From Actinopolymorpha rutila (lineage in GTDB: Bacteria; Actinomycetota; Actinomycetes; Propionibacteriales; Actinopolymorphaceae): 64,000 nucleotides of DNA. The stretch is taken from assembly GCF_013407855.1 (NCBI RefSeq), contig NZ_JACBZH010000001.1:2728001-2792000 (forward strand). Direction: 5' to 3'. The notes beneath the pieces were generated by a model. The model ran no database searches. It was not told where the DNA came from and saw only the letters and a program-made list of their open reading frames with translations. The position numbers and the translations under genes are program-made. Below are positions 1 to 64,000 of the stretch, piece after piece. The stretch's first letter is position 1. Each line of letters starts with the position of its first letter.

Positions 1-38
1 CGGCACCCAGCGCTGACCGGGCGCCGGGGGAGCGTGCG

Positions 39-44
39 TAGGAT
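39..44 (+). promoter_or_regulatory. Putative -10 box for leaderless start of the first gene
   Basis: TAGGAT lies 8 nt before the GTG at 53 and fits the actinobacterial -10 consensus TAGRRT. No Shine-Dalgarno sequence lies between it and the start codon, so the transcript may begin at the start codon itself. No convincing -35 is visible. Confidence 0.35.
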
Positions 45-52
45 CTGGGGCG

Positions 53-670
53 GTGAACACCACGTACCCGCCTGACGCAACCTCTCCCGGCCCTCGGACT
101 CCGCCCGACCGGGCGCCCGGTGCCGGGCGCGCGTTCTGGGTGATCGCCGTCGTGCTGGTCGCGGCGGGAGCGATCGCCGGGCTGGTGTGGGCGTGGACGG
201 CCCCGTCGCCGCACGTGGCGATGACCATGACCGAGCTCGGCCCCTTCCCGAACGACGAGGAGGAGGCCGCCCGGCTGGTCTCGATGGACGGTTGGTACGC
301 CGCGCTCGGCGCCGGCACCTCTCTGGTCCTCGGGACCGTGCTGGCCACGCTGTTCCTGCGGCACGGCCTGGTCACGGTGGCCGGACTCCTCGTGGGCAGC
401 GTGCTGGCGGCGTTGGCCGCGGTCGTCGTCGGCAGCCTGGTGGCCAACGGCTCGCTGATCTGGTCCTGGGATCCGCACGCCTCGCCGGGCACCCCGCTGT
501 CGGCGCCGCTCACGTTGCACGCGTACGGCGTGCTGGTGAGCTGGCCACTGGCCGCGCTGGCCCCCGTCATCCCCCTTGTCTGGCTGGGTTCTGGCCGGGA
601 CGGAGAGCCGTCCCGAGTTATCCACAGCCGGCGCGGCCGGAGCCGGACTCCCGAAGCGCCGATGCGCTAG
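53..670 (+). CDS. Small multi-pass membrane protein, unknown function
   Basis: The 205-residue product has a Pro-rich cytosolic N-terminus of about 27 residues. Four hydrophobic segments follow, at roughly residues 28-51, 80-105, 106-133 and 155-179, and it ends in a basic Arg-rich tail. I recognise no catalytic motif. The shape resembles DUF2567-like actinobacterial membrane proteins, which is a family guess only. The start is GTG preceded by a TAGGAT box and no ribosome-binding site. The next gene on the same strand begins about 120 nt later with its own Shine-Dalgarno sequence, so co-transcription is possible but not shown. Confidence 0.7.
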   Translation: MNTTYPPDATSPGPRTPPDRAPGAGRAFWVIAVVLVAAGAIAGLVWAWTAPSPHVAMTMTELGPFPNDEEEAARLVSMDGWYAALGAGTSLVLGTVLATLFLRHGLVTVAGLLVGSVLAALAAVVVGSLVANGSLIWSWDPHASPGTPLSAPLTLHAYGVLVSWPLAALAPVIPLVWLGSGRDGEPSRVIHSRRGRSRTPEAPMR

Positions 671-787
671 TTTGGCGTCCGAATCGGCCACGTTCGTCCG
701 GCCGAGTACTTCTCTGCACAGCTCCAGCCAAGGTCTCGCGGCCTCAGTTCCGTGACCTCGGTTCCGTCACCTCCGGGGGTGCCCATC

Positions 788-2737
788 ATGTCCGACGACC
801 GCACGCCACCTCGCGATCCCGACCGCCCGGGTCCGCCCGGCGCGGGCGGGCCATCGCCTCAGTGGCGGCCCACCGGCCGGCCGCCGGCACCGCAGCAGGG
901 GCAACAGTCGCCGCGCGGACCGCATCCGGGTTACCAGGGACAGCCGGGTCCTCAGGGGCAGCAGGGACAGCAGCCGCCGCGCGGGCCGCAGCAGGGTCAG
1001 TACGGCCAGCCGGGTCCCCTGGGGCAGCAGCCTCGCGGACCGCAGCAGGGTCAGTACGCCCAGCAGGGTCAGTACGCCCAGCAGCCGCCGGGTGCACCCC
1101 AGCCTGGTCAGGGCGGACCGGGCCGGCAGGCCCCATACGGCCAGCAGGCCGGTGCCGCTGATGCCGCTGGTGGGTACGCCGGCGGCGGGCAGGGCGGCGG
1201 CGGTGTTCCGTGGACGCCGAGCGCCCAGGGTGGGCCGGGTGGACCCGAGGTGGCCGAGCAGGACCGCCGTGGTGGCGGTGGCCGCCGGTGGCTGATCGCG
1301 GTGCTCGCGGCGGTGCTCGTTCTCGCGGTCGGCGGCGGTGCGTGGGCGTTCTCCCGCATCGGTGGCGGTGGAACGCAGCCGGAGGAGGTGCTGCCGGGCA
1401 ACGCGGTCGCCTACTTCCGCATCGACCTCGACCCGTCGGTGCAGCAGAAGGCCGCGATCTTCAACGTCGTCCGCAAGTTCCCCGACGCGCGTAAGCGAGT
1501 GGGCGAGGGCGACGACCTCCGCAAGGCGCTGTTCGACGCGATCAAGAAGGATGACGCGGATCTGCGCGACGCCGACTACGCCAAGGACGTCGAGCCGTGG
1601 CTCGGTGACCGGGCCGGGGTGGCAGTGCTGCCCGGCGCCGACGGCAAGGACACCGAGACAGTCGCCGCGATCCAGATCAAGGACGAGGACAAGGCCCGGG
1701 TCGGCATCAAGAAGCTCGGCAAAGACGACGACAAGAGCGGCTACGCGTTCGTCGACGACTACATGCTGGTGGCCGACTCCCAGTCCCGCGCCGACGCGCT
1801 GGCCTCCTCGGTGAAGGACAACCCGCTGTCGGCCAACGAGACGTACAAGGGCGACGTCGGCGAGGTCGACAAGGGCGTCCTGTCGTTCTGGGCCGACCTG
1901 CCCAAGCTGAGCCGGCTGTCCGGCGGGCAGACCGCGCAGCTGCCCAGGATGTCGACCCAGGGCCGCCTGGTCGGTGGCCTGAGCTTCACCAGCGACTCCG
2001 TCCAGCTGGTGGCCAAGACGCGTGGCGCGAAGCTCCCGTCCCTGCAGGGAACCGGCATCAAGCTGGGTGAGCTGCCCTCGAGCACCGTCGCGGCGTTGTC
2101 GGTCTCCGGAGCGGGTCCCGCGCTGGAAAAGAGCTGGCCCGACCTTCGCAGGACTCTGGAGGCCAGCGGCCAGGCCGCGCAGCTGGACTCCTTCGTCCAG
2201 GCGGCGCAGAGCCAGTTCGGGATCCGGATTCCGGCCGACCTGAACACCCTGCTGGGCAAGGAGTTCACCCTCGCCATGGACGAGCGCGGCATGGAACGCC
2301 TGACCGCGCAGGGGTCGTCGAGCCAGGACGGTTCGCCGCAGCTTCCGCTGGTCGGCTTCCGATCCACCACCGACGTCGCCAAGGCCAGGCAGCTGCTGCC
2401 GAAGATCGACCAGCTGCTCGGCGCGACCGGTGCCGGCGTTCAGCTGGGGAAGGCCACCGGTTCGGACCAGGTCGCCCTCGCGACCAGCCAGGCCTACGCC
2501 GACGAACTCGTCAAGGGCGGCGACCTCGGCAGCGACGACACCTTCACCAAGGCCGTGGAGGGCGCCGACAAGGCGCAGTTCGGTGCGTTCGTCGACCTGA
2601 ACAAGCTGGAGAAGCTCTACCTCCCCAGCATGCCGGCGAACGACCGGGCCAACCTGCGGGTGCTGAAGGCGGTCGGCATGTCCGGCACCACCAGCGCCGA
2701 CGGCGGCACCTTCACCCTCCGGGTGCTGGTCGACTGA
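788..2737 (+). CDS. DUF3352-type membrane-anchored protein with Pro/Gln/Gly-rich N-terminus
   Basis: The 649-residue protein starts with about 150 residues rich in PQG and QQG repeats, predicted to be disordered and cytosolic. One transmembrane helix lies near residues 166-190. A large extracytoplasmic region of about 450 residues contains the EVLPGNAVAYFRIDLDP-type opening typical of DUF3352 proteins. The biochemical role of the family is unknown. I prefer the ATG at 788, with GGGGG 7 nt upstream, over the in-frame GTG at 752. A strong hairpin follows the gene, so it probably ends its own transcript. Confidence 0.85.
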   Translation: MSDDRTPPRDPDRPGPPGAGGPSPQWRPTGRPPAPQQGQQSPRGPHPGYQGQPGPQGQQGQQPPRGPQQGQYGQPGPLGQQPRGPQQGQYAQQGQYAQQPPGAPQPGQGGPGRQAPYGQQAGAADAAGGYAGGGQGGGGVPWTPSAQGGPGGPEVAEQDRRGGGGRRWLIAVLAAVLVLAVGGGAWAFSRIGGGGTQPEEVLPGNAVAYFRIDLDPSVQQKAAIFNVVRKFPDARKRVGEGDDLRKALFDAIKKDDADLRDADYAKDVEPWLGDRAGVAVLPGADGKDTETVAAIQIKDEDKARVGIKKLGKDDDKSGYAFVDDYMLVADSQSRADALASSVKDNPLSANETYKGDVGEVDKGVLSFWADLPKLSRLSGGQTAQLPRMSTQGRLVGGLSFTSDSVQLVAKTRGAKLPSLQGTGIKLGELPSSTVAALSVSGAGPALEKSWPDLRRTLEASGQAAQLDSFVQAAQSQFGIRIPADLNTLLGKEFTLAMDERGMERLTAQGSSSQDGSPQLPLVGFRSTTDVAKARQLLPKIDQLLGATGAGVQLGKATGSDQVALATSQAYADELVKGGDLGSDDTFTKAVEGADKAQFGAFVDLNKLEKLYLPSMPANDRANLRVLKAVGMSGTTSADGGTFTLRVLVD

Positions 2738-2785
2738 GTTCTGCCGTACGGAAGTTCTGCCGTACTGACGTTCTGCATGTACGAA
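2738..2785. repeat. Three tandem 16-bp repeats before a terminator
   Basis: Copies start at 2738, 2754 and 2770 with exact 16-bp spacing and share the core GTTCTGC. The array begins right after the stop codon of the DUF3352 gene and ends at the terminator hairpin. The third copy has diverged. Confidence 0.8.
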
Positions 2786-2823
2786 GGGACTCGCGGGCTG
2801 CACAGGGCGCCCGCGGGTCCCTT
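2784..2823 (+). terminator. Rho-independent-type terminator after the DUF3352 gene
   Basis: A 15-bp stem with one G-T wobble (AAGGGACTCGCGGGC against GCCCGCGGGTCCCTT) has a loop of about 10 nt and is followed by CTCGTTT. It lies between convergent genes and could act in both directions. Confidence 0.75.
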
Positions 2824-2874
2824 CTCGTTTCAGGCTTCTCGTTCTTCCGGTTCTCGTTTCCCGGCTGACCGCGA

Positions 2875-3414
2875 TCAGGTGGCGATCTGGGCCGTGGCGG
2901 CCGCGCACTGCTCCACCAGATCGGCGGGTGCGAGCTCGACCTGCAGGCCGCGCCGGCCGGCGGACACGTACACCGTCGGATGGTCCTTGACGCTGGTGTC
3001 GACGACGGTGCGCAGCCGGCGACGCTGGCCGAGCGGGCTGATCCCGCCGACCACGTAACCGGTGGCCCTCTCCGCGGCCGCCGGCTCGGCCAGCTGCGCA
3101 CGCTTGCCGCCGAGCGCGGCGGCGAACGCCTTGAGGTCCAGCGACGCGCTCACCGGCACCACCGCCACGGCGAGTTCGTCGTCGACCTGGGCGAGCAGCG
3201 TCTTGAACAGCCGTTCCGGCGGGACGCCGAGCGCCTGGGCCGCCTCCAGCCCGTAGTGCGGCCGTTCCTTGGTGGCCTTGCTGGCCTTGGTGGCCTTGCC
3301 GGACCGGCCGGCCTCGGTGTGTTCGTGGTCGTAGGGGTGGACGGTGTGCGCCACGCCAGCCCGCTGCAGCGCCACCACCGCGGGCGTTCCCTGAGGGGTC
3401 TTCTTCTTCGCCAC
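2875..3414 (-). CDS. ybaK: YbaK/ProX-family aminoacyl-tRNA deacylase (Cys-tRNA(Pro) deacylase)
   Basis: The 179-residue protein carries the YbaK/EbsC features: an N-terminal [14 protein letters not shown] stretch, a conserved lysine-threonine segment ([19 protein letters not shown]) and the late glycine-rich [12 protein letters not shown] motif. The family hydrolyses mischarged Cys-tRNA(Pro) in the cytosol. The start is GTG at 3414, preceded by AGGTGGGAG. The open frame extends far upstream but is a shadow of the next gene. The neighbouring LLM oxidoreductase gene ends 13 nt upstream, so the two probably form one transcript. Confidence 0.9.
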
Positions 3415-3427
3415 GGCTCCCACCTTT

Positions 3428-4282
3428 TCAGACGGCAGCCGAAGCCACCGCCGGGAGCAGTGCGGCCAGCCGGTCCAGCCGGCGGAGTACCTGCGCGGGC
3501 TCCTCCGCGGGCAGGAAGAACAGCACCCGGTGCACTCCGAGGTCCGCGAACCCCGCCAGCTCGGCCGGGTCCTCGTCGAACGTGGTCGCCGTGACCGTCG
3601 GCTCGGGACGGCCCGCGTCGGCCGCGAGCTCGCGCAGGGTCTGCACCCCCGGGGCGAGATCGTCCGGGCCGGCTCCGAACGGCGCCAGCCAGCCGTCGGC
3701 GTGGTCGACCACCCGGCCCAGCGTGGTCGGCCCCCAGCCGCCGAGCAGGATCGGCGGATGGGGCCGCTGAACCGGCTTCGGCCAGGAGAAGATCGGGTCG
3801 AAGTCGACGAACTCGCCGTGGAACTCCGCCTGCTCCCGCGTCCAGATCTCCCGGATGGCGAGCAGGCGCTCGCGCAGCAGGCGGACACGGGTCCGAGGGT
3901 CGGTGCCGTGGTTGCGCATCTCCTCGCGGTTCCACCCCGCGCCGGCGCCGAACTCGATCCGGCCGCCGGACAGGTGGTCGAGCGTGGCGAACTGCTTGGC
4001 CAGCACGATCTGGTCGTGCTGCGCGACCAGGCTCACCGCCGTGCCCAGCCGCAGGGAGGTGGTGACGGCCGCGGCGGTGGCCAGGGTGGAAACGGGGTCC
4101 AGGACGCGGTAGTAGTCGCGGGGGAGCTCACCGCCACCCTCGTACGGCGTCTCCCGCGAGGCGGGGATGTGGGTGTGTTCGGGGACGAAGAGCGACTCGA
4201 ACCCGCGTTCCTCGACCGCACGAGCCAGGCTCGCCGGGTCGATCGTCTCGTCCGTCATGGAGCTGAATGTCCCGATCTGCAC
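3428..4282 (-). CDS. LLM-class (luciferase-like, probably F420-dependent) oxidoreductase
   Basis: The 284-residue protein shows the TIM-barrel luciferase-like monooxygenase pattern: an [16 protein letters not shown] segment, [20 protein letters not shown] near residues 98-118, and [18 protein letters not shown] around 190. It resembles the TIGR03619 group of F420-dependent enzymes; the substrate is unknown. The start is GTG. The box TAGCGT lies 6 nt upstream and there is no Shine-Dalgarno sequence, so it may be leaderless. It is divergent from hisD with 153 nt between, and ybaK follows downstream on the same strand. Confidence 0.88.
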
Positions 4283-4288
4283 GACTCG

Positions 4289-4294
4289 ACGCTA
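4289..4294 (-). promoter_or_regulatory. Putative -10 box for the LLM oxidoreductase gene
   Basis: On the minus strand TAGCGT lies 6 nt before the GTG start at 4282 and no ribosome-binding site is present. This is the arrangement expected for a leaderless transcript. Confidence 0.35.
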
Positions 4295-4422
4295 AAGCCC
4301 GACATCGGTGTGAGAGTCAAGACCGGATCAAGGCCGGACTCCGGCCGGAGGAAGGCCCGGACTCGGTCCGGAGGCGGGTCGCGGGCCGATCACCCTTCGC
4401 CGCTGCCACTCGGCGCAGGTCC

Positions 4423-4428
4423 TAGACT
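4423..4428 (+). promoter_or_regulatory. Putative -10 box of the histidine operon (leaderless hisD)
   Basis: TAGACT lies 7 nt before the hisD GTG at 4436. No strong Shine-Dalgarno sequence is seen, only GTGAG abutting the codon. The rest of the 153-nt divergent gap holds GC-rich inverted motifs such as GGCCGGACTCCGGCC but no recognisable leader peptide or T-box. Confidence 0.4.
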
Positions 4429-4435
4429 CGGTGAG

Positions 4436-5791
4436 GTGATCCGTCGCATCGACCTGCGCGGCCGCGCCGCAACCAGCGCCGGCCTCGACTACAGCGCTCT
4501 CGTCCCGCGTGCTCCGTTCGACGTGGAGGCGGCCGTGGAGGCCGTCCGCCCGACGCTCGCCGACGTACGCCATCGTGGGGTCGAGGCGCTGCGCGACTAC
4601 GCCGCGCGATGGGACGACGTGGAGCTCACCGACATCCGGGTGCCGAAGGCCGCCCTGGAGCAGTCCCTGCGCGACCTCGATCCCGACGTACGAGCGGCGT
4701 TCGAGGAGTCCATCCGCCGGCTCCGCGCGGTCAGCGAGGCCGAGCTGGAGCGCGACTCCGAGGTCCGGGTCGTCCCCGGCGGCACCGTGTCCCAGCGCCT
4801 CGTGCCGTTCCGCCGGGTCGGCGTCTACATCCCCGGCGGGGTCGCTCCGCTGGCGTCCAGCGTGGTGATGAACGTCGTGCCCGCCCAGGTCGCCGGCGTG
4901 GAGTCGGTGGCCCTGGCGTCCTCGCCACAGAAGGAGTTCGGCGGCCTGCCGCACCCGACGGTGCTGGCCGTGGCCGCGCTGCTCGGTGTGGACGAGGTCT
5001 ACGCCGCCGGTGGTGTGGCCGCGGTGGCGATGTTCGCGTACGGCGTGCCGGCCGGGGTCGGCGCCGACGACAGCCGGCTGCTGTGCCGCCCGGTCGACTT
5101 CGTGGCCGGCCCGGGCCGGATCACCACCACGGCCGCCAAGCGCCTGGTCAAGGGAACCGTCGGCATCGACTCCGAGGCCGGACCGACCGAGATCGCGATC
5201 CTGGCCGACGACTCCGCCGATCCCGCCTACGTCGCGGCCGACCTGATCAGCCAGGCCGAGCACGACACCGTGGCCGCGAGCGTCCTGGTCACGCCGAGCG
5301 AGGACCTCGCCGCGGCGGTGGAGGGCGAGCTCGCCCACCAGGTGCCGGCCACCAAGCACGTCCAGCGCATCACCGAGGCACTGAGTGGTGAGCAGTCCGG
5401 CATCGTCCTGGTCGACGACCTCGAGCAGGGACTCGCGGTCGTCGACGCCTACGCCGCCGAGCACCTGGAGATCCACACCGAGAACGCCCGGGAGTGGGCC
5501 GGGCGGGTACGCAACGCCGGCGCGATCTTCGTCGGGCCCTGGTCTCCGGTTTCCCTGGGGGACTACTGCGCCGGGTCCAACCACGTGCTCCCGACCGGTG
5601 GCTGCGCCTGCCACTCCTCCGGGCTGTCGGTGCGCAGCTACCTCAAGGCGGTGCACGTCGTCGACTACGACCAGGCCGCGCTGCGCGACGTGGCCGGGCA
5701 CGTCACCGCCCTCGCCGAGGCGGAGGATCTTCCCGCGCACGGCCAGGCCGTCCGGGCGCGGTTCGGATCCGCGTCCGACGGGTATGCCTGA
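4436..5791 (+). CDS. hisD: Histidinol dehydrogenase
   Basis: The 451-residue enzyme oxidises L-histidinol to L-histidine in two NAD-dependent steps, the last reaction of histidine synthesis. Diagnostic segments are [26 protein letters not shown], the zinc-ligand region [12 protein letters not shown] near residues 272-283, the catalytic Glu-His pair in YAAEHLEIH near 342-343, and [13 protein letters not shown] near 380. The frame stays open well upstream, but homology begins at the GTG at 4436. It is the first gene of the his operon and is divergent from the LLM oxidoreductase gene. Confidence 0.97.
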
Positions 5792-5849
5792 TGGCCCGCC
5801 GCCCCACCGGCGAGCACGCTGCGGCCCACCTCGACGAATCGAGCCAGTC

Positions 5850-6662
5850 ATGACCAGACCGGTACACCCCGGGCGGCCGGACGATCCGGCATCCCTGGAC
5901 CAGGATCTACGCGATCTCGCGCTGGCGGCCGCGAACGCGGGCTCGCACGCGATCCTGCGCGAGCTGCGCGGCGGCGAGCTGCGGATCGACACCAAGGCAC
6001 ACGCCGCCGACTTCGTGACCACCGCCGACAAGGCCGCCGAGAGCGCGATCCTGCGGCTGGTCAGCGCCGCCCGTCCCCGCGACGCGGTGCTGGCCGAGGA
6101 GTCCGGCGTGCACGAGGGCGACAGCGGCGTGCGCTGGCTGGTCGACCCGCTGGACGGGACGATGAACTTCGTCCACCGCCGCCGCGACTACGCCGTGTCG
6201 GTAGGGGTCGAACGTGACGGGCGGATCGTGGCCGGCGCGGTCGTCCGGCCCGCCGACGGCGACTGGGCGGCAGCCGGTGGTGCGGAGGTGTTCGGCCGGG
6301 ACGGCACGCCCCGGGTGTCCTCGGCCGTCGAACTGTCCGACTCCATAGTCGGGATCGGCCTGCCGGGCGTGCTGGACCACCGCGCCCGGGTGCACACGTT
6401 CCTCGGCGAGCTGATGCAGCAGGCCCGCGACTACCGCCGTACCGGCTCCTCGGCCTGCGAGCTGTTGTCGGTGGCGCTCGGAGCGCAGGAGGGCTACCTC
6501 GGCTTCGGCGTCAACATCTGGGACGTCGCGGCCGGCATCGCGCTGGTCGACGCCGCGGGCGGCTCCAGCGAGTTCGTCACCACCTCGAGCGGGCTGGAGG
6601 TCCTGGTCGCCGGTACGCCGGAGGTCACCAAGACCCTGGTCGGCATGGTGAAGGTGATCTGA
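5850..6662 (+). CDS. hisN: Inositol monophosphatase-fold phosphatase, probable histidinol-phosphatase
   Basis: The 270-residue protein has the metal-dependent inositol monophosphatase motifs: LAEES, WLVDPLDGTMNFVH (DPxDGTxNF, near residue 97) and NIWDVAAGIALVDAAGG (WDxAAG, near residue 225). Its position between hisD and hisC makes histinol-phosphate dephosphorylation, the HisN role in actinobacteria, the likely function. General inositol-phosphate or sugar-phosphate phosphatase activity cannot be excluded. The ATG at 5850 starts 58 nt after hisD, and the stop abuts the hisC start. Confidence 0.85.
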   Translation: MTRPVHPGRPDDPASLDQDLRDLALAAANAGSHAILRELRGGELRIDTKAHAADFVTTADKAAESAILRLVSAARPRDAVLAEESGVHEGDSGVRWLVDPLDGTMNFVHRRRDYAVSVGVERDGRIVAGAVVRPADGDWAAAGGAEVFGRDGTPRVSSAVELSDSIVGIGLPGVLDHRARVHTFLGELMQQARDYRRTGSSACELLSVALGAQEGYLGFGVNIWDVAAGIALVDAAGGSSEFVTTSSGLEVLVAGTPEVTKTLVGMVKVI

Positions 6663-7742
6663 GTGGGGCAGACGCTCGCCGACCTGCCACTGCGTGACGA
6701 CCTGCGCGAGGAGGAGCCCTACGGCGCCCCCCAGCTCGACGTGCCGGTGATCCTCAACGTCAACGAGAACCCCTACCCGCCGGACGAGGACGTCGTGGCC
6801 GACATCGCCTCGTCGGTCGCGGCGGCCGCGCGTACGCTCAACCGCTATCCCGACCGGGAGGCGCTGGGGCTGCGCACCGACCTCGCGGCCTACCTCGGCC
6901 ACGACCTGACGCCGGCGCAGGTGTGGGCGGCGAACGGCTCCAACGAGGTGATGCTGCAGATCCTGCAGGCCTTCGGCGGTCCCGGCCGCACGGCACTGTC
7001 GTTCGCGCCGACGTACTCCATGTATCCGGAGTATGCCCGCGACACCTGCACCACCTGGGTGACCGGGCGCCGCGCCGACGACTTCACCGTCGACCCCGAG
7101 CACGCCCTCGCCCAGATCGAGCAGCACCGGCCCGCGGTGATCCTGCTCGCCTCGCCCAACAACCCGACCGGCACCGCGCTGCCCCTCGACGTGGTCGAGC
7201 GCATCTGCGCGGCCGCACCGGGCATGGTGGTGGTCGACGAGGCGTACGGCGAGTTTCGCCGCGACGGCACCCCGAGCGCGCTGAGCCTGCTGCCCGGCCA
7301 CCCGCGGCTGATCGTGACCCGCACCATGTCGAAGGCGTTCGCGTTCGCCGGTGGCCGCCTCGGTTACCTCGCGGCCGACCCGGCGGTGGTGGACGCACTG
7401 CGGATCGTGCGGCTGCCGTACCACCTGTCGGCGGTGACCCAGGCGGTGGCGCGGGCGGCGCTGCGCAACGCCGGCTCGCTGCTCGCCCGTGTGCAGGAGC
7501 TGCGGGCTCGGCGGGACGAGACCGTCGAGTGGCTGCGCGAAAACGGCTACCGGGTCGCCGACTCCGACGCCAACTTCGTGCTGTTCGGCACCTTCGCGGA
7601 CCGGCACGCGGTCTGGCAGGGCCTGCTGGACCGCGGCGTACTCATCAGGGAGACCGGGCCGGACGGCTGGCTGCGGGTGTCGATCGGGACCGAGCAGGAG
7701 ATGGCGGCCTTCCGGGCCGCCCTGCAGGAGGTGACGGCGTGA
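6663..7742 (+). CDS. hisC: Histidinol-phosphate aminotransferase
   Basis: This 359-residue fold-type I PLP enzyme transfers an amino group from glutamate to imidazole-acetol phosphate. Visible features are NVNENPYPP near the N-terminus, [28 protein letters not shown], and the PLP-lysine motif [15 protein letters not shown] with Lys near residue 223. The GTG start directly follows the TGA of hisN. The stop overlaps the hisB start by 3 nt, so translation is probably coupled. Confidence 0.97.
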
Positions 7743-8347
7743 CCGAACCTGCGCGCAGCGCGCGGATCGAACGCGAGACCAAGGAGAGCAAGGTCGTCGT
7801 CGAGCTCGACCTCGACGGCCGCGGCCGGGTCGACGTGTCGACCGGGGTGCCGTTCTACGACCACATGCTCGACCAGCTGGGCCGGCACGGGTTGTTCGAC
7901 CTCACGGTCCGGGCGCAAGGTGACGTTGACATCGACGTGCACCACACCGTCGAGGACACCGCGATCGTTCTGGGACAGGCGTTCCGGCAGGCGCTCGGCG
8001 ACAAGCGCGGCATCCGCAGGTTCGCCGACGCGACGGTGCCGCTGGACGAGTCGCTGGTGCACGTCGTGGTCGACGTGGCCGGACGGCCGTACTGCGTGCA
8101 CACCGGCGAGCCGGAGGGTCAGGCGTACGCGATGATCGGCGGCCACTTCACCGGCTCGCTGACCCGGCACGTCCTGGAGACGCTGGCGTTCCACGCCGCG
8201 ATCTGCCTGCACGTGCGGGTGCTCGCCGGCCGCGACCCGCACCACATCGTCGAGGCGCAGTTCAAGGCGCTTGCCCGGGCGCTGCGTGACGCGGTGGCGC
8301 TGGACCCGCGCGAGAGCGGCGTGCCGAGTACGAAGGGTGCGCTGTAG
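7739..8347 (+). CDS. hisB: Imidazoleglycerol-phosphate dehydratase
   Basis: The 202-residue, monofunctional HisB lacks the phosphatase domain found in enterobacterial HisB, which matches the separate hisN gene upstream. It carries [16 protein letters not shown], the metal-binding VHHTVEDTA motif and a second [12 protein letters not shown] motif near the C-terminus. GTG at 7739 overlaps the hisC stop (GTGA). The stop codon TAG sits inside a short tandem duplication that also carries the start of the next small gene. Confidence 0.97.
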
Positions 8348-8369
8348 TGGAGAGGGCGCTGTAGTGGAG
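8339..8369 (+). repeat. 17-bp tandem duplication at the hisB stop / small-gene start
   Basis: GCGCTGTAGTGGAG occurs at 8339-8352 and again at 8356-8369, a 17-bp step. The first copy contains the hisB stop (TAG) overlapping a GTG. The second contains the used GTG at 8364. The first copy's GGAGAGGG now serves as a Shine-Dalgarno sequence for the second GTG. Confidence 0.85.
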
Positions 8370-8513
8370 TACGTCTACTTCGCGTTCGCCGGCCTGCTGG
8401 TCGGCGGCATGATCGCCAGCCGGCAGCAGAAGCGCTCGATCTGGCTGACGGTGGTTCTCGGTGTGCTCGCCGGGGTGTTCCTGTGGGCGGGACTGCGGGA
8501 GTCGACACCGTGA
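8364..8513 (+). CDS. 49-residue membrane miniprotein in the his operon
   Basis: The product begins with a helix of about 18 residues ([20 protein letters not shown]). A basic turn (QQKRS) and a second helix ([19 protein letters not shown]) follow, so it is a predicted hairpin membrane protein. The start is GTG at 8364 with GGAGAGGG 7 nt upstream. The stop overlaps the hisH start (GTGA), giving tight coupling on both sides. I do not recognise a function. Small membrane ORFs near hisB/hisH may occur in other actinobacteria, but I could not check this. Confidence 0.75.
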
Positions 8514-9154
8514 GTGCGGCCAGGCCATCCGTCGTGGTGCTCGACTACGGGTCGGGCAACCTGCGCTCGGCGCAGCGCGCGCTGGACCGTGCCGGCGCGG
8601 CGGTGGAGGTGACCGCCGACTTCGACGCCGCCTGTGAGGCCGACGGACTGGTGGTGCCCGGCGTCGGCGCGTACGAAGCCTGCATGCAGGGCCTGCGCGC
8701 GGTGCGCGGCGACCAGGTGATCGGCCGGCGGCTGGCCGGCGGCCGCCCGGTGCTCGGCATCTGCGTCGGAATGCAGATCCTGTTCGACCGTGGCGTCGAG
8801 CACGGCGTGGAGACCGCGGGATGTGGTGAGTGGCCGGGCACCGTCGAGCGGCTGAAGGCCCCGATCGTGCCGCACATGGGCTGGAACATCGTGGAGGTTC
8901 CGGACGAGTCGGCGCTGTTCGCCGGGATCACCGGTGAGCGGTTCTACTTCGTCCACTCCTACGCGGTGCGCGAGTGGGAGCTACGGGCCACCGGTAAGTT
9001 CCGGCAGCCGGCCGTGACGTGGACGCCGTACGACGGCGACCGGTTCGTCTCGGCGGTGGAGAACGGCCCGCTCGCCGCCACGCAGTTCCACCCGGAGAAG
9101 TCCGGCGACGCCGGCGCGGCGCTGCTCACCAACTGGATCGGCACGCTGCGCTGA
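8510..9154 (+). CDS. hisH: Imidazole glycerol phosphate synthase, glutaminase subunit
   Basis: This 214-residue class I glutamine amidotransferase supplies ammonia to HisF. The nucleophile Cys is in [10 protein letters not shown] (near residue 86), and the His and Glu partners are in FHPEKSG (near 193-195). The oxyanion region begins [13 protein letters not shown]. The GTG start overlaps the TGA of the small membrane ORF. Its partner hisF lies about 7.5 kb downstream, beyond the lipid-type cassette, so the two subunits are not adjacent here. Confidence 0.96.
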
Positions 9155-9232
9155 GGCCGGCGCCTGACCTCGCGTCCTGACCTCGTCCTGGCTCGTCCTG
9201 ACCTCGCCCAAGGCCTGGCGGCGGGCCGCCGG

Positions 9233-9238
9233 TAGCCT
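9233..9238 (+). promoter_or_regulatory. Putative -10 box before priA
   Basis: TAGCCT lies 8 nt before the ATG at 9247, with no ribosome-binding site. The same GGTAGCCTC string precedes the APH-fold kinase gene at 18374. This may be an internal leaderless promoter of the his operon. Confidence 0.35.
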
Positions 9239-9246
9239 CGGCGCCC

Positions 9247-9966
9247 ATGAGCCTCGCGTTGCTTCCCGCGGTCGATGTCGTCGACGGCCAGGCCGTCCAG
9301 TTGGTGCAGGGCAGGGCCGGTACGGGCGGCCAGTACGGCAGCCCGCTGGAGGCCGCCATGGCCTGGCAGCGCGCCGGTGCGCAGTGGGTGCACCTGGTCG
9401 ACCTGGACGCGGCGTTCGGCCGGGGTGACAACCGCGCGGTGCTCGCCGACATCATCGGCCGGCTCGACGTGCGCGTGGAGCTGTCCGGCGGGCTGCGCGA
9501 CGACGACGCGCTCTCCTGGGCGATGAGCACCGGCTGCGCCCGGGTCAACCTCGGCACCGCCGCGCTGGAGAACCCGCAGTGGTGTGCGCGCGCCATCGCC
9601 GAGTACGGCGATCGGGTGGCGGTCGGGCTGGACGTACGCGGCCGCACCCTCGCCGCGCGCGGCTGGACCAGGGAGGGCGGCGACCTGTTCGAGACCCTCG
9701 CCCGGCTGGACGCCGAGGGCTGCGCGCGTTACGTCGTCACCGACGTCAACAAGGACGGCATGCTGCAGGGCCCGAACGTCGACCTGCTGCGCGACGTGTG
9801 CGCCGCGACGGACCGGCCGGTGGTCGCCTCCGGCGGGGTGGCCAGCCTGGACGACCTGCGCGCGATCGCGGCCCTCACCCCGCTGGGGGTGGAGGGCGCC
9901 ATCGTCGGTACGGCGTTGTACGCGGGCGCGTTCACCCTGGAGGAAGCACTCGCCGCGGTCGGCTGA
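9247..9966 (+). CDS. priA: Phosphoribosyl isomerase A (bifunctional HisA/TrpF)
   Basis: The 239-residue (beta-alpha)8 barrel isomerises ProFAR in histidine synthesis. In actinobacteria the same enzyme also isomerises phosphoribosyl anthranilate for tryptophan. Visible motifs are [18 protein letters not shown] with the first catalytic Asp, [26 protein letters not shown] with the second catalytic Asp, and [11 protein letters not shown]. No trpF is seen beside trpE or trpC in this window, which supports the dual role. The gene follows hisH by 92 nt. Confidence 0.95.
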
Positions 9967-10052
9967 CCCTGCGGGGTGAGTGATCCAAGCCGCCGCGGGC
10001 CGGCTGATCGCGACTTCCGGACGGGCTGGGCCGGTGCCCGCGGGCGTGCGGA

Positions 10053-10058
10053 TAGGGT
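10053..10058 (+). promoter_or_regulatory. Putative -10 box for the reductase/HAD cassette
   Basis: TAGGGT fits TAGRRT exactly and lies about 64 nt before the TTG start of the reductase gene, in the 155-nt gap after priA. This suggests the cassette has its own promoter. No clear -35 is seen. Confidence 0.35.
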
Positions 10059-10121
10059 GTTGCGAAACCAGCCAGGGTGACCCGCTGGACGCGTCATCAC
10101 CATGTCGACGGAGGGGAAGAG

Positions 10122-12401
10122 TTGAGGCTCAGGGAGCGACTCGACGGGAAGCGGATGCTTCTCACCGGCGTCACCGGCTTCGTCGGCGAGGCACTGCTGC
10201 ACCGCATCCTCCGCGACCTCCCCGGCACCCACGTGGTGGCGCTGGTCCGGCCGAAGGGTTCGCTGACCGGGCGGGCCCGGATGGAGCAACTGCTCAACAA
10301 GCCGATCTTCGAACAGGCCCGGTCCCGTTACGACGGTGACACCGCGGCCCTGCTCGACGCCCGGATGAGTGTGCTCGAAGGCGACCTGTCCGACGTTCCG
10401 GAGTTGCCCGCCGATCTCGACGTGGTGATCCACTGCGCCGGCGACGTGTCGTTCGACCCGCCGATCCACCAGGCGTTCCAGACCAACGTGCTCGGCACCG
10501 AGATGCTGCTGCGCCGCATCCTCGACAGCGGCAGCCAGGCCCACTACCTCCACGTGTCCACGGCGTACGTCTCCGGCCGCCGTCGCGGCGCGATTCCGGA
10601 GGGGCCGGTCGACCACACCGCCGACTGGCGCACCGAGGCCCGCTGGGGCCAGGCCATGCGGGACCGGATCGAGGAGACCTCGCGGGCGCCCGGCGTCCTG
10701 TCCAAGCTGCGCCGGGAGGCCGAGCGGGAGCACCGCCGGGCCGGGCCGATCACCTCCGCCCAGGACACCGAGCGGCGCCGCAAGGAGTGGGTGGACACCA
10801 AGCTGGTCGAGGCCGGTGGAGAGCGGGCACGGTCTCTCGGCTGGACCGACGTCTACACGTTCACCAAGGCCCTGGGCGAACGCGTCGTGGAGGAGATCGG
10901 TGCACCGCTGCCGGTCACCATCCTGCGGCCGAGCATCATCGAGAGCGCACTCGAAACCCCGCACCCGGGCTGGATCGAGGGCTTCAAGATGGCCGAGCCG
11001 CTGATCCTGGCCTACGGCCGGGGTGAGCTGCCGGAGTTCCCGGCGAGCCCGGACTCCCAGTGCGACATCGTGCCGGTCGACCACGTGGTCAACGCCACCC
11101 TGGCCGCCGCGGCGGAACGACCGGAGCCGGGCAGTCCGGCGTACTTCCAGGTGACCTCGGGCCTGCGCAACCCGCTCACGTTCGCGATGGTGTTCGAGCT
11201 CGTCCACGAGTACTTCGACGCGCACCCGTTCGACATGAGCGAACGCGGCGCGGTACGCCTGCCGACGTGGCGGTTCCCGGGCGGTGAGCAGGTCGAGCGC
11301 ACGCTCGCGCTCGGCGAACGCGCCCACAAGGCCGCCGACTTCCTCATCACCCACGCACCGCGCGGCGAACGCGTCCGCAAGTTCGCCCGTGACCTGGACC
11401 AGCAGCGGCGCCGGCTGGACTTCCTGCGCCGCTACCACGACCTCTACCGCCCCTACCTCGAGACCGAGCTGGTCTTCACCGACGACCGGACCGTCGCGCT
11501 GTACAACGGCCTCGACCTGGAGGACCAGCGGGAGTTCTCCTTCGACATCACCTGCTTCGACTGGCATCACTACTTCGTCGAGGTGCACTGCCCGGCCGTC
11601 ACCGAGGCGATGCGCAAGTACGACGTGATCCGCCGCCGGCGCGGGCGCTCCACCCCGGCCGTGGCGTCGCAACTGCCGGCGGGTGAGGACATCGTGGCGG
11701 CCTTCGACATGGACGGCACGCTGTTGTCGTCCAACGTCGTGGAGACCTACCTCTGGCTGCGGATGCCCGAGCTGGACCGGCAGGGCAGGGCCCGCGAGCT
11801 CGGCGCGCTGATCCGGCGGATGCCCGGCTTCCTCAACGCCGAACGCAAGGACCGTGGCCGGTTCCTGCGCTCGGTCTACCGCCGCTACGCCGGTGCCGAC
11901 CTGGCCGAGCTGGAGCACATCGTCGACGAGATGCTGTCCCAGCACGTGCTCGAACGCGTGTCCGCGGCGGCCCTGCGTCGCGTGCGCGCCCACCAGGCGG
12001 CCGGCCACCGCACCGTGCTCATCACCGGCGCGATCCGTCCGCTGACCCGTCCGCTGGAGCCGTTGTTCGACGAGATCGTGGCGGCCGACCTGGCTGTCGA
12101 CGACCGCGGCCGGTGCACCGGGTTCCTGTCTGGCCCGCCGCTGGTGGGTGAGGCGCGGGCGGCCTGGCTGAAGCGGTACGCCGCCCAGCGCGACCTCGAC
12201 CTGTCGAAGTCGTACGCCTACGCCGACAGCCACTCCGACCTGCCGATGCTGCGCGTCGTCGGCCGCCCGGTCGCGGTCAGCCCCGACGTCCACCTGTGGC
12301 GGGAGGCCCGCAAGGGCCGCTGGCCGGTGGAGGAGTGGAAGACCTCGAGTGCGGTGTCCCGACTGGCCCTGCCCGGCGCGACCTCCGGGAGCAGCTCATG
12401 A
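10122..12401 (+). CDS. Fatty acyl-CoA reductase-like domain fused to HAD-IB phosphatase
   Basis: The 759-residue fusion opens with an NAD(P)-binding extended-SDR domain: TGVTGFVGEAL near residues 15-24, HVSTAYVSGRR, and Tyr-Lys in YTFTKALGE near 245-249. This is the layout of male-sterility/fatty acyl-CoA reductase proteins. A linker of about 150 residues leads to a HAD-IB domain beginning AAFDMDGTLLSSN (nucleophile Asp near 529) and ending YADSHSDLPML. Expected chemistry is NADPH reduction of an activated acyl group plus phosphate ester hydrolysis; substrates are unknown. I chose TTG at 10122 because GGAGGGG lies 5 nt upstream. The stop overlaps the next start (ATGA). Confidence 0.88.
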   Translation: MRLRERLDGKRMLLTGVTGFVGEALLHRILRDLPGTHVVALVRPKGSLTGRARMEQLLNKPIFEQARSRYDGDTAALLDARMSVLEGDLSDVPELPADLDVVIHCAGDVSFDPPIHQAFQTNVLGTEMLLRRILDSGSQAHYLHVSTAYVSGRRRGAIPEGPVDHTADWRTEARWGQAMRDRIEETSRAPGVLSKLRREAEREHRRAGPITSAQDTERRRKEWVDTKLVEAGGERARSLGWTDVYTFTKALGERVVEEIGAPLPVTILRPSIIESALETPHPGWIEGFKMAEPLILAYGRGELPEFPASPDSQCDIVPVDHVVNATLAAAAERPEPGSPAYFQVTSGLRNPLTFAMVFELVHEYFDAHPFDMSERGAVRLPTWRFPGGEQVERTLALGERAHKAADFLITHAPRGERVRKFARDLDQQRRRLDFLRRYHDLYRPYLETELVFTDDRTVALYNGLDLEDQREFSFDITCFDWHHYFVEVHCPAVTEAMRKYDVIRRRRGRSTPAVASQLPAGEDIVAAFDMDGTLLSSNVVETYLWLRMPELDRQGRARELGALIRRMPGFLNAERKDRGRFLRSVYRRYAGADLAELEHIVDEMLSQHVLERVSAAALRRVRAHQAAGHRTVLITGAIRPLTRPLEPLFDEIVAADLAVDDRGRCTGFLSGPPLVGEARAAWLKRYAAQRDLDLSKSYAYADSHSDLPMLRVVGRPVAVSPDVHLWREARKGRWPVEEWKTSSAVSRLALPGATSGSSS

Positions 12402-13582
12402 TGCTGGCGTTGGAGATGTACCGCTCGCTGCCCCGCTACATCGCGGCCCGGGCGGTGGGCGGCCGGGTTCCGGGCATCCTCACCGGCCCGGCGGCGCCGG
12501 TGCGGCTGGTCAACCGTGAGGAGCCGCGCACCGCGGCGGCCGGCTGGGCCCGGGTCAAGCCGATCCTGTCCGGTATCTGCGGCTCCGACCTCGGCGCGCT
12601 GTTCGGGCAGACCAGCATGTACTTCTCCGCCCTGGTGTCGATGCCGTTCGTGCCCGGCCACGAGGTGGTCGGCGAGCTGGTCGACGACTGCGAGGACCTC
12701 CCCGCCGGCACCCGTGTCGTGCTCGACCCGGTGCTGTCCTGCGCGGCCCGCGGGGTCGAGCGCTGCCAGTCCTGCGCGAACGGGCAGACCAACCGTTGCG
12801 ACCGGGTCACGGTCGGGCACGTCTCGCCCGGCCTGCAGACCGGCTACTGCGCCGACACCGGCGGTGGCTGGGGCGGGCAGTTGGTGGCCCACCGCAGCCA
12901 GTTGCACGCCGTACCCGACGGACTGTCCGACGAGCGCGCCGTGCTGGTCGAGCCGCTGTCCTGCGCGGTGCACACGGCGATGCGGGCCCAGGTGCCCGAC
13001 GGCGGGTCGGTGCTGGTGTCCGGTGCCGGCGCGGTCGGGTTGTTCGCGACGCTGGCACTTCGCGAGCTGACCCCGGCGGGCCGGATCAGCGTGGTCGCCA
13101 AGCACCCCCGCCAGCGCGAGCTGGCCAGGGCGTTCGGCGCGACCGACGTGCTGGCGCCCGACGAGGTGCCGGCCCGGGTGCGGCGGGCGACCCAGGCGTT
13201 CCGGCTGACCCCCGAACGCAGCGGTGAGTTCCTGCTCGGCGGAGTGGACGTCGGGATCGACGCCGTCGGCAGCAAGGACTCCCTCAGCACGACTCTTCGG
13301 GTCACCCGGGCCGGCGGCCGGGTGGTGCTGTCGGGCATGCCGGCGGCCGGAGCGGACCTGTCGCCGGTGTGGTTCCGGGAGCTGGAGGTCGTGGGCACCT
13401 ACGCCACCCAGGGCCGCGAAGCCTTCACCCGGGCCTTCGACCTGGCCGCGAGCGCGCCGCTGGACGGCGTGGTCGGCGGCCGATACCCCCTCTACCGTTG
13501 GCGGGAGGCGCTCGACCATGCCCACTCGGCCGGGCGGCTGGGGACCGTCAAGGTGGCGTTCGACCTAAGGAGCAGCAGGTGA
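12398..13582 (+). CDS. Zinc-dependent medium-chain alcohol dehydrogenase
   Basis: The 394-residue MDR protein has the catalytic zinc ligands in SGICGSD (near residue 60) and GHEVVGE (near 88). A four-Cys structural zinc lobe follows (CAARGVERCQSCANGQTNRC), and the nucleotide fold is SGAGAVGLFATLAL near 208. The substrate is not evident. Overlaps on both sides (ATGA with the reductase-HAD gene, GTGA with the LarA-like gene) suggest one pathway, where it would interconvert an alcohol and a carbonyl. An adjacent second ATG at 12401 is an alternative start. Confidence 0.92.
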   Translation: MMLALEMYRSLPRYIAARAVGGRVPGILTGPAAPVRLVNREEPRTAAAGWARVKPILSGICGSDLGALFGQTSMYFSALVSMPFVPGHEVVGELVDDCEDLPAGTRVVLDPVLSCAARGVERCQSCANGQTNRCDRVTVGHVSPGLQTGYCADTGGGWGGQLVAHRSQLHAVPDGLSDERAVLVEPLSCAVHTAMRAQVPDGGSVLVSGAGAVGLFATLALRELTPAGRISVVAKHPRQRELARAFGATDVLAPDEVPARVRRATQAFRLTPERSGEFLLGGVDVGIDAVGSKDSLSTTLRVTRAGGRVVLSGMPAAGADLSPVWFRELEVVGTYATQGREAFTRAFDLAASAPLDGVVGGRYPLYRWREALDHAHSAGRLGTVKVAFDLRSSR

Positions 13583-15159
13583 GCCGACCAGGATTCGTAC
13601 TCGAGGTCGACGACCGTACGCCACCCCTCATCGTCCACGAGGGCGAGGGGTTCCGGCTGGAGAAGTTCCCGCTCGGCACCCGGGTGGTCTACTCCCCGGA
13701 GTCGCTGCCGGGGTTGCGTGACGTCGACGGCGCGATCAGGCACGCCCTGGAGCAGCCGGAGAACTCCGAGCCGCTGCGGGCGCTGCTGCGGCCGGGCATG
13801 AAGCTCACCATCGCCTTCGACGACGTGTCGCTGCCGCTGCCCCCGATGAAGCGGCCGGACATCCGGCAGCGGGTCATCGAGCAGGTGCTGACGATGGCCG
13901 CCGAGGCCGGCGTCGACGACGTGCAGATCATCGCGGCGCTGGCCCTGCACCGGCGGATGACGCCGAGCGAGCTCCAGCACGCCCTCGGCGAGCGGGTCTA
14001 CCGTTCGTTCGCGCCGGACGGCCTGCTCTACAACCACGACGCCGAGGACCCCGACAACCTCGAGTTCATCGGCACCACCGACCAGGGCGAAGAGGTCGAG
14101 ATCAACAAGCGGGCGGCGCAGTCCGACCTGCTGGTGTACGTCAACATCAACATCGTGCCGATGGACGGCGGGCACAAGTCGGTGCCGATCGGCCTGGCGT
14201 CCTACCGCTCGCTGCGCCACCACCACAACAGCCGCACCATGGTCCACTCGCGGTCCTTCATGGACCACAAGAAGTCGGCCATGCACCACTCCGCCTGGCG
14301 GATGGGCCGGCTGCTGAAGGACCACCTGAAGATCTTCACGATCGAGACCACGCTCAACAACGACGTGTTCCCCGCGCCGTACGAGTTCCTCAACAAGCGC
14401 GAGTGGGAGTGGAACGTCCGCGACCAGGCCACCATGCTGGCCGCCAAGCGCGGGCTGGCGGTGGCCCCGTCGAAGCTGAAGCGGAAGATGTTCCAGGGGA
14501 TGCAGGCGCCCTACGGCATCACCGGCGTGCACGCGGGTGAGACCGAGGCCGTGCACGAGAAGACCCTCGAGAACGTCTACCGCCAGCAGGCGGTGGAGGT
14601 GCAGGGCCAGTCCGACGTCCTCATCATGGGCGTGCCCTACCTCTGCCCGTACAACGTCGACGCGGTGATGAACCCCATCCTCGCCACCTGCATGGGGCTG
14701 GGGTACTTCTTCAACTCCTACCGCAACAAGCCGGTGGTCCGGCCCGGCGGCGCGGTCATCCTCTACCACCCGGTGCCGTACGAGTTCAGCCAGCTGCACC
14801 ACCCGAGCTACGTCGACTTCTTCGAGGAGGTGCTGGCGGAGTCGACCGACCCGGCGACCATCGAGCAGCGCTTCGAGAAGCAGTACGCCACCGACCCGTG
14901 GTACATCCACCTCTACCGCACGTCGTACGCCTACCACGGCGTGCACCCGTTCTACATGTGGTACTGGGCGGCGCACGCGATGGACCACGTGGGCGACGTC
15001 GTGTGGGTGGGCGCGGACCGGCGCGCGGTGGAGCGGATGGGCTTCCGGGCCGCGTCCACGCTGGCCGACGCGCTGGAGATGGTGAGCGGCACGGTCGGGC
15101 GTTCGCCGTCGATCACCTACACGCACAACCCGCCGCACCTGATCTCGGATGTGCGGTGA
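13579..15159 (+). CDS. LarA-like (DUF2088) nickel-pincer racemase homologue, divergent
   Basis: The 526-residue protein resembles LarA lactate racemase: LTIAFDDVSLPLPPMKRPD matches the N-terminal domain, IIAALALHRRMTPSE carries the first catalytic-type His, and DGGHKSVP resembles the GGxK motif whose Lys binds the nickel-pincer cofactor. A His-rich RHHHN follows. The His that normally precedes GGxK by about ten residues appears replaced by Ile or Asn (NINIVPM). It is also about 100 residues longer than classic LarA. No larB, larC or larE is nearby. AAGGAG precedes the GTG. The role is probably racemase, epimerase or a related hydroxyacid reaction. Confidence 0.75.
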   Translation: MSRPGFVLEVDDRTPPLIVHEGEGFRLEKFPLGTRVVYSPESLPGLRDVDGAIRHALEQPENSEPLRALLRPGMKLTIAFDDVSLPLPPMKRPDIRQRVIEQVLTMAAEAGVDDVQIIAALALHRRMTPSELQHALGERVYRSFAPDGLLYNHDAEDPDNLEFIGTTDQGEEVEINKRAAQSDLLVYVNINIVPMDGGHKSVPIGLASYRSLRHHHNSRTMVHSRSFMDHKKSAMHHSAWRMGRLLKDHLKIFTIETTLNNDVFPAPYEFLNKREWEWNVRDQATMLAAKRGLAVAPSKLKRKMFQGMQAPYGITGVHAGETEAVHEKTLENVYRQQAVEVQGQSDVLIMGVPYLCPYNVDAVMNPILATCMGLGYFFNSYRNKPVVRPGGAVILYHPVPYEFSQLHHPSYVDFFEEVLAESTDPATIEQRFEKQYATDPWYIHLYRTSYAYHGVHPFYMWYWAAHAMDHVGDVVWVGADRRAVERMGFRAASTLADALEMVSGTVGRSPSITYTHNPPHLISDVR

Positions 15160-15166
15160 GGGTGGG

Positions 15167-16099
15167 ATGAGCAGCAAGAACCCCGTGCGCTTCGTCCGGG
15201 AGACCGCGCAGGACGTGCGGACCGTGGCGCGGGGCTGGCGGTGGGGCCGGCGGCCGCTGGTGCCGTTGTCGGCCCAGCCGTTCCAGCCGCCCAAGCAGCC
15301 CTCGGTGTTCCCCACGGCCTGGGCTCGTACGCCCACCGCCAACGCCGTCCGCGACGTGGTGCAGCGGTTCGGGCTGCATCCGTTGCTGAGCTCCACCATC
15401 ACGCCGCAGACGGCCGGGCTGGACGTCCTCACCACGCTGAAGCCGCCGGTCCTGTTCGTGGCCAACCACACCTCGCACCTGGACACCCCGCTGATCCTGT
15501 GCTCGCTGCCGGACGAGTGGCGCCGCCGCACCGCCGTCGCGGCCGCGGCCGACTACTTCTTCGACACCTGGTGGCGGGCCAGCGGCTCGGCGATGGTGTT
15601 CAACACCTTCCCGATCGAACGCCGCGGCGGCACCCTGTCGACCACCCCGGGCGACCTGCTCGACCAGGGCTGGAACGTCGTGGTGTTCCCCGAGGGGACC
15701 CGTTCGGTGGACGGCTGGGCCAGCAGGTTCCGCCTCGGCGCGTCCTGGCTGGCCGTCGAGCACGGCGTCCCCGTCGTCCCGATCGGGATCCGCGGCTCCT
15801 ACGCCGCGATGCCGCGCGGGCGCGGCTGGCCCCGTCCGGGCCGGCTGCCGGTGCGGATCCGCTTCGGTGCGCCGATCTGGCCGGCCGAGGGCGAGGCGCC
15901 GCGCACCTTCGCGCCCCGCATCCAGGCGGGCGTGGCGCGACTGCTCGACGAGGACGCGACCTCCTGGTGGGACGCCACCCGGCGGGCCGCACGGGGCGAG
16001 ACGCCCGACCCGTCCGGGCCGCCGGTCGCGTCGTGGCGGCGGATCTGGGCACAGACCGCACCGCCCGCCGAGGGCCGCAAGCGCGGTGCGTGGCGCTAG
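15167..16099 (+). CDS. PlsC-type 1-acylglycerol-3-phosphate / lysophospholipid acyltransferase
   Basis: The 310-residue protein has the two key acyltransferase motifs, NHTSHLDTP (NHx4D, near residue 100) and FPEGTRS (near 174), followed by the PIGIRGSY-type block. The family transfers an acyl chain to a glycerol-phosphate or similar acceptor at the membrane. A strong GAGGGTGGG precedes the ATG at 15167, only 7 nt after the LarA-like stop. It is the last gene of the compact four-gene cassette and points to a lipid product. The acceptor could be a standard lysolipid or a product of the upstream enzymes. Confidence 0.9.
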
Positions 16100-16145
16100 C
16101 GTACGAAGCAACCGTACGAAGGAACTACCGGCTGAGGGAGGATCC

Positions 16146-16679
16146 ATGAGCTCGGCACCCAATCCCTACGACGCGCTGCCGAAGGTGGCGGAGTTCACCC
16201 TGACCAGCGACGACATCGCCGACGGTCAGACGATGGCGACGCCGCATCTGTCCGGGATCTTCGGTGCGGGCGGGTCCGACACCTCACCGCACCTGGCCTG
16301 GTCCGGCTTCCCCGAGGAGACCCGCGGCTTCGCCGTCACCGTCTACGACCCGGACGCGCCGACCGCGAGCGGCTTCTGGCACTGGGCCGTCTACAACCTC
16401 CCGGTGACCACGACCGAACTGCCCACCGGTGCCGGTGAGACGGACGGCGCCAAGCTGCCCGACGGCGCGGTCACCCTCACCAACGACGGCGGCGTACGCC
16501 AGTACCTCGGCGCCGCTCCGCCGCCCGGGCACGGTCCGCACCGGTACTACTTCGTGGTGCACGCCCTCGACGTGGACTCACTCGACCTGCCCGAGGGTGC
16601 GAGCCCGGCACTGCTCGGCTTCAACCTGTTCGGGCACACCGTCGGCCGGGCGATGCTCGTCCCGACCTTCGAGGCATGA
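16146..16679 (+). CDS. YbhB/YbcL family PEBP protein
   Basis: The 177-residue protein has the phosphatidylethanolamine-binding/Raf-kinase-inhibitor fold markers: [44 protein letters not shown] and [13 protein letters not shown]. Bacterial members are small soluble proteins of unclear function; lipid or anion binding is inferred from the fold. GGGAGG precedes the ATG at 16146. The stop overlaps the hisF start (ATGA), so its translation is coupled to hisF although it is no obvious histidine enzyme. Confidence 0.93.
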
Positions 16680-17446
16680 GCAGCAGCAGCCTCGCGGTCC
16701 GGGTCATTCCGTGTCTTGACGTCGACGCCGGCCGGGTGGTGAAGGGCGTCAACTTCGCCGACCTCCGCGATGCCGGCGACCCGGTGGAGATGGCCAAGGT
16801 CTACGACGCCGAGGGCGCGGACGAGCTCACGTTCCTCGACGTCTCCGCCTCCGCTCAGGGCCGGGAGACCACCCAGGACGTCGTACGCCGTACCGCCGAA
16901 CAGGTGTTCATCCCGCTGACCGTCGGCGGGGGCGTGCGGTCGGTGGAGGACGTCGACCGGTTGTTGCGGGCCGGCGCGGACAAGGTAGGGATCAACACCG
17001 CGGCGATCGCGCGGCCGGACCTGGTGGCCGAGATCGCCCACCGGTTCGGCTCGCAGGTGCTGGTGCTGTCGGTGGACGCGCGCCGGGCCGAGGGGATGCC
17101 GTCCGGGTTCGAGGTGACCACGCACGGCGGGCGCCGCGGTGCCGGACTCGACGCGGTGGAGTGGGCGCGGCGCGGAGCCGAGCTGGGGGCGGGGGAGATC
17201 CTGCTGAACTCCATGGACGCCGACGGTACGAAGGCGGGTTACGACGTGGAGATGATCGCCGCCGTACGCCGGGTGGTGGACATCCCGCTGATCGCCAGCG
17301 GCGGTGCGGGGCGGCTCTCGGACTTCCCGCCCGCGATCGACGCCGGTGCCGACGCGGTGCTGGCGGCGAGCGTCTTCCACTTCGGGGACCTGCGGATCGG
17401 CGATGTCAAGGAGACCTTGCGCCAGGCCGGCCACGTCGTCCGCTGA
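16676..17446 (+). CDS. hisF: Imidazole glycerol phosphate synthase, cyclase subunit
   Basis: The 256-residue barrel cyclises PRFAR with ammonia from HisH to give imidazole-glycerol phosphate and AICAR. Motifs are [17 protein letters not shown] with the first catalytic Asp, [17 protein letters not shown], and [15 protein letters not shown] with the second catalytic Asp. The ATG overlaps the PEBP gene stop. It is the last his gene of this block; hisI follows only at 39 kb, next to trpE. Confidence 0.96.
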
Positions 17447-17477
17447 GCTCGCGGCCCGACCGGCCCTGTCGGCGAGC
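17447..17477. terminator. Possible hairpin between convergent hisF and DUF427 genes
   Basis: GCTCGC (17447-17452) pairs with GCGAGC (17472-17477), with a nested CCGAC/GTCGG stem. There is no T-tract. It lies in the short convergent gap and could end transcripts from either side. Confidence 0.35.
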
Positions 17478-17503
17478 CGGGAAGGCTTGTTCGCCCGCCG
17501 GTC

Positions 17504-18313
17504 TCAGCTGAACGGCGTCTCCGGTCGCGGAAGGTGGCGCCCGTCGACGTGCAGATCGACGAACTCGTTGTAGAACGCGACGTAGCCCGCGATCTTGGCG
17601 CTCTCCAGTGTGGGGTGTTGGTACCACCAGGCGAGGTTCTCGTGCCGGTTGCCGTCGACCACGACCGTGTAGTAGTTCGCGCTTCCCTTGTAGGGGCACT
17701 GCGTCCGGTGGTCGGTGGGCTCCAGCAGGTCCAGCCGGACGTCGGTCTTGGGGAGGTAGTAGCGAGGCGGAAGGCCGGTCTCGAACAGGATCCGCGGCCG
17801 CGTGGTCTCCGCCACGGTGACTCCGCCGACCTCGACGCGTACGTGCCGGGAACTCGCCAGCACGTCCACCCGCTTGTACGGGTCGCGCGGGTGGACGTAC
17901 ACCTCCTCGTCCTCCTCGAACCACGCGTCCATCGCGTTCCAGTCCAGGCGGACCGTGTCCCTGACCTCGGCGACCGGTGAGTCGCGGTACCACCGGGCGG
18001 CGTCTGGCGCCTCGCGCTCGCCCACGACCACCGTGTGGATCTCGGCGTCCCCCAGACCGGGGGAGTGGTCGCGCTCACCGGTCGCCCGGAACGCGTCGGT
18101 GCGCACGTCGCGGGCGGGCAGGAAGTACGTCGGATAGTACGGCTTCTCCCAGACCAGCAGCGCATGCTCGCTGTCGGCCACGGTCCGGCCGCCGAGCATC
18201 ACCCGCACCCGCTTGGGGCTGGGCTCCACCCGGATCCGGGTCGTCCGGTCCCGGCGGTCCCGGCGGTCCCGGCGGTCCCGGTTGTCCTGGTTGTCGCGGT
18301 TCTCGGTGCTCAT
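17504..18313 (-). CDS. Tandem DUF427 domain protein
   Basis: The 269-residue protein has an Asp/Arg repeat N-terminus (DRRDRRDRRDR) encoded by a 9-bp GGTCCCGGC-type repeat. Two DUF427 modules follow. The first has EKPYYPTYFLPARDV and the linking segment DWNAMDAWFEEDEEVYVHPR. The second has PPRYYLPKTDVRLD and TQCPYKGSANYYTV. The function of DUF427 is not established. AGGGAG lies 6 nt before the ATG at 18313. The gene is divergent from the APH-fold gene, with 60 nt between. Confidence 0.88.
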   Translation of the reverse strand: MSTENRDNQDNRDRRDRRDRRDRTTRIRVEPSPKRVRVMLGGRTVADSEHALLVWEKPYYPTYFLPARDVRTDAFRATGERDHSPGLGDAEIHTVVVGEREAPDAARWYRDSPVAEVRDTVRLDWNAMDAWFEEDEEVYVHPRDPYKRVDVLASSRHVRVEVGGVTVAETTRPRILFETGLPPRYYLPKTDVRLDLLEPTDHRTQCPYKGSANYYTVVVDGNRHENLAWWYQHPTLESAKIAGYVAFYNEFVDLHVDGRHLPRPETPFS

Positions 18314-18361
18314 GGCATCTCCCTTGCTCGGACCGAACCGGTGCAAACCTGGAGTGGTCGG

Positions 18362-18367
18362 TAGCCT
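18362..18367 (+). promoter_or_regulatory. Putative -10 box for the APH-fold kinase gene
   Basis: TAGCCT lies 6 nt before the ATG at 18374, within the same GGTAGCCTC context seen before priA. No Shine-Dalgarno sequence is present, so transcription is probably leaderless. Confidence 0.4.
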
Positions 18368-18373
18368 CCCGCC

Positions 18374-19261
18374 ATGACCCAGTCCATGGAGTCCATGGTG
18401 ACCGAGGCGCTGGCGGCCATCGACCTGCCCGCCGACGCGCGGATCGAACCTGCCGGCGGCGCGACCGGTGAGACGTGGAAGGTGTGGTACGCCGACACGC
18501 CGTACGCCCTGCGTTGCACCGCGCCCGGCTCGGGCATCCCGGCCCAGCTCGCGGCGATGCGGGCGGCGGGTTCGGCCGGACTCCCCGTGCCGGAGGTGGT
18601 GCGGCACGCCGGCACGGCTCGGCTGGAGGTCGTTCTGCTGCGCTGGCTTCCGGGCCGGACCGTCGCGGACGTGCTGCGCGCCGGGCTCGGGTCGGCCTAC
18701 CACCTGGGTGAGCTGATGGGCGCCGCGCAGCGGGAACTGCACCGCGTCCCGGCGCCCGCTGAGGTGATGGACGCGATCGACGCGCGCGCCGCGGCGCCGG
18801 CCGGCCTCGTCGGTGCGGGGGAGTCCGGCGACCAGTCGACCGGTGCGCTGCTGCACCTGGACTGGCATCCGCTGAACGTCCTGGTCGACGGGGACGAGGT
18901 GAGCGCCATCGTGGACTGGGTCAACGCCCGTCGCGGTCATCCGCTGCTGGACGTCGCCCGTACGTACGCGCTGCTGACCGTCGATCCCGCCCTGGCCGCG
19001 TTGTCTACGGCCGAGCGGGACCTGCTGGCCGAACTCGCCGAGGGCTGGGCGGCGGGCTACGGCCCGCAGGCGGCGTCCATCCCGGCCGACTGTCTGCGCT
19101 GGGCCGGGCAGATGATGCTGGCCGACCTGGCCGGCAGGTACGCCCACGACCCGGACGCACTGAAACCCCTGCGCCGCTGGACCAGCCGCTGGGCCGACCA
19201 GGCCGGGGACGAAACCAGCGGCGAAGCGACCGGCGTGGCCGCCGATCGATCCGCCGGCTGA
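18374..19261 (+). CDS. Aminoglycoside phosphotransferase (APH)-fold protein
   Basis: The 295-residue protein carries the APH catalytic loop LHLDWHPLNVLV (HxDxxxxN, near residue 160) and the magnesium-binding IVDWVNA near 178. The family phosphorylates small molecules, from aminoglycosides to choline and homoserine; the substrate here is unknown. The N-terminal half is weakly conserved. It stands alone on the plus strand between minus-strand genes. The C-terminal 20 residues are Gly/Ala/Thr-rich and probably disordered. Confidence 0.85.
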   Translation: MTQSMESMVTEALAAIDLPADARIEPAGGATGETWKVWYADTPYALRCTAPGSGIPAQLAAMRAAGSAGLPVPEVVRHAGTARLEVVLLRWLPGRTVADVLRAGLGSAYHLGELMGAAQRELHRVPAPAEVMDAIDARAAAPAGLVGAGESGDQSTGALLHLDWHPLNVLVDGDEVSAIVDWVNARRGHPLLDVARTYALLTVDPALAALSTAERDLLAELAEGWAAGYGPQAASIPADCLRWAGQMMLADLAGRYAHDPDALKPLRRWTSRWADQAGDETSGEATGVAADRSAG

Positions 19262-19291
19262 CGGATTCTGCCGCGGAGGATCAGCGCCGGC

Positions 19292-20986
19292 TCACGAGGA
19301 CGGTTCGCGATACGGCCGCTCGCCGGCAAGCTCGCCCGCCGTGGCGCCGGCCGGCGCCCTGGACATGCTGGGCACCGCGGCCAGCAATCCTTGCGTGTAA
19401 GGGTGTTCGGGCCGGGTGAGGACGCGCTCGGCCGGGCCAAGCTCCACCAGCTCACCCGCGTGCAGGACGGCGACGGTGTCGCAGACCCGGCGTACCACCG
19501 ACAGGTCGTGCGACACGAACACCAGCGTCAGCCCGAACGAGTCCGCCAGCGACGCGAGCAGGTCCAGCACCTGACCTCGGACCGAGGCGTCCAGGGCGCT
19601 GACCGGTTCGTCGGCCACCAGCACCTTCGGGGCGGGCGCCAGCGCGCGGGCGAGGGAGATCCGCTGCCGCTGCCCGCCGGAGAACTGGTGCGGGTAGCGG
19701 TCCGCCGCGTCGGCGGGCAGGCCGACGGCGGCGAGCAGGTCGCGCACGCGGGGCAGGTGCGTACGCCAGGCCCGGCCGCGCAGCGCGACCAGCGGCTCGG
19801 CGACGATCTCCCCGACCGGCATTCTGGGGTCGAGCGAACCCGTCGGGTCCTGGAAGACCAGTTGCAGGTCCTCGCGCAGGAACCGCAGCCGGCGTTCGGG
19901 TACGCCGTCCACCCGCCGACCGGCGAAGTGGACGGTGCCGGCGCTCGGCTGGTCGAGCCCGGCCAGCAGGCGTACCAGCGTCGACTTGCCCGAGCCGGAC
20001 TCCCCGACAACCCCGAACCGCTGCCCGGCGGCGATGTCGAAGCTCACGTCCCGCAACGCGGGCACCGACGGCGGCGTACGCAGTGACGTACGAGCCCGGC
20101 GGTAGGTACGCGACAGTCCGGACACCGACACCATCGGAGGCGACCCGGACTCCCCGCCAGACTGCCCGGCGGCCTCCGGACGCGGCGGTGGGGTGGATCC
20201 GCTCAGGTCGGCGGCGTCGACCAGGGCACGCGTGTACGGATGGCGCGGCCGGTTGAACACCTCCGCGACCGGGCCGGTCTCCACGAGTTCGCCGTCCCGC
20301 ATCACCAGCACCCGGCTGCACACGGTGGCCACCACGGCGAGGTCGTGGGTCACGAACAGCAGCCCGGTGCCGCGGGTCGCGGTGCCGGCCACGATCAGGT
20401 CGAGCACCTGCGCCTGAACGGTGACGTCCAGTGCGCTGGTGGGTTCGTCGCACAACAGCACGGCGGGATCGTTGGCCAGTGCGATCGCCAGTACGACTCG
20501 CTGGCGCTGGCCGCCCGACAGCTGGTGTGGGTACGCCCGGGCGGCCTCGGCCGGGTCGGGCAGGCGTGCGGCGGAGAGCAGCTCCACCGCCCGGGCCGCC
20601 GCCCCCGACCGGCCGAGTTCCGGTCGGTGGATGCGCAGGACCTCGGCCACCTGGTCCCCGACGCGCCGCACCGGGTTGAGCGCCGACATGGGTTCCTGGA
20701 ACACCATGCCCATCGCCTGCCCGCGCAGCCGCGACATCGCGCGGTCGTCGCGGTCCAGCAGGTTTCCGGGCGTTCCGGCCAGCGCAACCTCGCCTTGCGC
20801 GGTGAGCCCCTCGGGCAGCAGGCCCATGACGGCCAGGGTGGTCAGCGACTTCCCGGAGCCGGACTCGCCCACCAGGCCGACGCGTTCGCCCGGCGCGATC
20901 GTGAAGCCGACGTCGCGGACGAGTGAGCGGCCGCCGGTCCCGATCCGCAGGCCGGCCACCGTCAACGCCGGCTTGTCAGCGGTCAT
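19292..20986 (-). CDS. Peptide/nickel-type ABC transporter, fused double ATPase (DppD-DppF)
   Basis: The 564-residue protein contains two complete ATPase domains. The first has Walker A GESGSGKSLTT near residue 40, LSGGQRQRV near 154 and LLCDEPTSALD near 175. The second has GESGSGKST near 335, FSGGQRQRIS near 445 and VADEPVSALD near 467. RHPYTRAL and EHPYTQGL mark each domain as the oligopeptide type. It energises the two permeases encoded just upstream (4-nt overlap). Substrate is a peptide, nickel or another small solute. Confidence 0.95.
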   Translation of the reverse strand: MTADKPALTVAGLRIGTGGRSLVRDVGFTIAPGERVGLVGESGSGKSLTTLAVMGLLPEGLTAQGEVALAGTPGNLLDRDDRAMSRLRGQAMGMVFQEPMSALNPVRRVGDQVAEVLRIHRPELGRSGAAARAVELLSAARLPDPAEAARAYPHQLSGGQRQRVVLAIALANDPAVLLCDEPTSALDVTVQAQVLDLIVAGTATRGTGLLFVTHDLAVVATVCSRVLVMRDGELVETGPVAEVFNRPRHPYTRALVDAADLSGSTPPPRPEAAGQSGGESGSPPMVSVSGLSRTYRRARTSLRTPPSVPALRDVSFDIAAGQRFGVVGESGSGKSTLVRLLAGLDQPSAGTVHFAGRRVDGVPERRLRFLREDLQLVFQDPTGSLDPRMPVGEIVAEPLVALRGRAWRTHLPRVRDLLAAVGLPADAADRYPHQFSGGQRQRISLARALAPAPKVLVADEPVSALDASVRGQVLDLLASLADSFGLTLVFVSHDLSVVRRVCDTVAVLHAGELVELGPAERVLTRPEHPYTQGLLAAVPSMSRAPAGATAGELAGERPYREPSS

Positions 20987-21864
20987 CGGCTCACCGACCT
21001 GGGGTCGTAGCGGTCGCGGAGTCCGTCACCGGCGAGGTTGAAACCGAGTACGGCGAGCATGATGGCCAGGCCCGGCCACAACGCCAGCAGCGGATGCACG
21101 AACAACAACTCCTGCGACTCCTGCAGCATCCGGCCCCACGAGGGCGTCGGCGGTGCGGTGCCGAAGCCGAGGAACGACAGCCCGGCCTCGGCGAGCACGG
21201 CGATCGCGAACGACACCGACCCCTGCACGATGACCAGCCCGGCGACGTTCGGGAGAACGTGCCGCACCGCGATACCCGGCCCGCGGCGACCGGCGGCGCG
21301 GGCCGCGAGCACGTACTCCCGGGCCAGCACCGACAGCGTGCCTGCCCGCACGATCCGGATGTACGCGGGTACGGTCGCCAGGCCGATCGCCACCATCGCG
21401 GTGAGCGTGCTGGCCCCGAACACCGCACCGAACATGATCGCCAGCAGCAGTGCGGGAAACGCCATCGCCAGGTCGGTCACCCGGGCGAGCAGCCCACCGA
21501 CCAGGCCGCGGGACATCCCGGCCCAGATGCCGAGCGGGGTACCCAGCAGGGCGGCCACGCCGACCGCGACGACGCCGACGAACAACGTCGTCCGCGCACC
21601 CACCATCAGCCGGCTGGCGATGTCCCGGCCGAACTTGTCGGTGCCCAGCCAGTACGTGCCGTCCGGTCCGAGTAGCCGGTGCGCGGCGTCCACCCGGCTC
21701 GGGTCGTGCGGGGTCCACAGGAACGACACCAGGGCAAGGGCGACGACGAGCGCGACGAGGACTCCGCCTGAAAGCAAGGACGGGTTGACACCGCGTCCGC
21801 GCTGGTTGACAGTGCCTTCGCGCCGGTCGGCGGCGGTCTCGGGCGCCTCGGGTGCCTCGGTCAT
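20983..21864 (-). CDS. ABC transporter permease, DppC-like
   Basis: This 293-residue membrane protein has a cytosolic N-terminus of about 28 residues, about six membrane segments, the YWLGTDKFGRDIASR signature of DppC/OppC permeases, and the EAA loop EYVLAARAAGRRGPGI near residue 190 that contacts the ATPases. The ATG at 21864 has GGAGGG upstream and overlaps the stop of the first permease (ATGA). The stop in turn overlaps the ATPase start. Confidence 0.94.
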   Translation of the reverse strand: MTEAPEAPETAADRREGTVNQRGRGVNPSLLSGGVLVALVVALALVSFLWTPHDPSRVDAAHRLLGPDGTYWLGTDKFGRDIASRLMVGARTTLFVGVVAVGVAALLGTPLGIWAGMSRGLVGGLLARVTDLAMAFPALLLAIMFGAVFGASTLTAMVAIGLATVPAYIRIVRAGTLSVLAREYVLAARAAGRRGPGIAVRHVLPNVAGLVIVQGSVSFAIAVLAEAGLSFLGFGTAPPTPSWGRMLQESQELLFVHPLLALWPGLAIMLAVLGFNLAGDGLRDRYDPRSVSR

Positions 21865-22808
21865 GCCGCCCTCCGCAGCCGCGGGTCGAGCACGGCGTAC
21901 AGCACGTCGACGACGTAGTTGACCACCAGCACCGCGACGACCAGCACCATCACCACTCCCTGGACCAGCAGCAGGTCGCGGTTGGCCACTCCGTCCAGCA
22001 GCAGGCTGCCCAGGCCCGGGATGACGAACACGCGTTCCACCACGATCGCCCCGACCAGCAGCGTGGCCAGTTGCAGGCCGAGGACGGTGGTCACCGGGAT
22101 GGCGGCGTTGCGCAGCCCGTGCCGCACCAGCGCCCGGCCCAGGGTGAGGCCCTTCGCGCGCACCGTCCGCAGATAGTCCTCGCGCAGCACGTCGAGCACG
22201 GCCGTGCGGACGTAGCGGGCGAGGATCGCGGCCTGCGCCAGGCCGAGCGCGCCCGCCGGCAGGACGAGCTGCCGGACGAACTGCCCGGGGTCCTCCGCCG
22301 GTGGAGTCCAGCCGCCCGCCGGCAGCCAGCCCAGGCGTACGGAGAAGATCGCGACCGCCAGCACCCCGGTCAGGAACGCCGGCACCGCGATGCCGAGCTG
22401 GCTCAGCGCCGACAGTGCCAGCCCCCGCAGCCGCCGGTGGTGGACGGCCATCACGGTGCCGACGGGTACGGCGACCAGCACGGCGACCACCATGGCGGCG
22501 CCGACCAGCCACAGCGTCACCAGCAACCGGTCGAGCACCTGCGGTCCGATCGGCGTCCGGGTGACGTAGGAGACGCCGAAGTCACCGACGAACAACCCGC
22601 GCGCCCAGTCGGCGTACTGCGCGACCAGCGGCCGGTCGGTGCCGAACTCCCGCCGCAGCGCAGCGACCGCCCTCGGGGTGGCGTTGACGCCGAGCGCGAC
22701 CCGAGCGGGGTCGCCGGGCAGCACCGCCATGAACGCGAACACCACCACGCTGGCGGCCACGACGCTGCCGGCGAACACCCCGGTCCGGGTCAGGAGGCGG
22801 AACAGCAC
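21861..22808 (-). CDS. ABC transporter permease, DppB-like
   Basis: The 315-residue permease opens with an N-terminal membrane helix and VLPGDPARVALG, typical of DppB/OppB proteins. The EAA loop EDYLRTVRAKGLTLGRAL lies near residue 210 and YVVDVLYAVLDPRLR is at the C-terminus. It would form the inner-membrane channel with the DppC-like protein. The start is GTG, 4 nt after the stop of the binding-protein gene, with GACGTC between them and no distinct ribosome-binding site, consistent with coupling. Confidence 0.94.
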   Translation of the reverse strand: MLFRLLTRTGVFAGSVVAASVVVFAFMAVLPGDPARVALGVNATPRAVAALRREFGTDRPLVAQYADWARGLFVGDFGVSYVTRTPIGPQVLDRLLVTLWLVGAAMVVAVLVAVPVGTVMAVHHRRLRGLALSALSQLGIAVPAFLTGVLAVAIFSVRLGWLPAGGWTPPAEDPGQFVRQLVLPAGALGLAQAAILARYVRTAVLDVLREDYLRTVRAKGLTLGRALVRHGLRNAAIPVTTVLGLQLATLLVGAIVVERVFVIPGLGSLLLDGVANRDLLLVQGVVMVLVVAVLVVNYVVDVLYAVLDPRLRRAA

Positions 22809-22812
22809 GACG

Positions 22813-24333
22813 TCAGGACCGCGCCCAGGACACGGCGGTGAGGTCGAACGCCTCCGACACGACGTTGGTCGGCAGCCCGCGCACGGCGGGGTCGGCGACC
22901 ATCAGGTTGGGCAGCAGGAACAGCCAGTCCGCGGCCGCGTCGTCGGTGATGGTGCGGGCGACCTGCTTCATCCGGGCGACCTGGACGGCGGGGGTGCCCG
23001 CGTCGGCCTGGTCGAGCAGCTCGCGCACCCGCGGGTTGTCGTACCGCCAGTAGTAGTCCGGGTTTCCCCACGAGGTGATGTCGCGCGGCTCGACGTGGGC
23101 GATGATCGACAGGTCGTAGTCGGCCTTGGTGAAAACCACGTCCAGCCACCGGGCCGGAAACTCCAGCTCGTCGATCTTCGCGGTCACCCCGACGTCGGCG
23201 AGCTGGCTCTTCACCACCTGTGCGCTGGCCACCGCGTAGGGCAGGTTGGGGATCCGCAGCCGCAGCGTCAGCTTTGGATGCCCGGCCTGGGCGAGCAGCC
23301 GCCGCGCCTTCGCCGGGTCGTACGGATAGGTGCCGGACAGGTTCTCGTACCACGGGTCGGTCGGCGGAACCATCGACCCGATCAGCGTGCCGTGCCCGGC
23401 CCAGGCGGTGTCAAGGACGGCTTTACGGTCGATCGCGTACGACAGTGCCTGCCGGACCCGGCGGTCCGTCAACGGCGGCCTGGCGTTGTTGTACGACAGC
23501 ACCACCTCGGCGTTGCTGGTGCCCTCGATCACGTGATATTTCGAGCGATCCTTGAACTCCGCCAGGCTTTCCGGCGCCTGCACCGTGCTCACCACGTGGA
23601 TGCCGCCGGTGCGCATCGCGTTGTTCATCGCGGTGGGATCCTTGAAGTACTTCAGCGTCACCTGGCGCATCGCCGGCTTGGTGCCCCAGTAGTCCTTCCT
23701 GGCCTTCAGCACCAGTTCGTCGCCGCGGTCCCAGTGGTCGAGCACGTACGGCCCCGTGCCCACGGGTGTGGTGGCGAGCTTCGACACGCCGGTACGCGAG
23801 AACATCGCGCCGATCCGGGTGGTCATCGCGAACAACCACTGGTTGCTCGGCCGCTTCAGCGTCACCACCAGGGAGGTGGGGGAGGTGGCCCGCGCGTCCT
23901 GCACGACGTCCATGCCGGCCTTCAGCGAGGTTGTCCAGCCGGTCTTGACACGGTTGATGCTGAACGCCGCGTCCTGCGCGGTGAACGGCCTGCCGTCGGA
24001 GAAGGTCACACCCTTTCGCAGGGTGAACGTGTAGGTGCGCCGGTCCGCGCTGACCTTCCACCCGCCGGCCAGCAGGGGAACGATCCTGCCGTGTGCGTCC
24101 AGCTTGACCAGGCCCTCGTAGACGTTGACCAGCAGCGCCTGCGGGATGGCCGCGCCGTCGTTGCGGGTGAAGTCCAGGCTCACCGGCTCGGCGATGAAGC
24201 CGACCGAGAGCGTGTCGCCCTGGTCCTTACGGTCGCTGTCGCCGGTCGTGCGGCTGCCAGCCGAGCATGCCGCCGTGAGCGTCAACGCGACGAGGGCGCC
24301 GATGATCGCCGAGCGCCGGGGGATCCTCCCCAT
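22813..24333 (-). CDS. ABC transporter substrate-binding lipoprotein (family 5)
   Basis: The 506-residue protein has a lipoprotein signal peptide ending in LTAAC near residue 23. The family 5 extracellular solute-binding fold follows: LRKGVTFSDGRPFTAQDAAF near 105, GTGPYVLDHWDRG, and VRQALSYAIDRKAV near 295. It captures a peptide-like or nickel-type substrate for the adjacent permeases. AGGAGG precedes the ATG. It is the first gene of the transporter set, 59 nt after the HAD phosphatase gene, which could share the transcript. Confidence 0.95.
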   Translation of the reverse strand: MGRIPRRSAIIGALVALTLTAACSAGSRTTGDSDRKDQGDTLSVGFIAEPVSLDFTRNDGAAIPQALLVNVYEGLVKLDAHGRIVPLLAGGWKVSADRRTYTFTLRKGVTFSDGRPFTAQDAAFSINRVKTGWTTSLKAGMDVVQDARATSPTSLVVTLKRPSNQWLFAMTTRIGAMFSRTGVSKLATTPVGTGPYVLDHWDRGDELVLKARKDYWGTKPAMRQVTLKYFKDPTAMNNAMRTGGIHVVSTVQAPESLAEFKDRSKYHVIEGTSNAEVVLSYNNARPPLTDRRVRQALSYAIDRKAVLDTAWAGHGTLIGSMVPPTDPWYENLSGTYPYDPAKARRLLAQAGHPKLTLRLRIPNLPYAVASAQVVKSQLADVGVTAKIDELEFPARWLDVVFTKADYDLSIIAHVEPRDITSWGNPDYYWRYDNPRVRELLDQADAGTPAVQVARMKQVARTITDDAAADWLFLLPNLMVADPAVRGLPTNVVSEAFDLTAVSWARS

Positions 24334-24392
24334 CGCCTACCTCCTGTGGGTGTGCCCTGCATGCCGTGGGGTCACGCGGGCGGTCACCCCGA

Positions 24393-25085
24393 TCATGCCC
24401 CGTCGGCCACCGAGATGGTGAGGCCATCGCCGTCAACCTCGACCCGGACGTTCTGTAGGTCCCCGACAACCACGTCGGCGTCGAGCTCGGCCCGCTCGTA
24501 GTGGGTGGTCACCGCGACGGTCGCCATTCCGGCGGCGCGCGCGGAGGTCAGGCCCGCGGGTGCGTCCTCCACGACCACACAGCGTTCGGGTGCGATGCCG
24601 AGGCGCTTGGCGCCGAGGAGGTACGGCTCCGGGTCGGGCTTGCCGTGGCGTACGTCGTCCGCGCTGACCAGGGTGTCCGGCACCGGGAGGCCGGCAACCC
24701 GCAGGCGGGCCCTCGCCACAGCGCGGTTACCGGACGTGACGATGGTCCACCGCCCGGCCGGAAGCGAGGAGACGAACGCCTGTGCGCCCGGCAGTGCCAC
24801 GATCCCGGTCACGTCCTCGACCTCGAGCTCGTCGATCCGGGCCTGCGCGGCCGCGATCCGATCCGGCGGGACCAGCGCGGCGACGATCGCGGACGAGGTG
24901 AGGCCGTGGCCGAGGACCTGGGCGAAGTCCTGCTGGGTCAGCTCCTGCTCGATGGCCCAGGTCGTCCACGAGCGGCGAAGGGCCTCGGTGGAGTCGACCA
25001 GGGTGCCGTCCAGGTCGAGCAGGACGGCTTCGGCGCGCAGGGCCGGGGCGCTCGCGGGTTCGCGGTCGATGTGGGGATGAGTCAC
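24393..25085 (-). CDS. HAD-superfamily (subfamily IA) phosphatase
   Basis: The 230-residue protein carries LLDLDGTLVDS near residue 22, VTSGNRAVARARL near 123, and DDVRHGKPDPEPYLLGAKRLG with VVEDAPAGLTSARAAGM near 150-185, the four HAD motifs. The cap resembles sugar-phosphate or glycerol-phosphate phosphatases. The substrate is unknown. The GTG at 25085 follows a TACGGT box by 8 nt and lacks a Shine-Dalgarno sequence. It is divergent from the transhydrogenase gene. Confidence 0.92.
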   Translation of the reverse strand: MTHPHIDREPASAPALRAEAVLLDLDGTLVDSTEALRRSWTTWAIEQELTQQDFAQVLGHGLTSSAIVAALVPPDRIAAAQARIDELEVEDVTGIVALPGAQAFVSSLPAGRWTIVTSGNRAVARARLRVAGLPVPDTLVSADDVRHGKPDPEPYLLGAKRLGIAPERCVVVEDAPAGLTSARAAGMATVAVTTHYERAELDADVVVGDLQNVRVEVDGDGLTISVADGA

Positions 25086-25093
25086 GTCGACCG

Positions 25094-25099
25094 ACCGTA
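25094..25099 (-). promoter_or_regulatory. Putative -10 box for the HAD phosphatase gene
   Basis: TACGGT on the minus strand lies 8 nt before the GTG at 25085 with no Shine-Dalgarno sequence, matching the leaderless pattern seen elsewhere in the window. Confidence 0.35.
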
Positions 25100-25197
25100 C
25101 CTCGCCCGCTCGGCGGGGCGTTCCCCGGTTGCGTGCCCGTGCCGGGTGCGTCACTGTCGCTGGAACGGGACGTACGGCGAGCGAGGGAGCGGCCACG

Positions 25198-26541
25198 ATG
25201 CGGGACACCGGGGCAGACATCGGGGCAGACACCGAGGCAGACACCGAGGCAGACATCGAGGTCGGCACACCGACCGGGACGGAGACCGTCTTCACCTGGG
25301 GCGGGCCCGCGCTGAAGTTCGGCGCCGGTGCGGTGGCCGAGATCGGGTACGACGTCGCCCAGCTCGGCGCCTCCCGCGTCCTGGTGCTCACCGACCCCGG
25401 CGTCGCCGCCACCGGCGTACCCGACCGGGTGGTCGACTCCCTGCGCGCCGCCGGCCTGGCCGCGGAGCTGTTCACCGGCGTCCACGTGGAACCCACCGAC
25501 CAGAGCATCGCGGCCGCGGTGGACTTCGCCCGCGACGGCGGCTGGGACGGCTTCGTCGGCGTGGGCGGCGGCTCGGCGATCGACACCGCCAAGGCGGTCG
25601 ACCTGCTGACGTCCCACCCGGCCGACCTGGCCGACTACCTGAACGCGCCGATCGGCAAGGGGCTCGCACCGGCCGGGCCGCTCGCCCCGCTGGTGGCGGT
25701 CCCCACCACCGCCGGCACCGGGGCGGAGAGCACGGCCGTCTGCGTCCTCGACGTCCTCGACCTGCGGGTGAAGACCGGCATCAGCCATCCGCGGCTGCGG
25801 CCCGCGCTCGCCGTCGTCGACCCGGAGGTGACCCTCACGCTGCCACCGGGAGTCACCGCGGCCACCGGGTTCGACATCCTCTGCCACGCGCTGGAGTCCT
25901 ACACCGCCCGCCCGTACGACGCGTACCCGAAGCGCCGCCCGGAGGAACGCGTCGCCTACTGCGGCGCGAACCCGGTCTCCGACGTGTGGATCCGGCAGAC
26001 CCTGCCGCTGCTCGCCCGGTCGTTCCGGACCGCCCACCGGGCAGGCGACGACCTCGCCGCGCGCACCGACATGCTGCAGGCCGCGTTGTTCGCCGGGCTG
26101 GGGTTCGGGAACGCGGGGGTGCACATCCCGCACGCCTGCGCCTACCCGATCGCCGGCCGGGTGCGCGACTTCCGCCCGCCCGACTACCCCGACGCCGAGC
26201 CGATGGTCCCGCACGGCATGTCGGTGGTGCTGACCGCGCCGGCGGCGTTCCGGCGTACGTACGAGGCGAACCCCGAGCGGCACCTGTGGGCGGCACACGT
26301 CCTCGACCCCGAGACCGACGCGGTGGCGGAGCCGTGCGAGCGGCTGCCCGCGGCGGTCACCCGGCTGATGCGCGACACCGGCATGCCGAACGGTCTGTCG
26401 GAGGTGGGGTACGCCGAGGCCGACATAGCCGACCTCGTGGACGGGGCGAGCCGTCAGCATCGGCTGCTGTCCATCGCCCCGATCGACGTCGGCGACCACG
26501 TGCTCGCCGACGTCCTGAAGGACTCGCTCACCCTGTGGTGA
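25198..26541 (+). CDS. Iron-dependent alcohol dehydrogenase family, hydroxyacid-oxoacid transhydrogenase type
   Basis: The 447-residue protein has GVGGGSAIDTAKAVDLL near residue 123, VPTTAGTGAESTA near 165, and metal-binding His residues in DILCHALES and VPHGMSVVL. The stretch RPYDAYPKRRPEERVAYCG with NPVSDVW is characteristic of mitochondrial-type hydroxyacid-oxoacid transhydrogenases (ADHFE1), which couple 4-hydroxybutyrate oxidation to 2-oxoglutarate reduction. The N-terminal 20 residues are an Asp/Thr/Ala repeat encoded by a 12-bp GCAGACACCGAG unit. GAGGGAG supports the ATG at 25198; a longer GTG-started form from 25129 is possible. Confidence 0.9.
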   Translation: MRDTGADIGADTEADTEADIEVGTPTGTETVFTWGGPALKFGAGAVAEIGYDVAQLGASRVLVLTDPGVAATGVPDRVVDSLRAAGLAAELFTGVHVEPTDQSIAAAVDFARDGGWDGFVGVGGGSAIDTAKAVDLLTSHPADLADYLNAPIGKGLAPAGPLAPLVAVPTTAGTGAESTAVCVLDVLDLRVKTGISHPRLRPALAVVDPEVTLTLPPGVTAATGFDILCHALESYTARPYDAYPKRRPEERVAYCGANPVSDVWIRQTLPLLARSFRTAHRAGDDLAARTDMLQAALFAGLGFGNAGVHIPHACAYPIAGRVRDFRPPDYPDAEPMVPHGMSVVLTAPAAFRRTYEANPERHLWAAHVLDPETDAVAEPCERLPAAVTRLMRDTGMPNGLSEVGYAEADIADLVDGASRQHRLLSIAPIDVGDHVLADVLKDSLTLW

Positions 26542-26584
26542 CCAGTGACCAGTGACCAGTGACCAGTGACCAGTGACCGGTCAC
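26539..26584. repeat. Tandem TGACCAG heptamers ending in a 12-bp palindrome
   Basis: Five TGACCAG units and a final TGACCGG start at the stop codon of the transhydrogenase gene. The last unit forms the perfect palindrome GTGACCGGTCAC at 26573-26584. The rest of the 129-nt convergent gap up to 26670 shows nothing else recognisable. Confidence 0.85.
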
Positions 26585-26670
26585 GTCGTACACCGCCTTC
26601 CCCGCAGCCCAGGGTCAGCAGCGCAGGCGACGGGCGGGGCGCCGGTGGCCGGTGCCCCGCCGCGAGGGGG

Positions 26671-27549
26671 TCAGAGGCGCCAGATCCGGCCGGAGCAGCG
26701 GTGGCCCAGCCAGGCGAACTGGCCGAACGACGTCACGCTGAGCCCGAACCGCTCGAACGTCGGCCGGCCCTGTTCGTCCCACCACCGCAACGCCGACTCG
26801 ACCTCCCGCCACAGAAGGCGCGGGCCGTGTTGTTCGACCCGGACCTCGCCGGAGGGCAGCCGCAGGGCCGACGCGCAGGAGCTGTCGTCGTACACCCAGT
26901 GCCGCGTCGTGGCGGTGTCCGGTGCGGTGCCGGCGGTGGCGCATCCTTCGTGCCGGCCCGGTCCGGTCCGTGCCCAGCGCAGGTGCGGCAGCCGGATCCC
27001 CAGCCCGAACAACGCCGCCGGGTCCGCCCAGATCGCCTCCGGGTCGAGCGTGGTCGTGGTGTGGTACCACGGCACCGCGCCCTCGGCCTCGGCCACGACC
27101 GATGCCTGCGCGCAGGCATCGGGTGCGCCGCTCCAGCCGACGAAGTGCCCGGTGGCCCGGCCGTCCTCGGTGACGGTGAGGTGCGCCTCGACCGAGCCGG
27201 CGAACGGGTTGCGCCACGACACGACCAGCCGGCCGCCCGGGCGTACGAGCTGAATCCAGGCGTACGGAACTCTCGGGACCGGCTCGACCGCCACCACGCT
27301 GTCGTAGGACGCGAGGTCGGCGTCCGCGGGGACGGGCTGGTCCGGGTCGATCCGCAGCGTGCGCGGTGCGCGGTGCGGGGAGTCCTCGTGCCCCGGACGT
27401 GAACGCGAACCCGAACGTGTACGCGAACCCGAACGCGCATGCGAACCCGAGGACGAACCGGTGGGGGTGCCGGCGCGCGGGCCGGTGGCGGTGGCGATGG
27501 TGCGCTCCTCCTCGGTGGCTGCACCGAACACGGGCGGAGGGGTGGACAT
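26671..27549 (-). CDS. Protein-L-isoaspartate methyltransferase-like protein lacking its SAM-binding N-terminus
   Basis: The 292-residue protein matches the C-terminal part of actinobacterial PIMT-like methyltransferases: VPYAWIQLVRPGGRLVVSW near residue 118, RVEQHGPRLLWREVESALRW near 245, and FGLSVTSFGQFAWL at the end. The upstream half that should hold the GxG SAM motif is replaced by about 60 residues of Ser/Arg/Gly/His repeats. It may be a decayed or non-catalytic relative. AGGAGG lies 8 nt before the ATG, which overlaps the stop of the upstream 131-residue gene by 1 nt. Confidence 0.7.
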   Translation of the reverse strand: MSTPPPVFGAATEEERTIATATGPRAGTPTGSSSGSHARSGSRTRSGSRSRPGHEDSPHRAPRTLRIDPDQPVPADADLASYDSVVAVEPVPRVPYAWIQLVRPGGRLVVSWRNPFAGSVEAHLTVTEDGRATGHFVGWSGAPDACAQASVVAEAEGAVPWYHTTTTLDPEAIWADPAALFGLGIRLPHLRWARTGPGRHEGCATAGTAPDTATTRHWVYDDSSCASALRLPSGEVRVEQHGPRLLWREVESALRWWDEQGRPTFERFGLSVTSFGQFAWLGHRCSGRIWRL

Positions 27550-27944
27550 CAGGGGGCCTCCTGGCTGGGGTGCTCGGGGGCGGAGCACCTGGGGGTGGAC
27601 AGCTGGGCGTGCGCCCACGCGGCGGGCGGACACAGCCACGGCCGGCGGCAGAAGACGCACAACGGCGGGCGGTCGTGCCCGAGCCAGGGGAGCGAACCCC
27701 AGCGGAGCTGCCAGCGGAACGGGTCCCGGTCCGGTCGGTGGATCGACGCGAGATCGCTCGCGCGGTGATCCAGTTCGGTCAGTGCCTCGGTGAGAGCCTC
27801 GGGGTCGACGTCGGTGATGACCTCGGTGCCGACCTCGGTTTCCGGCCGCGGAGGCCGGTCATGCTGGGGTAGGAGGAAGCCGACATCGGGGTACGACGTC
27901 GGCAACCAGCCCGAATGCCCCAGCCTCTCGGGTGTCGTTGCCAT
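27549..27944 (-). CDS. 131-residue Cys-containing protein, unknown function
   Basis: The small acidic-to-neutral protein contains a central helix-prone DPEALTEALTELDHRASDL. A C-terminal LCVFCRRPWLCPPAAW stretch with a CxxC pair and further Cys residues could bind zinc or an Fe-S cluster. I do not recognise a family. GGGGGAGG precedes the ATG. It overlaps the truncated methyltransferase-like gene by 1 nt and is divergent from the XRE regulator, so the three genes probably form one functional locus. Confidence 0.6.
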   Translation of the reverse strand: MATTPERLGHSGWLPTSYPDVGFLLPQHDRPPRPETEVGTEVITDVDPEALTEALTELDHRASDLASIHRPDRDPFRWQLRWGSLPWLGHDRPPLCVFCRRPWLCPPAAWAHAQLSTPRCSAPEHPSQEAP

Positions 27945-27996
27945 CGCACGAACCTCCCCCGTGGAGTGATGGCTCTGGGTACACGAACCTGAGTCG

Positions 27997-28025
27997 ACCG
28001 TAATCCCGAGCAACGCCACCTACAA
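27997..28025 (-). promoter_or_regulatory. Putative promoter of the Cys-protein/methyltransferase-like pair
   Basis: On the minus strand TTGTAG and TACGGT are separated by exactly 17 nt, with the ATG about 50 nt downstream. The whole 27945-28153 divergent gap is visibly richer in A and T than its surroundings and probably also holds the XRE gene promoter and operator. I could not assign that operator. Confidence 0.35.
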
Positions 28026-28153
28026 CATCAATGCGTAAATTTGCACTTGTGTCGTGCGGTACGGGTTGGGCTGAACCTGGTGCGAAGACGGACTATTTCC
28101 CGCAATATCGAATGACAAAACATCTGCTGGCCACGCCAAACGGGGAAAGACGC

Positions 28154-29035
28154 ATGCCGAGTACGAAACCTCCCACGATCCAGCGCCGCCGGCTCGCCGC
28201 GGAGCTACGGATGTTCCGCGAACGCGCCCAGGTGACGTTGGAGGAGGTCGCCGCGAAGACGGGCTGGTCGGTCGCCAAGATCAGCCGAATCGAGACCGCG
28301 GTCGTCGGGGTCGGCCTGAAGGACCTCAACCTGCTCCTCGACCTCTACAACGTCGAGGAGGGCCGCCGCACGGCCATTCTCAGCAAGACCCGGACCGCAC
28401 GGACCAAGGGCTGGTGGGACGCCTACGCGGAGTTCCTGCCCAGCGACTACGTCGACTACATCGAGCTCGAGGCACAGCTCGCCGGCATGCGCTCGTACAG
28501 CGCGCACGTGATCCACGGCCTGATGCAGACCGAGGACTACGCCCGCGAGATCATCCGCGGCGCCACGATGGGCCTGTCCTCGCCGTCCGAGATCGACCGG
28601 CGGGTCGAGGCACGGATGACCCGGCAGCGCCTGTTGGCCCGCGAGGCGGACCCATTTCGCTTCTGGCTGGTCATCGCCGAGCCCGCGCTGACCTGGATGG
28701 TCGGGTCGGCCAAGGTGATGGCCGAGCAGTACGACCGGCTGCGCGAGTACGCCGAACGCGGCACCGTGACGGTCCAGGTGCTGCCCGCCTCGGCGGGCGC
28801 GCACCCGGCCAGCGCCGGCTCGTTCGACATCCTCGAGTTTCCCAACCCGCACGAGCCGGAGGCGGTGTACGTCGAGACGATGACCGCCAACCGCTACGTC
28901 GAGAGCCACGCCGAGGTCTACCGCCACAGCCTGGCGTTCGACCACCTGCGGGCGATGGCGCTCAGCCCCGCGGACTCGGTTACCTACTTCGTGCGAGCCG
29001 CCGAGCGCGTGCTCGACGAGGCCACCGACGAGTGA
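28154..29035 (+). CDS. XRE-family HTH regulator with DUF5753 ligand-like domain
   Basis: The 293-residue protein has an N-terminal helix-turn-helix (RERAQVTLEEVAAKTGWSVAKISRIETA, in two parts near residues 18-45). The DUF5753 C-terminal region includes YIELEAQLAGMRSYS, HVIHGLMQTEDYAR and VQVLPASAGAHP. Such WhiJ/Scr1-like regulators usually pair with a small DUF397 protein; none is seen here. GGGGAAAG supports ATG 28154 over the longer frame starting at 28031. It is divergent from the 131-residue gene and likely controls that locus. Confidence 0.92.
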   Translation: MPSTKPPTIQRRRLAAELRMFRERAQVTLEEVAAKTGWSVAKISRIETAVVGVGLKDLNLLLDLYNVEEGRRTAILSKTRTARTKGWWDAYAEFLPSDYVDYIELEAQLAGMRSYSAHVIHGLMQTEDYAREIIRGATMGLSSPSEIDRRVEARMTRQRLLAREADPFRFWLVIAEPALTWMVGSAKVMAEQYDRLREYAERGTVTVQVLPASAGAHPASAGSFDILEFPNPHEPEAVYVETMTANRYVESHAEVYRHSLAFDHLRAMALSPADSVTYFVRAAERVLDEATDE

Positions 29036-29055
29036 CCTCTCAGCCGTCGGAACGG

Positions 29056-30798
29056 TCAGGCGACCGAACGGTCGGCCTCCGGCTGGTCGGCGGGCCGGAC
29101 CAGGAACGGCGTCAGCAGACCGGGCACGGCGGCGTCGGCCACCCGGACCGCCTCGGAGGTGTCGACGTCCGGGATCTCGTAGTGCTGGCGTCCGGCCGCG
29201 GTGGTCGCGACCAGCGTCGTCAGCCCCACCCGGCGCTGGAAGTACGACTGCCGGAGGTTCCACCCCAGTACGCCGTCGCAGGTCAGCACGTTGCGCCGGC
29301 GTACGAGCGAACCGAACCGGCAGACCAGCACACCGTCCCGTAGCGCGTGACCGAGGCTGCGCGCCCGGTCCACGGCGACCAGCGCGGCGCAGGGGAGCAG
29401 CACCAGCGAGGCCTGCCACACCCATGAGGGAAGCCCGGCGACCCGGTGCAGGACGGCCAGGACGGCGACCAGCAGCGCGGTCGGCCAGAGTGCGCGGGTG
29501 AACCTTCGCCGTACGGCCTTCGGCCCGTGCGGGAGGAGTGGCGTGGCGTACGGCTCGACTCCGCCGAACACGTCACCGGCCACCCGCAGGGCGACCTTGC
29601 GCGGTGCCGGGGGAAGCAGCAGCGAGCCGCCGCGTTCGGCGCCCCGGCCGACCCGCAGCCCGGTGGCGATGGCGATGCACCTTGCCCCGCCGACGAGCCG
29701 CAGGGACAGCGGCTCGCTGAGCTCGACGCCGCGCATCCGGCGCTCCTCGATGCTGGTGGCGCGGGTGGTGATCAGGCCGCGGTTGACATGCAGGGTCCCG
29801 CCCGGATGCCGGGTGAGCCGGTAGTTCCAGAACGCCAGGACGTAGGCCAGCGTGGACGCGAGGACGCAGACGGCCAGCAGCAGGACGACCACCTCGACCG
29901 CTCCCACCAGCCAGCCCGCGCCGCGTACCTGGTCCAGCAGCTCGCGGACCGGGCCGACCTTGCCCAGGTCGATCTTCGCCTCCGACACCGCGCGGGAACC
30001 GAAGCCGACGACCACGCCGACGGTCAGCAGCCCGGACAGCGTGAACGGCCCGTACCTCACCCATCGCGGGTCGAGGGTGGCCAGCCTGATCTCCCGCCCC
30101 GAGGCGCTCGCCGATGCCGGCGTTGGTCGCGGTGCCGATGCCGGCGTTGGTCGCGGTGCCGATGCCGGCGTTGGTCGCGGTGCCGATGCCGGCGCTGGTT
30201 CGGGTGTGGCTGCGCCTTCGGGCGCGGTGGCGGGCACGGGCGTGGCTCCCGCCGGGAGCCGGTGCAGGAGCTCCTCGCGCAGCCGGTGGGCGTCCGGGCC
30301 GGCGAGGGCGTCCAGCTTCAGCCCGCTCTCGCCCTTGCGGTCCGAACGGCCGGTGCCGATCTCGACCCGGGCCAGCCCCACCACCCGGTGCATCGCGTTC
30401 GCGGTGACGTCGACGGTGCGCACCCGGTCGCGGGGGACGGTCAGCACCCGGCGGCGCAACAGACCGCGGCGGACCTGCACGTGTGTGGGAGAGATGCGGT
30501 AGGTGGTGGTGAACCACCGCAGCGTTCCGAGGGCGACCACGAGGACCAGGCCGACCAGGCCCCACAGCGGGCCGTGCCCGCTGGTGCTCCCGGCCACCAC
30601 GGCACCGATCAGGGCGGGGAAGGACCGGACGAGTTCCTGCACGGGGTGGACCGCGAGCATCCGCGGGCTCAGCCGCCGCCAGCCCGCGGTGTCGGTCGCG
30701 TTCGCCGCGGCGGGTGGGGCGCCGGTGTGCTCGGCGTGCTCGGTGTGGTCCGCGCGTTCGGTCTGGTCGCCGTCCACCGCCGCCGGTCGCTCCGTCAC
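29056..30798 (-). CDS. YdbT-like membrane protein with three bacterial PH domains
   Basis: The 580-residue protein has membrane helix pairs near residues 65-95, 245-330 and 455-500. PH-like (bPH_2) modules follow each pair, with TYRISPTHVQVRRGLLRRR, HPGGTLHVNRGLITTRATSIEERRM (split) and VLGWNLRQSYFQRRVGL as markers. The family is widespread in Firmicutes and actinobacteria with no firm biochemical role. A 24-bp minisatellite encodes an Ala/Pro/Arg repeat between modules one and two. The GTG overlaps the stop of the smaller PH gene (GTGA). Confidence 0.9.
   Translation of the reverse strand: MTERPAAVDGDQTERADHTEHAEHTGAPPAAANATDTAGWRRLSPRMLAVHPVQELVRSFPALIGAVVAGSTSGHGPLWGLVGLVLVVALGTLRWFTTTYRISPTHVQVRRGLLRRRVLTVPRDRVRTVDVTANAMHRVVGLARVEIGTGRSDRKGESGLKLDALAGPDAHRLREELLHRLPAGATPVPATAPEGAATPEPAPASAPRPTPASAPRPTPASAPRPTPASASASGREIRLATLDPRWVRYGPFTLSGLLTVGVVVGFGSRAVSEAKIDLGKVGPVRELLDQVRGAGWLVGAVEVVVLLLAVCVLASTLAYVLAFWNYRLTRHPGGTLHVNRGLITTRATSIEERRMRGVELSEPLSLRLVGGARCIAIATGLRVGRGAERGGSLLLPPAPRKVALRVAGDVFGGVEPYATPLLPHGPKAVRRRFTRALWPTALLVAVLAVLHRVAGLPSWVWQASLVLLPCAALVAVDRARSLGHALRDGVLVCRFGSLVRRRNVLTCDGVLGWNLRQSYFQRRVGLTTLVATTAAGRQHYEIPDVDTSEAVRVADAAVPGLLTPFLVRPADQPEADRSVA
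30110..30202. repeat. 24-bp tandem repeat inside the PH-domain gene
   Basis: Three exact 24-bp copies (30110, 30134, 30158) and a partial fourth copy encode an eight-residue PTPASAPR unit in a linker between domains. The length is a multiple of three, so copy-number change would keep the frame. Confidence 0.95.
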
Positions 30799-31307
30799 GT
30801 CGCGTCCCCCTGGTTGGCCTGGGTGGTGCGGGTGAGCTCGTCGACCAGCCGCTCGGCGGTGTCGCGGTCCAGGCCGTGGATCTTCAGCGGGCCGGCGGCC
30901 GAGGCGGTGGTGACGGTGACGTTCGACAGCCCGAAGAGCTGCTCCAGCGGGCCGCGTTCGCTGTCCACCGTCTGGATCCGGGACACCGGTGCGATCCGGC
31001 GTTCCTGGTCGAACCATCCGGACTGGGTGTAGACGGCCTCGCCGGTGGCCTCCCAGCGGTGTACGTGGTAGCGCCAGCGCGGCATCACCGTCACGTGGGC
31101 GGCGCCGAGGACGACGGTCGCCACCACACCGGTCACCCGCCAGCCGGTGGCGCCGCCGCCGAGGATCCACCACCCGACCTGTACGGCGAGCAGCAGCACC
31201 CAGCCGGCACCCGCCCGGGCGGTCCAGTACCGCCTGGCCCGAGGAGCGACGCGGTGCCGCGGTGGACGGAGCTCGAGCTCGGGCTGGCGTTCGTCGGCGA
31301 TCGTCAC
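30795..31307 (-). CDS. YdbS-like PH-domain membrane protein
   Basis: The 170-residue protein has two membrane helices near residues 33-50 and 55-75. A bacterial PH module follows, with WEATGEAVYTQSGWFDQERR, PVSRIQTVDSERGPLEQLFG and LSNVTVTTASAAGPLKIHGL. It is normally paired with a YdbT-type protein, as here. The start is GTG at 31307 and the stop overlaps the larger PH gene. No ribosome-binding site is obvious, and the EcfT gene ends 90 nt upstream. Confidence 0.92.
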   Translation of the reverse strand: MTIADERQPELELRPPRHRVAPRARRYWTARAGAGWVLLLAVQVGWWILGGGATGWRVTGVVATVVLGAAHVTVMPRWRYHVHRWEATGEAVYTQSGWFDQERRIAPVSRIQTVDSERGPLEQLFGLSNVTVTTASAAGPLKIHGLDRDTAERLVDELTRTTQANQGDAT

Positions 31308-31397
31308 CCGCTCAGTGTGACGAAGGTGCGACGGCCGGTCCTGTGTGGGTCGGGCGGGCCGGACCCGTGACAGATGTCAGGGGTCCAGGAGTGCCCG

Positions 31398-32204
31398 CTA
31401 CCAGAACAGGAACCGCCAGGTGCCCAGGACGACACTGACCGCGGTGGCGCCCGCGACGACCGCGACCGTGGCGGCGACGAACACCCAGTCCGCGCGCCGC
31501 AGCGGCCGGGGCCGGGCGAGCGTGCGGTCCGGCCGGTCGGTGAAGCCGCGCGACTCCATCGCGGTCGCCAGCCGGACCCCACGCCGGATCGCCACCACCA
31601 GCAGGGCGAACACACCGGAGGCGAACAACCGCGCCCGGCGTACCGGCGACCGGCCGGCGTCCAGCCCCCGCGCGCGGCGGGCGAGCAGCAGCGTCCGCCA
31701 CTCGTCGCCGAGCACCGGCAGCAGCCGGAACGCCGCCAGCGCGCCGAACGTGAACCGAGGTGGCGTACGGAAGTGCTGCACCAGCGCGTCGGCGAACTCG
31801 GTCGGGTCGGTGGAGGCGAACGCCACCACCCCCGGCAGCGCGATGGCGAGCACCCGGGTCACCACCGAGACGGTGGCCAGCACGCTCTGGCTGGACACCT
31901 GCAGCGGACCGGCATCGAGCCACACCGTTCCGCCGGTCTGGTCGGTGAACAGCAGGGTGGACAACGCCAGCCCGGCGACGGTGACGAACAGCAGCACTAG
32001 CCGGCGGAGAAGGATCCGCCAGCGCAGGCCGGCCGCCGCGATGGCCGCCAGTTCGGCGCCGAGGACGAGGGCAGGCGTCACCGCATCGGCCGTGACCAGC
32101 AGCCCGGCCAGGATCACGAACGCCGCGACGATCTTGGTGACCGGATTCAGCCGGCTGACCGGTGCGTTCGGGTCGGTGACGATCGGTTCGGCGAGGACGC
32201 TCAC
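31398..32204 (-). CDS. ykoC: ECF transporter transmembrane subunit, YkoC/EcfT type
   Basis: The 268-residue membrane protein has about six helices and the two Ala-Arg-Gly coupling motifs of EcfT proteins, ARRARGLDAG near residue 178 and AMESRGF near 213. It links the substrate-binding S-component to the ATPases. The GTG start overlaps the stop of the fused ATPase gene by 4 nt. The three-gene order S, double ATPase, T matches YkoEDC systems. Confidence 0.9.
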   Translation of the reverse strand: MSVLAEPIVTDPNAPVSRLNPVTKIVAAFVILAGLLVTADAVTPALVLGAELAAIAAAGLRWRILLRRLVLLFVTVAGLALSTLLFTDQTGGTVWLDAGPLQVSSQSVLATVSVVTRVLAIALPGVVAFASTDPTEFADALVQHFRTPPRFTFGALAAFRLLPVLGDEWRTLLLARRARGLDAGRSPVRRARLFASGVFALLVVAIRRGVRLATAMESRGFTDRPDRTLARPRPLRRADWVFVAATVAVVAGATAVSVVLGTWRFLFW

Positions 32205-33763
32205 CCGATCACCCGCCCGGACCGCACGCGGATCTCCCGGTCCGCGAGCACGGCGATCAGGTCGCGGTCGTGGCTCACGCAGCAGATCGCGTGACCGTCC
32301 TCGCGCAGCTCGGCGAGCAGGTCGACCAGCTCACCCCAGGTACGCCGGTCCTGCCCGAACGTCGGCTCGTCCAGGACGAGGACCCGCGGCCCGGTCGCCA
32401 GCGCGGTGCCCACCGACAGCCGGCGCTTTTCCCCGCCGGACAGAGTGAACGGGTTCGCGTCGGCCAGGTGGTCCAGGGCGAGCCGGTGCAGGAGCTCGTC
32501 CACCCGGCGGCCGGCGTCCTCGGGGGAGAGGCCGGCGAGCCGGGGCCCGAGGGCGAGCTCGGCCCGCACGCTCGCGGCGAGAAACTGGTGTTCGGGATCC
32601 TGGAACACCGTGCCCACCACGCGTACCAGCTGCGCCGCGCGCCAGCGGTGCAACGGCCGGCGCCCGGCGGCGAGCCCGGGTGACAGGTCGGGGGAGACGG
32701 TCACCTCACCCGCCGACGGTGCGAGCAGGCCGGCCGTGAGCATGGCGAGGGTGGACTTGCCGGAGCCGTTCGCGCCGGAAACGGCGACCACCTCACCGGC
32801 GGACAGCCGCAGGCCGGCGTCGGAGAGTGCGGGCCGGTCCGCGGCCGGATAGGTGTAGCCGAGCGACGTGGCGGTGAGCAGGCCGGTCGGGGTGGTCGGC
32901 GCAGTCGTGGTGGCCGCTGAGCTCGCCGGCTCGAGTGCGGGCGCGGGTGCGGACGCGGGCAGGCGGGGCGACGGGACCTCGCCCGGGATCCACACTCCGG
33001 CCGCGGCCAGCGACCCGTGGTCGGCGGCGAAGACCTTCTCCGGGGTTCCGTCGGCGAGCACGCCGCCGCCGGAGCGGAGCACCACCACCCGGTCCATCTG
33101 CGGAAGCCAGTCGCCGACCCGGTGGTCGACCACGACCAGCGTCGCTCCGGTGGCCGCGACCACCTGGTCGACGGCCCGGCGTACGAGTGCCGCCCCGTCG
33201 GGGTCGAGGTTGGCGGTCGGCTCGTCCAGCAGGATCAGGTCCGGGCGCAGCGCCACCACTCCGGCCAGGACGAGCCGCTGCTTCTCCCCGCCGGACAGCC
33301 GCCCGGTCGGGTGGTCCCGGCCGTACGGGAAACCGGTCAGCGCGAGTGCCTCGTCGACCCGCGACCAGATGCGCTCGGTGGGCACGGCGCGGTTCTCCAG
33401 GCCGAACGCCACGTCGTCGCCGGCCCGGGCCATCACCAGCTGCGTCTCCGGATCCTGGAACGCCAGGCCGATCCGGTCGCGGACCTGCTGCGGAGGCGAG
33501 CCGCCGACCAGCAGGGTCCCCTCGACGTCGCCGGCCTGTTCGGCGTCGAGCAGGCCGGCGAGGCCGGTGAGCAGGGTGCTCTTGCCGCCGCCGGACGGAC
33601 CGGCGAGCAGCACCCGCTCGCCCGGCTCCACGGCGAGGTCGAGGTCGCGGACCGCCCACGTGTGCCGCCCGGCGTACCGGAACGACCACCCGCGGGCCTG
33701 GATCGACAGTGCGGAGCCGGGCCCGGACGCGGCCTGCAGGGACGCCGTCGCCGACGCGCTCAC
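32201..33763 (-). CDS. ykoD: ECF transporter double ATPase, YkoD type
   Basis: The 520-residue protein has two ATPase domains. The first has AGPSGGGKSTLL near residue 47, LSGGEKQRLVL near 147 and LLDEPTANLD near 170. The second has GANGSGKSTLA near 315, LSGGEKRRLS near 425 and VLDEPTFGQDR near 450. An Ala/Pro/Thr linker of about 35 residues joins them. The GTG at 33763 overlaps the S-component stop (GTGA). It would power uptake of a thiamine precursor, given the riboswitch upstream. Confidence 0.95.
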   Translation of the reverse strand: MSASATASLQAASGPGSALSIQARGWSFRYAGRHTWAVRDLDLAVEPGERVLLAGPSGGGKSTLLTGLAGLLDAEQAGDVEGTLLVGGSPPQQVRDRIGLAFQDPETQLVMARAGDDVAFGLENRAVPTERIWSRVDEALALTGFPYGRDHPTGRLSGGEKQRLVLAGVVALRPDLILLDEPTANLDPDGAALVRRAVDQVVAATGATLVVVDHRVGDWLPQMDRVVVLRSGGGVLADGTPEKVFAADHGSLAAAGVWIPGEVPSPRLPASAPAPALEPASSAATTTAPTTPTGLLTATSLGYTYPAADRPALSDAGLRLSAGEVVAVSGANGSGKSTLAMLTAGLLAPSAGEVTVSPDLSPGLAAGRRPLHRWRAAQLVRVVGTVFQDPEHQFLAASVRAELALGPRLAGLSPEDAGRRVDELLHRLALDHLADANPFTLSGGEKRRLSVGTALATGPRVLVLDEPTFGQDRRTWGELVDLLAELREDGHAICCVSHDRDLIAVLADREIRVRSGRVIG

Positions 33764-34380
33764 CGGGGTGTCTGCTCCCGGCCGGACGCGAACGGCGCCA
33801 GGACGCCGGTGGCGGCAAGTGCCCGGACGAGCGCGAACGAGCCGGCCCCGGCGATGACGACGGAGCTCACCACGACGAGGACGCCGTACACGAGCTGCCA
33901 GGTCGGCGCCCACGCGACGTTGTAGAGCACGTTGTCCATCACGGCCGGGACGAGGCCGGCGACCGCGCCGGCGAGCAGCGCCACCGGCAGCCGCCACCTG
34001 CGGTAGCGGAACGCCGCGAAGACGAGTTCCGCGCCCAGGCCCTGGACCAGGCCGTACAGGATGATCGCCAGTGGGCTGTCCACGCCGAGCAGGACCGAGA
34101 CGACGGCCGCGACGAGTTCGGTGAACACCGCGGCGCCCGGCTTGCGGATCAGCAGCCCGCCGAGGACGCCGGGGAGCAGCCACATGCCGTAGATCACCGC
34201 CTGGGCCGGCTTGAAGCCGACGAAGACGGGGGTGACCGCGTTGTACAGCACGCCCCACGCGACGAACACCACACCGAAGGCCACCGCGACCACGGCGGCG
34301 ACGATGATGTCGACGGTGCGCCACCGTCGGTTGACGGGCTGCTGACCGCGCGTCGCGGTCGAGGTCGCATCCTGGGTCAT
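33760..34380 (-). CDS. ykoE: ECF transporter substrate-specific subunit, YkoE-like (thiamine/HMP)
   Basis: The 206-residue protein has about six membrane segments and the YkoE-type stretches WGVLYNAVTPVF, YGMWLLPGVLGGLLIRKPGA and LGAELVFAAFRYRRW. YkoE proteins bind thiamine or its hydroxymethylpyrimidine precursor. The TPP riboswitch immediately upstream supports this. The ATG at 34380 has GGAGG upstream. The ATPase and T-subunit genes follow with overlaps. Confidence 0.92.
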   Translation of the reverse strand: MTQDATSTATRGQQPVNRRWRTVDIIVAAVVAVAFGVVFVAWGVLYNAVTPVFVGFKPAQAVIYGMWLLPGVLGGLLIRKPGAAVFTELVAAVVSVLLGVDSPLAIILYGLVQGLGAELVFAAFRYRRWRLPVALLAGAVAGLVPAVMDNVLYNVAWAPTWQLVYGVLVVVSSVVIAGAGSFALVRALAATGVLAPFASGREQTPR

Positions 34381-34497
34381 GAACGTCCTCCCTGCACCGG
34401 GGAGGAGACGCGGCCGAGTGCCACAGGTCCGGCTCGCCGCGCGGAGCTCCGCGCCCGATCGGTCGATCGGCCGGGAGCGGGCCCGGTGACGAACGGA

Positions 34498-34604
34498 CAG
34501 ACCGACTTCCTGCGCTGGCATTACCCAGATCAGGTTCGAGGGTCTGCGGGCGTCGCCATCGCTGGCGGCCCGCACTCTCAGCGCTTCCGCGCTCCCCTGT
34601 CGTC
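34498..34604 (-). promoter_or_regulatory. TPP (THI-box) riboswitch
   Basis: Read on the minus strand, the segment contains GGGGAGC, CGCTGAGAG, GCAGACCCTCGAACCTGAT and CTGGGTAATGCCAGCGCAG, the conserved thiamine pyrophosphate aptamer core in the right order. It ends about 120 nt before the ykoE start. TPP binding would shut down uptake genes when thiamine is plentiful. No clear terminator was located between it and the gene, so control may be by hiding the ribosome-binding site. Confidence 0.95.
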
Positions 34605-34767
34605 TGCTGTTGTCTTGCTGCTGCCTTGCTGACAATTCCGCCCGCAGGCTACACCGGGCCGCCCGGACTCGCCGTGGCCCGGGCAGGTGCCGGCCTCGTG
34701 GTCCGCCGAGGCGGGACGCGGCTCGCCCCGAGGACGGGCCTGTCAGGGCGTTGGGTCGTCGGCCCCG

Positions 34768-35403
34768 TCAGACCCCGAGCGGGGCGTGGGCCAGTGCCTG
34801 GACCGCCGCCGGCGGCCCGCCGACCTCGGCCCGGGACACGCCCCTGCGCCCGAACATGTACAACGTGATCTCGCTGGGGAGCCCGGACAGCACGGCGGTC
34901 GGCTCGCCGTTGCGAACCCGGGCCGTGGCCCCGTCGGGTCGGGCCACCAGCACTCCGGCGGCGGACCGGCGGAACAGCATCCGGCCGGCACTGCCGACCC
35001 GCCGCCACAGGAGGTCCTCGAAGTCGGCCGGCAGGTCGCGCGGAGTCCAGTCCGGCTGGGCTCGCCGTACGTCCTCGTGGTGGACGAAGAACTCCACCGT
35101 GTTGGCGGCGCGGTCCACCGCCGCCAGCCGAGCCGGCGACCACGACGGCGGGCCCTGGCGGAACCGGTCGACCAGTTCGGCGTAGCCGAGTCGCCCGACC
35201 AGCCCGGTCATGCGTTCCTTCGTCTTACCGGCGAGGGGCGACAGCAGGATGCCCGCGGCGCCCAGCGGGTCACTCTCCCGGATCACCAGGTGGGCGGCGA
35301 GGTCGGATGTCGTCCAGTCGGCGCACAGGGTGGGTGCGTCCGGGCCCAGTGCGTCCAGCAGGTCGGCGAGCGCTCGGCGTTCGGCGCGGGCGTGATCAGT
35401 CAT
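34768..35403 (-). CDS. TIGR03085-family DinB-like metal-binding protein
   Basis: The 211-residue protein resembles actinobacterial TIGR03085 proteins of the DinB/mycothiol-dependent maleylpyruvate isomerase fold: TLCADWTTSDLAAHLVIRE near residues 26-44 and FFVHHEDVRRAQPDW near 105, which supply the His ligands. Function is unproven; mycothiol-linked chemistry is inferred from relatives. TACGAT lies 7 nt before the ATG with no well-placed Shine-Dalgarno sequence. Confidence 0.88.
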   Translation of the reverse strand: MTDHARAERRALADLLDALGPDAPTLCADWTTSDLAAHLVIRESDPLGAAGILLSPLAGKTKERMTGLVGRLGYAELVDRFRQGPPSWSPARLAAVDRAANTVEFFVHHEDVRRAQPDWTPRDLPADFEDLLWRRVGSAGRMLFRRSAAGVLVARPDGATARVRNGEPTAVLSGLPSEITLYMFGRRGVSRAEVGGPPAAVQALAHAPLGV

Positions 35404-35410
35404 GCCCCCG

Positions 35411-35416
35411 ATCGTA
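35411..35416 (-). promoter_or_regulatory. Putative -10 box for the TIGR03085 gene
   Basis: TACGAT on the minus strand precedes the ATG at 35403 by 7 nt, fitting the recurring leaderless arrangement. Confidence 0.3.
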
Positions 35417-35492
35417 GGACGCCGGGGCAGGTGCCGAAGCGGCCCGCCGGACGCGTGTCTCGTGCGGCCGGCGGTCCACTTCGCAACGCACC

Positions 35493-38400
35493 CTAGGCCA
35501 GCAGCTCCACCTGGGCGAGGGACACCGGTGTGCCGCCCGCGGTGGTTTCGGTCGCCGGCGCGAGGCCGAGCCGGTAGTGGGTGTAGTCGCCCGGCGCTGC
35601 GACCTGGAACGGCCGGGTCTGCAGCGGCCACCCGAACTCCTCCCCGCTCCTGGTGTCCAGCACCTCCCAGCTTGTCCCGTCGCGGGAGCCGGCGAGCACC
35701 CACGCTTCCGGGGCCGCACCGGCGTTGTCCACGGGGGACGTGAGTGTGTAGAAGCCGACCCGGGCCGGCGCCGCCAGCTCGTACGACACCCACCGCCGGG
35801 TCCCGGCGAACGCCACCGAGCCGGCCGAGGTGTCGTCGAACAGGGGCTCCGCGTCCACTCCCTCACTTGCCCGGGCGGTGCCGGAGCTGGGCCGGGTGAC
35901 GTCGACGAGGGGTGCGGGCGCCTCGCCGGGCTCGGTGACCGACGGCGGAGCGGCATCCGGCCCGCTCGCCCAGCCGGACGGCTCGGGTCCCATGGCGAAC
36001 TCCAGCACGCCGCCCTTGGCGAGCAGGTCGTGCGGCAGCCACGCCCGGTCGTAGGGCACGCCGTCCACGGTGAGGCCCTGCACGTAGATGTTGTCGGCAC
36101 TGTTGTCCGGCGCGCTGATCACCAGGTCGGCACCCGACTCCAGGTGCACCGTCGCCCGGGTGAACAACGGCGAGCCGATCGCATAGCGGGGGCTGCCCAT
36201 CTGCAGCGGGTAGAACCCGAGCGCGCTGAACACCTGCCACGCCGACATCTCGCCGTTGTCCTCGTCGCCGCAGTAGCCCTGGCCGAGCTCACTGCCGACA
36301 TAGAGCCGGGTGAGCACCTCGCGCACCTTCTCCTGCGTGCGCGCGGGCTGTCCGGCGTAGGTGTACATGTAGGCGATGTGGTGGGCCGGCTGGTTGCTGT
36401 GGCCGTACATCCCCATCCGGACGTCGCGAGCCTCGATCATCTCGTGGATCACGTGATGGTAGGAGCCCTTGAACCGCTCCTCGCCGGTCTCGGGGGTGGC
36501 GAAGAACTCGTCCAGCCTGCGCGCGAGTGCCTCCCGTCCGCCGTACAGCCAGGCGAGCCCGGCGCCGTCGTGCGGAACGTGGAACGCCATGTTCCACGCG
36601 TTGGTCTCGGTGTAGTCGAAGCCCCACATCCGCGGGTCGAACTCCTGGGGAGACAGCCGCCGCGAACCGTCGCCGTGCCGGCCCTGGAAGAACCCGACCG
36701 CCGGGTCGAACAGGTGGACGTAACCCAGCGCACGGCGGCGGAAGTATTCCTCCTCCTCGCGCAACCGGGCGTAGCGGGCGTCGTCGGGCCCCACGTCCCG
36801 CGCCAGCTGCCCGGCCATCATGGCGATGCCGAAGTCGTTGATGTAGCCGTCCATCGACCACGACATCGCCTCCTCGGTCGCCTCCTCCGGCGTGTAGCCG
36901 AGGAAGGGCGAGCGTTCCATCCCCTTGCGGCCGACGAACGGGTTGGGCGGGCGGACAGTGGCGTTCTTCACCGCCGACTCGTAGGCCGCCCAGGCGTCGA
37001 AGCCCTCGATCCCCTTGCAGTAGGCGTCGGCGAAGGCCACGTCGGAACTCGTGCCGACCATGCAGTCGGCGTAGCCGGGGGAGGACCACCGGGCGATCCA
37101 GCCGCCGTCGCGGTACTGCTGGACGAACCCCTCCACCAGCTCGCCGGCCAGCGTGGGGGTGAGCAGTGCGTAGGCCGGCCAGGTGGTGCGGTAGGTGTCC
37201 CAGAAGCCGTTGTTGACATAGGCCTTGCCGGGAACGACGTCGGCGCCTGTCCGGGTGGGGCCGCTCGACGGCGAGGACGTCGCGGACTGCACGGCATGCG
37301 CATAGATGGGCCGCTGTACGGTGCCGGTGTTCTCGTAGCCGGAGTTGGGATAGAGGTAGAGCCGGTAGAGGTTGGAGTACAGCGTGGTGAGCTGGTCCTC
37401 GCTCGCCCCCTCCACCTCGAGCACGCCGAGGGTGTCGTCCCACTGCCGCTGGGCGCGCTCGCGAACGTCGTCGAAGGTGTCGTCGGCGCCGATCTCCAAC
37501 GCCAGGTTGTGGCGGGCCTGGTCCAGGCTGATCAGCGAGGTGGCGATCCGCATGGTGACCGTACGGTCGCCGGTCGGGTCGAACCGCGCGTACGCCGCCG
37601 CGTGCGCACGCTCGCCCACGCCGTCGGGCCGGCCGGACTCGACCACGGGCCGGTCGAACTCCGCGTACACGAACATCCGGCTCGCGCCGTTGGAACGCTG
37701 GCTGCCGACGTCGGTGTAGCCGGTCAGCACGCCCGTCTCGGGATCGACACTCACCCCCGCGTCGGCGTCGACGTTGTCGAAGAGCAGCGTGGACGTCGGC
37801 CCGGTGAACGTGAACCGGAACATCGCCGCGTGGTCTGCCGGGGCTATCTCGGCGACCAGGCCGTCGTCGAAGGTCACGGAGTACCAGTGCGGGCGGGCGA
37901 TCTCGTTGTCGTGGCTGAACGACAGCGCCCGCGCGGTACGGTCGGCGTCGGGGGTGCCCGCGGCGCTGGACGGCATCACCTGGAACGTCTGCCGGTCGCC
38001 CATCCACGGGCTGGGCTGGTGGCTCAGTCCCAGCGCCTGCAGCCGCGGCCGGTTTTCGTCGTCGTTGCCGCCGTGGTACTCGTACTCCCAGCGCAGCGTG
38101 CCCGCGTCGGTGACCGGCGTCCAGAAGTTGAAGCCCAGCGGCACCGCCGCGGCCGGGACGTTGTTGCCCCGGGAGAACGCCCCGCTCGAGTGCGTGCCGC
38201 GGGTGGTGAGCACGTGGTCGGACAGCCGCCGCGGCTCCCCGGCGGGACGGGCGCGCTCGGCCAGAACGATGTCGTCCACCCAGCCCCGGAACGGCACGGT
38301 GCCATCGGTGTCGACCGGACCATCGGGCTGGTGGTGGGTGAGCAGCACGGCGGTGACCCGGCGGCCGGCGGCGACCGCGCCGACCGCGATCCGCCGGAGG

Positions 38401-38846
38401 TTCCACTGGTCGGCGTAGAGCATGCGGGCGGCGCCCTGGGCGGCCGCGTCCGCGGGCTGGTCGTACTGGTCGCGCGCGCCGAGCTCGCTGAGCCGGGTGC
38501 CGTCGGCGAACTCGAGGTCGACCGCGGCGTAGGTCGCGGCGTAGGTCAGGTCACCGGAGGTGAACTCCGGGAACAGGACGTAGGACAGCTCGGTGTCGGG
38601 TCCGACCTCGACGTCCACCGCGAACAACGCCACGCTGCGCGGAGCCGCGCTCGCCCGCTCGGCGGCGTAGCGGAGTGCGTGCCGGCCGGTGAAGCCGACG
38701 CCGGGTTTGGCGGCCGGTGCATGGGCAGGCCCACCCGCGACCTCGACGGTGAGCCCGTCGACGGCCGGGCCGTCGCCGCCCGCAAGGTCGGGACGGGGCT
38801 CGCCGGGTTCGAACGAGGACCGGAAGTGCACCACCGAGTTCGCCAT
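35493..38846 (-). CDS. GH92 alpha-mannosidase with C-terminal F5/8-type carbohydrate-binding domain
   Basis: The 1117-residue protein carries the GH92 markers [19 protein letters not shown] near residue 545, [16 protein letters not shown] near 810 and [14 protein letters not shown] near 860 (calcium and catalytic region). A discoidin/CBM32-like domain occupies the last 140 residues. The family trims alpha-mannosides such as N-glycan arms using calcium. No signal peptide is visible at the chosen ATG 38846. An in-frame ATG at 38942 has a better Shine-Dalgarno sequence (GGAG, 5 nt) but adds 32 low-complexity residues and still no signal peptide. It is divergent from hisI. Confidence 0.92.
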
Positions 38847-39049
38847 GGCGGGCAGACTGCCACGGCCCACCGACAGGCCGATCACCGGCTCCGCTCGCCA
38901 CCAGGGCTCGGCGGAGCGGGGGCGAATTCGCGCCGGATCCATGCCGGCTCCATGAAGGATCGGCGTTCGTACCGCTATGCCCGGGTCGCCGACCGCGGTC
39001 AGGGAGCGGGCACGACCCGTCGCGCCCGCTGTCGGTGGCACCGGGAACA

Positions 39050-39466
39050 ATGGCGGGCATGCCCAGCGCCGACCCCAGTGCCCACCCCGCACTCGCCCCC
39101 GAGGTCGCAGACCGGCTCAAACGCGACGACCACGGCCTGGTGGTCGCGGTGGTCCAGCAGCACGACACCGGCGAGGTGCTGATGGTCGGCTGGATGGACG
39201 ACGAGGCCCTGCACCGCACGCTCACCACGGGCCGGTCGACGTTCTGGAGCCGCAGCCGCCGGGAGTACTGGGTGAAGGGCGAGACCTCCGGCCACCGGCA
39301 GTGGGTGAAGGAGGTCCGGCTGGACTGCGACGGCGACACATTGCTGGTCCGGGTCGACCAGGAGGGCCCGGCCTGCCACACCGGCACCCGCACCTGCTTC
39401 GACGACGGTCTGCTCACCGCGAAGGTGGGCGAGCCGGCCGCCGCGGACGAGGAGGTCCGGCCGTGA
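39050..39466 (+). CDS. hisI: Phosphoribosyl-AMP cyclohydrolase
   Basis: The 138-residue enzyme opens the purine ring of phosphoribosyl-AMP, the third step of histidine synthesis. Features are [27 protein letters not shown] and the zinc/magnesium site [13 protein letters not shown], followed by [10 protein letters not shown]. Starts at 39050 and 39059 are both possible. The GTG of trpE overlaps the stop, so histidine and tryptophan genes are translationally coupled here. It is 21 kb away from hisF. Confidence 0.94.
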
Positions 39467-40968
39467 CGTCCCTCGGCACCACCACCCCCGACCTCCCCGG
39501 CTTCCGTGACCTCGCGCCCGGGCGGCGGGTGATCCCGGTGACCCGCAAGCTGCTCGCCGACGCCGAAACCCCGCTCGGCGTCTACGCCAAGCTGGCCCGC
39601 GACGAGCCGGGCACGTTCCTGTTCGAGTCGGCCGAGCACGGCGGGGTGTGGGGGAGGTACTCCTTCGTCGGCGTCCGTTCCGCGGCGGTGCTGACCGAAC
39701 GCGACGGCGAGGCGCACTGGCTCGGCAACCCGCCGGTTGGGTTGCCCGAGGGCGGCGACCCGCTGGCCGCGGTGCAGGAGACGGTGGCCCGGCTGCACAC
39801 CCCTCATCTGCCCGGCCTGCCGCCGCTGACCGGCGGGCTCGTCGGCTACATCGGCTATGACGCGGTACGCCGGCTGGAACGGCTGCCCGACCTCACCACC
39901 GACGACCTCGGGCTACCGGAGCTGGCGCTGATGCTGGCCACCGACCTCGCGGTCCTCGACCACGTGGACGGCACGGTGCTGCTGATCGCCAACGCGGTCA
40001 ACTGGGACGACACCGGCGAGCGCGTCGACCAGGCCTGGTCCGACGCCGTGCAGCGGCTGGACGCGATGACGAAGGCGCTCGCCCAGCCCACGCCGTCGTT
40101 CGTGGCGGCGGCCGACCTGCAGGCCCCGCCCGGCTACGAGCGCCGGCGTTCCGCCGAGGAGCACATGGCGGCGGTCGAGCAGGCCAAGGAGGAGATCCAC
40201 GCCGGCGAGGCGTTCCAGGTGGTCGTGTCGCAGCGGTTCGAGCGGGCGACGACGGCCCGGGCGTTCGACATCTACCGCGTGCTGCGTTTCTCCAATCCCT
40301 CGCCGTACATGTACCTCCTGCGCTTCGGCGACTTCGACATCGTGGGTTCCAGCCCGGAGGCGCTGGTGACGGTGACCGGTGAGCGGGCGCTGACGCACCC
40401 GATCGCGGGCACCCGGCCGCGCGGCGCCACTCCGGAGGAGGACCACGCGCTGGAGCAGGAGCTGCTCTCCGACGACAAGGAGCGCGCGGAGCACCTGATG
40501 CTGGTCGACCTGGGCCGCAACGACCTCGGCCGGGTCTGCGCGCCGGGCAGCGTCGAGGTGGTCGACTTCATGACCGTACGCAGGTACAGCCACGTCATGC
40601 ACCTGGAGTCCACGGTGGTCGGCCGGCTCGCACCGGGCCGGACTGCCTTCGACGCCCTGTGTGCCTGCTTCCCGGCGGGCACCCTGTCCGGTGCGCCGAA
40701 GCCGCGGGCGATGGAGATCATCGAGAAGCTCGAACCCACCAGACGCGGGCTGTACGGCGGGGTCGTCGGCTACCTCGACTTCGCCGGCGACCTGGACGCC
40801 GCGATCGCGATCCGCACCGCGCTGCTGCGCAACGGTGTGGCGTACGTCCAGGCCGGCGGGGGAATCGTGGCCGACTCCGACCCGGCGGCCGAGGACGCCG
40901 AGACCCGCAACAAGGCCGCCGCGGCGCTGCGCGCGGTCGCGGTGGCGGAGACCTTCCGGACCCCGTGA
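39463..40968 (+). CDS. trpE: Anthranilate synthase component I
   Basis: The 501-residue protein converts chorismate to anthranilate with ammonia from a TrpG subunit, which is not encoded in this window. Motifs are [62 protein letters not shown] and [18 protein letters not shown]. The GTG overlaps the hisI stop (GTGA). The next gene, a Trp-associated membrane protein, overlaps its stop in the same way. Confidence 0.96.
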
Positions 40969-41600
40969 TCCCCATGACCTCCACGACTCCCGCGACCTCA
41001 GTGACCCCGAAGCGGACCGCCCGGCGGCAGTTCTTCCTCGCACTCGCCCTGGTGCTCGCGGGCGCGGCCCTCGTCCTGTGGGCCGCCGGGCGCACCTGGC
41101 TCGCCGCCCGGTGGGCGATTCCCAACTACCCCGCGGTGCACACCGCCGTCACCGGAGCGCAGGCCGCGCCGCTGGTCCGGTCCGCCGGTTTCCTCGGGCT
41201 CGCCGGAGTGCTCGCCCTGCTGGCCACCAGGGGACGCGGCCGCCAGATCGCCGGGGTGCTGGTCGCGCTGGCCGGAGTCGCCGCGGTCGCCTCGTGCGTG
41301 ACCTTCTGGACCCGCACCGGCTCCGTCGCGGACGCGGCGGTACGCCGGGCGATCGCCGGCGGGGCGGGAAGTGGAGGCGGCGGAGGCGCCACCCGGGCGT
41401 CCACGATCACGGTGGAGGCCTGGCCCTGGCTCGCGGTGGCCGGCGGCGCACTCGTCGTGGCCGGCGGGGTGTTCGCGGTGGTACGGGGCCGGACGTGGCC
41501 GGCGATGGGCAGCCGGTACGACGCCCCGGCGGCCAGGCGTACCGACGACGACCCGTGGGCGGCCCTGGACCGCGGCGAGGACCCCACCCTGCGTGACTGA
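40965..41600 (+). CDS. Trp-biosynthesis-associated membrane protein (TIGR02234 family)
   Basis: The 211-residue protein has four membrane segments, near residues 22-42, 67-85, 90-110 and 145-165. The layout is typical of the actinobacterial family always found next to trpE. The function is unknown; a role in tryptophan or intermediate transport is only a guess from context. The GTG at 40965 overlaps the trpE stop; the ATG at 40974 is an alternative. A Gly-rich loop precedes the last helix. Confidence 0.88.
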
Positions 41601-41689
41601 CCGGCGGCCCCGCGACCGGGCGACCCCGGCTCACCGGTGATCGGGGCCCGCGACACAATGAGGCACGGCACGGAAAGAGAGGGTCGGCC

Positions 41690-42013
41690 ATGAGCGACAT
41701 GAGCGACATGAGCGACACCAGCGACAAGTACCGCCGCGAGAACACCACGCAGGCTCACCACGGCAACACTCCGGCTGCCTGGACGACCGTGGGACTCCTG
41801 CTGGTCACCTCGGTGGTCGCCGGCCTGGCGATCGTGATCGGCAACTGGTGGCTGTTCTTCGCCAGCGCGGTCGGAGGAACGCTGGTCGCCCTGCTCGTCG
41901 GCAAGATCCTGCACGTCATGGGCTTCGGCGGCCCCCGGGTGCCCCGGCACAGCCCGGCAGAGGTGCAGCAGATCGCGGACACCTCCGCCGAGGAGAGCAG
42001 CAGGGTCTCCTGA
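41690..42013 (+). CDS. HGxxPAAW-motif small membrane protein
   Basis: The 107-residue protein contains HGNTPAAW near residue 24, the hallmark of this actinobacterial family. Two membrane helices follow, near 32-50 and 54-75. The first nine codons are three copies of ATGAGCGAC, so three in-frame ATG starts exist; the first has GAGAGGG 7 nt upstream. Family members sit beside trpE in many actinobacteria, as here. Its biochemical role is unknown. Confidence 0.9.
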   Translation: MSDMSDMSDTSDKYRRENTTQAHHGNTPAAWTTVGLLLVTSVVAGLAIVIGNWWLFFASAVGGTLVALLVGKILHVMGFGGPRVPRHSPAEVQQIADTSAEESSRVS

Positions 42014-42082
42014 CCGCCGCGCCCGTTCAGCCGATAGCCCGGACTGCGCAGGACAGCGCAGGACGGCCCAGGTGAGCGGAGC

Positions 42083-42730
42083 TCAGCCCAGGTAGGGCGC
42101 GAAGTGGTCGGCGACCTCGGTGGCCACCTGTTCGGCGTCCCTGCTTCCGTCCACGCCCATCACGCGTATCCCGCGTTCGCGGGCGGCCTCGGCGGCCGAC
42201 TCCGCGAGCAGCCGGTCCCGGTCCACCCGGTTGGCCTGGGCACGCCGGGGATCACTGACGTGTAGCCCGAACTCCCGGGCGCGGGGGAGGTCGCGCAGCT
42301 GGCGTTGCCGGAACTCCTCCGTCGGCACCATCACCAGCATCCGGCCGGGCGACTCCAGCAGCGGCGCGACGAGTTCGGGGCGCAGCCCCCACCCCTCGGC
42401 GAGGATCGGCCGCCCGGACACCAGCCCCCGCAGGTCGTCCAGCGTCCACTCGAACCTCCGGCCGAACTCCGCCAGCGCGTCCTCGGCCATGTCGCCGGGC
42501 GTACGCCGGACCCACATCTCGTCCGGGTCCGGTCCGGTCAGCGGCTCCCCGCGGGTGGCCCGGCCGGCGATGCGACGGGCGTCGTGCCCACGGGCGTCGT
42601 GGTAGTCGTAGTGGTACGCCGTGATCCCACAGCGGCCGGCGAGGATGCGGGCCACCGTCGACTTGCCGGCCCACTGCCCGCCGCCGAGCCACAGCGTGTT
42701 GGCGATCGTCCCGAACGGATCCCAGGTCAT
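42083..42730 (-). CDS. P-loop kinase-like protein
   Basis: The 215-residue protein has a Walker A variant GGGQWAGKST near residue 20, a DARGHDARR segment, LAEGWGLRPELV near 120 (a possible Walker B/lid region) and DPRRAQANRVDRDRLL. This is the architecture of small nucleotide or sugar kinases. The substrate is unknown. No clear ribosome-binding site precedes the ATG. A second P-loop kinase of identical length lies immediately upstream on the same strand. Confidence 0.85.
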   Translation of the reverse strand: MTWDPFGTIANTLWLGGGQWAGKSTVARILAGRCGITAYHYDYHDARGHDARRIAGRATRGEPLTGPDPDEMWVRRTPGDMAEDALAEFGRRFEWTLDDLRGLVSGRPILAEGWGLRPELVAPLLESPGRMLVMVPTEEFRQRQLRDLPRAREFGLHVSDPRRAQANRVDRDRLLAESAAEAARERGIRVMGVDGSRDAEQVATEVADHFAPYLG

Positions 42731-42834
42731 GAGCAGCGATTCTGCTGCCCTGGCAGGAAAAACTGCAGTCTTGTTCTGACCCTGCCCGGGATGGTTGATT
42801 GGGAGTACGGGGCGTGCACCGGCTACGCCCGGCC

Positions 42835-43482
42835 CTACGCCCACCCCAGTTCCGTACGACACCAGGCGGTCAGCGCGTCGACGTCGACCGGCCCGGTGGT
42901 GTCCACCCGCCGCACCGGCCCGAGCGCGAGCGGCCGGCCGTCGGCGACCATCGCCGTCCACTCCGCCGCCGAGATCCGGGCACCGTGGATCCGGTGCTGG
43001 CTCGCCCACCGGATCCGGTCGCGGTCGTAGGAGACGTCGGCGGGTACGTCGCACCAGATCTCGACGGTCCGTGCCACGTTCGCCTGGGCCAGCCCGGCCT
43101 GGACGAGCGGGCGTACGTCGGCCCGCCACGAACTCTCCAGCACCGCTCCGAGCGGTGCGTCGGCGAGCAGCGCCCACATCGTCTCGCTGGCGGCCCGCCC
43201 GAGGGCGGCGTTCCACGCCCGCTGCGGCCGGTCGTCGGGAGGGTGCACGCCGAGGACGTCCGCGTGGGTTTCCTTGATGACGTCCTTGGCGAACAGCGGG
43301 AGGCCGAGCGCCCGGGCGAGCCGCGGGGCGAGTGTCGACTTGCCGGAGGCGGGCAGACCGTTGACGAGGATCGCGACCCGGCCGCCGACCCGGGCGCCGA
43401 CCAGCCCGCCGACCAGGCCGGTGGCCGTCGTGCCGGCCGGAGTGGCGTTCTCGGTGGGGTCGGATGCGCGGAACCCGGTCAC
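42835..43482 (-). CDS. AAA/P-loop small-molecule kinase-like protein
   Basis: The 215-residue protein begins with about 30 low-complexity residues rich in Gly and Thr. The P-loop AILVNGLPASGKSTLAPRL (Walker A near residue 45) follows, then FAKDVIKETHADVLG, VLESSWRADVRPLV and DRDRIRWASQHRIHG. It resembles zeta-toxin or chloramphenicol-phosphotransferase-like kinases; the substrate is unknown. The GTG at 43482 lacks a Shine-Dalgarno sequence and is preceded by TAAACT 8 nt upstream. It is divergent from the Lrp gene. Confidence 0.82.
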   Translation of the reverse strand: MTGFRASDPTENATPAGTTATGLVGGLVGARVGGRVAILVNGLPASGKSTLAPRLARALGLPLFAKDVIKETHADVLGVHPPDDRPQRAWNAALGRAASETMWALLADAPLGAVLESSWRADVRPLVQAGLAQANVARTVEIWCDVPADVSYDRDRIRWASQHRIHGARISAAEWTAMVADGRPLALGPVRRVDTTGPVDVDALTAWCRTELGWA

Positions 43483-43490
43483 GGGTGCAC

Positions 43491-43496
43491 AGTTTA
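43491..43496 (-). promoter_or_regulatory. Putative -10 box for the P-loop kinase gene
   Basis: TAAACT on the minus strand precedes the GTG at 43482 by 8 nt, with no ribosome-binding site. Confidence 0.35.
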
Positions 43497-43577
43497 GGGC
43501 GGTTGTACGAGCAGGTGGCGAGGAGTGAGCCGGGCACCCGCACCCGGCGCCGGACGAAGCCAGGAGAAGGAGCGAGC

Positions 43578-44042
43578 GTGCGGCTGGACCCCGTGGACGA
43601 ACGCATCGTCGCCCTGCTGCTCGACGACGGCCGGGCGAGCTTCGCCGAGATCGGGGCACAGGTGGGGCTGTCCGCGCCGGCGGTGAAGCGCCGGGTGGAC
43701 CGGCTCCGGCAGGCGGGTGCGGTCACCGGGTTCACCGCGAAGGTCGACCCGCGCGCGCTCGGCTGGACCACCGAGGCGTACGTCGAGCTTTTCTGCCAGG
43801 GCAAAACCTCGCCGGCGACCATCCGGGCCGGAGTGGCGCGCTTCCCGGAGGTGGTCGCGGCCTGCACGCTGACCGGTGAGGCGGACGCCCTGGTGCACAT
43901 CCTCGCCGCCGACATCGGGCACTTCGAGCGGGTGCTGGAACGCATCAACGCCGAGCCGTACGTCGCCCGGACCAGGAGTTCGCTGGTGCTGTCCCGGTTG
44001 CTGGAGCGGCCCGGGCTGACCGGCCAGGAGACCCCGGGCTGA
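43578..44042 (+). CDS. Lrp/AsnC-family transcriptional regulator
   Basis: The 154-residue protein has an N-terminal helix-turn-helix (DERIVALLLDDGRASFAEIG then VGLSAPAVKRRVDRLRQAG). A RAM ligand-binding domain follows, with VVAACTLTGEADALVHILA near residue 93. Lrp proteins sense amino acids. Placed just before the arginine-type hydrolase and rocD, it is the likely regulator of that pair. AAGGAG lies 6 nt before the GTG at 43578. Confidence 0.93.
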   Translation: MRLDPVDERIVALLLDDGRASFAEIGAQVGLSAPAVKRRVDRLRQAGAVTGFTAKVDPRALGWTTEAYVELFCQGKTSPATIRAGVARFPEVVAACTLTGEADALVHILAADIGHFERVLERINAEPYVARTRSSLVLSRLLERPGLTGQETPG

Positions 44043-44171
44043 AGCCGCCTGCGGCAGGCGTCTGCCGGGCACAGAGCGCCCCTTCAGGCCCCCGAGGCGA
44101 GCCGCGCAACGATCCGCCGCGATCGGCGCAGAGCACGCAACGAACCGCCGGCCACGCGCAGTCCGAACGCA

Positions 44172-44201
44172 TTGGGTCGCGGGTAGATGGCTACCTAGGC
44201 T
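44172..44201 (+). promoter_or_regulatory. Candidate promoter for the hydrolase-rocD operon
   Basis: TTGGGT (44172) and TAGGCT (44196) are separated by 18 nt and lie about 65 nt before the ATG at 44265. The 222-nt gap after the Lrp gene also begins with a small GCCTGCGGCAGGC hairpin. The Lrp operator cannot be assigned by eye. Confidence 0.35.
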
Positions 44202-44264
44202 CGACATCGGGAAGGTCGCGGCGGCCGCTCGCGCCCCCGTTCGTACTCCAGCGGAGGTTTCTCG

Positions 44265-45182
44265 ATGCCCACGACCGCCAGTCACGGCAACCACGACAAC
44301 GCCGGCAACGCTCGCGAAAGCGTCCGTACCGCCACCCGCCGGCACTACCTCATGTGCCGGCCGACGTACTTCACCGTCGCGTACGCGATCAACCCGTGGA
44401 TGCACCCGGAGAAGGCGGTCGACACCGATCTCGCCATCGCGCAGTGGGAGCGCCTGCGGCAGACCTACCTCGACCTCGGCCACGAGGTGAGCCTGATCGA
44501 CCCCGCGCCCGGCCTGCCGGACATGGTGTTCGCCGCGAACGGTGCGGTGGTGGTGGACGGGCTGGCGTTCGGCTCGCGGTTCCGCCACCTGGAGCGGATG
44601 CCCGAGGCCACCCGCTTCCTCGAGTGGTTCAAGACCCACGGTGTCGAGCACGGCGTCCGCGACGCGTACCTCCCGCTGGCCGTGGCCGAGGGGGAGGGCG
44701 ACCTGCTCACCATGCCGGACCGCATCCTCGCCGGCACCGGCTTCCGTACCGACCCGGCGGCCCACCGCGAGCTGGCGGAGTACGTCGACCGGCCGGTCGT
44801 CACGCTGCACCTGGTCGACCCGCGCTTCTACCACCTGGACACCGCACTGTCGGTGCTGGACGAGCACAACGTCGTCTACTACCCGGAGGCGTTCGCGCCG
44901 GAGAGCCGGCAGGTGCTGCGTGAGCTGTACCCGGACGCGGTGCTCGCCGACGAGGCGGACGCGGTGGTGCTGGGCCTGAACGCCGTGTCGGACGGCCGCA
45001 ACGTCGTGCTGCCCGTGCAGGCGACGGGGCTGGCGGGCCGGCTCGCCGAACGCGGGTACGAGCCGGTGCCGGTGGACCTGTCCGAGCTACGCAAGTCCGG
45101 TGGCGGGCCGAAGTGCTGCACGCTGGAGATCCGCCCGGGCTCCGTCGACAGCGGCATCGAGGGAGGCTCGGATGCTCGGTGA
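44265..45182 (+). CDS. Amidinotransferase-fold hydrolase: dimethylargininase-like or arginine dihydrolase
   Basis: The 305-residue guanidine-modifying enzyme has catalytic Cys in GPKCCTLEIRP (near 285) and His in RFYHLDTALS (190). The substrate-binding stretch is LPDMVFAANG. Dimethylargininases and arginine deiminases normally carry an acidic residue where Asn92 lies here. As I recall, the cyanobacterial arginine dihydrolase ArgZ has an essential Asn at the corresponding place. It may therefore convert arginine directly to ornithine, the substrate of the next gene. GGAGG precedes the ATG, and rocD overlaps its end by 11 nt. Confidence 0.88.
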   Translation: MPTTASHGNHDNAGNARESVRTATRRHYLMCRPTYFTVAYAINPWMHPEKAVDTDLAIAQWERLRQTYLDLGHEVSLIDPAPGLPDMVFAANGAVVVDGLAFGSRFRHLERMPEATRFLEWFKTHGVEHGVRDAYLPLAVAEGEGDLLTMPDRILAGTGFRTDPAAHRELAEYVDRPVVTLHLVDPRFYHLDTALSVLDEHNVVYYPEAFAPESRQVLRELYPDAVLADEADAVVLGLNAVSDGRNVVLPVQATGLAGRLAERGYEPVPVDLSELRKSGGGPKCCTLEIRPGSVDSGIEGGSDAR

Positions 45183-46470
45183 CGTGACGATCCGGACCGT
45201 GGACCGGGCTGTGGACCGGACCGCCGAGCAGATCACGCTCGCGGAGCGGTACGCCGCGCACAACTACCACCCGCTGCCGGTCGTCGCCGCCGAGGCCGAG
45301 GGCGCCTGGGTGACTGGCGTGGACGGGCGTCGCTACCTCGACTGCCTGGCGGGGTACTCCGCGCTCAACTTCGGGCACCGCCACCCGGCCATCCTCGCGG
45401 CGGCACGGGACCAGCTGGACCGGCTGACATTGATCAGCCGGGCGTTCCACCACGACCAGTTCGGGGCGTTCTGCGCCGAGCTCGCCGGCCTGGTCGCGGC
45501 GTCGAGCCCGGCGTCGAACCCCGCGTCCGGCGCCGACGCCGACGCGTCCCCGGACGTCATGGTGCTGCCGATGAACACCGGCGCGGAGGCGGTGGAGACC
45601 GCGCTGAAGGTGGCCCGCAAGTGGGGTTACGAACGCAAGGGCGTCCCCGACGGGCAGGCCACCATCGTCGTTGCCGCCGGCAACTTCCACGGCCGCACCA
45701 TCACGATCGTGAGCTTCTCCGACGACCCGGACGCCCGGGACCACTACGGCCCCTACACCCCGGGCTTCGTGACCGTGCCGTACGGCGACGCGGGAGCGAT
45801 CGCCGACGCGATCGACGACACCACCGTCGCCGTGCTGATCGAACCCGTCCAGGGCGAGGCCGGGGTGATCGTGCCACCGGAGGGCTACCTGCGCGACGTC
45901 CGCCGCACGTGCACCGAGCGGGGCGTTCTCATGCTCGCCGACGAGATCCAGGCCGGACTGGGGCGGACCGGCTCCACGTTCGCCTGCGACCGCGAGGGTG
46001 TCGTACCCGATCTCTACATCCTCGGCAAGGCGCTCGGCGGCGGGGTCGTTCCGGTCTCGGCGGTGGCCGGATCGCCGGACGTGCTGGGCGTCGTCCGCCC
46101 GGGCCAGCACGGCAGCACGTTCGGCGGCAACCCGCTGGCGTGTGCGGTCGGCCGGGCGGTGGTGGGCCTGCTCGCCGACGGCAGCTACCAGCGCCGGGCC
46201 GCGGCCCTGGGTGCCGTTCTCGCCGAGCGCCTGAACGGCCTGATGGGCAAGGGGCTGGTGGGCGTACGCACCGCCGGTCTGTGGGCCGGCATCGACATCG
46301 ATCCCGCGCTCGGCACCGGCCGCGACATCTGCGCCGCGCTGGCCGAGCGGGGCGTGCTGGCCAAGGACACCCACGGTTCGACGATCCGGCTGGCGCCGCC
46401 CCTGGTGATCGAGCAGGCGGACCTGGAGTGGGCCGTGGACCAGCTGGCCGAGGTGCTGCGCACTCGGTAG
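45172..46470 (+). CDS. rocD: Ornithine aminotransferase
   Basis: The 432-residue class III PLP aminotransferase converts ornithine and 2-oxoglutarate to glutamate semialdehyde and glutamate. Motifs are ERYAAHNYHPLPVV, NTGAEAVETALKVARKWGY near residue 137, LIEPVQGEAGV, LADEIQAGLGRTG and the PLP-Lys segment ILGKALGGGVVPVSA near 285. The segment SNPASGADADASPD near 115 is an unusual Ala/Asp/Ser insertion. GGGAGG supports the ATG at 45172, inside the end of the upstream hydrolase gene. Confidence 0.95.
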   Translation: MLGDVTIRTVDRAVDRTAEQITLAERYAAHNYHPLPVVAAEAEGAWVTGVDGRRYLDCLAGYSALNFGHRHPAILAAARDQLDRLTLISRAFHHDQFGAFCAELAGLVAASSPASNPASGADADASPDVMVLPMNTGAEAVETALKVARKWGYERKGVPDGQATIVVAAGNFHGRTITIVSFSDDPDARDHYGPYTPGFVTVPYGDAGAIADAIDDTTVAVLIEPVQGEAGVIVPPEGYLRDVRRTCTERGVLMLADEIQAGLGRTGSTFACDREGVVPDLYILGKALGGGVVPVSAVAGSPDVLGVVRPGQHGSTFGGNPLACAVGRAVVGLLADGSYQRRAAALGAVLAERLNGLMGKGLVGVRTAGLWAGIDIDPALGTGRDICAALAERGVLAKDTHGSTIRLAPPLVIEQADLEWAVDQLAEVLRTR

Positions 46471-46514
46471 GGCCCGTCCCGCGCACCCCTTCGGCACCGC
46501 TGAGCCGTCCACCT

Positions 46515-46560
46515 CACTGGCCGGAGCGGACCGCGTCAACGCGGCCTGCTCTGGCCAGTG
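46515..46560 (+). terminator. Long imperfect hairpin terminator after rocD
   Basis: CACTGGCC pairs with GGCCAGTG, GAGC with GCTC and CCGCG with CGCGG around a TCAA loop, giving a stem of about 20 bp. ATCTTGT follows. It lies 45 nt after the rocD stop. Confidence 0.6.
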
Positions 46561-46908
46561 ATCTTGTCCGCGCACACCCGCGCCCGCGACAATCGCTAGC
46601 GCCCGGGGTGGGCATCTGCTCGTCGTTTCTCGGCACGTCAGCTCTCGTTCGTGGTTCCTCCGCACGTCGGCCCTCCCCGAGCGCCCGTTCGTCACGTACG
46701 TCTGTTGCTCACGTACGTCTGCAACTCCGGCACGCCCGCTCCTTCCGTACGCCAGTACTCCCGTATCTGCCGCAACTCCCGCAACTCCCGTACGCCGATC
46801 GCGCCGTGGAGGCAGCTCTCCCGAGTTCGTCGCCGCGGTGGCCGGGTGTGCCCGGATCCCTTTCCCCAGCGCGCGGACAGCGCTTACCACCAGGCGGTGC
46901 GACGACCG
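46561..46908. other. Non-coding gap with short repeats upstream of the GxGYxYP gene
   Basis: This gap of about 350 nt is pyrimidine-rich. It holds two copies of TCACGTACGTCTG 17 nt apart (46692 and 46709) and CAACTCCCG repeats near 46770-46795. A frame stays open from 46651 into the downstream gene, but its translation is not protein-like. I see no RNA gene. The promoter of the downstream gene should lie here but was not identified. Confidence 0.5.
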
Positions 46909-49017
46909 ATGACATGGAACAACCAGTACTCGCGGCGGACCTTCGGCCGGATGGTCGTGGCCGGACTCGGTGCGGCGACGTTGCCGAACGTGCTCGCCCA
47001 AGGGACCGCACAGGCGGCGACCGGCAGCCCGGCCACCGGCGTCACCACGACGGCCACCCAGGTGCGGTCGGGCATCAGCTGGCCGGACGGTCAGGCACTG
47101 CCGCACTTCGCGCCCGTACGTGCCCTCGACGTCGTCGACATCACCGGCCTGTCGGGCGACGAGAAGCTGATGCTGGGAACGCTGCAGGGGTTGGTGAACC
47201 GGGTTCGCCCGCAGATCTACCTCATCGGCGACGACGCCACCAGCGGCGAGGGCCGGCTGACCTGGCTGCGCGACCTGGACGTGTCCTACACCGTGCACGA
47301 CGACTTCTGGAAGCTGGTGGCGAAGTATCGCGGCGCGATCCGGGGCAGCGTCGTCTACGACCCCGAGGTGCCCGACTCGCTCAACGTCGCCACCACCCTC
47401 GCCGGCCTGCGCAACCTCGTCGCCGTCGGCCCCGACCTGGCGAAGTCGCTGACGGCGAAGTACGGCGTGAAGGTGGTCGAGGACCTGCGCGGACGCTTCA
47501 CCAGCCGGATCGACGCCTACCGCTGGCAGTTCGAGAACCTCTGGTCGCAGACCACCCACCGGATGCTGATCGGCCTGCCGCCGCTGAAGGACGTCAGTCT
47601 GCCGCCGGGCCTCCCGTCGTACTACACGACGATCGCCAAGGTGGACACGCACCTCCACGACGCCTCCAACCGGCAGGTGTACGAGTTCGACCTCACCGGC
47701 CAGCTCGGCGGCAAGGGCGTGTGGGTGCGCTTCGACGACGCGTTCACCAACGACGGCTGGGGTCCCGCGGTGCACCAGGTGACGTTGCGCGCGGACGACA
47801 AGGTGGTTGCCGACTTCGTGCCGGGCACCGACGCGGAGGACCCGTACCTCTTCGACGACAGCAACTCCCAGACCAGCCTGGGCCCGCCGCTGCACCGGTT
47901 CGCCGACGGCAACCGCTACTTCGTGTACGGGTTCGCCCCGCCCGCCGGGACGTCGAAGCTGACGCTGTCGGTGGAGATGTGGAACGAGTACGAGGTGTCG
48001 GTGAGCAAGACCGAGCCGGCCCGGCCGACGAAGGTGGCCTTCGCGTACCTGCGCGACTACGCCGTGGCCAACGGCGCGATGACGTTCTGGCTGGACCCGA
48101 ACGTCGACGCCGAGCGCGAGCTGTTCGAGCGGATCATGTCCGAGGTCGAGCCGTACACGCCCTATCTCGGGTGGTTCGCCCAGGACATCGCCGGCGAGTT
48201 CGGCGGCACCGAACTGTGCTCGAAGCACGGCGTCTACGTGCTCGCCGCGGACTGGTTCGAGAACCTCACCGTGCACTCCGGTGCACAGGCGCCGATCTCC
48301 GACCGGCAGAAGCCCGCGCCCACACTCAAACTGGAGAACAAGGTCTACGTCACCTTCACCATGTCCGAGGGCGACAACCTGCAGTACAACGAGCACCGGC
48401 TGCGGGTTCTTTGGGACAACCCGGGCCGGGGCAGCGTGCCGGTCAACTGGACCACCAACCCGCTGCTGGCCGACGCCGCGCCGAACTTCCTCAGCCACTT
48501 CCAGCGCACCGCGACCGACAACGACCTGCTGGTGGCCGGGCCGTCCGGCGCGGGCTACATCTACCCGACCCCGTGGCCGGACGGCACGTTCGGACGATTC
48601 ACGGAACAGACCGGGAAGTACATGCACGCGACCGGGATGGGGATCGTGTACGTGCTCAACCGGGTCGACGGCCGCGACGTGGATTTGTCTGCGGACAAGA
48701 CGCGGGCGTACGTCTCCGACGCCGAGCCGCAGGGGATCTTCCTGAACTGGTCCGGCACGACGACCACCAGGCTCGTCGAGGGCGGTACGCCGCTGGCCAC
48801 CATCCTCGGCGTCGGCGGAGTGCAGGAGACCAAGGACGCCATCGCCCGCTCAGCGAAGGGCTGGGACGGCACATCGCCGAGGTTCGTCGCGATCGGCGTG
48901 AACGCCTGGGCGATGACGCCCCAGGACCTGGCGGAGGTGACCGCCTCGCTCGGCGCCGACTACCGCGTGGTGCGCGGTGACCAGTACTTCGACCTGGCGC
49001 GGAAGGCGCTCGGGTAG
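46909..49017 (+). CDS. Tat-exported GxGYxYP-domain protein
   Basis: The 702-residue protein begins with a Tat signal, SRRTFGRMVVAGLG near residues 8-21, with probable cleavage after QGTAQAA near 37. The GxGYxYP motif is GPSGAGYIYPTPWP near residue 545. The domain is described as a putative glycoside-hydrolase-type C-terminal domain and is found in secreted polysaccharide-active proteins. No direct activity is proven. TMSEGDNLQYNEH near 480 is a candidate active-site region. The start ATG at 46909 lacks a strong Shine-Dalgarno sequence. Confidence 0.88.
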   Translation: MTWNNQYSRRTFGRMVVAGLGAATLPNVLAQGTAQAATGSPATGVTTTATQVRSGISWPDGQALPHFAPVRALDVVDITGLSGDEKLMLGTLQGLVNRVRPQIYLIGDDATSGEGRLTWLRDLDVSYTVHDDFWKLVAKYRGAIRGSVVYDPEVPDSLNVATTLAGLRNLVAVGPDLAKSLTAKYGVKVVEDLRGRFTSRIDAYRWQFENLWSQTTHRMLIGLPPLKDVSLPPGLPSYYTTIAKVDTHLHDASNRQVYEFDLTGQLGGKGVWVRFDDAFTNDGWGPAVHQVTLRADDKVVADFVPGTDAEDPYLFDDSNSQTSLGPPLHRFADGNRYFVYGFAPPAGTSKLTLSVEMWNEYEVSVSKTEPARPTKVAFAYLRDYAVANGAMTFWLDPNVDAERELFERIMSEVEPYTPYLGWFAQDIAGEFGGTELCSKHGVYVLAADWFENLTVHSGAQAPISDRQKPAPTLKLENKVYVTFTMSEGDNLQYNEHRLRVLWDNPGRGSVPVNWTTNPLLADAAPNFLSHFQRTATDNDLLVAGPSGAGYIYPTPWPDGTFGRFTEQTGKYMHATGMGIVYVLNRVDGRDVDLSADKTRAYVSDAEPQGIFLNWSGTTTTRLVEGGTPLATILGVGGVQETKDAIARSAKGWDGTSPRFVAIGVNAWAMTPQDLAEVTASLGADYRVVRGDQYFDLARKALG

Positions 49018-49045
49018 GTCGGCGCTCGCATGCCGATCGGGCGTG

Positions 49046-49096
49046 CCGGTCGGTCAGACGGGCCGGTCGGTCAGACGGGCCGGTCGGTCAGACGTG
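49046..49096. repeat. Three tandem 17-bp repeats across the DUF2752 stop codon
   Basis: CCGGTCGGTCAGACGGG repeats at 49046, 49063 and 49080, the third slightly diverged. The stop codon of the minus-strand DUF2752 gene (49088-49090) lies inside the third copy, so the array has touched the end of that gene. It fills most of the short convergent gap. Confidence 0.9.
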
Positions 49097-49594
49097 CAGG
49101 GCGGTGAACGGCGGCCAGGGCAGGTTGCGAAGCACCATGAAGAGCACGGCCGCCGCCACCACCGCCGGGAGGAGCGCCGACCGTGCCCGCGGGCCCAGCG
49201 CGGGGCGGGGGAGGCGTACGCGGACGCCCAGGCGCTCGAGCGTCCAGCTCAGCCAGAGGTAAGCCACGACCAGGATGGCGAGGAGGGCCGGCGCGTTGAA
49301 CCCGAGCGCGCCGGCCAGGTCGCCGTGCAGTACGGCGGCCGCCATCCGGGTCGTACCGCACAGCGGGCAGTCCAGACCGGTGAGGGAGTGCAGCAGGCAC
49401 GGGACGCCGAACCTGCTGCCCGAGAAGGCGTTCGCCGCCGCCAGTCCCAGCCCGGCTGCCCCGAGGACGGCGATGCCGGCCAGCGTGCTGTCCGGCGGCA
49501 GCACGTCCGGGCGGGCGGCGGTCCCGGCGGGCGGACCGCTCGGACCACTCGGACCGCCCGGACCACTCGGTCGGTTCAGGGTCGGATGCGACAC
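49088..49594 (-). CDS. DUF2752 membrane protein
   Basis: The 168-residue protein has a Pro/Gly-rich N-terminus and the DUF2752 signature CPLCGTTRM near residue 75. Membrane helices lie near 38-58, 85-112 and 138-160. The function is unknown. Relatives often occur near RDD proteins and trpC in actinobacteria. TACGGT lies 6 nt before the GTG with no Shine-Dalgarno sequence. It is divergent from the RDD gene. Confidence 0.88.
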   Translation of the reverse strand: MSHPTLNRPSGPGGPSGPSGPPAGTAARPDVLPPDSTLAGIAVLGAAGLGLAAANAFSGSRFGVPCLLHSLTGLDCPLCGTTRMAAAVLHGDLAGALGFNAPALLAILVVAYLWLSWTLERLGVRVRLPRPALGPRARSALLPAVVAAAVLFMVLRNLPWPPFTALHV

Positions 49595-49600
49595 GGATTC

Positions 49601-49606
49601 ACCGTA
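49601..49606 (-). promoter_or_regulatory. Putative -10 box for the DUF2752 gene
   Basis: TACGGT on the minus strand lies 6 nt before the GTG at 49594, another leaderless-type start. Confidence 0.35.
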
Positions 49607-49710
49607 ACCCCAACCCGTGATCCCAAGTTGGTTCCAGGTGTAGGTGGTGACCGCTAACCTGCTCGGATTCGTACCCACCTTCACTTGTGACTTCCAGAAC
49701 GGAGACGGTT

Positions 49711-50466
49711 GTGAGTACACCGACCCCGCCGGGTTCCGACGCGCGCGATCAGGGCTCATCCTCGGGACGGCACGGTGCTCCGCAGCCTCAGGATCCTTAC
49801 GGCCAACAGGCCCAGGGACACGGCGGCCAGCAGGGCTACGGCCAGCAACAGCAACCGGGCCAGTACGGGCAGCAGTACGGCCAGCAGCAGGGTCATGGCC
49901 AGCAGCCGGGCTACGGCCAGGCGTACCCCCAGGGCCAGGAGGGGTACGGCCAGCAGTACGGCCAGCAGCAGAACCAGTACGAACAGAGCCAGTACGGCCA
50001 GCCGGGGCAGTACGGGGAGTACGCCGGTGCTCCCCAGATCGACCGGGACATCCTCGCCCCGTGGGTCCACCGTCTCGGCGCCTACCTCATCGACGGGGTG
50101 GTGGCCTGGATCCCCGGCGCCATCGGCGCGGCGCTCATGGGCGGTCTGCAGTCCGGCGGCCAGCCGTCCGGGGCCGCCACGGCGATCGGCTCGATCCTCT
50201 ACCTCGTGAGCCTGGGCATCAGCATCTGGAACATCGTCTTCCGGCAGGGCCGAACCGGCCAGAGCATCGGCAAGCAGGTGCTCAACATCAAGCTGGTCCG
50301 TGAGTCCGACGGGCAGCCGCTGGGTCCGGGTACGACGTTCGTCCGTGCGCTCGCGCACATCCTGGACGCGCTGCCCTGCTACGTCGGGTTCCTCTGGCCC
50401 CTGTGGGACAAGAAGCGCCAGACCTTCGCCGACAAGGTGATGTCCAGCCTGGTCATCAAGCTGTGA
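49711..50466 (+). CDS. RDD-family membrane protein with YGQQ-rich N-terminus
   Basis: The 251-residue protein starts with about 110 residues dominated by YGQQ/GQQ repeats, predicted disordered. An RDD domain follows, with PWVHRLGAYLIDGVVAWIPG near residue 118, QGRTGQSIGKQVLNIKLVR near 180 and DKKRQTFADKVMSSLVI at the end; about three helices are expected. RDD proteins are poorly characterised, and some transport ions. GGAG lies 7 nt before the GTG at 49711; the GTG at 49687 is an alternative. Confidence 0.9.
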   Translation: MSTPTPPGSDARDQGSSSGRHGAPQPQDPYGQQAQGHGGQQGYGQQQQPGQYGQQYGQQQGHGQQPGYGQAYPQGQEGYGQQYGQQQNQYEQSQYGQPGQYGEYAGAPQIDRDILAPWVHRLGAYLIDGVVAWIPGAIGAALMGGLQSGGQPSGAATAIGSILYLVSLGISIWNIVFRQGRTGQSIGKQVLNIKLVRESDGQPLGPGTTFVRALAHILDALPCYVGFLWPLWDKKRQTFADKVMSSLVIKL

Positions 50467-50474
50467 GCTCCGTG

Positions 50475-50500
50475 GGGCCGGGCTCGAAGTAGCCCGGCCC
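50475..50500 (+). terminator. Perfect hairpin after the RDD gene
   Basis: GGGCCGGGCT and AGCCCGGCCC form a perfect 10-bp stem with a CGAAGT loop, 8 nt after the stop codon. Confidence 0.6.
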
Positions 50501-50507
50501 GGCGGGT

Positions 50508-50550
50508 GGCGGACAGGGCTCCGGGGTCGTGACCCGGGGCCCTGTCCGCC
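50508..50550 (+). terminator. Second, longer hairpin after the RDD gene
   Basis: GGCGGACAGGGC pairs with GCCCTGTCCGCC, with further inner GC pairs. CGGTTTTGG follows shortly after. Together with the hairpin just before it, this forms a tandem terminator separating the RDD gene from trpC. The remaining gap to 50757 holds TACTCT at 50671, a possible trpC -10. Confidence 0.7.
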
Positions 50551-50757
50551 GTTCCGCTCGGTTTTGGCACTGATTCCGGGCCTGTTCCGTACCCCCTCCG
50601 CCGTGCACGCGACCCTGCACGGACAGGCCCCCGACCGCCAGCCGGTGTCGGGGTGGGGGGAGGTCGTCGTTACTCTGAGCAGGTCTCTGGAAGCGAGAGC
50701 GGGTCGTTCGCCGAAGACCCGCGCCTGCGCTTAGGTCGCTCAGGAAGGACTGACTGC

Positions 50758-51561
50758 GTGAGTGTTCTCGACGAGATCCTCGACGGGGTCCGCGCCGACC
50801 TTGAGGAGCGGCAGGCGAGAGTCTCGATCGACGATCTGAAGAAGCGGGTCGCCCTTCTTCCGTACGCCATCGATCCCGTGCCGGTTCTGCGGGGCGACGG
50901 CGTGGCCGTCATCGCGGAGGTCAAGAGGTCGAGTCCCAGCAAGGGCGCGCTCGCCGCGATCGCCGATCCGGCCGCGCTCGCCACCGACTACCAGGCCGGC
51001 GGGGCCGCCGTGATCAGCGTGCTCACCGAGCGCCGTCGGTTCGGCGGCTCGATCGAGGACCTCCGGGCGGTGCGCTCCGCGGTGGACGTTCCGATCCTCC
51101 GCAAGGACTTCGTGATCACCAGCTACCAGCTGTGGGAGGCCCGGGCCTACGGCGCCGACCTGGTGCTGCTCATCGTGGCCGCCCTACAGCAGAACGCCCT
51201 GGTCTCGCTGATCGAGCGCGCGGTGTCGATCGGCCTCACCCCGCTGGTCGAGGTGCACACCGAGGAGGAGGTCGAGCGGGCCGTCGACGCGGGCGCGAAG
51301 CTGATCGGCGTCAACGCCCGTGACCTGCGCACTCTCGAGGTCGACCGGGCCGCCTTCAGCCGGCTCTCGCCGCGGGTCCCGGACGGTATCGTCAAGGTGG
51401 CGGAGTCGGGCGTACGCGGGCCCCACGACGTGATCGAGTACGCCCGCGCCGGTGCCCACGCCGTTCTCGTCGGCGAGAGCCTGGTCACCGGGAAGGACCC
51501 CCGGTCCGCGGTGGCCGATCTGGTCGCGGCCGGTGCCCATCCGGCCCTGCACCATGACTGA
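50758..51561 (+). CDS. trpC: Indole-3-glycerol phosphate synthase
   Basis: The 267-residue barrel cyclises CdRP to indole-glycerol phosphate. Motifs are [13 protein letters not shown] with the catalytic Lys, [54 protein letters not shown] and [11 protein letters not shown]. The start is GTG at 50758, 11 nt after AGGAAGG. It lacks a TrpF fusion partner. trpB starts 56 nt downstream, after a 19-codon overlapping micro-ORF. Confidence 0.96.
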
Positions 51562-51613
51562 GCCCACGACCGGGCGCCCGACCCACTCGCAACCGATCCC
51601 GGAACCGAAGTGA
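51554..51613 (+). CDS. 19-codon micro-ORF between trpC and trpB
   Basis: An ATG inside the last trpC codons opens a +1 frame of 19 codons ending in TGA only 4 nt before the trpB ATG. The peptide is Pro/Thr-rich and has no known motif. It might carry ribosomes from trpC to trpB, or be chance. It does not resemble the larger TrpM-type peptides. Confidence 0.3.
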
Positions 51614-51617
51614 CTCG

Positions 51618-52928
51618 ATGACTGACGTGGCCGCTGCCAACACCGACCGGAGCGCGCTCGGTCAGGGACTCGACGGACATTTCGGTCGCTTCGGCGGCCG
51701 GTTCACCCCCGAGGCTCTGATCAGCGCGCTCGACGAACTCGAGCAGGCGCACCGCGCCGCACAGGCCGACCCGGCGTTCACCGCCGAGCTGGACCGGATG
51801 TTCCGGGAGTACGCCAACCTGCCGAGCCTGCTCTACGACGCCACCCGGCTGTCCGAGGCGGCCGGCGTCCGGATCCTGCTCAAGCGGGAGGACCTCAACC
51901 ACACCGGCGCCCACAAGATCCGCAACGTCCTCGGCCAGGCGCTGCTGGCGGTCCGGATGGGCAAGACCCGGATCATCGCCGAGACCGGGGCCGGGCAGCA
52001 CGGCGTGGCCACCGCCACCGCCTGCGCCTACCTCGACCTGGAGTGCGTGGTCTACATGGGCGAGGAGGACACCCGCCGGCAGGCGCTCAACGTCGCCCGG
52101 ATGGAGTTGCTCGGCGCCAAGGTGATCCCGGTGACCACCGGCAGCCGGACCCTGAAGGACGCGATCAACGAGGCGCTGCGCGACTGGGTGGCCTCCGTCG
52201 ACGACACGCACTACCTCCTGGGCACCGCTGCCGGGCCGCACCCGTTCCCGGTGATGGTGCGCGACTTCTGCCGCGGCATCGGCGACGAGTCCCGGGCGCA
52301 GACGATCGAGTTGACCGGCTCCCTTCCACACGCGGTGTGCGCGTGTGTGGGCGGCGGGTCCAACGCGATCGGCATGTTCACCGCGTTCGTCCCCGACGAG
52401 TCCGTCCGGCTGTACGGCTTCGAGGCAGGCGGTGACGGCGTGGACACCGGCCGGCACGCCGCGACGATCACCTCCGGTCAGGTCGGCGTCCTGCACGGCA
52501 CCCGGTCCTACCTCCTCCAGGACGAGGACGGCCAGACCATCGAGAGCCACTCGATCTCCGCCGGCCTGGACTACCCGGGCGTGGGGCCCGAGCACGCCTG
52601 GCTGCACGACACCGGGCGCGCGACCTACCTCCCGGTGACCGACGCCGAGGCGATGGACGCGCTGCGGCTGCTGACCCGGACCGAGGGGATCATCCCCGCG
52701 ATCGAGTCCGCGCACGCGGTGGCCGGCGCGCTGCGGGTGGCCAAGGACCTCGGCCCGGACGCGACCGTGCTGGTGTGCCTGTCCGGCCGCGGTGACAAGG
52801 ACGTCGACACCGCCGCCACGTGGTTCGGGCTGCTCGACGGCAAGCCCGGGGTGGAGACGGCCGGCACGGAGCGGGAGAACGCCGTGCAGGCGGACTCCGC
52901 GCGGGAGAGCACGGAGGAGAAGGCGTGA
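51618..52928 (+). CDS. trpB: Tryptophan synthase beta chain
   Basis: The 436-residue PLP enzyme condenses indole and serine. Motifs are [32 protein letters not shown] with PLP-Lys near residue 100, [26 protein letters not shown] and [11 protein letters not shown]. The C-terminus carries about 25 extra Glu/Ala-rich residues compared with the usual 400-residue enzyme. The ATG at 51618 has only weak GAAGTGA upstream. The stop overlaps the trpA start. Confidence 0.97.
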
Positions 52929-53740
52929 GCACCTCGACGTCGGCCGGGGTCGGCCCGGCCTTCGCCAGGGCGAAGGAGGAGGGCCGCGGGGTTCTGGTCG
53001 GCTACCTGCCGGCGGGGTTCCCGAGCTACGACGGTGCGATCGCGGCGTTCGAGGCGATGGCCGAGGCGGGGGTCGACGTCTTCGAGGTCGGCCTGCCCTA
53101 CTCCGACCCGACGATGGACGGACCGACCATCCAGGCGGCGGCCGACCAGGCGCTGCGTGGCGGCACCCGCACCAAGGACGTTCTCCGTACGGTCGAGGCG
53201 GTTTCCGGCTTCGGCGTCCCGACCCTGGTGATGACCTACTGGAACCCCATCGAGCGCTACGGCGTTGAACGCTTCGCACGAGACCTCTCCTCGGCCGGCG
53301 GGGCGGGGCTGATCACGCCCGACCTGATTCCGGAGGAAGCCGAGGAGTGGATCGCCGCCAGCGACGCGACCGGCCTGGACCGGGTCTTCCTGGTCGCGCT
53401 GTCGTCGTCCACCGAGCGGCTGCGGCTCACCGCGCAGGCCTCCCGGGGATTCGTCTACGCCGCGTCGGTGATGGGTGTGACCGGCGCCCGTGAGCAGACC
53501 AGCTCCGGTGCCCCCGGACTGGTCGCCAGGCTGCGCGAGGTCACCGACCTGCCCGTCGGTGTCGGGCTCGGTGTGTCCAACGGCGACCAGGCCGCCGAGG
53601 TGGCGGCGAGTGCGGACGCGGTGATCGTCGGCTCGGCGTTCGTACGCCCGTTGCTGGACGCGCCCGACGAACGCACCGGCGTCGAGCGGGTGCGCGAAGT
53701 CGCCCGCGACCTCGCCGACGGCGTACGCCGGCGAGCGTAG
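52925..53740 (+). CDS. trpA: Tryptophan synthase alpha chain
   Basis: The 271-residue barrel cleaves indole-glycerol phosphate and passes indole to TrpB. Visible motifs are [12 protein letters not shown], the catalytic Glu in [19 protein letters not shown] with Asp shortly after, [14 protein letters not shown] and [13 protein letters not shown]. The GTG overlaps the trpB TGA (GTGA). A DsbA-like gene follows after 67 nt. Confidence 0.96.
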
Positions 53741-53807
53741 TGAGGCACCACCAGCATCCGGCGCCGCGACGTGGCGGCGCCGGTGGACAGACGAGGCGGA
53801 GAGCGGC

Positions 53808-54590
53808 ATGAGCAAGAAGTCGGCCCGGGAGCAGTTGCGCGCCGAGCGTGCCCGGCAGGCGGCGCAGGCCAAGCGGCGCGAGAACATGATGCGCATCGGC
53901 GTAGCCGTGGCCGTGGCCGTGGTGATCGTGGCCATCGCCGCGGTCGTCCAGTGGCAGCGTTCCAAGGTCGACACCACCGCCGCCTACCCCGAGGGCGTCG
54001 TCGCGCCGTACAAACCGACCTCCAAGAGCGACCCAACCCCGGTCGCCGGCAAGGCGGGCGGCCAGGGCGACGGTGTCGGCTTCGGCAAGGCCGGTGCCCC
54101 CGTCGTGGTGGAGATGTTCGAGGACTTCGCCTGCCCGCACTGCCGGGACTTCGAGAGCGATGCCGAGCAGACCCTGAACCAACAGGTCGATGCCGGCAAG
54201 GCGCGGGTGATCTACTACCCCCTCACCCTGCCCGGCTTCGGCCGGCCGACCGAGCTCGCCGCCAACGCCTTCGGGTGCGCCGTCAACGCCGGCAAGGCCC
54301 GCGAGATGCACGACGCGCTGTACGCCAACTACAGCCAGAGCTGGACCAACGCCCAGCTGGTCGACCTCGGCAAGGGGATCGGGCTCACCTCCGGTTCCTT
54401 CCGTACCTGCGTCAACGGCGACAACTTCGCCAACTGGGTCAAGGCGGTCGACCAGACCGGCACCGACCGCGGCGTGCAGGGAACCCCCACGGTGTTCGTC
54501 AACGGCAAGCAGCTCGACCCGGGCGACACCAGCGGGACCGGGCTCAAGCTCGCGATCGACTCCGCGGCTGCCAAGACCAACAAGCAGTGA
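53808..54590 (+). CDS. DsbA-like membrane-anchored thiol oxidoreductase
   Basis: The 260-residue protein has a basic N-terminus and one membrane helix near residues 28-48. A thioredoxin-fold DsbA domain carries FACPHCRDFE (CxxC near 108-111) and a cis-Pro loop GVQGTPTVFVNG near 225. It probably acts outside the membrane in disulfide exchange. GGAG precedes the ATG. It lies between trpA and lgt on one strand, a common actinobacterial arrangement. Confidence 0.93.
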   Translation: MSKKSAREQLRAERARQAAQAKRRENMMRIGVAVAVAVVIVAIAAVVQWQRSKVDTTAAYPEGVVAPYKPTSKSDPTPVAGKAGGQGDGVGFGKAGAPVVVEMFEDFACPHCRDFESDAEQTLNQQVDAGKARVIYYPLTLPGFGRPTELAANAFGCAVNAGKAREMHDALYANYSQSWTNAQLVDLGKGIGLTSGSFRTCVNGDNFANWVKAVDQTGTDRGVQGTPTVFVNGKQLDPGDTSGTGLKLAIDSAAAKTNKQ

Positions 54591-54640
54591 GCGGGTAAGG
54601 TCCGACCGGTAACCATCGCCCGCAGGAGTTATCACAGGCC

Positions 54641-56257
54641 ATGCAGATTCTCGCGTCCATACCCAGCCCTCCGCAGGGGGTGTGGCATCTCGGGCCGCTC
54701 CCGATCCGGGCGTATGCGATATGCATCATTCTCGGCGTCATTGCGGCGGTCTGGCTGGGCAACCGCCGCTGGATCGAGCGCGGCGGCCGGCCCGGGACCG
54801 TCGCCGACATCGCCGTCTGGGCGGTCCCGTTCGGCCTGGTGGGTGCCCGTCTCTACCACGTCATCACCGACTACCAGCTCTACTTCGGCCCGGGCCGGGA
54901 GCCGATGCGGGCGTTCGCGGTGTGGGAGGGCGGCCTCGGGATCTGGGGGGGCGTGGCGTTCGGCGCGCTCGGCGCCTGGATCGCCTGCCACCGGCGCGGT
55001 ATTCCGCTGCCGGCGCTGGCCGACGCGCTGGCGCCCGGAATCGTCCTCGCCCAGGCGATCGGACGGTGGGGCAACTGGTTCAACCAGGAGTTGTTCGGCG
55101 CTCCCACCACCGCGTGGTGGGGCCTGCGGATCGACCCGGCGCACCGTCCGATCGGATATGAGCAGTACGCCACGTTCCAGCCGACCTACCTGTTCGAGAG
55201 CATCTGGGACGTCGGCACCGCGCTGCTGGTGATCTGGGCCGACAAGCGGTTCCGGCTCGGCCACGGGCGGGCGTTCGCGTTGTACGTCATGTGCTACACG
55301 CTCGGCCGGGGCTGGATCGAGTACCTCCGCGTCGACCCGGTCAACCACATCCTCGGCCTGCGGCTGAACGTCTGGACCTCGGTCCTGGTGTTCCTGCTCG
55401 CGATGCTCTATTTCATCCTTTCGGCCACCCTTCGCCCGGGCCGCGAACGGGTCGTCGAGCCGGCACCGCCCGCGCCTGGTGACGAGGTGAGCGCCACCGC
55501 CGACACCGTCGGCCGCGGCGGGGTCGCCGCCGCGACGGGCACCGCAGGAGCCGGCTCCGACTCGACCTCCCGTGCTGCGGCCGATCGCCGGACCGCTGCG
55601 GAGGACGATCGGCCCACCGCTGACCAGGGCACCGACACCGCCCGGGGGACCGGCGAGCGTGGGCGCGCCACGGGCGATCCCGCCCAGGACCCCGCTCAGG
55701 ACCCCGCCCATCCGCGCGGCTTCGGCGACCCGGACGAGCCCGGCCGACCTGACGACTCCGACGTTTCCGCCGGGCGCGGCGACTCCGCCGACCCCGACGA
55801 CTCGTCCGGCCCGGACGATCCGGATGATCCCGATGATCCGGACGGGGATCCCGCCTCGGCGGCCGAGCGGCACCTCGTGGTCGACCGCGGCCGGCTGGCG
55901 GACCAGAACACCCAGATCGAGGAGGGGGCCCGCCCGTCGCAGCCCCGGCCGCAGCGCGGCGGTGAGACGGCTCCGCGGCAGGCCACAGGGCGGCAGGAAA
56001 CGCCGAAGGAGGCGCCCGGAGGGTCCGACCACCCCGCGGACGCCGAGGAACGCTTTCCCGCCGAGGACCGCGGTGTGTTCGCCGACGAGCGCTACCCGGG
56101 CGACGACCGGTACACCCCGGAGGAGAAGTACCTCGCCGACCAGCGCAACCGCGCCACCGAGCCCGACCAGGACCCCCGCCGGGGAGGGGCCGGCCGGCCG
56201 CAGGTGTCCGAGGAGCGAACACGTTCGACAGAAAACCCCCCGGAGGGGTCACAATGA
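54641..56257 (+). CDS. lgt: Prolipoprotein diacylglyceryl transferase with long charged C-terminal tail
   Basis: The first 275 residues form the seven-helix Lgt core that moves diacylglycerol from phosphatidylglycerol to prolipoprotein Cys. The signature GRWGNWFNQELFG lies near residue 143, with PTYLFESIWD and RGWIEYLRVDP as further markers. Residues 276-538 are an acidic Asp/Pro/Arg/Glu-rich tail that looks disordered. Substrates in this window include the family 5 binding protein and the lipoprotein at 62.7 kb. AGGAG lies 12 nt before the ATG. Confidence 0.95.
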   Translation: MQILASIPSPPQGVWHLGPLPIRAYAICIILGVIAAVWLGNRRWIERGGRPGTVADIAVWAVPFGLVGARLYHVITDYQLYFGPGREPMRAFAVWEGGLGIWGGVAFGALGAWIACHRRGIPLPALADALAPGIVLAQAIGRWGNWFNQELFGAPTTAWWGLRIDPAHRPIGYEQYATFQPTYLFESIWDVGTALLVIWADKRFRLGHGRAFALYVMCYTLGRGWIEYLRVDPVNHILGLRLNVWTSVLVFLLAMLYFILSATLRPGRERVVEPAPPAPGDEVSATADTVGRGGVAAATGTAGAGSDSTSRAAADRRTAAEDDRPTADQGTDTARGTGERGRATGDPAQDPAQDPAHPRGFGDPDEPGRPDDSDVSAGRGDSADPDDSSGPDDPDDPDDPDGDPASAAERHLVVDRGRLADQNTQIEEGARPSQPRPQRGGETAPRQATGRQETPKEAPGGSDHPADAEERFPAEDRGVFADERYPGDDRYTPEEKYLADQRNRATEPDQDPRRGGAGRPQVSEERTRSTENPPEGSQ

Positions 56258-56521
56258 CCGAAGTACGATCGAACGCGCGTCTCGGCTAGTACGTCACACC
56301 GCCGTGACCTGCCACGGCCCCGCGGCCTATGCTGTCGCGACCTGTGGCGTTGCCGGCTACCGCCGAAGTTCGCTCACAGCGGACACCACGACGAGGTGGT
56401 GCGCCCGGGACCATCGTCCCTGGGGCTCGCCGTCAGGTGTCCGCTACCCTGCATGCAACCGCCGGGGCCAACGTCGTCCCTTGAGCGTGTCCCAACGCGA
56501 GTTGACGACGGGAGTATTCAC

Positions 56522-62552
<6,031 letters not shown>

Positions 62553-62603
62553 GGTCGGGCGGTCCGCCCTGCGTTCGGACCGCGTGTAGACAGCAGCAGG
62601 GGA

Positions 62604-62642
62604 CCCCTGTCGCGGTGCTGAGAGCCGCGGCAGGGGTTCTTT
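62604..62642 (+). terminator. Strong terminator after gltD
   Basis: CCCCTGTCGCGG pairs with CCGCGGCAGGGG through 12 bp with one G-T wobble, then TTCTTT. A second AGGGGACCCCT palindrome overlaps its 5' side. Confidence 0.85.
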
Positions 62643-62705
62643 GCGTCCGTGCCGCGGTCGGATCGGCCTGTGGACAGAGATCACCCAGGTTTGCGACGGG
62701 TTCGC

Positions 62706-62711
62706 TACGGT
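62706..62711 (+). promoter_or_regulatory. Putative -10 box for the lipoprotein gene
   Basis: TACGGT lies 9 nt before the ATG at 62721 and directly touches the alternative ATG at 62712. No Shine-Dalgarno sequence exists for either. This favours the downstream start, read from a leaderless transcript. Confidence 0.3.
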
Positions 62712-62720
62712 ATGCGAACT

Positions 62721-63323
62721 ATGAAGATTCGCAGATCAGCGCTGCTCCGTGGAGCACTCGCCGGCGCGGTTGCCGTCGGCTTGGGTGTGTCCGGGTGCAG
62801 CAAGAACATCGAATCCGAGGGCGGTAAGACGCCGACCCCAACAGCGTCCAAGTCCACCAGCCCCACCCCGTCGGAGACCCCAACACCTACGCCGACGCCA
62901 ACTCCCACGCCGACCGCGCCCACCGGTTCGGTCGAGGAGCAGCTCCACGCCGCCACCATCAACTTCTACGCAGTCATTAACGAGGCGTACAAGACCCTTG
63001 ACACGCGTCCGGTTGATGACGTCCTGCTACCTGGTTCAAACGCTGCGAGTGGCTACACCAACTTCATCGAACGGGTGAAATCAAAAAATCAGCGTTTCGT
63101 ATTCGAGGGTGGATACGAAGTAACTGACTTCAAGCTTCGGGGTAGGGCTTCGAAAAGTGACACAAGAGTGGAGTTCGACCTTGCTCACGAGCCAGGTCAG
63201 GTGATCGATTCTTCAGGAAAGCTCGTGAGGAAAATTCCTCCGACGCCACCCTCGCCCACCTGGATCGTCTTCGCGAAGAGAGGGAACAGATGGTTCGTTG
63301 TAGGGCAAGGATTTCTCGATTAA
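62721..63323 (+). CDS. Secreted lipoprotein with Thr-Pro repeat linker (DUF6318-like)
   Basis: The 200-residue protein has a lipoprotein signal ending in VSGCSKN (lipobox Cys near residue 26). A TPTPT-rich linker of about 40 residues follows, then a globular domain with HAATINFYAVINEAYKTLDT and GNRWFVVGQGFLD. It resembles actinobacterial DUF6318 lipoproteins, with modest certainty; function unknown. The codons become clearly less GC-rich after about 62980. It overlaps the next gene by 34 nt. ATG 62712 is an alternative start. Confidence 0.8.
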   Translation: MKIRRSALLRGALAGAVAVGLGVSGCSKNIESEGGKTPTPTASKSTSPTPSETPTPTPTPTPTPTAPTGSVEEQLHAATINFYAVINEAYKTLDTRPVDDVLLPGSNAASGYTNFIERVKSKNQRFVFEGGYEVTDFKLRGRASKSDTRVEFDLAHEPGQVIDSSGKLVRKIPPTPPSPTWIVFAKRGNRWFVVGQGFLD

Positions 63324-64000
63324 TAGTGAAAGGTGCGATCACATTTCTCGCCTCGCTCGCTTTGATTACCGGCGTTTTGGGAAGTCCAGTATGGGCGGGG
63401 GCAGGCGACGGATGTGATGGGTTCAGGTGTACACCTGATGACCCTCCGGATCCGATGCCTGGGCCGCCGCCGGATGGCGGCGATGGCAGATTCACCGGCC
63501 AAGCCGCTTTGCTTACTAAAGACGGAAAAGTCTTGGACTCCGGCAGAGGTTCTTCCTGTGTGGATTGCAGATGGTACCTACGGAGGTCGTGTGAGGCGGG
63601 TGGACGCACCGTCTGTCGTGAGATCTTGCGCTGTGGAGTGAAGCCTGACGGCACCCTGAGGTACCTCTACGACGTGTATCTACGGAGGACCGGTACATCT
63701 TGGCAGTTGCGCGGGATTGTCTGCCTCGGCGATCCATCTGACGTGGTGACGACGGCGGACGTGGGGGAGGAGGTTCGCAAGAACTGGGCGGTGTGGGTGC
63801 CGCCACAACGTCTTTCGGTGCAACCTGCGAACGCTCGCACGCTTGTCAATCTGCCGACGTACTTCCAGTCCGGTCAGCCTCAACAGATGCCGGAGAAGAC
63901 CGTTCACGTGTTCAACTTCGACGTCACAGTCGCGGCTGAGGGTGAGTGGGAGTGGACGTTCGAGCCCGGCGTCACGAAGAGCTTCGACACGCCCGGTAGC
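63290..64000 (+). CDS. Secreted Cys-rich protein, unknown function (partial, runs off the window)
   Basis: The frame is open for 237 codons to the window end. The start ATG 63290 has GAGAGGGAA just upstream and lies inside the end of the lipoprotein gene. The N-terminus is a signal peptide (GAITFLASLALITGVLGSP), with cleavage near residue 36. A Pro/Gly/Asp spacer follows, then a segment with about six Cys (CVDCRWYLRRSC, RTVCREILRC) near residues 90-115. Codons are less GC-rich than elsewhere, and Leu11 is the rare TTA. I do not recognise the family; coupling to the lipoprotein gene suggests a joint role. Confidence 0.75.
   Translation, partial: MVRCRARISRLIVKGAITFLASLALITGVLGSPVWAGAGDGCDGFRCTPDDPPDPMPGPPPDGGDGRFTGQAALLTKDGKVLDSGRGSSCVDCRWYLRRSCEAGGRTVCREILRCGVKPDGTLRYLYDVYLRRTGTSWQLRGIVCLGDPSDVVTTADVGEEVRKNWAVWVPPQRLSVQPANARTLVNLPTYFQSGQPQQMPEKTVHVFNFDVTVAAEGEWEWTFEPGVTKSFDTPGS

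What the first reader, a model, noticed from the sequence alone, without database searches (positions are those of the whole stretch)
10122..16099. Four-gene putative lipid-modification cassette inserted in the histidine operon
A fatty-acyl-reductase/HAD fusion, a zinc alcohol dehydrogenase, a LarA-like protein and a PlsC-type acyltransferase are packed with ATGA/GTGA overlaps or 7-nt gaps, between priA and hisF. Seen: the order, the overlaps, intact motifs and a separate TAGGGT box upstream. Known: the individual folds. Inference: they act in one pathway that reduces an acyl group, removes a phosphate, adjusts an alcohol or hydroxyacid centre and acylates the product, giving an unusual glycerolipid or hydroxy/ether lipid. 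I know of no described pathway with this set.
Basis: partly seen in the sequence, partly recalled or inferred. Interest (0 to 1): 0.75.

Follow-up and report, generated by a model that had tools for sequence, protein, structure and literature searches.

The report
Nickel-enzyme operon for unusual glycerolipids
A set of four co-transcribed genes, kept together across a large bacterial phylum, probably makes unusual (likely ether-linked) membrane lipids and includes a nickel-cofactor enzyme whose reaction nobody knows; it may be the missing way in which these bacteria make ether bonds.

Summary
In detail: FAR-HAD fusion, Zn-dehydrogenase, LarA-like protein and PlsC, with the stated overlaps and 7-nt gap. 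It is no local curiosity. Of 135 LarA-like loci, 110 carry the same four genes in the same order and strand. The FAR-HAD fusion and this LarA subfamily co-occur in 76 of 81 genomes having either (296 sampled, p~1e-64). The histidine-operon site is seen only in Actinopolymorpha and Kribbella and is incidental.

New evidence changes the reading. The LarA-like protein belongs to LarAH groups 14/15/16, which have no known reaction. It keeps the nickel-pincer residues, but the loop with the second catalytic histidine is missing. larB/C/E lie beside the cassette in other lineages. In Rubrobacter-type genomes PlsC is absent and a PlsY gene stands directly before FAR-HAD (25 of 25), so the pathway handles glycerol-phosphate lipids. 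Rubrobacterales have ~46% ether-linked phospholipids (secondary citation), yet the Rubrobacter-type genomes checked lack recognisable AGPS and Ger/PlsA.

Best explanation: an AGPS-independent ether/ester glycerolipid operon in which the NPN enzyme does the key redox step. Operon and glycerolipid link: strong. Ether product: about even. NPN step: speculative.

The parts
10053..10058 (+). TAGGGT -10-like box in GGATAGGGTGTTGCG, 64 nt before the first gene
   Evidence: conserved as TA(G/A/T)GGT in 8/8 Actinopolymorphaceae, absent in Kribbella where the gene is coupled to hisA; consensus scan negative
10122..12401 (+). FAR-HAD fusion, 759 aa, TTG start: fatty acyl-CoA reductase fused to HAD-IB phosphatase
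   Evidence: Pfam/NCBIfam; best solved relative 7EOZ fatty acyl-CoA reductase, E 4e-100 over profile positions 3-500; start aligned in relatives
10161..11099 (+). FAR NAD(P)-binding domain (NAD_binding_4)
11418..11600 (+). FAR C-terminal 'Sterile' domain
   Evidence: 8.7e-9
11697..12254 (+). HAD-IB phosphatase domain (TIGR01490 type)
   Evidence: nucleophile Asp invariant in 15 sequences, second Asp often Glu
12398..13582 (+). Zn-dependent medium-chain dehydrogenase, polyol/ketose-reductase type
   Evidence: sequence profile nearest PDB 1E3J NADP(H)-dependent ketose reductase; fold near threonine and ketose dehydrogenases
13579..15159 (+). LarA-like protein, LarAH14/15/16 family, predicted nickel-pincer-nucleotide (NPN) enzyme with one catalytic histidine
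   Evidence: NF052592 930 bits vs cutoff 740; AF2 model pLDDT 90; nearest fold 9Q3K single-histidine LarA; residues D82, H124, K200, H216 invariant
15167..16099 (+). PlsC-type 1-acylglycerol-3-phosphate acyltransferase (upstream in-frame ATG at 15149)
   Evidence: NHxSHxD and PEG(G/A/T)R conserved; PDB relative 5KYM PlsC

Best explanation
The four genes form an ancient actinobacterial operon that builds a non-standard glycerolipid, most likely a mixed ether/ester (alkyl-acyl) lipid, by a route that does not need alkyl-DHAP synthase (AGPS). Proposed steps: (1) the FAR domain reduces acyl-CoA to a fatty aldehyde or alcohol [inferred from family]; (2) the LarA-like protein, carrying the NPN cofactor made by LarB/C/E, does the redox step that creates the C-O-C bond on a glycerol/dihydroxyacetone-phosphate backbone. 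For example, it could move a hydride between backbone C2 and the hemiacetal formed with the fatty aldehyde, which gives alkyl-DHAP [speculative]; (3) the ketose-reductase-like Zn-ADH reduces the C2 ketone to the hydroxyl [inferred]; (4) PlsC acylates the remaining hydroxyl, with PlsY supplying an acyl-glycerol-phosphate in Rubrobacter [inferred from family]; (5) the HAD domain removes the phosphate when a neutral lipid or a new headgroup is wanted [inferred]. Shown here: the parts, their strict association, NPN-site conservation, larB/C/E neighbours, and the PlsC/PlsY exchange.
For: Same order and strand in 110 of 135 loci, 8 more cut by contig ends; FAR-HAD and LarAH14 co-occur in 76 of 81 genomes having either, Fisher 1e-64. 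Distance matrices of FAR, ADH and LarA correlate (r 0.84-0.87) and the LarA tree follows taxonomy. FAR is a true fatty acyl-CoA reductase by profile. ADH is nearest a ketose reductase. In 25 of 25 Rubrobacter-type genomes with the flank held, PlsY directly precedes FAR-HAD while PlsC is absent. Rubrobacterales hold ~46% ether-linked phospholipids (PMC10821996 citing Sinninghe Damste 2023), and the same paper is cited in PMC11150832. Known ether routes: no DUF2229 (Ger/PlsA) in 13 cassette genomes while Thermotoga rings; no AGPS-grade match in six Rubrobacter-type genomes; no PlsC-bearing ElbD-like FAR protein seen among the strong FAR matches. AGPS is not enriched with the cassette (13/77 vs 54/219). 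larB/C/E neighbours in 16 loci, ten of their proteins checked with family models; own genome has larB, larC, larE.
Against: No ether lipid has been shown in Actinopolymorpha, Kribbella, Nocardioides, Frankia or Acidimicrobiia in anything I could read. The own genome does have an AGPS-like gene elsewhere, so a classical route is possible in this organism. The Rubrobacterales lipid paper itself was not available, and the assignment of family f19 to Rubrobacter rests on an MpgS about 95% identical to PDB 3F1Y plus remembered source organism and genome length. No enzyme of this kind has been assayed with a lipid substrate. The ether-forming role of the LarA-like protein rests on elimination. Nine of 72 genomes lack a detectable LarC. 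An additional LarA homologue exists in the own genome, so larB/C/E there need not serve the cassette.
Confidence: 0.5

Rival explanations
1. The cassette makes a hydroxy- or diol-lipid: a 2-hydroxyacyl thioester is reduced by FAR, the LarA-like protein sets or isomerises the alpha-hydroxy centre as its family name says, ADH adjusts the second oxygen, and PlsC acylates it.
For: NCBIfam names the family 'NPN-dependent hydroxyacid isomerase'; all characterised LarA homologues act on 2-hydroxyacids.
Against: Second catalytic His loop, Arg75 (binds the substrate carboxylate) and Lys298 are not conserved; LarAH14 of Frankia was inactive on all hydroxyacids tested; it does not explain PlsY in Rubrobacter.
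Confidence: 0.17
2. Backbone stereochemistry: ADH and the LarA-like protein oxidise/invert C2 of a (lyso)glycerol-phosphate lipid to give the opposite glycerol-phosphate stereoisomer, while FAR supplies an independent alkyl chain.
For: PlsY and PlsC accept both glycerol-phosphate stereoforms (PMC13400652); ADH is of C2-ketose-reductase type.
Against: A one-histidine LarA is a poor inverting enzyme by the established two-histidine mechanism; no role for FAR.
Confidence: 0.07
3. A fatty-alcohol or wax-ester pathway: FAR and ADH produce alcohols that the PlsC-like protein esterifies; the LarA-like protein is accessory.
For: FAR is the committed enzyme of wax synthesis in other bacteria (established knowledge); FAR match to 7EOZ.
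Against: Among the families identified beside the cassette there is no wax synthase; PlsC has the H(X)4D glycerophosphate acyltransferase motifs; PlsY replacement points to glycerol-phosphate.
Confidence: 0.08
4. Classical AGPS-type ether synthesis in which the cassette supplies alcohol (FAR), ketone reduction (ADH) and acylation (PlsC) and a separate AGPS makes the ether bond; the LarA-like protein has another job.
For: Own genome has an AGPS-like gene (E 9e-78 to PDB 2UUU).
Against: AGPS-like matches in only 13 of 77 cassette genomes against 54 of 219 without it; none AGPS-grade in the six Rubrobacter-type genomes checked.
Confidence: 0.1
5. The cassette belongs functionally to histidine synthesis (HAD domain as histidinol phosphatase).
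For: Location in the his operon; HAD domain has weak similarity to HAD-type histidinol phosphatases (75 bits, cutoffs 280-400).
Against: Found in the his operon only in Actinopolymorpha and Kribbella; the window already has a HisN-like phosphatase; FAR/LarA/PlsC have no role there.
Confidence: 0.01

Closest known systems
Myxococcus xanthus elb operon (ElbB HAD protein, ElbD FAR-ACS-ACP-acyltransferase, ElbE)
   Same: FAR domain, HAD phosphatase and AGPAT-like acyltransferase in one operon; makes alkyl/vinyl ether lipids largely without AGPS (PMC9131029)
   Different: No LarA-like NPN protein or Zn-ADH described; domains fused differently; ElbC and ElbA/E have no counterpart here; direct sequence comparison was not possible
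Mammalian peroxisomal ether-lipid pathway (FAR1, GNPAT, AGPS, PexRAP, AGPAT, PAP)
   Same: Parts list matches one for one except for AGPS: FAR, acyltransferase (PlsY/PlsC), ketone reductase (ADH), phosphatase (HAD)
   Different: AGPS not in the cassette and not linked to it; an NPN protein stands in its place; ADH is MDR, not SDR
Ger / PlsA reductive ether synthesis (Thermotoga, Desulfatibacillum, clostridia)
   Same: Ether bond made without AGPS (PMC11150832)
   Different: DUF2229 marker absent from all 13 cassette genomes tested, positive control rings
LarA-like single-histidine proteins of Streptococcus plurextorum and Blautia wexlerae (9Q3K, 9Q3J)
   Same: Nearest fold (TM 0.75/0.82), second catalytic His missing, same Ni-His, Lys and Asp positions
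   Different: There Asn replaces His and Lys replaces Arg; here the loop is four residues shorter and Arg is Leu; carbohydrate-gene context there, lipid-gene context here
LarAH14 of Frankia sp. (Desguin et al. 2020)
   Same: Frankia members of this family lie in this very operon in the Frankia loci; purified, NPN-supplemented protein had no activity on seven substrates
   Different: Same family; never tested with lipid substrates

Membership tests
LarAH14/15/16 family (NF052592) | score above curated cutoff over full length | tested here: met
   930 bits vs 740, profile 1-520
NPN-dependent LarA superfamily | Ni-ligand His, cofactor-binding Lys, ribose-contacting Asp, first catalytic His | tested here: met
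   H216, K200, D82, H124 invariant in 15 sequences
NPN-dependent LarA superfamily | second catalytic His (His174), Arg75 and Lys298 of the racemase mechanism | tested here: not met
   His174 loop missing in the alignment; Arg75 aligns with Leu85, nearly invariant; Lys298 has no clear counterpart
NPN-dependent LarA superfamily | cofactor biosynthesis genes larB, larC, larE in the genome | tested here: met
   own genome larB+larC, larE; adjacent to cassette in other genomes
NPN-dependent LarA superfamily | binds NPN and is active | not testable with these tools
   needs biochemistry
Fatty acyl-CoA reductase | NAD_binding_4 plus FAR C-terminal domain, GxxGF and YxxxK motifs, full-length match to a FAR | tested here: met
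PlsC/AGPAT | NHX4D and FPEGTR blocks | tested here: met
AGPS-dependent ether lipid pathway | AGPS in the cassette or co-occurring with it | tested here: not met
   13/77 with vs 54/219 without cassette, p 0.2; no AGPS-grade match in six Rubrobacter-type genomes
Ger/PlsA ether lipid pathway | DUF2229-containing Ger/PlsA protein | tested here: not met
   0 of 13 genomes, Thermotoga control positive
elb (ElbD) ether lipid operon | FAR, ACS, ACP, acyltransferase in one protein | tested here: not met
   own genome's only strong FAR match is the cassette protein; other large reductases in Rubrobacter-type genomes read as A-PCP-reductase proteins without acyltransferase, and G041 has none
Ether-lipid biosynthesis operon (functional class) | produces alkyl-glycerol ethers | not testable with these tools
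   only the taxonomic coincidence with Rubrobacterales ether lipids

The most novel reading that the evidence does not exclude
An organonickel (NPN) enzyme forms the ether bond of a bacterial membrane lipid by hydride transfer, replacing FAD-dependent AGPS. The cassette would then be a third AGPS- and Ger-independent aerobic ether-lipid route, ancestral to much of Actinomycetota, and the first known reaction of the one-histidine LarA groups 14/15.
Probability: 0.2. Interest if true: 0.95.

Novelty: new variant of a known kind. Interest (0 to 1): 0.77.

Why it matters
It gives a concrete substrate class (glycerolipids) to a widespread NPN protein family tested without success on hydroxyacids, and names candidate genes for the ether lipids of Rubrobacterales, whose genomes seem to lack the known ether-bond enzymes. 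If right, mixed ether/ester lipids should occur in many ordinary soil actinobacteria (Kribbella, Nocardioides, Frankia, Actinomadura, Acidimicrobiia), where fatty-acid profiling would miss them. That matters for the 'lipid divide' and for lipid biomarkers. It can be tested at once by lipidomics on existing strains.

Tried and rejected
Histidine-operon role: rejected, site is lineage-specific and HisN-like gene present. Chance neighbourhood: rejected. Ordinary 2-hydroxyacid racemase: disfavoured by residues and by published negative assays. LarA-like protein as a non-NPN relic (as suggested for group 16): disfavoured by invariant Lys/His and larBCE neighbours. AGPS coupling: tested, not found. 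Ger/PlsA: tested, absent. ElbD-like FAR in Rubrobacter-type genomes: candidates read as A-PCP-reductase proteins from their sequences. Other recurrent neighbours: a TetR-type regulator in 28 loci; D-Ala-D-Ala ligase in Acidimicrobiia; no further lipid gene that recurs across lineages. Viral fold search: no match. Paper searches for a described cassette of this composition: none found. Could not read: Sinninghe Damste 2023 (not held), which may itself discuss candidate ether genes, and the Desguin 2020 supplement (Table S1 neighbours of group 14), so part of the gene association may already be tabulated there.
Full report
WHAT IS THERE. The window lies in a 6.95 Mb actinobacterial chromosome. 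Its closest named relative is Actinopolymorpha pittospori (94% identity over the LarA-like protein). Four tightly packed + strand genes fill 10122-16099 between hisA/priA and a PEBP gene followed by hisF. The first gene encodes a fatty acyl-CoA reductase (NAD_binding_4 plus Sterile domain) fused to a HAD-IB phosphatase. The second is a Zn-dependent medium-chain dehydrogenase, the third a LarA-like protein, the fourth a PlsC-type acyltransferase. The TAGGGT box is real (10053-10058). It is conserved as TA(G/A/T)GGT in all eight Actinopolymorphaceae compared, while Kribbella couples the first gene directly to hisA.

IT IS A PHYLUM-WIDE OPERON. In 296 sampled genomes of the phylum, 72 have the LarA subfamily over its cutoff, and fragments bring this to 77. 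The FAR-HAD fusion is in 80, and 76 have both (Fisher p about 1e-64). Of 135 loci with flanks, 110 carry FAR-HAD > ADH > LarA-like > PlsC in that order and strand; eight more are consistent but cut by contig ends; eight are the Rubrobacter-type form with PlsY in place of PlsC. Named carriers include Actinopolymorpha, Kribbella, Nocardioides, Frankia, Actinomadura, Actinoallomurus, Phytohabitans and Acidimicrobiia. The tree of the LarA-like protein follows taxonomy, and the distances of FAR, ADH and LarA agree with one another (r 0.84-0.87). This means mostly vertical descent with losses: in the order sampled, family f1 has 8 of 8, family f2 only 4 of 17. The histidine-operon site is seen only in Actinopolymorpha and Kribbella, so it is incidental.

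THE LarA-LIKE PROTEIN. It scores 930 bits (cutoff 740) to NF052592, 'LarAH14/15/16'. In Desguin et al. 2020 the Frankia member LarAH14 had no activity in seven assays, and the authors note that groups lacking His174 may do another hydride-mediated reaction (PMC7583248). Across 15 diverse members the counterparts of Asp72, His108, Lys184 and His200 are invariant (D82, H124, K200, H216). Arg75 aligns with Leu85, and the loop with His174 is missing. The AlphaFold model (pLDDT 90) is closest to 9Q3K, the single-histidine LarA-like protein with bound NPN (PMC12611868). larB, larC or larE genes lie beside the cassette in 16 loci from several lineages; ten of these proteins were checked with family models, nine above their cutoffs and one LarB marginally below. 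LarC is found in 63 of 72 LarAH14 genomes against 130 of 224 others. The own genome has all three. The protein is therefore very probably an NPN enzyme, with a reaction other than two-histidine racemisation.

THE LIPID LINK. The FAR domain's best solved relative is a fatty acyl-CoA reductase over its whole length (7EOZ, E 4e-100). The ADH profile is nearest a ketose reductase and other polyol dehydrogenases (fold). PlsC keeps the glycerophosphate acyltransferase blocks. The most informative comparison is family f19, which lacks PlsC beside LarA. In 25 of 25 genomes with the flank held, a PlsY gene (G3P acyltransferase, PF02660) stands directly upstream of FAR-HAD on the same strand. Two unrelated acyltransferases of glycerol-phosphate lipid synthesis thus occupy the operon in different lineages, which ties the pathway to glycerolipids. 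Family f19 is Rubrobacter-type: genome G041 has an MpgS about 95% identical to PDB 3F1Y, which I recall as the Rubrobacter xylanophilus enzyme, and its length matches the remembered R. xylanophilus chromosome.

WHY ETHER LIPIDS. Rubrobacterales hold about 46% ether-linked phospholipids (PMC10821996 citing Sinninghe Damste et al. 2023; also cited in PMC11150832). Known routes were tested. Ger/PlsA marker DUF2229: 0 of 13 cassette genomes, Thermotoga control positive. AGPS: in six Rubrobacter-type genomes the best matches are at the level of glycolate-oxidase-like paralogues (best E 3e-28), whereas the own-genome AGPS-like protein matches solved AGPS at 9e-78 and 5e-60. Across the phylum AGPS is not enriched in cassette genomes (13/77 vs 54/219). 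ElbD: the other strong FAR-like proteins in Rubrobacter-type genomes read as A-PCP-reductase proteins without an acyltransferase, and G041 has none. The cassette supplies a counterpart of each step of the mammalian ether route except AGPS, and shares FAR, HAD and acyltransferase with the Myxococcus elb operon, whose main activity is AGPS-independent (PMC9131029). By elimination the NPN protein is the candidate for the missing step. That inference is weak on its own and is marked speculative.

MECHANISM, GRADED. Shown: parts, order, conservation, NPN-site residues, larB/C/E neighbours, PlsC/PlsY exchange. Well inferred: acyl-CoA reduction, glycerol-phosphate acylation, NPN dependence. Plausible: C2-ketone reduction by the ADH, dephosphorylation by HAD; note that the second HAD Asp is Glu in many relatives, though Asp here. 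Speculative: ether formation by NPN hydride transfer, and which glycerol position bears the alkyl chain.

LIMITS. The Rubrobacterales lipid paper and the Desguin supplement could not be read, so parts of this association may already be reported. No lipid data exist in hand for the named carriers outside Rubrobacterales. Searches were of sampled genomes, some incomplete.

Noticed in passing
window 16146-16679: PEBP (YbhB-type) gene between PlsC and hisF varies fast among Actinopolymorpha species (45-89% identity) and is not part of the conserved cassette.
   Followed up: partly
window 11697-12254: HAD nucleophile motif is DxDGT here but DxEGT or DxENT in many other lineages, an unusual substitution for a HAD phosphatase.
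   Followed up: no
L079 9519-11394, similar genes in L081: Protoglobin and MOSC-domain genes lie between ADH and the LarA-like gene in the R. xylanophilus-like locus.
   Followed up: no
L230 4857-8024 and L231, L232, L234: Several Rubrobacter-type genomes, not G041, carry a roughly 1050-aa protein that reads as adenylation-PCP-reductase.
   Followed up: partly
L244 (G000:C1:5237640-5239010): A further, distant LarA homologue sits elsewhere in the own genome, context unexamined.
   Followed up: no
L183 1438-3159 (G000:C1:668848-670566): Own genome has an AGPS-like protein; such proteins are common in Mycobacterium- and Streptomyces-like genomes lacking the cassette.
   Followed up: partly
L087 2162-2794 and 27 other loci: A TetR-type regulator lies next to the cassette in 28 loci, on either side; absent in the window.
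   Followed up: no
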